Source: a virus
IMG/VR virus record: IMGVR_UViG_3300005095_000150
Span: 1-30,421 of that record
Length of the DNA: 30,421 bases
Strand: one strand, 5' to 3'
Positions within the stretch are counted from its first letter, which is position 1; every line of letters starts with the position of its first letter. A program made the position numbers and the translations under genes. Below, piece by piece: positions 1 through 30,421 of this stretch. A model generated the notes under the pieces. That model was not told the origin of the DNA, searched no databases, and saw only the letters and a program-made list of their open reading frames with translations.

Positions 1-14
1 ATAATGTATATTAT

Positions 15-41
15 ATTATTATTATTATTATTATTATTATT
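15..41. repeat. ATT trinucleotide microsatellite (9 units)
   Basis: Nine uninterrupted ATT units lie near the left edge of the window, within a longer AT-only stretch. It is simple sequence that could slip during replication. It could also serve as an easily melted element next to the candidate origin further right, but that is inference only. Confidence 0.9.
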
Positions 42-130
42 TAATAGGGAGGGAGAAGTGGAGGGGTATAGCAAGAAGTGTGCCAACTTTTTAAAGATTA
101 GAAAAATAGTTAAATATATGACCGTATACA

Positions 131-256
131 TTTATACTTTTTATACATTTGGAGCTAAGTCCTTACAGTGTAAGGAATTAAAAATTGAAATCCTCAATAT
201 ACAACTTTATACATTTTATACATTTTACCTTAAGTCCTTGCGGGGCAAGGAATTAC
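131..256. repeat. Two tandem 75-bp-period repeats, each ending in a perfect 15-bp palindrome
   Basis: Copy 1 (131-181) and copy 2 (206-256) are offset by exactly 75 bp. Each begins with a 20-base TTTATAC-type block (19 of 20 identical, 131-150 and 206-225). About ten bases later comes AAGTCCTT followed by a palindrome: CCTTAC-AGT-GTAAGG at 161-175 and CCTTGC-GGG-GCAAGG at 236-250. The arms differ by a compensatory A-T to G-C change, so pairing is preserved while sequence is not. This fits a symmetric protein-binding site or an RNA hairpin. A degenerate third copy lies at about 845-872. I do not recognise the family; operator, origin iteron or leader hairpin are all possible. Confidence 0.8.
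185..213 (+). promoter_or_regulatory. Weak sigma70-like promoter candidate
   Basis: TTGAAA at 185-190 is separated by 17 bp from TATACA at 208-213, inside the repeat region and directed toward the late operon. The -35 matches consensus at 5 of 6 positions and the -10 at only 4 of 6. The surrounding DNA is AT-rich, so chance matches are likely. The -10 falls inside the repeat block of copy 2 and 22 bp before its palindrome, which would make that palindrome a plausible operator. This is inference. Confidence 0.25.
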
Positions 257-259
257 ACC

Positions 260-313
260 CCTCGACGGAGGCTTTTTCAGAGCCCTCCGAGGAAGCTCGA
301 AGCCCCAGAATCT
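260..313. repeat. Hairpin plus 13-bp direct repeat shared with 882-894
   Basis: Arms at 260-272 and 282-292 (CCTCGACGGAGGC and GCCCTCCGAGG) can form a bulged GC-rich hairpin. It has no trailing T-run, so it is not a typical terminator. The 13-mer AGCCCCAGAATCT at 301-313 recurs exactly at 882-894, just upstream of the first late gene. The palindrome-type repeat plus this 13-mer therefore occurs twice, at 231-313 and about 845-894, with the hairpin segment present only in the left copy. This indicates duplication of a leader module. Confidence 0.6.
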
Positions 314-375
314 CCAAAACCTCTACCTCCTTAGCGTCCGGGGAAGAAAAATCTTAAAAAATCTTCCTCCACAAG

Positions 376-584
376 TTATCCCCAAGATTAGCCGTCCCTA
401 ACTCGCTGGCTCTCGGCTGTGCATAACCCTGTGGATGAAGAGAAAATGACACAAAGAGGGAGGAACGGTCGTAAAAATAGAGTCATTATCCCCCAGTGTT
501 CCAAATACCGAAACCCTACCGTAACCTTTTGACTCAACTTCAGCTTATCCACAATCTCCCCCCGTCCTGTGCAAATGTAGATAA
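376..584. other. Candidate replication origin: cluster of DnaA-box-like sites
   Basis: Two sites match the bacterial DnaA-box consensus TTATNCACA exactly: 545-553 (+, TTATCCACA) and 418-426 (-, TTATGCACA). Three more have one mismatch: 376-384 (+), 430-438 (-) and 576-584 (-). All five fall within about 210 bp of a roughly 570-bp gene-free stretch, adjacent to an AT-rich repeated segment (1-230) that could act as an unwinding region. DnaA boxes of this sequence are established for bacterial origins. Use of host DnaA by this phage is inference, and the family A polymerase in this window fits host-assisted initiation. Confidence 0.45.
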
Positions 585-844
585 CTTTCCTTAGCCTCCC
601 CAGACACCCTCTTGAGCGTCCCCATTGAAGCCCTCCAGAGAACCTCCCTCCTAACCTCGAAGGCCGAGGCCGAGGCTCCTAAACCCCCTCCCCCACCTTA
701 TGGGAAAAGCCGAAGCCGCCGGGGGGGAATGTCGAAGAAAAAATCGGCACCAAATTTCCATAAATGGCCCTTTTAAAGCGACTTACCTATAGCTTCCTTT
801 GGACCTTCCGTGGTAGAGTAAATGGAGATTTTGGACTTACGGCT
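585..844. other. Gene-free GC/pyrimidine-rich leader segment
   Basis: No convincing gene, RNA or promoter is visible here. The segment has pyrimidine-rich tracts (594-660), a short tandem GGCCGAGGCCGAGG at about 661-675, and a run of seven G at about 720-727. Repeated CCTCC/GGAGG words resemble those in the 260-292 hairpin. With the sections on either side, it makes the whole of 1-925 a long intergenic region before the rightward late operon. Confidence 0.5.
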
Positions 845-872
845 TTAGGGTCCTCGCGGGACAAGGGAAGCG
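845..872. repeat. Degenerate third copy of the leader palindrome repeat
   Basis: TTTAGGGTCCTCGCGGGACA followed by AGGG and CGCCCCT aligns with AAGTCCTTGCGGGGCAAGG and its CACCCCT tail in copy 2 (231-262). The original arms no longer pair fully, but a new GTCC/GGAC palindrome is present at 850-862. It is followed by the shared 13-mer at 882-894 and then the ribosome site of the first late gene. It would lie in the 5' leader of the late mRNA or over its promoter. Confidence 0.5.
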
Positions 873-925
873 CCCCTAAGAAGCCCCAGAATCTGCAACC
901 GTTTAAAAAGGAGGACTAACGTCCA

Positions 926-1414
926 ATGCCTAAAAAGCTAAAAGACATAGAACCGGATATTCCGCTGGAGGACTTTCCGCCGTTGGAGCTCTCGGAGGAT
1001 GACCTTCTGGAAGCCGAGCTTCCGGTGCAGGTCTCGGAAGAGCCCTCCTCGGGACCCTCAGAGATAGAGAACCTCCGGATTCCTCCAACAGCGACCTTAG
1101 TAGACATCGAAGAAACCTTCGGAGAAGCCTTACAAGACATAGAAGCTTTAAAGGAAAAAGTCCGGACTTTGCTTGTTCCGATGGCGATTTTGACCTACAA
1201 AGATTTAATGTCCTCTAAGGATCCGAAAATGCGGAAGTCAGCTGCGGATGCGGTTATGGAAATCGCGGACTTAAAAGGAAGTTCAGGTTCACGAGGAGGA
1301 CGCTCTGGGGAAAGCAAGAGTATCAACTTTTTTAATCTCCCACCGGAAGAGAGTAAAATACTGCTTGGGTCGTTGGGAAAGGTTTTTGCATCGTCGGTGG
1401 ATGGAGAGGAGTAA
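926..1414 (+). CDS. Candidate terminase small subunit
   Basis: This 162-residue acidic protein opens the packaging operon. Its start is supported by AAAGGAGG at about 907-914. Residues 1-60 are rich in Asp, Glu and Pro and look disordered. The centre (about 65-120) contains a predicted helical stretch (LTYKDLMSSKDPKMRKSAA and following) of the kind seen in phage small-terminase-like proteins: a 'lysine-rich unit, Ala-Ala-Asp, hydrophobic, Leu-Lys' pattern. The tail has a Gly/Ser-rich linker. Position directly before the large terminase supports a DNA-recognition role in packaging. No classical helix-turn-helix is obvious, so the call rests largely on context. A different early virion or scaffold-like role is possible. 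Confidence 0.5.
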   Translation: MPKKLKDIEPDIPLEDFPPLELSEDDLLEAELPVQVSEEPSSGPSEIENLRIPPTATLVDIEETFGEALQDIEALKEKVRTLLVPMAILTYKDLMSSKDPKMRKSAADAVMEIADLKGSSGSRGGRSGESKSINFFNLPPEESKILLGSLGKVFASSVDGEE

Positions 1415-1422
1415 GGGTAAGT

Positions 1423-1569
1423 ATGGAGAAAGATAAAGAAAAAGCTAAAGCTAACGAAACCTCGCTGAAGTCCGAAGCTCCTCTTGAGTGGCTGGAGCCT
1501 TTGAAGCCCGGGGAGCAATTCGTCGGGGGAGGGCTTAAGAAATCTTCATCGGAGGCTGAAAATGAATAA
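1423..1569 (+). CDS. Small hypothetical ORF, 48 residues, overlapping the terminase start
   Basis: A short ORF starts at ATG 1423 after GAGGAG (about 1404-1411) and ends with TAA at 1567-1569, overlapping the terminase ATG at 1562 by 8 bases. The product begins MEKDKEKAKANE and is Lys/Glu-rich, with a Pro-Leu-Glu-Trp-Leu-Glu-Pro centre and no recognisable domain. It fills the whole gap between two packaging genes, and the stop-start overlap suggests translational coupling to the terminase. It could be a real tiny gene or an untranslated spacer that is open by chance. Confidence 0.5.
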   Translation: MEKDKEKAKANETSLKSEAPLEWLEPLKPGEQFVGGGLKKSSSEAENE

Positions 1570-4426
1570 CCCTCTAAAGCCGAAGCTCGAGCTTGTGCCT
1601 CATCCAAAAGCTCCGTTATTCGCTCGAGAAGATCGGATGGAGATTTTTCAGCAGATTCTCCGGGAGGTTACCTCAGAGAATCCTCAGCTTTCTAATAAGG
1701 AGGTTTTAGAGGTAATCCGTCAAGCGGGATATGTGAATCTTTGGTTTTTCCTTAAAGGCATCGCAAGCTTCGGAGGACCGTTTGAGCTTTTGAACGAGGA
1801 CTTACATATGGCAATGGCGAACTATCGGCAGACGTTGCTTTACCCCGGATGCCGCGGGGCGATGTTTATTCCCCGGAGTTGTTTTAAGTGTCGAGCTAAA
1901 GGTGAAGAAGTCTTATCAGTTAATGGGGTTGTAAAAGTTGAAAATATTAAAGTAGGAGATAAACTTTTAACAACTGACAGGTATGGAAAACCTAAAATTA
2001 CAATCGTCAAAGCTATTGGAAGAGAAAAGAGTAGAATATATAAGGTAAAACTTCAGTCCGGACATATAATGCGAGTAGGAAAAGGTCATAAGTTTAAAAC
2101 TCCTAAAGGGTTTGTTATTCCAGTAGAAGATTTAAAAGAAGGAGATTTGATTGGAGTAGCTTCAAAAGCTGGTTTTAAAGTTAAACCTTATAAGGACCTT
2201 GATTGGTTAATGGGGTTCATATATGGAGATGGAGGAGTTACAGGTGGAAGTATTCGTTTAACGATAGTAGATGAATCACTACTTGCTAAAGCTAAACGTG
2301 TCTGGAAAAATGGCTTATCTAAGAGAGGTCGGTATGGATGGGATTTATTAAAAGGTAAAGAATGGTTCTTGAAATCAGGAGGTATTATTGAAAAAGCTAT
2401 TCATAAAAGAATACCTCCAGAATATGAAGGATCATCTGGATTTCTTCAAGGTTTATTTGACGCTGACGGATCAGTTTCTAAAACGGGAAGAATATCATTT
2501 TGTACAGCCTCAAAAGGACTCGCTAATGATGTGCAACGTAATCTTTTATACTTCGGGGTTCATACGCGAATTACAGAAACTTCTACATATTCTGATCACG
2601 GTAAAGCTTTTTATGTAACTATTGAAACAGAAAAAGGGACTAAAGCTTTTCAGGAATTTATAGGCTTTTCATGTAAAAGTAAAAAGGAAAGATTGGAGAA
2701 AAGAAAACCTATTATAAATAGATCTTATGATATAATACCGTCTGAATGGGTAAGGCTTTTAAAAGGAGAAGTTAAATCGCAAGCTTGGAGAAAAGATAAA
2801 AAACCGAGGTTAGATAATTATTACAATTTAACTAAAGATAAATTTAACAATCTTAAATCTTTATTGAAAGAACATCGAAATATTGAGTTAATGAAAGCTA
2901 TAGAGAAAAGAGATTTTATATGGGAGAGGGTCGTTAGTATTAAAGAAGAAGGTGATGGAGAAATTTATCCTATTTTCGTAGACGGAAATCATACTTATAT
3001 GGATGCACATGGAGTTATCGACCATAATTCTACCATCGTAACCGAAGGTGCCACCGCATGGGAGCTTCTGCGGGATCCGGACTTACGTATAAGAATAACC
3101 GGTTCGACCTCTGACAAAGCCTTTGGATTTGTGCAGACAATAAAGGCGATTTTTGACTCGAATTCGTTGTTTGGGCTTCTGTATCCCGAGTATGTTCCAG
3201 AGCCGAATGCTGATCGTTGGACGAAGACGGAGATTGTACTGCCGAACCGGAGAAAGGCTCGAAGAGAAGCCTCGGTGGAGTACGGCGGAGTAGGTGGAGC
3301 TTCTGAAGGACATCATTACGATTTACATATTGTCGATGATATGATTGGTTTAGGGTCCCTTAACGCCAACCGAGAGTCCTCTGCAGAGATGATTCGGACG
3401 AGGAATTGGTTCTGGGGGTCGGAGAAAACGCTCTTGCAGAGTATCCGTAAAAGTAGAGTAATTGTAGTCGGAACTCGTTATGCTGTCGACGACGTATACG
3501 ACGATATCATCGGTCAAGCTCGGGAGGTTATTGGCGCGGAAATGCCGGACTTTGAACCTAATCCTAAAGGTCGTTGGACGATTTACTACCGGAAGGCGAT
3601 TGAGAATGGGAAAAGTATCTTTCCTGAGAGCTTCTCCATTGAAGACCTTGAAGAAATGGCGGATAACGATTACTGGACTTATGTAACGCAGTACCTGAAT
3701 GACCCTCAAGCATCTGGTCTTGCGGAGTTTAATGAATATGAAGCTAAAAAATGTTTCTTAGAAGCAGAGACGGTTGATGTTCCCGGAGGAGAGTCAGCGT
3801 TGCTTTGGAATATCCGCTACTATGGAACCGACGGTGAGAAGGTTATAAGCCTCGCGAACTGCGATGTCGTGATGGCAATTGACCCGGCAGCGTCGGAGAA
3901 GTCTTTGAGTGCTAAAACCTCGAGATCCGCGGTTGGAGTTCTTGCAACCGCTCCGGATGGAAAAAGGTTTTTAATTTCCCTGAATGTCGGCTTTGTAAAA
4001 GTAACAAAGGTTTTTGACTGGATGTTTGCAGCGATGCGGAAGTTTAAGGGGTATCTCCGGGGGACTTTCCTTGAAGCTCAAGGACCGTTTAAGATACTCG
4101 GACCGCTGCTGCAAGCTGAACAGCAACGCCGGAAGCAGACGTTGAATCTTCGGCCGACGGTTGCGGTGGGGGAAAAAACAGCGAGAATCCGGACGACGCT
4201 CCAGCCTGAGCTTGAACGGGGGAATTTCTATGTCGAAGAATCTATCTGGCCAGAGTTCTGGGAAGAGCAACGGGCCTTTCCGCAATCCCAACGGAAGGAT
4301 GTTTTAGATATGGTAACAATTGCCTTAAAAGCCGCTGTACGACCGTTGTCACAAGAGGAAGAGAGGAGAAAAAAATCCGCTGAACGAAAGCGACGTGCAG
4401 CGATAAGAGGAATAACAGGATATTAA
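1562..4426 (+). CDS. terL: Terminase large subunit (packaging ATPase/nuclease) with in-frame intein
   Basis: The protein is 954 residues, of which 110-489 are an intein, leaving a mature protein of 574 residues, normal for this family. It pumps DNA into the procapsid through the portal and cuts concatemers. The P-loop is PRSCFK (104-109) joined after splicing to ST (490-491), so the intein separates the catalytic Lys from Ser. Walker B is IVDD (Asp592-Asp593). The C-terminal RNase H-fold nuclease shows three acidic sites: the MAIDPA segment (near residue 780), FLEAQG (near 838) and KDVLDMVTIA (near 918). The start is chosen from GGAG at about 1551 and the 8-base overlap with the preceding ORF. 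The unspliced precursor should be inactive as an ATPase. Extein and intein differ visibly in composition; the intein is much richer in A and T. Confidence 0.95.
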   Translation: MNNPLKPKLELVPHPKAPLFAREDRMEIFQQILREVTSENPQLSNKEVLEVIRQAGYVNLWFFLKGIASFGGPFELLNEDLHMAMANYRQTLLYPGCRGAMFIPRSCFKCRAKGEEVLSVNGVVKVENIKVGDKLLTTDRYGKPKITIVKAIGREKSRIYKVKLQSGHIMRVGKGHKFKTPKGFVIPVEDLKEGDLIGVASKAGFKVKPYKDLDWLMGFIYGDGGVTGGSIRLTIVDESLLAKAKRVWKNGLSKRGRYGWDLLKGKEWFLKSGGIIEKAIHKRIPPEYEGSSGFLQGLFDADGSVSKTGRISFCTASKGLANDVQRNLLYFGVHTRITETSTYSDHGKAFYVTIETEKGTKAFQEFIGFSCKSKKERLEKRKPIINRSYDIIPSEWVRLLKGEVKSQAWRKDKKPRLDNYYNLTKDKFNNLKSLLKEHRNIELMKAIEKRDFIWERVVSIKEEGDGEIYPIFVDGNHTYMDAHGVIDHNSTIVTEGATAWELLRDPDLRIRITGSTSDKAFGFVQTIKAIFDSNSLFGLLYPEYVPEPNADRWTKTEIVLPNRRKARREASVEYGGVGGASEGHHYDLHIVDDMIGLGSLNANRESSAEMIRTRNWFWGSEKTLLQSIRKSRVIVVGTRYAVDDVYDDIIGQAREVIGAEMPDFEPNPKGRWTIYYRKAIENGKSIFPESFSIEDLEEMADNDYWTYVTQYLNDPQASGLAEFNEYEAKKCFLEAETVDVPGGESALLWNIRYYGTDGEKVISLANCDVVMAIDPAASEKSLSAKTSRSAVGVLATAPDGKRFLISLNVGFVKVTKVFDWMFAAMRKFKGYLRGTFLEAQGPFKILGPLLQAEQQRRKQTLNLRPTVAVGEKTARIRTTLQPELERGNFYVEESIWPEFWEEQRAFPQSQRKDVLDMVTIALKAAVRPLSQEEERRKKSAERKRRAAIRGITGY
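1889..3028 (+). mobile_element. Full-length intein with LAGLIDADG homing endonuclease, inserted in the TerL P-loop
   Basis: This is a 380-residue intein. It begins with Cys110 (CRAKGEEVLS, block A) and ends GVIDHN followed by Ser490, the standard His-Asn/Ser C-terminal junction. Block F is visible as GNHTYMDAHG. Block B is atypical: the usual Thr-x-x-His reads Gly-Lys-Gly-His. The inserted endonuclease has both LAGLIDADG helices: LMGFIYGDGG (216-225) and LQGLFDADGS (295-304). Established role: self-splicing, plus homing into intein-free alleles by cleaving the unoccupied site. A-rich codons such as AAA, TTA and ATA dominate, unlike the flanking terminase, which suggests recent acquisition. 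Both nuclease acidic residues are present, so homing may still be active. Confidence 0.93.
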
Positions 4427-4439
4427 AGGAGGTATAAGA

Positions 4440-6455
4440 ATGGCAATAGAGCAAAAAGGAACTTCCGCTGAAGTACCTGAACAGCCGGAGGACATTGTGG
4501 TAGAAGCCGACGATGGATTTGTTATTGAAGAATCGTTGGTTGACTCGGAGTCTATTTTAACCGAGGAGCAGGAGCAGGAGATTTTAGAGTACCTGAGATT
4601 TGAATTTGAAGATGTTGAGACAGGGACGAACCGGGATAAGTTCCTCCGGAAGGTCCGCAAATGGCGCCGTCAGCGTCAGGCAATGCCGGAGAAGGAAGAG
4701 AAAAATTACCCGTGGGAGAAAGCGTCTAATGTAACCGTACCATTGGCAATGACAAATGCAAATGGAAATTTTGCGACAATAAAGAATAACTTCTCACGCC
4801 GCAGACCTTTTTGGTCGGTGTTGACGGATATTCAAGAAAAGAAAAAACAAGCAGAGGCGTTGGAGAATTTGCTTGAGAAGTTGGTAGACAGCGCGAGGCA
4901 CATGAATCTTCGGAAAAAGAATAATGTTATTTTGTATGACACAGTTTCTCTTGGAACCGCGTTTGTTAAGATTCCATGGACGATTGAAGAATGGAATTTT
5001 AAACGCCGGGAAAATGGAGAACTAAAGACGGTCTCTAAAAAGGTAAAAAACACTCCCGATGTTATTCCGATTCGGATAGAGGATCTTTTAACTCGTGCCG
5101 AATGGGGAGATGATCTCCAGAGAGCTCCGTGGGTGGCTCATAAGATTTACCTCCGGAAACATGAGCTTTTACAGCGTCAGGCGAAGGGTATTTATGAAAA
5201 TGTGGATGTTATTCTTGAGGGTGAGACTGCGAAGTTAGATGAAGGTCGGGAAGAGTCATTGAAGAGGATTGGGATTAACTACTCGCAAGAGGGGCTTTCG
5301 GAATACACAATTTACGAGACTTACCTTTTCTGGGATGTTGATGGAGATGGGATTCCGGAGGATATTATTATCTGGCTCGAGCCGACGACTGGGACTTTTC
5401 TACGGGTGGAGTATAATGACCTCGGAGTCCGACCGATTGTGAGGATTCCGTATTTCCAGATCCCCGGAGAGCTCTACGCAATGGGCACTGGATGGATGGT
5501 TGAAGGCCTTCAGGATGAGATAGACACCCTGCATAATATGCGAATCGACGGAACCCACATAAGCATGCTTCAGATGTTCGTAAGCCGGAGAGGAAGCGGG
5601 ATAGGTCCCGATGAGGAATTTAGACCCTTGAAACATATTCAGGTGGATGATCCACAGGAGGATTTTATACCGGTGAAGTTTCCGGACATCGGATATGGAA
5701 CCTTGCAGGCAGAACTAATGGCAAAGGAATACGCAGACCGCGCAACAGGCTCTACAGATGCAATGATGGGATTTGAGAGTCGAGCCGCGGGAACACGGGC
5801 GACTTCCTCTGGAACAATGTTTCTTGCTCAGCAGGGGAGTAAGATTTTCGCAGCTATTTCGGAGAGTATTGAGGATGCTTACTCGGAGATTGGGCAGATT
5901 GTTGCCTTCCAGCTTATTCGGAATAAGGATCTTATTTTAGAGGATTTGCCGAATCTTGTTAAAGAAGAATATGTTGAGCCACTGAAGGAAGTTTTAAATA
6001 TGAATGTCGAGGATATTCCTACGACCTTTCAGTTCCGCGTACAGACAACGGATATTCAGAAAACCGAGGACGCGAGGAGGCAGAATATACTGACACTGTT
6101 CCAGCTTTATACTTCCGGAGGCGAGAAGCTCATTCAACTTGCTATGACGCTGTTTAATCAGCAAGCGCAAATCCCGCAGGAAGTCCGGGCAAGTATGACG
6201 AAGTTTTACATAGGCGGAACGAAGCTGCTCGACCAGATAATGGAGTTCTTCGGAGAAGATGATAGGCGAGATTTTCTGCCTTATATAAAAGACCTTGAGT
6301 TAATGATGGATGCGATTGAGAATATGAAAGACCAGCAGGTTTCGCAGGCGAGGAAGCAGATGGTCGTGCAGGAAGAACAAGCGAAGCTTCAGGGACCACA
6401 AGGTCCGCAGGGGCCCAACGGTCCACAAGGACCTCAGCCCGGGAGGAAGTTTTAA
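4440..6455 (+). CDS. Portal protein
   Basis: This 671-residue protein has its start fixed by AAAGGAGG eight bases upstream, 13 bases after the terminase stop. The N-terminus is acidic. Residues around 90-120 contain YPWEKASNVTVPLAMTNAN, the 'PW-x-A-S-N-x-x-x-P' signature of phage portal proteins, followed by a basic region. The centre includes DVDGDGIPEDIIIWLEP and EYADRATGSTDAMMGFESRA, typical of the stem/crown region of this family. It forms the dodecameric channel at the capsid vertex where terminase docks and the neck attaches. The last 25 residues carry a short collagen-like Gly-Pro-Gln repeat, unusual at a portal C-terminus and probably disordered or exposed. Confidence 0.92.
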   Translation: MAIEQKGTSAEVPEQPEDIVVEADDGFVIEESLVDSESILTEEQEQEILEYLRFEFEDVETGTNRDKFLRKVRKWRRQRQAMPEKEEKNYPWEKASNVTVPLAMTNANGNFATIKNNFSRRRPFWSVLTDIQEKKKQAEALENLLEKLVDSARHMNLRKKNNVILYDTVSLGTAFVKIPWTIEEWNFKRRENGELKTVSKKVKNTPDVIPIRIEDLLTRAEWGDDLQRAPWVAHKIYLRKHELLQRQAKGIYENVDVILEGETAKLDEGREESLKRIGINYSQEGLSEYTIYETYLFWDVDGDGIPEDIIIWLEPTTGTFLRVEYNDLGVRPIVRIPYFQIPGELYAMGTGWMVEGLQDEIDTLHNMRIDGTHISMLQMFVSRRGSGIGPDEEFRPLKHIQVDDPQEDFIPVKFPDIGYGTLQAELMAKEYADRATGSTDAMMGFESRAAGTRATSSGTMFLAQQGSKIFAAISESIEDAYSEIGQIVAFQLIRNKDLILEDLPNLVKEEYVEPLKEVLNMNVEDIPTTFQFRVQTTDIQKTEDARRQNILTLFQLYTSGGEKLIQLAMTLFNQQAQIPQEVRASMTKFYIGGTKLLDQIMEFFGEDDRRDFLPYIKDLELMMDAIENMKDQQVSQARKQMVVQEEQAKLQGPQGPQGPNGPQGPQPGRKF

Positions 6456-6716
6456 ATGGTAGACTCTTTAGAAATCGCAAGAATTGCAAAGAAGTTTAAT
6501 CTAAGCCCCGGAGAAGTAGAGGTAATTGCGGATTTAGATGCCCAGAAACTGAAGCTTTTAAAGAAATTTGCTTCCCGTTTAGAAGCCTCAGCTCGTGCGG
6601 AACTTGAACACTCACAGGACATGCAGAAGATATTCAAATCACAGGGAATTTTAAAAGCCTTTAGAAGGCTTTTTGGAGAAATAGAAAAAATAATGGAGGA
6701 ACTTAAGAATGGATGA
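6456..6716 (+). CDS. Small helical head-module protein, unknown
   Basis: This 86-residue protein has an ATG that directly follows the portal stop; GGGAGGAAG at the end of the portal gene provides the ribosome site. It is highly helical, charged and rich in Lys, Glu, Leu and Ala, with a Leu-rich heptad-like stretch (about 28-50) suggesting a coiled coil. It ends with TGA overlapping the next gene by 8 bases, so the three genes from portal to scaffold are translationally coupled. I do not recognise a family. A head-assembly chaperone or scaffold partner is plausible from position only. Confidence 0.75.
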   Translation: MVDSLEIARIAKKFNLSPGEVEVIADLDAQKLKLLKKFASRLEASARAELEHSQDMQKIFKSQGILKAFRRLFGEIEKIMEELKNG

Positions 6717-7671
6717 AATGGAGAAATTTTTTAATTTCATAAACCTTGCTCCGGACTCCGGAGGAGGCAGCGGAAGCGGAAGCGGCAGTGGGGGAGATGT
6801 AATCGTAGACGATCCCATTGCAAATGCTCTCTCAGGAGGAGAGCTCGAGGACGAGCCACTGTTTTTGGTAGACGGGATAGATGAAATTCCGGATGATGCT
6901 TTAGAAGAGGATCCTATTCCAGAGGATGTTAAAAAGCTTCAAGAAGAAAAAGAAGCCCTCCAACGCCAAATGGAAGAACTTCGTAAGCAAGCGGACGCTA
7001 CTATGGCTCTTCAGCAGGGGATTTCGGAGCTCGGGCAAACGCTAAGGCCCCAGACTCAGCCTCAGCCTCAGCCTCAGCAGCCGCAGGCTCCTAAAGACCC
7101 CTTGCTTGAGAAGGATAACTTTAATGAGAAGTTTCTCGAGGATCCTTATGGGATGCTGGAGAAGTTCCAGATGCAAAAGCTCGCACCGGAGTTTCAGCGA
7201 ATAATGCAGACGAATGTTTCGTATGCGAAGCAGTTTTTAATGCTGGATCCTGAGAAGTCGAAGGTTTATGAAAAGTACGCTCCAGAGGTAGAGGAAGTTG
7301 TGAAAAGTTTTCCTCCGGTAAAACAATTTACCGATCCGAATGTTTATAAAGAAGCAGCAGATATTGTAGCATCAAGGCATTTTTCAGAAACTTTGGAGGA
7401 AATGAAAGCTCAGATGAGGGAGGAACTTTTAAGGGAGCTTAAGGGAGAATCCGGGAATCCCCCTGAAACCCGACCTCCGATTCACTCAGAAACCGGAACC
7501 GGGACCGGAACCCGTCGACGTGGAAAAGCAAATATTCTCCCGAAGGCCGTCTGGGAAGCAGCAGGTCAGCGAGGACTTCAAGGTCGTGGAGATAAAGACG
7601 ATAAAGCAAGAGTTTATGAAATGTGGAAATCCGGGTCTTTGAGAGTCCCCGGACATGAGTTTGGGAAATAA
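6709..7671 (+). CDS. Probable capsid scaffolding protein
   Basis: A 320-residue protein between portal and capsid genes. Residues about 18-28 are a Gly-Ser repeat linker, followed by an acidic segment (35-75), a Glu/Gln-rich predicted coiled coil (75-110) and a Gln-Pro repeat (about 114-127). A helical middle region (about 130-245) ends in a basic C-terminal segment. This low-complexity, acidic, coiled-coil, basic-tail pattern is characteristic of scaffolding proteins, whose basic C-terminal helix binds the coat protein. The closing segment includes RRRGKANILPKAVWEAAG. No protease motif is seen. Identity is inferred from composition and gene order rather than a signature motif. Confidence 0.75.
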   Translation: MDEMEKFFNFINLAPDSGGGSGSGSGSGGDVIVDDPIANALSGGELEDEPLFLVDGIDEIPDDALEEDPIPEDVKKLQEEKEALQRQMEELRKQADATMALQQGISELGQTLRPQTQPQPQPQQPQAPKDPLLEKDNFNEKFLEDPYGMLEKFQMQKLAPEFQRIMQTNVSYAKQFLMLDPEKSKVYEKYAPEVEEVVKSFPPVKQFTDPNVYKEAADIVASRHFSETLEEMKAQMREELLRELKGESGNPPETRPPIHSETGTGTGTRRRGKANILPKAVWEAAGQRGLQGRGDKDDKARVYEMWKSGSLRVPGHEFGK

Positions 7672-7688
7672 AAAGGAGGACGTAGAAA

Positions 7689-8465
7689 ATGCCAGTAGAA
7701 TTTAAAGAAATACCTGAAGAAGCTTTGGAAGAAGCTACAAAGAAAAAACCCGGGAGACCGAAGAAGGTTAAAGAAGAAGAAGGAGAGAAAAAAGTGGAAG
7801 CCCTCGTGGAGGAAACTAAAAACTCCAATAACTCTAAAAGCTCCAAAGAAGAAAAAACCTCTAAAAAAGTATTTATTTCTATTGACAATACAATAGAGGA
7901 CATTATAAAATATCAATCAGAAGGAGTGGAGATCTTTTTCAAAGACGACCCGGAGGATTTTTTACCTTTGAGTCAAGAGGAAATCAGCCAGTTGAACTCC
8001 ATTAATCGCACTCGCTATACCATCGCCTGTGGAGTTCGTTACCAGACGTTGAATCTCTCGGACCTTAAAGATAGTAAAAAATTCTTCAAACCTCGTCCGG
8101 GATTTGCTTCAGCTACCCAGCGCTTAACCATCAAAGGAGGCCGCCCGGATATGCACTATGCTTGGAAGCGTCCAGATGAACTCCAGCAGTACGCATACGA
8201 GGGAGGTCGGGTATGTACGGATCCGAATGTTCGTACCTTTGGAGGAGTTGATGCAGATGGAAAAACCGTCCGAGGATCGTCAACAAAGACTGTCTCCGCT
8301 AATGGTGTAGATGAACTGATACTGTGTGAAATGCCGAAGGAGAGAAAAGAAGCCCGTGATCAGGCAATTGCAGAGAAGTCCATCCGGAGAAACAAAGCGG
8401 TTGAAGCAACTGCTATGGCGGAATTAAAAGCCGCTGGCGGTCAGCCGTTTAGAGAAAAAGACTAA
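7689..8465 (+). CDS. AT-hook-containing head-module protein, unknown
   Basis: 258 residues, preceded by AAAAGGAGG. Residues 18-25 read KKPGRPKK, a canonical AT-hook core (Gly-Arg-Pro flanked by basic residues) that binds the minor groove of AT-rich DNA. It is followed by a charged, disordered stretch to about residue 60. The C-terminal two thirds (about 60-258) look globular, with segments such as NSINRTRYTIACGVRYQTLN and basic helical ends. A location between scaffold and decoration genes suggests a virion or assembly protein, possibly one contacting packaged DNA. I do not recognise the globular domain. Confidence 0.7.
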   Translation: MPVEFKEIPEEALEEATKKKPGRPKKVKEEEGEKKVEALVEETKNSNNSKSSKEEKTSKKVFISIDNTIEDIIKYQSEGVEIFFKDDPEDFLPLSQEEISQLNSINRTRYTIACGVRYQTLNLSDLKDSKKFFKPRPGFASATQRLTIKGGRPDMHYAWKRPDELQQYAYEGGRVCTDPNVRTFGGVDADGKTVRGSSTKTVSANGVDELILCEMPKERKEARDQAIAEKSIRRNKAVEATAMAELKAAGGQPFREKD

Positions 8466-8479
8466 GGGAGGATTCTTAA

Positions 8480-8914
8480 ATGGGATTCAGATATGTGAAA
8501 GATTACAACGGTGTTCATACGGAGTTGGAGATTCTTAAAGCTCAGGACGCTGTTAAAGAAGGAGATGCTCTTAAGCTGGGAACTAACAAGAATGAAGTTA
8601 CACCGGTTACAGCTGGGGCAGATTTAGTAATCGGAGTAGCGTCGCATGATGCGGATGCTGGGGAAGAAGTAGCGGTTTATCCCGCGGGACCTCAGAGTAT
8701 CTTTGAGGTACCTACCGTGACAACTGGCTATGTGGAAGCTACTTATAAGTACCAGAAATGTGATATAACCGATTTCACATCCGGGGCTATGAAAATAGAT
8801 CCCGCTACAACTACCAGTGGACAGGTTAAAATGGTAGAGCTTCAGGATGGAGAAACATCCGGAAGCATCGGTAACAAGGTTCTTGTTGCTTTTACTCTGA
8901 GAGCGGGGGTATAA
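8480..8914 (+). CDS. Capsid decoration-like protein
   Basis: 144 residues, with a ribosome site GGGAGG just upstream. It is almost entirely predicted beta strand: AVKEGDALKLGTN, DLVIGVASHDADAGEEVAVYP and similar segments recall the small beta-barrel decoration or head-stabilising proteins (DUF2190-like) encoded immediately before major capsid genes. Such proteins bind the outside of the expanded capsid. Its stop lies three bases before the capsid ATG, and the capsid gene has only a weak ribosome site, so the two are probably translated together. Confidence 0.7.
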   Translation: MGFRYVKDYNGVHTELEILKAQDAVKEGDALKLGTNKNEVTPVTAGADLVIGVASHDADAGEEVAVYPAGPQSIFEVPTVTTGYVEATYKYQKCDITDFTSGAMKIDPATTTSGQVKMVELQDGETSGSIGNKVLVAFTLRAGV

Positions 8915-8917
8915 GGT

Positions 8918-9826
8918 ATGATTACTAATACGAAGATTTTTGGAAATAGTTTAGACAAAACCATATCGAAGATTTTCTTCGACGATTATGCAGCACATCC
9001 GAGTGAGTTTGATCGGATAGCCCACATCGGAAACGCACCTGCTGGGCATGATTACACGGAAAGTGAGCTTTCTCCTCTGGGGGCGCTGTATGAAGTTCCC
9101 GAGGGAACTGGTGTTCAGTTTGATCTTCCGGCAGAGGGAAATAAGGTAACTCGGTATTACACAAAGTATGGACTTGGTTTCCAGATCACCGAGGAAATGA
9201 TGAAAGATGATCTGCACCAGCAGTTCAAACAGATGCCGAGGATGCTTGCGAAGTCTGCGGCTCAGAAACGCGAGACGGTTTTCTGGGATCTGTTTAACCG
9301 CGGGTTTACCTACCACACCGCATGGGATGGGAAGTATATTTTCGCGTCGGATCACACGACTTTGAAATCCGGAGATACAATCTCGAATACTGGAACCGCT
9401 GCGAGTCTTTCTGAGACTTCTCTTCAGGCAGCGTTTGAGTATTATGATAACCTCGTCGATGAAGCTGGGAATCCAATACTCATGCAGCCTAACATGCTGA
9501 TCGTTCCTACAGCTCTCCGCTACACCGCTGGGCAGCTGATGAAGAATATGATGAATATTGGATCTGCGAATCGAGATCTTAATACGGTTAACCCTGAGAA
9601 CGGAATGGTTAATCCTTATCAGCTGCATATCAGCCGGTACTTGACCTCTGATACCGCATGGTTCCTGCTTGCACCTGAGCATGATTTTAGGTTTCTGTGG
9701 AAAGAACAGCCGGTGGTTGACTCCTCGGATGATTTTCTCACGAATAACGCACTCTTCAAGGTAATGATGAGGTTTACTACCTTCGTCAACAGATACAAAG
9801 GTGCTTATGGGAATGTTGGTAGCTGA
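8918..9826 (+). CDS. Major capsid protein (HK97 fold, Mu gpT-like)
   Basis: 302 residues, about the size of Mu gpT. Features include an N-terminal helix (DKTISKIFFDDYAAHPSEFD), the segment YYTKYGLGFQITEEMMKDDL, FASDHTTLKSG and LMQPNMLIVPTALRYTAGQL, all in the order seen in Mu-type major heads. It forms the icosahedral shell with scaffold and portal. The start relies on coupling: the decoration gene stops at 8914 and only a weak GGGGG/AAGG lies upstream. It ends with TGA, followed 18 bases later by a strong terminator, which shows TGA acts as a real stop here. A long antisense ORF on the other strand is a shadow. Confidence 0.92.
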   Translation: MITNTKIFGNSLDKTISKIFFDDYAAHPSEFDRIAHIGNAPAGHDYTESELSPLGALYEVPEGTGVQFDLPAEGNKVTRYYTKYGLGFQITEEMMKDDLHQQFKQMPRMLAKSAAQKRETVFWDLFNRGFTYHTAWDGKYIFASDHTTLKSGDTISNTGTAASLSETSLQAAFEYYDNLVDEAGNPILMQPNMLIVPTALRYTAGQLMKNMMNIGSANRDLNTVNPENGMVNPYQLHISRYLTSDTAWFLLAPEHDFRFLWKEQPVVDSSDDFLTNNALFKVMMRFTTFVNRYKGAYGNVGS

Positions 9827-9843
9827 TGTAGTAATTGACAAAT

Positions 9844-9876
9844 ACCTCTGGAGCTATTGACGTTCCAGAGGTTTTT
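9844..9876 (+). terminator. Rho-independent terminator after the capsid gene
   Basis: A perfect 9-bp stem (ACCTCTGGA at 9844-9852 with TCCAGAGGT at 9864-9872) and an 11-base loop is followed by TTTTT. It should limit transcription from the abundant capsid message into downstream genes. Confidence 0.85.
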
Positions 9877-9895
9877 CTAAACGGAGGAACCTTAA

Positions 9896-10123
9896 ATGGC
9901 GAAAACAAACTTAGACACCCTACAGCTTGACGGGGATGCGTTGTACGATTCCAGCGGGAATAGGATTCTTGCAGGACAGCAGGCGTCAATCACAGATGCT
10001 ATAACTGCTCATGACATATCAGCAACCTTCACCGACACCGAGGTAGAAGCAGCGTTGGATGCTTTAGGAGTTAAGCTAAATGCTATCCTAACCGCCCTAA
10101 AAGCTCATGGGTTGATAGCGTAA
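9896..10123 (+). CDS. Small fibre-like virion protein
   Basis: 75 residues, with ribosome site CGGAGGAA at about 9881. The N-terminus (NLDTLQLDGDALYDSSGNRIL) looks like a short beta motif seen in phage head-fibre or fibre-base proteins. Residues about 35-72 (TFTDTEVEAALDALGVKLNAILTALKAHG) form a likely coiled-coil helix, as in trimeric fibre stems. It sits alone between two terminators, so its expression is probably separately tuned. Head fibre or minor decoration is the best guess; the family is not certain. Confidence 0.65.
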   Translation: MAKTNLDTLQLDGDALYDSSGNRILAGQQASITDAITAHDISATFTDTEVEAALDALGVKLNAILTALKAHGLIA

Positions 10124-10128
10124 AGGAC

Positions 10129-10154
10129 GGGATGCTGAAAAGCATCCCTTTTTT
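10129..10154 (+). terminator. Rho-independent terminator
   Basis: A perfect 8-bp stem (GGGATGCT with AGCATCCC) and GAAA tetraloop, followed by six T. It lies five bases after the stop at 10121-10123 and is the second terminator within about 300 bp. Confidence 0.92.
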
Positions 10155-10188
10155 AGTTGGAGATAATAGAGATAATGGAGGTTTTTAG

Positions 10189-10434
10189 ATGGCTTTCGGA
10201 CCGCAGTATGAAGAAGTAGATGATGGCGCTGGAGGAACGATGATACAGGCAAATTATACTTCAAAAGGTCCTGCGAGTTTTCGTAAATGGTACAATTGCC
10301 AGATTTGTGGTCTTTCATATCCGGAGGATGAGGTGGAGTTGGATGATTCCGGAGCAGCGTACTGTTATCGGTTTGACCATTATCTGGAGATAGATAAAAA
10401 ATCTGCGGCGGAGATAACTGGAGATTACTCTTAA
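10189..10434 (+). CDS. Small putative zinc-binding virion-module protein
   Basis: 81 residues with GGAGG nine bases upstream. It contains Cys37-x2-Cys40 (CQICG) and Cys59 followed by Asp63-His64, a rubredoxin/zinc-ribbon-like arrangement in which the fourth ligand would be Asp63 or His64 rather than Cys. Small proteins of this kind are common beside phage head-tail genes, where they may be structural. The N-terminus (GPQYEEVDDGAGGTMIQANY) is likely flexible. Zinc binding is inferred from the cysteine spacing only. Confidence 0.6.
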   Translation: MAFGPQYEEVDDGAGGTMIQANYTSKGPASFRKWYNCQICGLSYPEDEVELDDSGAAYCYRFDHYLEIDKKSAAEITGDYS

Positions 10435-10449
10435 GGAGGGAAGTAAAAA

Positions 10450-10725
10450 ATGGCAGTAGTTAATAATACAGGAAGAAGCTTGTACTATGCAGCAGCAGGG
10501 GATGAGCAGAAAGGAAGGCTTGCGGTTCAAGGGTTTGTTTGGACTGGGATTGCAACCACCGGAGATTTGCTTACGTTTGCGGATTCTTCTGGGGATACTG
10601 TGCTGGGACCCTTTACAGGTACAGCAGGGCAGGATCTGAATGTTATGTTTAAGAAGCCTATACATGTAGATGGTCTTGCGACATCGGTTCTTGGCTCTGG
10701 GACCGTTAACGTTTTCTTGGCGTAG
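10450..10725 (+). CDS. Small beta-rich virion protein, unknown
   Basis: 91 residues, preceded by AAGGAGGGAAG. The sequence alternates short hydrophobic strands and turns (GRLAVQGFVWTGIATTGDLL, TSVLGSGTVNVFLA), as in small beta-sandwich phage structural proteins. No catalytic motif is seen. It ends with TAG at 10723-10725, nine bases before the LamG gene. Its role is inferred from its neighbours: head decoration, head closure or a fibre accessory. Confidence 0.6.
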   Translation: MAVVNNTGRSLYYAAAGDEQKGRLAVQGFVWTGIATTGDLLTFADSSGDTVLGPFTGTAGQDLNVMFKKPIHVDGLATSVLGSGTVNVFLA

Positions 10726-10734
10726 GTTAAGAAA

Positions 10735-11292
10735 ATGGCGGTTAGTAATTTAGATATTTTAGAGTTAGCTCGATGGTTTAAATTTGGATCCGGAGGTTGG
10801 ACGGATTTAAGGGTAAATCCACTTACGTTGCCCGAGCTTGGAGCGAATCCGTCTGTGAGGAAGATAATCGCCAATGATGGATCTGCGACAACCGGATCTG
10901 CGTTTGAGTTTAATGGCTCTACAAGTAACGGAACAATTGCATACTATAGCGCACTGGATGTTTCGTCGATGTCGATTGCAATATGGATAAACCCGGATGA
11001 TGTTTCGCAGGAAGAACTCATGGACCGAAATACCGCTGGAGGGTTTGAGTTTTATATCTCGAATGGGAGGTTGATATTCTCCCCGAACGGAAGTGTAAGT
11101 GCTCAGACTTCGAGAAATACCTTAATTGCCGGAGAGACTCAGCTGGCGGTTGTTACAGTTGTGTTAGAGGGAACGAGTGTACGAGTTAAGCTGTACGTAA
11201 ATGGGACCCTACAGGAAGAGACAGTCCTCGGAGCTACCTTATCAACAAGCACCGATGGGCTTATAGTCGGCCAGTACAAAAGCGGTGGTTGA
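10735..11292 (+). CDS. LamG-domain fibre-type protein, N-terminal part ending at in-frame TGA
   Basis: 185 residues to TGA at 11290-11292. From about residue 55 the sequence follows the concanavalin A-like/laminin-G pattern: SAFEFNGS, MSIAIWINPDD, GGFEFYISNGRLIF, VRVKLYVNGTLQ and LIVGQYKSGG. It stops exactly before the last two strands of the domain. The missing strands (NFDGIMDDIQMFN, LTDAQITAMYNSG) continue in the same frame after the TGA, so this and the next entry are one gene interrupted by a single stop. LamG domains in phage virion proteins usually bind carbohydrate or trimerise. If the stop is real, the short form would have an incomplete jelly roll. The ribosome site (AGGTTAAG) is weak. 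Confidence 0.75.
   Translation: MAVSNLDILELARWFKFGSGGWTDLRVNPLTLPELGANPSVRKIIANDGSATTGSAFEFNGSTSNGTIAYYSALDVSSMSIAIWINPDDVSQEELMDRNTAGGFEFYISNGRLIFSPNGSVSAQTSRNTLIAGETQLAVVTVVLEGTSVRVKLYVNGTLQEETVLGATLSTSTDGLIVGQYKSGG
11290..11292 (+). other. In-frame TGA inside the LamG domain
   Basis: Codon 186 of a 413-codon frame running from 10735 to 11976. The next base is A (TGA-A), a context often associated with leaky UGA. The upstream and downstream parts are in the same frame with no residues lost, so a single base change (for example TGG to TGA) or deliberate readthrough explains it better than an indel. At least seven other genes here end in TGA, so TGA is normally a stop in this genome. Confidence 0.85.
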
Positions 11293-11307
11293 AACTTTGA
11301 CGGGATC

Positions 11308-11976
11308 ATGGACGATATTCAGATGTTTAATGTTGTTCTAACGGACGCGCAGATAACCGCAATGTACAACAGCGGAGCGGGGATAACCGGGCTTCCTATG
11401 GGGATTACGGAGTCTACGGACTTAGTTTTAAGATTTCAAGATTCGCTTACTAACTCTGCGACGCTCGGCTCTGGATACGACATAACCGGAACAGACATAA
11501 CCGTTGTTGATGGTCTTATAGGCGTAACCACCGGAAGTCTCGGGATTATGGCTTTAAGTTTTCCTCACGGAAAAACAAGCTCGATTTTCTTCACTGCACA
11601 GCTTCCGCATTCGTATGCGGAGGGAGAGGAAATTCGCTTGCACGTTCACTGGATGAGAAAGGATGCTGGAGATGGAGATATTCTTTGGGGACTTGAGTAT
11701 GTTTGGGTAAATGTCGATGGGATAGTAGGGAATACGACGATAGTTGAAAAAGCCCTTCCAGCCCCAACACAAGGAACTCATAGAGCAACTACCATTGCGG
11801 AGTTAAAAGGTGGAGAACATACAATCTCGAGTATCCTCGTCTGCTGGGTTTACCGAAAAGGTGACGACGCGAAGGACACCTTCGATGGAGAGGTTTTTAT
11901 GAGTGAACTTGACTTTCATTTTCCCCAAAACACCCCCGGATCAGTACAGGAATTTTCAAAATGGGAGGATGCTTAA
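11308..11976 (+). CDS. C-terminal part of the split LamG fibre-type protein
   Basis: 222 residues from the first ATG after the TGA, which lies in the same frame as the upstream part. No convincing ribosome site precedes this ATG (only GACGGG), so independent translation is doubtful and readthrough from 10735 would be the natural way to make it. Residues 1-22 (MDDIQMFNVVLTDAQITAMY) complete the upstream LamG domain. The rest is a second domain with LHVHWMRKDAGDGDILWGLE (111-130) and a beta-rich core, a module seen in other phage virion proteins. Its stop lies directly before the ATG of the head-tail adaptor gene, and GGGAGG at the end supplies that gene's ribosome site. Confidence 0.7.
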   Translation: MDDIQMFNVVLTDAQITAMYNSGAGITGLPMGITESTDLVLRFQDSLTNSATLGSGYDITGTDITVVDGLIGVTTGSLGIMALSFPHGKTSSIFFTAQLPHSYAEGEEIRLHVHWMRKDAGDGDILWGLEYVWVNVDGIVGNTTIVEKALPAPTQGTHRATTIAELKGGEHTISSILVCWVYRKGDDAKDTFDGEVFMSELDFHFPQNTPGSVQEFSKWEDA

Positions 11977-12912
11977 ATGACTCTTGAGGAAATAAGATTA
12001 GAAATATGGAAGGCTCTTGGAGAGCCAACGGACTTAGATCCTTCTACTGATACATCTTATAACGGTGGTCCTTATTTAACGTTTGTTGCAAACATGGCTC
12101 AGCGGAGGATCGCGAGTTATAAAACCGTGAAAGGTCGAATAATTCGACTGCCGAATCTTGTAGGAGATCTTTTCTTTAAAAGCAAGGTTATCAAAGGAAG
12201 CTTGGAAATCGGAGGTTCTACCTCTACTGTAGAGCTTCCAGTTGGAGATGTTGGGACTCAGGACGACCGTTACAATGGTTGGATCTTTGAGGTAAACGGA
12301 GAAACCCGGCTTATTGTTGACTACGACGGAGCTTCTAGGACAGCGACTCTAAGCGAAGATCTCTCAAGTGCACCGGAGATGGGTGACGAGTATTCGCTTT
12401 ATAAAAGTTTCTCGTTGCTTGTTCCTTCTTCACACGCATGGGCATCGGAGCATATTATTCTTCCGGAAGTCTCGGACCGCTGGAGGGCAGACGGTAATTT
12501 GATAGAGGTTTTGAAGATCGAGGACCTTGCGAATGAGCGGACTCTTGGACATGCGGCTCGAGGAGCAAGTTTTGTAACCTTAAGGACCTCCACCGGAGAT
12601 CCTACCGAGTGGTACCGCTTTGGAAATAAGATTTACTTCAACTATGCTCCTGAAGAAGAACAATGGTTCCGGATGGAATATTATCGGACTCCGACGGATA
12701 TGTCGGCTCCTACAGATGAACCGGAAATTCCTGAGCAATTCCACTATGGGGTTATTCTTTGGGGCATCGAATGGGGCTACCGAAGAGAAGGAGAATCTAA
12801 TGAGAAATATTCTACCAAACGCGACTTCCAAGGCTTCATGGAACGAACGGTGGAGAATCTTGACATCGCCGGAGAACGTAGCTTTGGTCAAGGCAAGCTG
12901 AAACTTAAGTAA
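11977..12912 (+). CDS. Head-tail adaptor / neck protein (gp11-like)
   Basis: 311 residues. The C-terminal half has the pattern of phage adaptor proteins of short-tailed phages: EWYRFGNKIYFNYAPEEEQW, then FRMEYYRTPTDMSAP, then PEIPEQFHYGVILWGIEWGY, a beta segment followed by paired helices. These proteins form the ring under the portal that links head and tail. The N-terminus (MTLEEIRLEIWKALGEPTDL) is helical, and an inserted beta-rich segment (about 70-145) is additional. In T7 the equivalent is gene 11 and in P22 gene 4. The assignment rests on pattern and position. Confidence 0.72.
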   Translation: MTLEEIRLEIWKALGEPTDLDPSTDTSYNGGPYLTFVANMAQRRIASYKTVKGRIIRLPNLVGDLFFKSKVIKGSLEIGGSTSTVELPVGDVGTQDDRYNGWIFEVNGETRLIVDYDGASRTATLSEDLSSAPEMGDEYSLYKSFSLLVPSSHAWASEHIILPEVSDRWRADGNLIEVLKIEDLANERTLGHAARGASFVTLRTSTGDPTEWYRFGNKIYFNYAPEEEQWFRMEYYRTPTDMSAPTDEPEIPEQFHYGVILWGIEWGYRREGESNEKYSTKRDFQGFMERTVENLDIAGERSFGQGKLKLK

Positions 12913-12926
12913 AGGAGGAATAAAAA

Positions 12927-13754
12927 ATGGCTGTAACATGGGATGCAAGTTTTGATGCTTCTCCAGCAGGAAGTGCAAATGCGTCAACGATAGATGATAA
13001 AATACGGGAGCTTAAGGAAGCAATTTTAGAGCGTGTCGGAAATGAACACACGGAGTATGTAGATGATTCGACGCTCGGAGCTTATACGAAGGACTGGCGT
13101 CACAGACCCGGAAGTGCGGTAGCGTATTATCAAGTTGCGGAGCCTACGGCACAGCCGGGATCATCGGGAGCTGCTTTAGGAGCCGATGATGCCGGGAGAA
13201 TATGGATCGACTCGGATGATAATTCACTGTACGTCTACGATGGGGCTGCTTTTGTTAATGTCCCTCCGACTCCGACAGGAGTTATTTCTATGTACGGAGG
13301 TTCGGTTGCTCCTTCTGGATATTTGCTTTGCGACGGATCAGCGGTTAGCCGTGCAACTTACGCAGCATTGTTTGCGGTTGTAGGAATAAGCTTTGGTCCC
13401 GGTGATGGTATTACGACTTTTAATCTTCCAGATTTTCGTGGGCTTTTCCCTCGTGGCGCGGGAACTAACGGAAGTCTTACAGATGCTCTGGGAGTTGCGT
13501 TTAGCGGAGGTGTAGTAGGAGAAGCTGAAGAAGATACCCTTCAAGGGCATATTCATGGGCTTAACGGTTTAGACAGCTTGAATCTTTTGAAGCGCTCAGG
13601 TTCGAATGGAGACGAGAATGGATCTCCGGATTATAACGATTATCTGAATGTTCGGGTAACTGGGGTAAAAACGGATGCTACCTATGGAACCGCGAGAATT
13701 GGAGCAGAAACAAAACCTGCGTCGTTGAGTGTTAGCTTTATTATAAAAACCTAA
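12927..13754 (+). CDS. Tail fibre with phage tail collar domain
   Basis: 275 residues, with a strong AAAGGAGG site. The N-terminal part (MAVTWDASFDASPAGSANAS, then a helix) probably attaches to the virion. Residues about 88-112 contain the repeated fibre motif GRIWIDSDDNSLYVYDGAAF. From about residue 115 the Tail_collar family (PF07484) is clear: VISMYGGSVAPSGYLLCDGS, AVSRATYAALFAVVG, FNLPDFRGLFPRGAG and GHIHGL. Collar domains occur in short-tail and long-tail fibres that recognise or contact the host. Two further fibre-type genes follow, so these three genes are the adsorption apparatus. Confidence 0.85.
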   Translation: MAVTWDASFDASPAGSANASTIDDKIRELKEAILERVGNEHTEYVDDSTLGAYTKDWRHRPGSAVAYYQVAEPTAQPGSSGAALGADDAGRIWIDSDDNSLYVYDGAAFVNVPPTPTGVISMYGGSVAPSGYLLCDGSAVSRATYAALFAVVGISFGPGDGITTFNLPDFRGLFPRGAGTNGSLTDALGVAFSGGVVGEAEEDTLQGHIHGLNGLDSLNLLKRSGSNGDENGSPDYNDYLNVRVTGVKTDATYGTARIGAETKPASLSVSFIIKT

Positions 13755-13767
13755 AGGAGCCTTAGAA

Positions 13768-14973
13768 ATGGAACTTGAGAAAGATCCACAGAAAGCGATA
13801 ATAAATCCTGTTCGTCAGGGGTCGATTGATTTTACTCAAATCGGCGGCATGGGCTTTCCCTTTGAAGCTTGGGAGTACTCGAATCCGAAGAGCCTTTCGC
13901 CAACTTTACGCTTAAAAGCCCCGTGGAAGCTGCTGTTAAGTAGCTTGGTTGCGGATGGATCGGTAGAGGGGATTACCGGGATCGCGTACCATCAGCCGTT
14001 GGCTCCGACGCCGATGTATTTGAACGACACATGGGAAGATACGGATACCGGACAGACTCATAAAGTAGTTGGAGGAGATATTTCTACCTATAAAGGAGGA
14101 GCACCTGCGAATGAAACTCCGGTTGTTTACTACGGTGGGGCTCCGGCAGATGAGGCACCTGTGTATTTAAATTGGGGGAAAATTCCTGCGGATGTCGGTT
14201 GGGTTAAAGATGGGACACACGCTGGAACAACGTTGATAGACGGAGGACAGATAGAGACAGATTCCTTAAAGAGTCATAATTACGTACCCGGAGTATCTGG
14301 GAGTAAGTTTGATTTAGAGAACGGATTTATTGAAACCGGAGATGGAGTTTTCCGTGGAGACATGGAAATAGGATCTGATGAAGCTGAAAGGAATCTAAAA
14401 CTTGGATCTAAAGGGTTACTTGTTACAAACAAAGATGGTGAAGTTATCCACGATCTTCCAGATGCTTCTCTAGGTTCTCACATGTTCGCTGGAGGACATT
14501 TTTACTTTTTAGACGATTACTATGCGGCTAATGTTACAATGTGGGATTATATAATACCAGCTACAACTTCTACTTCCCTCAGTGGTTCTCTTATTAAATC
14601 TATGACCCTTACAAATTTAGGCTATTCATCTTTAGAAGATTCTAATATAAAAGGGGTCAATCTTTATGTTCAACTTTATTACTATATGAATAATGCTAAG
14701 TATCAAGCTCAAACAACATCTGTAAGTGGTTCGCGATTATATTCCGGAGCAACTGCTTATGGAGTTATAAACGGTTACTCCAGATACTTCGGAGGTATTG
14801 TCTACGAAACAGGTAATAGTGTTTATCTCAGAACAGAAGGAAACATAGTAGTGCCAAGAAGTGATGGTGGGAGCTTTCAGGTTTATTTAAACTATAATGC
14901 TACTGCTCTTTCAACTAATTCTGCTGGAGGAAGGTTGATTTACAAATGTAGAGCTTTTGGAGTTTATTATTAA
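13768..14973 (+). CDS. Tail fibre / receptor-binding protein with exchanged C-terminal module
   Basis: 401 residues. The N-terminal half shows a repeated Tyr-x-Gly-Gly-Ala-Pro-Ala segment (YKGGAPANETPV, then YYGGAPADEAPV) and a shaft-like region. Residues about 177-205 read SGSKFDLENGFIETGDGVFR then GDMEIG, a motif shared by host-specificity proteins at the boundary between shaft and variable tip. After it, from about 14380, base composition turns clearly AT-rich and codon choice changes (more TTA, AAA, ATA and AAT). The tip region (about 230-401) is rich in Tyr, Ser, Thr and Asn, as in receptor-binding domains. I infer the tip was acquired by recombination. Confidence 0.75.
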   Translation: MELEKDPQKAIINPVRQGSIDFTQIGGMGFPFEAWEYSNPKSLSPTLRLKAPWKLLLSSLVADGSVEGITGIAYHQPLAPTPMYLNDTWEDTDTGQTHKVVGGDISTYKGGAPANETPVVYYGGAPADEAPVYLNWGKIPADVGWVKDGTHAGTTLIDGGQIETDSLKSHNYVPGVSGSKFDLENGFIETGDGVFRGDMEIGSDEAERNLKLGSKGLLVTNKDGEVIHDLPDASLGSHMFAGGHFYFLDDYYAANVTMWDYIIPATTSTSLSGSLIKSMTLTNLGYSSLEDSNIKGVNLYVQLYYYMNNAKYQAQTTSVSGSRLYSGATAYGVINGYSRYFGGIVYETGNSVYLRTEGNIVVPRSDGGSFQVYLNYNATALSTNSAGGRLIYKCRAFGVYY

Positions 14974-14991
14974 AAGGAGGAACAAATAAAA

Positions 14992-15726
14992 ATGGCATAC
15001 GATGGGATAATAAGTTTTAGACCAGATACGAAAGCGAATTGGGAGGCTTACAATCCGGTACTTGCTCAAGGTGAGGGAGCGATAGAAACAGACACTGGGA
15101 ATTTAAAGGTCGGGGATGGATCTTCGACTTATACAAGTTTGTCTTATTACATAGAAAAAAAGCTTCCTTATTCTTATGATTTATCTTCAGCGGATCAATC
15201 TCATACTTTACCTGCAATAACTGGGGCACCACAAGAAGAGGAAATAATATGGAGCGGTGGCGGAACATATAAATTAACAATATACCAGCCTGATGGAACG
15301 ACGGCTTTAGACTATAACGGCGAAGGTGACGGACATATAAGGCTAATCTCTGACGGGTCAGTGTGGCAGGTTGTTGATTATGAGGATACAATAGTCGGAA
15401 CTTCACAGACAGTTTATAAATTTCTGGAAAATAAACGAATGGTGATAGAAGGTAGCTTCGACGAAACTATTGATATATCTACAGCATGGGGAAGTCTATA
15501 TACTGCATATACTAATGCCCCTAAAATAAGCTATATTAAGGCTTTTAATTCTTATAAGCATGTCTCATATGCAGGAGATACAGGAGGCAATAGCTGGTTC
15601 CCTATGAATGAATCCGGCGTTGGCCCTAATGACACATCAGGGTTCTATCTTGGAGTAGCTAGAGGAACTTCTAATACAGCTACTAATGTAACAGGAACAT
15701 TCAGAGCCGAGGGGTCATGGGCATAA
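14992..15726 (+). CDS. Receptor-binding/fibre protein with Mtd-like N-terminal motif
   Basis: 244 residues after AAAAGGAGG. The N-terminus carries the phage attachment motif FRPDTKANWEAYNPVLAQGE followed by GAIETDTGNLKVGDGSSTY, well known from fibre, hyaluronidase and major tropism determinant proteins. The remainder is beta-rich with aromatic, Asn and Ser segments (about 145-244) that probably form the tip. No matching template repeat or reverse transcriptase is visible in this window, so a diversity-generating system is not supported. The AT-rich composition continues from the preceding gene's tip, so both form one recently acquired adsorption block. Confidence 0.75.
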   Translation: MAYDGIISFRPDTKANWEAYNPVLAQGEGAIETDTGNLKVGDGSSTYTSLSYYIEKKLPYSYDLSSADQSHTLPAITGAPQEEEIIWSGGGTYKLTIYQPDGTTALDYNGEGDGHIRLISDGSVWQVVDYEDTIVGTSQTVYKFLENKRMVIEGSFDETIDISTAWGSLYTAYTNAPKISYIKAFNSYKHVSYAGDTGGNSWFPMNESGVGPNDTSGFYLGVARGTSNTATNVTGTFRAEGSWA

Positions 15727-15776
15727 CATGAACATCCTTGAGATTAAGGTAAACAAGAAAAATGGAGGCTTAAAGA

Positions 15777-16010
15777 ATGGAAGCAGAGCTTTGTTCAAAA
15801 CAAATGATTGAAGATCATAAAGATTTACTTACAAGACTTAGAATCGCAATCTACGGTAACGGAGATAAAGGACTTCTAAAACGCATGGATGATTCAGAGA
15901 AAGCGTTGATCAGGATAAACACTAAGCTAACTGTAATGATTGTTTTTATGGGAATCTTAATAGTCGCACAAGTCCCTTCGTTGTTGAAGTTGTTTGGGAT
16001 AATGCTATGA
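15777..16010 (+). CDS. Small C-terminal-anchored membrane protein (XhlA/holin-like)
   Basis: 77 residues with ATGGAGG ten bases upstream. The first 50 residues are charged and helical. Residues about 51-74 (LTVMIVFMGILIVAQVPSLL onward) form one transmembrane segment at the C-terminus, the layout of XhlA-type accessory holins and of some spanin-like proteins. It opens a likely lysis cassette and overlaps the next gene by ATGA (16007-16010). Function is inferred from topology and position. Confidence 0.65.
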   Translation: MEAELCSKQMIEDHKDLLTRLRIAIYGNGDKGLLKRMDDSEKALIRINTKLTVMIVFMGILIVAQVPSLLKLFGIML

Positions 16011-16669
16011 TAGTAGGAGTTGTAGGAGATTTACATGAGCCCTTTACACATGAAGGGTACTTCAGATTCATTCGGAAAGTCTTTTATGAGTGGCAGGTTC
16101 AGAGGGTAATTTTCATAGGGGATATTGTAGATAATCATGCGATTTCATACCATGAGTCAGACCCTGATGGTCTTTCCGCTGGAGATGAGTTAGCCGTTGT
16201 TCGCGGAAGGCTCTCTAAGTGGGAAAAAGAATTTCCTTATGCGATTGTTACCTTAGGTAACCATGATAAGCTTCCGGAAAGGAAGCTTTTTTCTATGGGG
16301 ATTCCAAGAGGAAGCTTACGCGAGTATGGAGATTTATACGGTGTTCCGTCGTGGAAGTTTGTCCCGGAGGTTTACTTTGAGGAAGTTAGGTATCTTCATG
16401 GAGTCGGATCCTCGGGAGTCAATGGAGCAAGGAACTTGGCGTTGAAAAGCCGATGTTCGGTGGTTATGGGGCATGGTCATTCTTACGGTGGGGTTCAGTA
16501 TCTCGCAGGTCCGCGAGACACAGTCTTTGGACTGAATGTCGGCTGTGGGGTAGACGTCGAAGCCTATGCAATGGCGTATGGGAGGGAATTTCCCTTAAAG
16601 CCAACGCTTGGATGTGGGATAGTAGTAGATGGTAAAGAAGGTTATTTTGTGCCCTATAAAGAGGTTTAG
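16007..16669 (+). CDS. Calcineurin-like metallophosphoesterase
   Basis: 220 residues. The metal-binding motifs of the family are all present: GDLH (Asp8, His10), GDIVDNH (Asp39, with Asn43-His44), GNHD (Asn85-His86-Asp87), His131 and GHGH (His156, His158). Such two-metal enzymes hydrolyse phosphomonoesters or diesters (nucleotides, nucleic acids, cell-wall phosphodiesters or proteins); the substrate cannot be told from sequence. Translation is coupled to the preceding gene by an ATGA overlap and to the following gene with a 4-base gap, placing it inside the lysis cluster. A full set of ligands suggests it is active. Confidence 0.88.
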   Translation: MIVGVVGDLHEPFTHEGYFRFIRKVFYEWQVQRVIFIGDIVDNHAISYHESDPDGLSAGDELAVVRGRLSKWEKEFPYAIVTLGNHDKLPERKLFSMGIPRGSLREYGDLYGVPSWKFVPEVYFEEVRYLHGVGSSGVNGARNLALKSRCSVVMGHGHSYGGVQYLAGPRDTVFGLNVGCGVDVEAYAMAYGREFPLKPTLGCGIVVDGKEGYFVPYKEV

Positions 16670-16673
16670 GAAG

Positions 16674-17138
16674 ATGAGAGAAGAAGAATATCTAAAACAA
16701 ACGGATTTTAGGAAAGAAAACCCCCAAATCGCGAAAGCAGGTTGTCTTTTTATAACATTGCTTACAATTGCTCAAAAAGCAGCTGGGAAAAGACTTTCTA
16801 AGCAAGATGTGCTTTTTATGTATGAACATCTAATAAAACGCGGACACATGGAGGACGATTGTTATGTGAATGACCATGCAGCAGTTATTAACGAAGGGTT
16901 GGTTTTCTTAAAGGACTTTAACAAAAAAGCCTTCTATGTTGGGGCTTTTTATGTAGATGAAGCTTTGGCAGCCCGGAAGCCTGCGTGGGGGTCTCGAAAA
17001 GGAGACTATATCGCTGCACATGTTAGAACAATTAGAGGAAATGGACATTTTAGACTTTTTACCTATGATCCCTTTGCACCGTCTCCGAAGTATGATAGAA
17101 TATTATCGTTAAGATATTACGAAGTAAAGGAGGTTTGA
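16674..17138 (+). CDS. Papain/C39-like cysteine peptidase-fold protein (DUF261-like), candidate lysin
   Basis: 154 residues from ATG 16674, chosen because it follows the previous stop (16667-16669) with GAGG upstream; earlier in-frame ATGs lie inside the previous gene. Residues 19-34 read IAKAGCLFITLLTIAQ, placing Cys24 at the start of a helix as in papain-like peptidases. GNGHFRLFTYDPFAP gives His125 and Asp132, the matching catalytic His and an acidic residue before Pro. This Cys/His-Phe/Asp-Pro layout is typical of C39-like and DUF261-like phage proteins. Flanked by holin-like genes, it may cleave peptidoglycan cross-links, but this is inference; a virion-associated role is also possible. 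Confidence 0.65.
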   Translation: MREEEYLKQTDFRKENPQIAKAGCLFITLLTIAQKAAGKRLSKQDVLFMYEHLIKRGHMEDDCYVNDHAAVINEGLVFLKDFNKKAFYVGAFYVDEALAARKPAWGSRKGDYIAAHVRTIRGNGHFRLFTYDPFAPSPKYDRILSLRYYEVKEV

Positions 17139-17140
17139 GG

Positions 17141-17362
17141 ATGATTGAAGATAAAGAAAAGGAGAAATATAATAAATGGAAATCCCGCAGGTGGCTTCTG
17201 GCGGTTTATTTAATGGTTCTTTTAGCTGGATGTTTGTTTGGAAATGCATATATAAAGCTTCCGAAGGAAGTTTTAATTACTCTTATAGGCTCTACCTCGA
17301 CGTACTTCATGGTTTTCACCGGGTTTGAGACAAGGAGAAAAACTCAAGATGGCGGAAAATAA
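17141..17362 (+). CDS. Two-helix holin-like membrane protein
   Basis: 73 residues. ATG 17141 is preferred over the upstream TTG at 17135, because AAAGGAGG (about 17126-17133) is correctly spaced for it. A charged N-terminus (MIEDKEKEKYNKWKSRR) is followed by two hydrophobic segments, about 18-36 and 43-61, and a basic tail ending RRKTQDGGK. Small two-helix proteins with a polar N-terminus and basic C-terminus beside a lysin are typical holins, which permeabilise the cytoplasmic membrane to trigger lysis. It overlaps the next gene by 14 bases. Confidence 0.65.
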   Translation: MIEDKEKEKYNKWKSRRWLLAVYLMVLLAGCLFGNAYIKLPKEVLITLIGSTSTYFMVFTGFETRRKTQDGGK

Positions 17363-19118
17363 GGTTAACTTTATTCCGAATAATCCTCAAACATTAGCTT
17401 TTCGTCCGCTGACGAAAGGGGTGGTGAGGAATTTACCGTCTAACGGGATTCCCGAGGGAGCATTTTTGAGTTGCTCGAATTTTTACCCAACGCTTCGAGG
17501 ACTTACAAAGGCAAAGTCTCTTCGTCAATATTCCTCTGGAGAAGTTCGTTATCCGGAGATCCAGAATCTTTTTTCTTATTATTCTCCAACTACCGGACTC
17601 CAGAAAGCATTGGTAAATGATGAGAAGTTTTTATACGAAGTAAGTGGAACGGACTTGAATGGAATTTACTGGGAGTACGCTACCGGAACCGTGGATGCCA
17701 CTGGAACCGCGGTAACCGGGTACTCCACCGCTTGGCTTTCAGCGAACTTACATTCCGGAGATGTTATCTTTATAGACACCGGGACAGCAAATGAAGAGGC
17801 GACTATTAAATCTATAAACTCTGATACTTCAATAACGCTTAAGGAAGCTTTAAGTGGAACATACACAGGGGTTAACTACAATATCCAACGAGCTTTTTCT
17901 TTTGACAACGACCGCTACTTAGACGGAGTAATAACCGCGGATAATTCACTGATTCTCGTAGACGGAGCACGTCCTCCGTTGGTTTACAACGGAAGTACCT
18001 TAGGGCTTTTAAACTCCGATATTTCCTACATACCCTCTTGCATCGCGTACTTCCGGGATAGAGTCTATATCGGGAACATTCAAGAATCTGGAAGTCGTTA
18101 CCGCTTTAGAGTCCGTTGGACAGATCCGGGGGTATTTGATGAATTTCCATCCGCAAACTATGTAGACTTACCTTACCAAGTAGGAGACCTACAACGGCTC
18201 GTTCCAATGGGTAATACATTGATTGCACTTTTTGATAACGCGATTTACATTGGAATCCCCTCTCAGATTCCTACGTTGCCAATTTATTTTCAGAAAATAG
18301 ACTCTCCAGAAGTAGGTCTCGCAGGACGCCGGGCGGTGGTGGAGTTTTACGATTCGTTGATCTTCGTCGGTCAGAATAACATCTACCAGCTTTCCTCACA
18401 GGGAGTGAAAGAAATTGGAACTCCTGTTGTAGAAGCAACGGTTAAAAAAAGCACTAACCTTGCTCATGCTGATATTTCGTTGGATGTTAAGGAGAATTTA
18501 ATTTACTTCGGAATACCTTACAATGGTAGTAATATTGAGAAAATCTGGGTTTATAACTACATCACTCAATCGTGGGGAGAGGTGAATGTAAACTGTACCA
18601 TGCTTGGGGTGGCAAAGGTTTTTGAAGGGTTAGAGATTGACGATCTCGCGGGGACTATCGACGACTTGGATATTTCTTACTCAAGCATCGACAACATGAC
18701 GTACCTTTCTAAAGAAGATGCTCATTTATACGCGGGGATTAGCGGCAGATTATTCTTCTTCGTTGATGATCCGGTGGATGATGTTTATGGGAATGCTGTT
18801 GGAGAATTTATTACCGGGGACTTGGACCTTGGAGCTCCTCAGCATAATAAGACCTTTACAAAGATTTCCCTAAAAACCGAAGATCCGGTTGAGGCTTCTT
18901 TAGGGTTAACTGTTGAGGCGTCTACAGACAAAGGTCTTACGTGGAAGCTGCTTGGGGAGCTTACCATAGACTCCGGAGGCACCGAGGGGAAGTTAGACTT
19001 CCGAGTAACCGGAAGTTTGGTACGCTTTAGAGTCCGAACAACCACCTCTAATAATGTTTTTACATTAACAGAAATTACCTTACGGGTAAAACTTCGCGGA
19101 CAAGAGGTGAGGTTTTAA
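17349..19118 (+). CDS. Tail hub/tubular protein (T7 gp12-like or P22 gp10-like)
   Basis: 589 residues from ATG 17349, supported by CAAGGAG (about 17331-17337); an in-frame TTG at 17325 is less likely. The N-terminus (NPQTLAFRPLTKGVVRNLPS then GIPEGAFLSCSNFYPTLRG) matches the beginning of phage hub and stabilisation proteins, which continue as repeated beta blades. Phrases such as FRDRVYIGNIQ, MGNTLIALFDNAIYIG and YDSLIFVGQNNIYQLSSQG recur at propeller-like intervals. The C-terminus is a beta-sandwich (KTFTKISLKTEDPVEASLGL). It probably extends the neck and closes the DNA channel. The following genes match the T7 gene 13-16 order, so the gp12 parallel is favoured, but the propeller look also recalls P22 gp10. 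Confidence 0.75.
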   Translation: MAENKVNFIPNNPQTLAFRPLTKGVVRNLPSNGIPEGAFLSCSNFYPTLRGLTKAKSLRQYSSGEVRYPEIQNLFSYYSPTTGLQKALVNDEKFLYEVSGTDLNGIYWEYATGTVDATGTAVTGYSTAWLSANLHSGDVIFIDTGTANEEATIKSINSDTSITLKEALSGTYTGVNYNIQRAFSFDNDRYLDGVITADNSLILVDGARPPLVYNGSTLGLLNSDISYIPSCIAYFRDRVYIGNIQESGSRYRFRVRWTDPGVFDEFPSANYVDLPYQVGDLQRLVPMGNTLIALFDNAIYIGIPSQIPTLPIYFQKIDSPEVGLAGRRAVVEFYDSLIFVGQNNIYQLSSQGVKEIGTPVVEATVKKSTNLAHADISLDVKENLIYFGIPYNGSNIEKIWVYNYITQSWGEVNVNCTMLGVAKVFEGLEIDDLAGTIDDLDISYSSIDNMTYLSKEDAHLYAGISGRLFFFVDDPVDDVYGNAVGEFITGDLDLGAPQHNKTFTKISLKTEDPVEASLGLTVEASTDKGLTWKLLGELTIDSGGTEGKLDFRVTGSLVRFRVRTTTSNNVFTLTEITLRVKLRGQEVRF

Positions 19119-19119
19119 G

Positions 19120-19596
19120 ATGGATAATTTACCAGACGGATGGAAACTACTTACATACACCCCAGAGGAACTTGACCGTATATGGGAGCTTATAAAGGAC
19201 TATGATTCGATTTTCGTAGACGACCGGATGAAGTCCCGGGAAACTTACTTTGCTCAGTTTCTTCGTCCTAACACGGTGGTGCTTGAAACTTCAGGGGGAA
19301 TTGTAATTCTCACCGACATCGACCCGGGGCTTAAAGCGACTTTTCACCCGGTGTTTTGGGACCACAAGCTTTCAGCGAGGCTTGGGGATCTTGAGGCATT
19401 GATAGTCTGGACGTTTCTGTATTTTGATCTTTATCGCCTTCAGACAACCGTTGCTCCGTATGCAAAGGCGGCTATACGGTTTTTGGAAAAAAAGCTAAAG
19501 TTCACATACGAGGGAACTCTCCGGGCGTATGTAAAGAAAAACTCACAACCAATGGGAATGAAGGTTTATTCTATTTTAAGGGAGGAGGTATTATAA
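19120..19596 (+). CDS. GNAT-fold acetyltransferase-like protein (T7 gp13 position)
   Basis: 158 residues. The C-terminal half follows the GNAT pattern: RLQTTVAPYAKAAIRFLEKK then LKFTYEGTLRAYVK, where family members have 'valine, neighbour helix, Lys-x-Gly-Phe, Glu-Gly-x-Leu-Arg'; it ends VYSILREE as in many GNATs. The acetyl-CoA loop (Arg/Gln-x-x-Gly-x-Gly/Ala) is not obvious. It may therefore have lost catalysis and be structural, as proposed for phage proteins of this type in the T7 gene 13 position. It starts one base after the previous stop. Virion assembly is the likely role. Confidence 0.7.
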   Translation: MDNLPDGWKLLTYTPEELDRIWELIKDYDSIFVDDRMKSRETYFAQFLRPNTVVLETSGGIVILTDIDPGLKATFHPVFWDHKLSARLGDLEALIVWTFLYFDLYRLQTTVAPYAKAAIRFLEKKLKFTYEGTLRAYVKKNSQPMGMKVYSILREEVL

Positions 19597-19597
19597 A

Positions 19598-20218
19598 ATG
19601 GGAGGAGACTACAAACAAGTAGGAAGTGCGTCAGATTCGACGAATATAAATCCATACACAAATCAAGTTTTTAATATGATGCAGCAGACGTATGGAGCAG
19701 GAGATGCTCAGGCATCTGCGTATATTCAGCAAATGATGTCTGGACAGGGGGATATGGATTTTTTAAGTGTCCTCGGAGATCCGAGGCTTCAGGGGGCTAT
19801 TGGGACCTACGGGGATGATCGGCAGAATCTCGCAGCACGAGCAGCTGCGGATGCTCAACGTCAGATAGCATCCCAGTACGCTGGGACTGGACTTTACAGT
19901 GGAAGCTTTGGTGAGGCGGTAGGAAAAGGCGTTGGAGACGCTTACGCAGCAGCAGCAACAGACATCTCTGGACAACAGCTTGGACTTTACAACACCGCGT
20001 TGAATGCGGCGGCAGGGCTTCAGGGTCAGCAGAATAGTAATATTCTCGGGTATTATGGTGGGCTTCAAAATTCCGCACTTCAGGGTCTTGCAGCTTACGG
20101 AGCTCCAGAGTACTATACACCTACCTACGCGTATCAACCGGGGTTGTTTGACTACGGGATGATGGGACTTTCTACCGGAGCGAATGCGTACACCGGATAT
20201 AAGATCGCGTCGAGTTAA
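19598..20218 (+). CDS. Internal virion (ejection) protein, gp14-like
   Basis: 206 residues after GGGAGGAGG. The composition is Ala/Gly/Gln/Tyr-rich with helical amphipathic segments (ALNAAAGLQGQQNSNILGYY) and a hydrophobic C-terminus (GMMGLSTGANAYTGYKIASS). This is characteristic of small ejection proteins such as T7 gp14 (196 residues) or P22 gp7, which leave the capsid and form a membrane channel for DNA entry. It is followed by two further ejection-type genes of increasing length. Assigned by composition, length and order. Confidence 0.7.
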   Translation: MGGDYKQVGSASDSTNINPYTNQVFNMMQQTYGAGDAQASAYIQQMMSGQGDMDFLSVLGDPRLQGAIGTYGDDRQNLAARAAADAQRQIASQYAGTGLYSGSFGEAVGKGVGDAYAAAATDISGQQLGLYNTALNAAAGLQGQQNSNILGYYGGLQNSALQGLAAYGAPEYYTPTYAYQPGLFDYGMMGLSTGANAYTGYKIASS

Positions 20219-20237
20219 AAAGGAGGTATAAGAAAAA

Positions 20238-22217
20238 ATGGCAGGTGGAAGAGTAATAGGCGGGAATCCCATGATGGATTCCTTTAAGGTTATGAATCAG
20301 TCACTAAGTGAAGCGTTGAAGATGCTTCAGAATCAAAAGCAGCTTCAGGAGATGCAGAGAGAGTTTGATAGGGAAGATAAACGCCTTCAAGGTCAAACTC
20401 TCTGGAAAGCAGCAGCTCCGACTCCAGAACAAATGGTGATGAATGCGCAGGATAAAAACCCGGTGCTTAAGGAGTCTTTGAAACTTATGCACGGATGGGA
20501 TGATGAGACAGCTTCGAGGTATATGGATGGTATTGCGAGTTTTAATTTACTCCCAGATCAACAAGGTCAGGTAGCTGCTTCTCAAGCGTATAGCTTACTT
20601 CAGAGTGGTAAACCCGAAGCAATGCAGGAACTCTCCGGTCTATTCGGAGATGTTTGGAATCAGCAGACAGTCGGATTGGATTATCCGAATATTGTAGACA
20701 GAAGTGGGCAGATTCGTGGTATGGCTCCTACAGGTGGAGCAAGATCTGGAGAGTATACCGGGCAGATGCAGCAAGGGCAAGGGCAGACTGCTGGAAATGT
20801 CCCTCAAGGTTCTCAGGCTTCTCAGCAGCAACAGCAGACTATGAGTCTTGCTCCTGCACAGGCTTCTAAAGAACAAGAACTTCAGGCGTTAGAGAGGGTA
20901 CAGGCTCAGGGAAAGTCGACCCCGGAGATTGACGCACGAGCATCTCAGATTAAGCAGGAACTTGGACAAGGGTCTCAGACTCAGCAGATTATCCCCAATA
21001 ACCGAACCTCTGCATATCAGTATTATCAGCAAATGCAGAATCAGTCTACGCAAGAGAAGCTTTCTCCTGAGACTCAAGCGAAAATTCAAGCAATCGACGA
21101 GAAGCTCAAAAACCTCGCTCCAGATGATCCTGAGAGAAAGTATCTTTTACAAGAAAAAGCTCTACTTCAGCAACCGGGTCAGAGCAAAGCTACGGGAAAT
21201 TTTTTCCTCCAGATTGGAGAAAACATGAATAATCTTCGTGGACAAATAGCGTATTCCCCAGAGTTTGACTCGTTAATGCAAAAGCAAGTCCAGAGTGCGG
21301 TGGAAGCAGAAAAACTCGGGGCTGAATATTCTTCCCCGGAAGCTGTCGAAAAAAAGGCGATTATAAATCTCTTGGGAAAAAGTCCAGCAAAAGGAAAAGC
21401 TTTAGGTTTTGGATCTGTGCAAGAAGTTAAACAGGCGATTGTAGATGGGACGATTGAAGATAAAATCTCCGCTAATCGTGACAAAGCCCGGAAAGCTCTT
21501 GCAGCAACCTCAGATGGAGCAGTTGTGGATTTTGTTGATAAAGCCTCTAAAGGAGAAAGTCTTTCTCCAGAGACAGTACGAAAGGCGAATATCGCTGTTG
21601 ATAAGGCTATCAGAGATGCTGAGCGAGAGAAGAATCTTGTGCAGACTTTTAAGGAACTCAAAAAAGTAGATCCTACTTTACTTGCAATGTATTTTCCAGA
21701 TGCAGCAAAGAGGTCAGATATTGAATTTCAGAAAGATGTAACCGGGAAAAATCTTCTTCTTCAAGAAGCCCAGCTTAAGATTAACGATAAAATTGCAAAC
21801 ACCGAGCAGGCGAGGTTGTACCTTCAGGCAGCTGCTCAGGCTGCGCAAGATGCGGTTGTTCAGGAGCATCCGGAATATAAGTTCATGTTCGATCTCTCTG
21901 AGAAAGCGATGCTTGATATGCTGAAGAAGGTTGATATTACCGATAAAAACGCATGGAAGCATGTGGAGGAAAATCTCAAAAAAGGTCCAGCTTCTATCGC
22001 ATGGACGTTGTACCAGAAGACCGCAGAACAAATGGGCATAGATCTTAAAACCGTCAAAGGAAGAAGAAACTGGTTTGAGGCGATTACTTTTCAGAAAAAA
22101 CCTGAGTATACTACTACGGAATTTCTAAGTCCTTCCGATAATAAAGCCTACGCACCGGTGACTGGAGTTTCTTCCGGCTTTAATGCAGACGCAGCTTTAC
22201 AGAGTCTTGAGCAATAA
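20238..22217 (+). CDS. Internal virion (ejection) protein, gp15-like
   Basis: 659 residues with AAAAAGGAGG upstream. The protein is strongly helical. Residues about 15-45 form a Gln-rich coiled coil (MLQNQKQLQEMQREFDREDK). A low-complexity Gln/Gly/Ser region (about 170-210) is followed by long charged helices to the C-terminus. No enzyme motif is visible. Length and position match T7 gp15 (747 residues), part of the periplasm-spanning ejection tube, or P22 gp20/gp16. The Gln-rich disordered stretch may assist unfolding during ejection. Confidence 0.72.
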   Translation: MAGGRVIGGNPMMDSFKVMNQSLSEALKMLQNQKQLQEMQREFDREDKRLQGQTLWKAAAPTPEQMVMNAQDKNPVLKESLKLMHGWDDETASRYMDGIASFNLLPDQQGQVAASQAYSLLQSGKPEAMQELSGLFGDVWNQQTVGLDYPNIVDRSGQIRGMAPTGGARSGEYTGQMQQGQGQTAGNVPQGSQASQQQQQTMSLAPAQASKEQELQALERVQAQGKSTPEIDARASQIKQELGQGSQTQQIIPNNRTSAYQYYQQMQNQSTQEKLSPETQAKIQAIDEKLKNLAPDDPERKYLLQEKALLQQPGQSKATGNFFLQIGENMNNLRGQIAYSPEFDSLMQKQVQSAVEAEKLGAEYSSPEAVEKKAIINLLGKSPAKGKALGFGSVQEVKQAIVDGTIEDKISANRDKARKALAATSDGAVVDFVDKASKGESLSPETVRKANIAVDKAIRDAEREKNLVQTFKELKKVDPTLLAMYFPDAAKRSDIEFQKDVTGKNLLLQEAQLKINDKIANTEQARLYLQAAAQAAQDAVVQEHPEYKFMFDLSEKAMLDMLKKVDITDKNAWKHVEENLKKGPASIAWTLYQKTAEQMGIDLKTVKGRRNWFEAITFQKKPEYTTTEFLSPSDNKAYAPVTGVSSGFNADAALQSLEQ

Positions 22218-22229
22218 GAGGTACCTTAA

Positions 22230-25200
22230 ATGGCAACTATTCAAGAAATAGAATCAAAACCGGAGTTTGCGGCTTACACGTACGATCAGCAAATAAAAAT
22301 CCGCACCGCTTATGCGAAGAAGTATCTTCCAGCGAATCCTGAATTTGCGAAGTACAATCCCGCAGAAAAACAGGCGATTGTAGATGCGTTGATTTTTCGA
22401 CCTCCGGTTTTTGAGGATAAGAATCTTCAATCTCAGGTAGATGGTCTTTGGCAACGTGCGAAACAGGGAGATAAAAAGGCGAAGGATAAAATGATGAACA
22501 TGGTTGTTTTTAGTGCCTTTGAGGATCAGTCGCTGATTGTCAGCTTGTTTGACCATGCGTTGGTTGCTCCGATAGCAGAAGCAGTTCAAGGGAACTCGTC
22601 TTTGACTCCTGATCTTGAGTATCGTCAGTTGACAATTTCTCCCGAAGGTCGAAAGGCTATTCAGTTCTTTGATACAGCTATTTCTCAAGATACCCAGATG
22701 GCAAAGAAACTTGGGGTTTATAAAACTATCGCGTCAGTAGGAGGCTTTCTTGCAGATTTCGCGGGGCTCTACGTAGGACTCGCTGGTACCGCTGTTAAGT
22801 CTGCCCGAGGGGTAGGAAAGCTGGCGTTATATGCGAATGCGAAGAACGCTATTGAAGCCTCGGCGACTACCCCTGCGAGAATGATGCTCGCGTCGTTAGC
22901 CGGTGAAGCAGCGCACGCAGGGGTTACCGCATCGATAGGTGTAGCTCGTGAATGGGGACTTGAGCTTATGAAGGAAAATCTCGGGGAAAATCATGGGTTT
23001 CAGGAAATTGCCTCTAAGTCCGCTCGCTGGTTTGGGGAGTACTTTCTCGGAGATTTGGTTGTTAACTGGGCAACTGGCGTCGTCTGGCCTATGGCAAAGG
23101 TTTTTGGAACAAAGGGTATAAAAGGCTACGGAGATGTAGCGACGGTTTATAAGAATTTAAACGCCGAAGAATGGAAAAAACTTTCACATTATGTTTTCTC
23201 TGGGGAAGATATTCCAAAGGATTTACTTGTGAGACTTCCGGAGCATGTTCAAAAAGAAGCCATTTCCTCTATGACAGCTTTTAAGCTAATGAAGAATGTC
23301 GGGAAGCTGTCCGACATGGAAGCTTCGGTGATAATCGCAAATAAAAATGGCTTTAATATGATCCCCATTGGGGAAGGAAAGTTTGAGATTTCTCCGAAAA
23401 TTGGAAAATCACCTGCGAAGAAAGTTTCCTCCGCTAAAGAAATAAACGACTATATGATGGAGAACATGAAGAAAGCAGCGGTTAATCCAATTTTTAAGAA
23501 AAAGGACGTTAAGGAATTTGCAAAGAAAGCAGCTGGGGCGGATAAGGTTCATATAAAGACCGTTATTCAAGGGTATCTGCCTGAGAAGTATAATAAAAAC
23601 GCCGATGTTCTCACGAGGCTTATAGCTCCGCAGGGTGGGGAATTTAAGAAATCTCAGGTCGATGGCTTTGTGAAGGCTTATGCAAAGGGTTCCGGGGTTT
23701 CAGATGATGTAGTGAAGCAACTAAGGGTAGTAGCCGAGAAAGATTCTTTGAAGGTTTTAAAGAGTAACGAGGAAATCTTCAAACTCCCTAAGAAAGTTTT
23801 AGACGCTGAAGAGGAAAAGTCTTTGGTAAAAAATCTCCTTGAAACTTTAGAGACACACCTTCCCGGAGAAGGGCTCCCGAAAGAACTTCGGATGGATTTT
23901 TTAAAGAATTACTCCGAGCGACTTGTAAAACAAAGCCTCTTCACCCCCGAGTACGCTGCTCATGTGGCGGATATTTCTTTAGGATCAAGGTTATTGAAAG
24001 ACGAGAATGGTTGGAAGCTGGTGAATAAGCTATCTGGAAAAGAAATTCAGAGGTTCGCGGATTTTAAATCTGCTGCGGACTTTATCATCCGCAAGAATAT
24101 CTCTGTTGAGACGCTTAAGCTCGCTGCTGAACGTCAGGGAATGACGTTAACACTTGGAAAAGGAGATGTTTATAAGCTAAAGAAAGGTCCCCGGGTAATC
24201 GCTCAAGGAGCGACGTTGGAGGGAATTCTGCAGCAAACTCCAGATCTTGTGCCAAAGTTTGACTCCGCGTTAGGTCCGGAGATAACGCTTGTTTCTCCAA
24301 CTGGGGCTTTAGGGGTCCGGTTTACAAAGGATTCCATCGCAGTTTCAAGTCATGAAAATTTAATGAAATTCTTAGGTAACTTCCAGCGGAAGTCCTATGG
24401 AGGAAATACTGTTTCGATAATTGGCGGGAATAAAGGACGAATAGAGTTTTATAAAAAACGCAAGCAGTTCGAGGTTTTAATAGACGATATCGGAGAGCGA
24501 AGAACCTTTTCGCAGGTTCGGAAAGCAAAGGAATACCTCGACGGAGCATGGAAACAAGTAGACGAACTTAAGTTTTCAGCGGCTAAGAAAGGCTACCGGT
24601 TAGACTATAAAGCCGGGCATTGGTTTTTGTATAGCTCCGAGGGAGATAAGCTTACTTTTAAAAGCTTTGAGGAAGCGAATAAAGCCCTTAAAGATGTCCC
24701 GATACCTGAATGGGCACCTGAGCTATCGGGGATACCTGAAGAGCTCTTAGACGGCTTCCAGCGTCCGCCTCAGGACTTTTTTAGAGTCCCGGAGGAAGCC
24801 CTACAAGAAGGTCCCTTAGATTACTCTGTCCGAGCAATGGCTGGACAGCTTTGGACTCCGACGAAGAGTACTTTAGAGAAGTTTGTCGCAGAAGGAGCAG
24901 ATCCGGAGGTTATTAAGACTTTTAATAATATTGAATCTACTCGATTGTTCGTCGCCGGACGGGAGCATGAATTTCGTAAGGTAGTCTTAAGTATCTTTGA
25001 AGACAAAGGAAAGGTTGTTTCTAAGAAGAAACGTTATTGGATAGGAAGGTACGCGGAAGCAGCGGATGACACCGCAAGGGCAAAGGTTCTCGAGGACGCT
25101 CGGAAAACCGGAGTAAAATTTGGAACAAAAGAAACCGAGATGGCGGAGAAGTTAAGGGAGTTTTACGGAAAAACCCCTGAAGAAGGAGCTTTTGCGTACT

Positions 25201-26699
25201 TCGGGGTAGCTCCTGAGAAGTTTATCGACAATTATCTCCCGAGAGTTAAAGAATATTATTACCAGAATCCTAAAAAAGCATGGACAGATGGAAATGTACA
25301 CGGGTTTCTCGCGGAGGTCTTTGATAATAAAGTCCCGAAAGAAATGACAGCGTTTTTTAAGCACGCACGCGTAAGTGATGTGTTGGATGTTGCGTTGGAG
25401 AAAGACCCGTTGGCTCAGCTTTTTAGGTACGTCAACGCAGGGCTTAAAGAAAAGTACATCGGACCGCTGATAGACGAGGCAACGAAACTTACAGCTTTAA
25501 AAGGGGATAAGGTTTTACGGAAGAGATTCTACACGTATCTTTCACAGATTGGTGGACTTCCTCAAGGAGACGCTCAACAGATTATTCGTCAGATTACTCC
25601 GAAGATTTTACAAGCTTTCAAGCTTCCTCCTACGTTGACAAACGACATAACCACGTGGTTTATGTCTTTAGGATACTCTGCCTCAATGGGCTTTCGTCCG
25701 TGGCTTCCGATAAGGAATATGAACCAAATATGGACAACCCTCGCAATGCGTATGCACGGGAATCGTTGGGTTAAGGATGCGCTCCAGAAAGTCGCCTCAA
25801 AAGACGGGGGAGTTATTTATGATACCCTAAGAAAGAAGGGACTTATTATGAGCTCACTCCCGCTGTACGGCTCCGAGGTAATTGACCAAGCGTCGATGCT
25901 GGGAAAAATAACCCACAGTTCCCTGAAGATGTATAAAAACTCCGACGACTTTACCCGTGCAGTTGCGTATACCGCGGCGAGTTTAAAGTTCGACGATGCT
26001 TGGGGGAGGTTAAAAAAAGGAATCTTAAATCAAGATAAATTCCTCCACATGTCAGGGGTAAGCCAAATGGATCCGACTACCAGAGGAAAAATCCTCGGAC
26101 TTATTAACGAAGGAAAAGTAACTTCCGCTCGTGATATGTTTGCAACGGAGATTGTTACCGAGACGATGTTTCCGTACCGAGCCGGGATGTCGCCATTGGC
26201 TTTTAGAACAACCATTGGAAAAGTCTTTGGAATGATGGGGCATTACAGCGTTTATTACGTGGATAACATCCGGAGATCCTTGAAGTACATGACCGCTGGA
26301 GAGAAAATGCTCGCTGGGTCGATTTTCGTCGGAAACTCAATGGCATTGTATGGAGCTTTCTCCACCCTCGGAGTAAAAGCCGATAACTTCAAACCGTGGG
26401 AGCCGGCGATCTTCACCGGTGGACCTTCGTGGGAGATCATGCAGGATGCGTTGGATATGGCTGGGTCTGGAGGAGAAGGGAAAGCTGCAAGGATGAGACT
26501 CTTCGGAGTTTACAACGATGGAGAACGTGTAAGGTTCGATCCCTTGAAGAGTACTCTTTTTAAATGGACCATCCCCGGGGCGTATGAGCTTAAGAAAATG
26601 TCTGACGCGGTGGAGCTTACAAATCGTGGAGATTCATGGGGAGCTTTTTTAACTTCTATGGGAGCTCCGTATAGTGATAGTTGGTTGTTTGGAGATTAA
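22230..26699 (+). CDS. Giant internal virion (ejection) protein, gp16-like
   Basis: At 1489 residues it is the longest gene here. It is helical throughout, with a repeated N-terminal pattern (SKPEFAAYTYDQQIKIRTAY and NPEFAKYNPAEKQAIVDALI) and hydrophobic stretches near residues 165-195 (ASVGGFLADFAGLYVGLAGT) and 265-285 that could cross or associate with membrane. Near residues 1150-1165 lies GFRPWLPIRNMNQIWTTLAM, a motif common in large phage ejection and polyvalent proteins. The size parallels T7 gp16 (1318 residues), but I see no lytic transglycosylase motif at the N-terminus. It ends the late operon just before the bidirectional terminator. It probably forms part of the ejection channel. 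Confidence 0.75.
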   Translation: MATIQEIESKPEFAAYTYDQQIKIRTAYAKKYLPANPEFAKYNPAEKQAIVDALIFRPPVFEDKNLQSQVDGLWQRAKQGDKKAKDKMMNMVVFSAFEDQSLIVSLFDHALVAPIAEAVQGNSSLTPDLEYRQLTISPEGRKAIQFFDTAISQDTQMAKKLGVYKTIASVGGFLADFAGLYVGLAGTAVKSARGVGKLALYANAKNAIEASATTPARMMLASLAGEAAHAGVTASIGVAREWGLELMKENLGENHGFQEIASKSARWFGEYFLGDLVVNWATGVVWPMAKVFGTKGIKGYGDVATVYKNLNAEEWKKLSHYVFSGEDIPKDLLVRLPEHVQKEAISSMTAFKLMKNVGKLSDMEASVIIANKNGFNMIPIGEGKFEISPKIGKSPAKKVSSAKEINDYMMENMKKAAVNPIFKKKDVKEFAKKAAGADKVHIKTVIQGYLPEKYNKNADVLTRLIAPQGGEFKKSQVDGFVKAYAKGSGVSDDVVKQLRVVAEKDSLKVLKSNEEIFKLPKKVLDAEEEKSLVKNLLETLETHLPGEGLPKELRMDFLKNYSERLVKQSLFTPEYAAHVADISLGSRLLKDENGWKLVNKLSGKEIQRFADFKSAADFIIRKNISVETLKLAAERQGMTLTLGKGDVYKLKKGPRVIAQGATLEGILQQTPDLVPKFDSALGPEITLVSPTGALGVRFTKDSIAVSSHENLMKFLGNFQRKSYGGNTVSIIGGNKGRIEFYKKRKQFEVLIDDIGERRTFSQVRKAKEYLDGAWKQVDELKFSAAKKGYRLDYKAGHWFLYSSEGDKLTFKSFEEANKALKDVPIPEWAPELSGIPEELLDGFQRPPQDFFRVPEEALQEGPLDYSVRAMAGQLWTPTKSTLEKFVAEGADPEVIKTFNNIESTRLFVAGREHEFRKVVLSIFEDKGKVVSKKKRYWIGRYAEAADDTARAKVLEDARKTGVKFGTKETEMAEKLREFYGKTPEEGAFAYFGVAPEKFIDNYLPRVKEYYYQNPKKAWTDGNVHGFLAEVFDNKVPKEMTAFFKHARVSDVLDVALEKDPLAQLFRYVNAGLKEKYIGPLIDEATKLTALKGDKVLRKRFYTYLSQIGGLPQGDAQQIIRQITPKILQAFKLPPTLTNDITTWFMSLGYSASMGFRPWLPIRNMNQIWTTLAMRMHGNRWVKDALQKVASKDGGVIYDTLRKKGLIMSSLPLYGSEVIDQASMLGKITHSSLKMYKNSDDFTRAVAYTAASLKFDDAWGRLKKGILNQDKFLHMSGVSQMDPTTRGKILGLINEGKVTSARDMFATEIVTETMFPYRAGMSPLAFRTTIGKVFGMMGHYSVYYVDNIRRSLKYMTAGEKMLAGSIFVGNSMALYGAFSTLGVKADNFKPWEPAIFTGGPSWEIMQDALDMAGSGGEGKAARMRLFGVYNDGERVRFDPLKSTLFKWTIPGAYELKKMSDAVELTNRGDSWGAFLTSMGAPYSDSWLFGD

Positions 26700-26710
26700 G
26701 GGAAGGGAAT

Positions 26711-26748
26711 AAAAAAAAAAACGGGACCTGAAAAGGTCCCTATTTTTT
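26711..26748. terminator. Bidirectional terminator between convergent operons
   Basis: Eleven A (26711-26721) precede a perfect 7-bp stem (GGGACCT at 26723-26729 with AGGTCCC at 26734-26740) and GAAA loop, followed by TATTTTTTT. Read from either strand it gives a stem and U-run. It lies after the late operon's last stop and overlaps the stop codon of the leftward helix-turn-helix gene. Confidence 0.92.
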
Positions 26749-27291
26749 TAAGGAGTTTTTTATCTTTAAAAGCTTCTCGAGCGTAAGCTTCAGAGAAACC
26801 TTTCGCTTATTTTTCAAAGTTGCTTCGATTTTTATTAAATTATTATACGGCGAAGAGTAGATCTTGTATGAAGTAAAATCTCTAAAAAGTACAATATCTC
26901 CATTCGGGGACTTAAACCCTCCGGGATACTCTCGGAGATCCCCGAGAGATTTTATCTTTTTCGCGTGACGTTCTTTTAGACGGTACAAAGAACACTTTAC
27001 CTGATCATACGTAAGTCCGGTTATCGCGGAGATAGCCCTCGGACTCCTCGGAAGCTTCTGGTCCGGATGCTCAGAGATCCACTTTGCAAGTCCTCCGGAG
27101 AGTTTATTAAAGCTGTGAGTCCCCTCTGGGCGACCCTTTGGAAAACTAAGCCCCAATTCCTTACAATATCGAATAGCGGTTTTTCGGGAGATTCTCATTT
27201 TTTCTGCCAGTTCTTTATAAGACTTTACCTTTGCTTGGGTTTTTTTAAATTCCTGTTCCCAATCCGGATCATCCAGAAATCGACTTCTCAC
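26740..27291 (-). CDS. Helix-turn-helix DNA-binding protein
   Basis: 183 residues from a GTG start preceded by GGAGGAGG on the minus strand. Residues about 24-48 (SYKELAEKMRISRKTAIRYC) form a helix-turn-helix, and a second one may exist at about 82-108 (PRAISAITGLTYDQVKCSLY RL, split by a basic linker). The C-terminal third is basic and beta-rich, with no known domain that I recognise. It is the last gene of the leftward operon and its stop lies within the shared terminator. A transcriptional regulator or replication-associated binding protein is plausible; homing-endonuclease-associated HTH proteins can look similar, but no nuclease motif is visible. Confidence 0.7.
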   Translation of the reverse strand: MRSRFLDDPDWEQEFKKTQAKVKSYKELAEKMRISRKTAIRYCKELGLSFPKGRPEGTHSFNKLSGGLAKWISEHPDQKLPRSPRAISAITGLTYDQVKCSLYRLKERHAKKIKSLGDLREYPGGFKSPNGDIVLFRDFTSYKIYSSPYNNLIKIEATLKNKRKVSLKLTLEKLLKIKNSLKK

Positions 27292-27511
27292 TTTCAGCCT
27301 CCTCCATAAAGGGAAACATCAGCTGCCGCCATGTTTTAAGAGACCCACGATCTTGTCCGCCTTCATAGCCGCAGTTGGCGCAGATTCCAGTTGGGATAGC
27401 ATCTACGGGGTTTTCGTGACCACATCTTGGACAAAACAATAGCATGTAACCTTCGGTGGTCCAGTAACCGTGACCGTAGGGGCGGTTGATCTTTACTCTT
27501 TTTTCTTTCAT
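27269..27511 (-). CDS. Zinc-ribbon protein
   Basis: 80 residues with AAAAGGAG upstream. Cys27-x2-Cys30 (CPRCGHEN) and Cys44-x2-Cys47 (CANCGYEG) are 13 residues apart, a classical zinc ribbon. The N-terminal segment (INRPYGHGYWTTEGYMLLF) is short and the C-terminus helical. Its TGA stop overlaps the start of the HTH gene by 23 bases, so both are probably co-translated. Such small ribbons often bind nucleic acid or a partner polymerase or helicase. The specific role is unknown. Confidence 0.75.
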   Translation of the reverse strand: MKEKRVKINRPYGHGYWTTEGYMLLFCPRCGHENPVDAIPTGICANCGYEGGQDRGSLKTWRQLMFPFMEEAESEKSISG

Positions 27512-27526
27512 GTTTTATTCTCCTTT

Positions 27527-28858
27527 TTATTTATCCCAGATATAAAGTTCTTCTCCCTTTGTGGAGACTTGAGTTTTACGTTTTCCGCGTAGGCTCACTT
27601 CTATGAGGCCTTCTTGGTAGATGTGCTGCATTATTTTTAGTACCAGTTCCGCAGAGAAGCCGTAGGGAGACAAACGTTGAATTAACTGCCGTCGGGTTAT
27701 CTTCCCGCGGGATTTTATTATTTCTTTAGTTTTATTATAGCAGACGTTGTACGACGACATTCCAACTTCTTGGGTTATGCCTGAAGCTCCTTCATAGGTT
27801 ACATCAAGGATTGTCTCAGCTTCTTTTAGGATTTCTAAGGATATTTCCCGTCCTTCTTCGTAGCGCTGGGCTTTGAGTATCAACGCCAGCTTCCGAAGGT
27901 GTATGTCGTAGCGGGATTTTAGATCCACCTCAGAATCATGCCCAGTCATTAGAAGCTTGCGGTGGCGTTCATAGAATTTATTATAATATTCCTGAGCTTC
28001 ATCGGAGAAGTAAAATTCCCCTTGAGCGTTGTTTGCAATCCACGCCAGACGTTGAGCGAGATCCTTCCGTGTAGGACCTCCGATTACTTCTTTAGGTTCT
28101 GGGTACGAGCGAGTTGGTCGGGGAGAATGCACGAGTATCAATCTCGAAAGAAACCCACCTCCCATTGCTTCAGCAGGGATAGATTCGTTGATGCCTTTTA
28201 TTGTTGTGGCTCCGATTAAGGTAAAGAAGATGTCTCGAAATTCTACATGCCCACGTCCTACAGTATCTCGAGAGTCAATATCTTTACAATCGTAAAGATC
28301 CACAAGGGTGTTTATAAGCCCTGTGTTGTATTTTTGTTTTCCGAGGAACGTCGCAAGCTCTGCGACAACAACCGAGACCTCGGATCCTTTAGATGCGAAA
28401 TAGTTTTTTCCTTCATGCTTTATGACAACATTTTCCTTTGGAACCAAAGCTACCTCTAAGGCTTCCGGGGTGACCTTTGTCCGGAGAAGGTTCACTTCCT
28501 TCGCAAACTGCACCCGTGGGTCTTTGTAAAACTTTGGGAAATCTATCAGTACCTTTTCTCCGAATTGTCGTACCGCGGTAGACTTTGCACAGATTCTTGG
28601 AGGAGCTACGAGGACGATGAAGAAATTTGGATAAAGCGGATCTGGGTACCATTTAAAATACGCGTCCCTTTTCAACGCCGACGACAATGCCCAGACGCCA
28701 GACCAGAAACTTAAAATCGTCGGAGTCTCTATCCCACGAGTCGCAAGTACAAAGTCTGTTAAAAATCCCGGCTTCGGTAAATATTTATCGAACGGTTCAT
28801 CAACCCAGAATTTCTCTTTAACATCCTCTTCTTTAAATGCCGTCGGGGGTTCAAGCAT
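27527..28858 (-). CDS. DUF3987-like P-loop ATPase/replicative helicase
   Basis: 443 residues from ATG at 28858. This start has AAGGAGG nine bases upstream, whereas the ATG nine bases earlier (28867) directly abuts the ribosome site. The P-loop is APPRICAKST (85-94, Lys92), atypical in having Ala where Gly is usual. Walker B is VSVVVAELATFLG with Glu168. TLIGATT (213-219) resembles a sensor strand, and GGGFLSR (233-239) carries a possible Arg finger. This pattern belongs to DUF3987-type phage helicase/primase-associated ATPases. The C-terminus holds a winged-helix-like region (KITRRQLIQRLSPYGFSAEL). It is coupled to the upstream gene (8-base overlap) and lies next to the DNA polymerase, so replication fork function is likely. 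Confidence 0.78.
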   Translation of the reverse strand: MLEPPTAFKEEDVKEKFWVDEPFDKYLPKPGFLTDFVLATRGIETPTILSFWSGVWALSSALKRDAYFKWYPDPLYPNFFIVLVAPPRICAKSTAVRQFGEKVLIDFPKFYKDPRVQFAKEVNLLRTKVTPEALEVALVPKENVVIKHEGKNYFASKGSEVSVVVAELATFLGKQKYNTGLINTLVDLYDCKDIDSRDTVGRGHVEFRDIFFTLIGATTIKGINESIPAEAMGGGFLSRLILVHSPRPTRSYPEPKEVIGGPTRKDLAQRLAWIANNAQGEFYFSDEAQEYYNKFYERHRKLLMTGHDSEVDLKSRYDIHLRKLALILKAQRYEEGREISLEILKEAETILDVTYEGASGITQEVGMSSYNVCYNKTKEIIKSRGKITRRQLIQRLSPYGFSAELVLKIMQHIYQEGLIEVSLRGKRKTQVSTKGEELYIWDK

Positions 28859-29117
28859 CTTCAACATCCTCCTTGATGGTTGATATTATAAGGTCTTTTT
28901 GGTCCTCTGTCAAATACTCTGTAAGATCTATAAAGCTTCTGTTTGAAGTAAGGTACCCAACCGCGTATTCTATATCCGCAGACTCTGGAGGTTCTTCTCG
29001 AGATCCTCGAGCTCCGGGGATGTAGGTGTAAAAAACCTCTGGCTCTAGCGTTAGCTCAATGCTGAAACTCCCGCTCAACTGATGATCCATCTTTCTTATA
29101 GGTGATTTTCTTCCCAT
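28851..29117 (-). CDS. Small conserved-type phage replication-module protein, unknown
   Basis: 88 residues. ATG 29117 is preferred because AGAGGAG precedes it with suitable spacing; an internal ATG at 29090 has no such site. The middle segment (LTLEPEVFYTYIPGARGSRE EPPESADIEYA, split by the acidic run) resembles small phage proteins with a 'Tyr-x-Pro-Gly ... Pro-Glu ... Glu-Tyr' pattern found near replication genes. I have no function for it. It overlaps the polymerase stop by 62 bases and the helicase start by 8, so it is translated within the replication operon. It ends with TGA. Confidence 0.65.
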   Translation of the reverse strand: MGRKSPIRKMDHQLSGSFSIELTLEPEVFYTYIPGARGSREEPPESADIEYAVGYLTSNRSFIDLTEYLTEDQKDLIISTIKEDVEDA

Positions 29118-30421
29118 TTATTTTAATCTCCTCTAATTTTCCCCAATTAGGGCCTATTTCTATATCAACCGGAAAGCTTACTTGCTTTCCATAGAAGTCC
29201 AACGGACGTTCCATTTCTTGTTTCATTAAGAGTATAAGTTCCAAGAGTTCTTCATAGGGGACTTCGTAAATTAGCTGATCGTGTACTTGAAGAACAAGCT
29301 TGGAACTTAAGCCTCGAGATTCTATCCCAGAATCTAAACGAATCAACGCTCGGTTAATTACCCCTGCGGCTCCTCCTTGAATGGGAGTGTTCAATGCTTG
29401 TTTTTCTATATCATACGAATCCCCCATTAAGGTTCTTACGCGACCTAAGAAAGTCCGAGATTTTCGTTCTTTCCGCGCAATTTCCTTTACCTTCTCCTGC
29501 CATTGATGGAGGACGTTATATTTTTCAAAATACGACTTCTCAGCTTCAACAAATTGCTTAAATGTCAAACGAAGTTCCGGTGCTTCAAGGGTTACTTTTT
29601 CGTAAATTGTCCGTTGCCCTCCGCCGTATTGGATTCTTCCAAACTGGAAGATCTTTGCTCCTCGTCGGGCAGGATTCCACATGGGATTCTCGGACGTTAT
29701 CTTAAAAAGCGCCTTCGTATTTTCATCATGCTGGTTTATCTTTCCTTCAATAACCGGAACAAGCTCCGGTTCTCCGGTCTCATACGCAAGCACAAAGACC
29801 TCCAGATTCCGGTAATCTCCAGAAACTAAAATCTTCCCAGGTCCTGCGATGAACATTTCCCGAACGTCCTTTAGCTTTTTAGGCACCTGTTGAAGATTCG
29901 GTGAGTTCATTGAATTATGTAGAGCTACTTCGTTACCTATAAAGCAGTGAGTATTTTCAACCTCCAAATCCCAAAGCTGTTCTTCTGGGCCTTCTTCAAT
30001 AGAGATTATATAGTGATTTCTTCTCAAGCGATTCCGATATTTGCGTAAAGTTTCAGGTTTTAACTTCTCACCTTTTTTACCTATTCCAGTTTCAACAGTT
30101 TTTTTAAGTTGTTCTTCAGTATAAGCGTGTTCTTTTTGATGGATACCTATAGTTCCACAAAACTTTAGGTTCTCTGGATAATTGTTTTGTTTATTTTCAT
30201 CTATATGGTGAATGATAGATCTTGAGTTTAATCTTTTTCCAGAGTTAAAAATTTCTCTATAAATCCATCTATGCTCAGAGACTCTTCCTCCTCCTTTTGA
30301 TCCTGTTCCTCTATTGCGTGAGTGGGGGAAAAAGTAACTATAACCATCCTCATTAAAGCCTCTTTTAGGCATACATAAAAGGCGTTCTCCGATTTTTAAA
30401 TCCTTTGCGTGTTTCCATATT
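29056..30421 (-). CDS. polA: Family A DNA polymerase with intein, 5' part outside window
   Basis: The reading frame is open to the right edge, so the gene starts beyond the window. After an intein (to 29914), the extein begins SMNSPNLQQVP, the PolA motif 1 (family consensus R-L-S-S-x-x-P-N-L-Q-x-I-P). Motif A is GDYRNLEVFVLA (Asp codon at 29815-29817). Motif B is RRGAKIFQFGRIQYGGG with one residue more than the usual F-G-x-x-Y-G. Motif C is VHDQL (Asp codon 29278-29280), where the usual second acid Glu is Gln. The enzyme would replicate phage DNA together with the helicase. The 3'-5' exonuclease region, if present, lies outside. It ends with TGA at 29056-29058. Confidence 0.92.
   Translation of the reverse strand, partial: IWKHAKDLKIGERLLCMPKRGFNEDGYSYFFPHSRNRGTGSKGGGRVSEHRWIYREIFNSGKRLNSRSIIHHIDENKQNNYPENLKFCGTIGIHQKEHAYTEEQLKKTVETGIGKKGEKLKPETLRKYRNRLRRNHYIISIEEGPEEQLWDLEVENTHCFIGNEVALHNSMNSPNLQQVPKKLKDVREMFIAGPGKILVSGDYRNLEVFVLAYETGEPELVPVIEGKINQHDENTKALFKITSENPMWNPARRGAKIFQFGRIQYGGGQRTIYEKVTLEAPELRLTFKQFVEAEKSYFEKYNVLHQWQEKVKEIARKERKSRTFLGRVRTLMGDSYDIEKQALNTPIQGGAAGVINRALIRLDSGIESRGLSSKLVLQVHDQLIYEVPYEELLELILLMKQEMERPLDFYGKQVSFPVDIEIGPNWGKLEEIKINGKKITYKKDGSSVEREFQH
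29914..30421 (-). mobile_element. Partial intein with HNH homing endonuclease in the DNA polymerase gene
   Basis: The C-terminal part of an intein ends GNEVALHN followed by Ser (+1 residue) at 29911-29913. Block F/G residues are visible as ENTHCFIGNEVALHN. An HNH nuclease is indicated by IIHHIDENKQNNYPENLKF, with further His at GIHQKEHA. The N-terminal splicing half (block A Cys) lies beyond the window edge, but WKHAKDLKIGERLLCMPKRG just before it resembles the end of block B. The insertion is within polymerase motif 1, close to the catalytic core. The composition is AT-rich relative to the polymerase extein, suggesting separate acquisition. It belongs to a different endonuclease class from the TerL intein. 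Confidence 0.9.

Follow-up and report, generated by a model that had tools for sequence, protein, structure and literature searches.

The fibre-type gene and its genomic setting

The window analysed here is the whole stretch of viral DNA, 30,421 nucleotides in length. It carries a fibre-type gene with an in-frame TGA, and the following features were assigned to this region.

10450–10725, plus strand: conserved upstream neighbour (46–49% identity to the relatives L002, L003 and L007)
10735–11976, plus strand: fibre-type gene, 413 codons plus stop with one TGA inside, matched along most of the gene by L010 (47%) and L020 (48%)
10798–10818, plus strand: WTDLRVN motif, residues 22–28, which in relatives forms the front edge of the fibre module, assigned by its motif score against shuffles
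10915–11355, plus strand: LamG domain (PF13385), residues 61–207, split at residue 186 by the TGA (45.9 bits for the pre-stop part, 67.9 bits with the TGA passed)
11290–11292, plus strand: in-frame TGA, codon 186, seen in the translation (TGG in L010, CGT in L020)
11308–11310, plus strand: ATG past the TGA, inside the LamG domain and without a ribosome site (-2.3 kcal/mol, weakest among 26 starts)
11530–11961, plus strand: C-terminal fibre module, residues 266–409 (AQLPHSY...HVHW...DFHF), common to otherwise unlike phage proteins
11977–12912, plus strand: conserved downstream neighbour with a weak match to tail/virion structural PHROGs (67% identity to L002, 60% to L003, 47% to L007)

The fibre-type gene occupies a variable site (10726–11976 in the window) that is flanked by two conserved virion genes. 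At the same site L002 harbors an unrelated gene (10147–10908), L003 no gene (9762–9771) and L007 several other genes (9482–12904). Translation confirmed the initial observation of the sequence-only reading that the frame is continuous except for a single TGA, the sole internal stop, which is preceded by YKSGG and followed by NFDGIMDDI. As written, this copy encodes a 185-residue product. The 227 codons past the TGA reached a codon-usage score of 0.066 compared to 0.071 ahead of it, which is the level of real genes, whereas the two alternative frames past the TGA scored -0.046 and 0.034 and contained 17 and 10 stops. Moreover, identity to the homologue L010 was 49% ahead of the TGA and 46% past it, indicating that the frame beyond the stop has not decayed. 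By alignment, the match to L010 exceeds chance on both sides of the TGA.

By its capsid (gene at 8918–9826; 45% identity) and portal (gene at 4440–6455; 37% identity), the closest named relative of the virus is Caudoviricetes sp. vir526, which is assigned to Methanomicrobiales. The virus may thus infect a methanogen. Neither the strong GGAGG ribosome sites nor the presence of a family A DNA polymerase settles the host. The virus seems to carry two inteins. The gene at 1562–4426, directly ahead of the portal gene, probably encodes the large terminase subunit and contains an intein at approximately 1889–3028 with a LAGLIDADG domain (PF14890, PF14528). The family A DNA polymerase gene (29056–30420, minus strand) is interrupted by an intein remnant at approximately 29914–30420, which is truncated at the contig end and possibly contains an HNH endonuclease; the matches to PF14890 and PF13392 were below the Pfam cut-offs.

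The LamG domain and the surrounding fibre module

Comparison with Pfam showed that the cut-off of PF13385 (Laminin_G_3; 27.6 bits) is exceeded both by the part before the stop (residues 61–181, profile positions 2–124 of 151, 45.9 bits) and by the frame with the TGA passed (residues 61–207, profile positions 2–150, 67.9 bits). Because the match extends on reading through, with a gain of 22 bits, the LamG domain spans the TGA codon without gap or frameshift, in agreement with the earlier statement that the strand pattern runs on across the stop with nothing missing. The TGA precedes the final LamG strand, and the pre-stop product lacks profile positions 125–150, the last sixth of the domain. 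In a predicted structure of low overall confidence (mean pLDDT 57), a strand (residues 192–198) and a helix (204–212) follow the TGA, and confidence was low at residues 179–194. Fold searches returned generic jelly-roll matches alone, with low TM-scores, and no function was drawn from them. The significant Pfam match and the jelly-roll matches resemble those of LamG/concanavalin-A-like (PF13385) domains in phage tail proteins. In contrast to these, the LamG domain described here is inserted within another fibre module.

This C-terminal module had no match in Pfam or PHROG. It comprises a DDLR motif, AQLPHSY, HVHW and DFHF and was found in many unrelated phage proteins (L011, L012, L019, L021–L024, L026–L028 and L030–L032), at times as a short stand-alone gene of 184–209 residues (L023, L028). 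In all nine module proteins without LamG, a [WYF]DD[LMF] motif is located 42–55 residues N-terminal of AQLPH. The counterpart in the window, WTDLRVN, lies ahead of the LamG domain, and its score was equalled by only 3 of 1000 shuffles. The stand-alone short proteins start with their own DDLR motif. Furthermore, L010 and the LamG-less protein L024 share two collinear segments (residues 25–101/282–357, E 1e-15; 329–464/364–501, E 3e-30); the stretch between them measures 227 residues in L010 and 6 in L024. This arrangement indicates that LamG is an insert within the fibre module and that both halves of the module belong to one chain. Judged from these alignments, the TGA falls within the LamG insert, which is itself nested in a fibre module whose main part comes after the stop. 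Since LamG lies inside the module, the TGA-terminated product would comprise only an incomplete LamG domain and the front edge of the module.

The codon at the TGA site and the use of TGA in the window

Homologues were retrieved first with the C-terminal part as query and subsequently with degenerate patterns spanning the TGA site, leaving out the window's own record and very near records. Two full-length homologues on other IMG/VR contigs were obtained, L010:3113–4519 (468 residues, 47% identity) and L020:1740–3602 (620 residues, 48% identity). Both are uninterrupted and match the fibre-type gene across approximately 390 residues. At the TGA site L010 has TGG (Trp), one transition apart from TGA, and L020 has CGT (Arg). 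Remoter LamG matches with an aligned residue displayed Tyr, Thr, Phe, Leu or Val. None of the LamG relatives with a residue aligned there (W, R, Y, T, F, L, V) carries a stop. The homologue alignment suggested by the sequence-only reading thus gave sense codons, and no homologue ends at this position. In these alignments, residue 186 is a variable position, yet it is a sense codon in every aligned relative.

The 30 tabulated genes of the window end with TAA (20), TGA (7) or TAG (3). Among their 9689 codons are 129 TGG; TAA and TAG do not occur within the genes, and TGA does so only once. In this window, TGA serves as a normal stop codon. The capsid gene stops with TGA where the checked relatives have TAA or TAG. 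TGA followed by A also terminates two ordinary genes, at 6714–6716 and, on the minus strand, in 28851–29117. No tRNA gene was detected in the 30,421-nt window, which is to be read with the incompleteness of its virus record in mind, and no tRNA with a UCA anticodon was found in the relatives' loci searched, including a whole 48-kb contig with a tRNA-Ile as its sole tRNA. The search for a suppressor tRNA proposed earlier was therefore negative. Likewise, no Rfam family matched anywhere in the window, and RNA structure downstream of the TGA was not above that of shuffles (z -0.8 to 0.4). A diversity-generating or phase-variable element was rejected as well: the window contains no template-like repeat for this region, and inverted repeats are absent from the gene.

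Origin of the TGA and alternative readings

Taken together, the TGA is very probably a nonsense change of one base in a fibre gene that is otherwise normal and encodes a single polypeptide, either natural and recent or due to a base or consensus error in the contig. In the relatives, the protein consists of an N-terminal part followed by a C-terminal fibre module into which the lectin-like LamG domain is inserted. One base change would have created the TGA and left a 185-residue product without the last LamG strand and the C-terminal module, and this product is probably non-functional. If the change is natural, it would be a recent mutation, the frame past the TGA being still undecayed; if not, the single metagenome contig would contain a wrong base or consensus call. 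From this state of the gene, we infer a recent origin or an error. The lack of any further internal stop in the 30 tabulated genes points to good base quality, which is slightly against an error, and we lean slightly towards a natural change. The gene resembles nonsense-interrupted, pseudogene-like tail-fibre genes of phages, or metagenome base errors: it has one internal stop, a frame intact on both sides, uninterrupted homologues and a codon one step away from that of a homologue. Sense codons in the homologues and the disruption of a domain by the stop support the suggestion of the sequence-only reading that a recent nonsense mutation or an assembly error is involved. If the TGA is natural, some full-length protein may still be produced, because UGA-A is misread in E. 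coli (PMC5289835) and Trp is present in L010; such low-level misreading by tRNA-Trp would probably represent ordinary leakiness and not regulation. One point against a nonsense change is that a site read through by tRNA-Trp would likewise show a UGA-A context and Trp in a homologue such as L010.

Programmed leaky termination, in which misreading of UGA-A by tRNA-Trp at a few percent would yield a minor 413-residue and a major 185-residue fibre, is unlikely. In E. coli, UGA followed by A is especially prone to misreading by tRNA-Trp (PMC5289835), L010 has Trp at the site and the frame beyond the TGA is intact. The leaky context claimed earlier is thus correct for E. coli, but it is permissive and does not constitute evidence for readthrough. 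Two ordinary genes of the window terminate at TGA-A as well. Moreover, the E. coli rule is bacterial and need not hold here, because vir526, to which capsid and portal are most similar among named phages, has a methanogenic archaeon as its assigned host. A readthrough site would be expected to have a stop conserved in homologues, a complete product before the stop and a leaky context or structure. Instead, homologues have TGG, CGT or other sense codons, and the stop lies inside LamG and the nested module, so that the short product would be disrupted. The TGA-A context is present and shared with the two ordinary stops, and downstream structure does not exceed that of shuffles.

The proposed parallel was the coat protein and its A1 extension in Qbeta, where UGA is read as Trp approximately once in 15 times (PMC8067240). 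The two cases share a UGA, a virion-type protein and approximately 200 open codons after the stop. In Qbeta, however, the coat protein is already complete before the stop, and the part beyond it forms a separate domain (PMC8067240), whereas here the stop cuts the LamG domain and homologues lack it. Regulated readthrough as in Qbeta is therefore unsupported: the homologues have sense codons, LamG is broken, and neither a suppressor tRNA, a downstream structure nor a second case was found in the window. We likewise regard it as improbable that this head-tail virus, whose host may be a methanogenic archaeon, maintains a leaky stop such that a few fibres would receive the C-terminal part via Trp insertion at UGA-A.

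Synthesis of two polypeptides is highly unlikely. Translation would stop at 11292 and restart at the ATG at 11308, 15 bases beyond the TGA, and the parts would assemble as a split LamG and fibre. The C-terminal module does exist as a protein of its own in other phages (L023 and L028). However, the Shine-Dalgarno pairing of this ATG is the weakest of 26 plus-strand starts, compared to -7 to -13.5 kcal/mol for most genes of the window, which bears out the earlier remark on its poor ribosome site. In addition, it starts inside LamG and not at a module boundary, and the DDLR motif that opens the stand-alone short forms is located ahead of LamG here. At 10735, the start of the fibre gene itself has a weak ribosome site too, compared to its neighbours (-4.4 kcal/mol; ribosome region 10713–10734).

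A genetic code with TGA as Trp, or a viral suppressor tRNA, would fit the alignment of the TGA with Trp in L010 but is largely refuted already and carries very little weight. The code change was rejected because 129 TGG stand against one TGA within genes and seven genes, including the capsid gene, end with TGA; a suppressor is opposed by the absence of tRNA genes from the window and the single tRNA-Ile of the 48-kb relative. Phages with reassigned stop codons, for example those using code 15, also have a stop codon within a gene, and reassigned codons occur in many of their genes (PMC11210395). In contrast, the window has a single case among 9689 codons, and its genes continue to use TGA as a stop. 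Selenocysteine insertion, to which an in-frame UGA within an intact frame might point, is scarcely credible and was rejected, since a SECIS-like element is absent (no Rfam match in the window, no stable hairpin after the codon) and no homologue has Cys at the site.

A true readthrough site would represent an uncommon instance of recoding among tailed DNA viruses. Most simply, the fibre gene is broken or mis-assembled and is useful mainly as a caution. A side result is the LamG domain itself, which is inserted at a variable site into a fibre module widely shared among phages.
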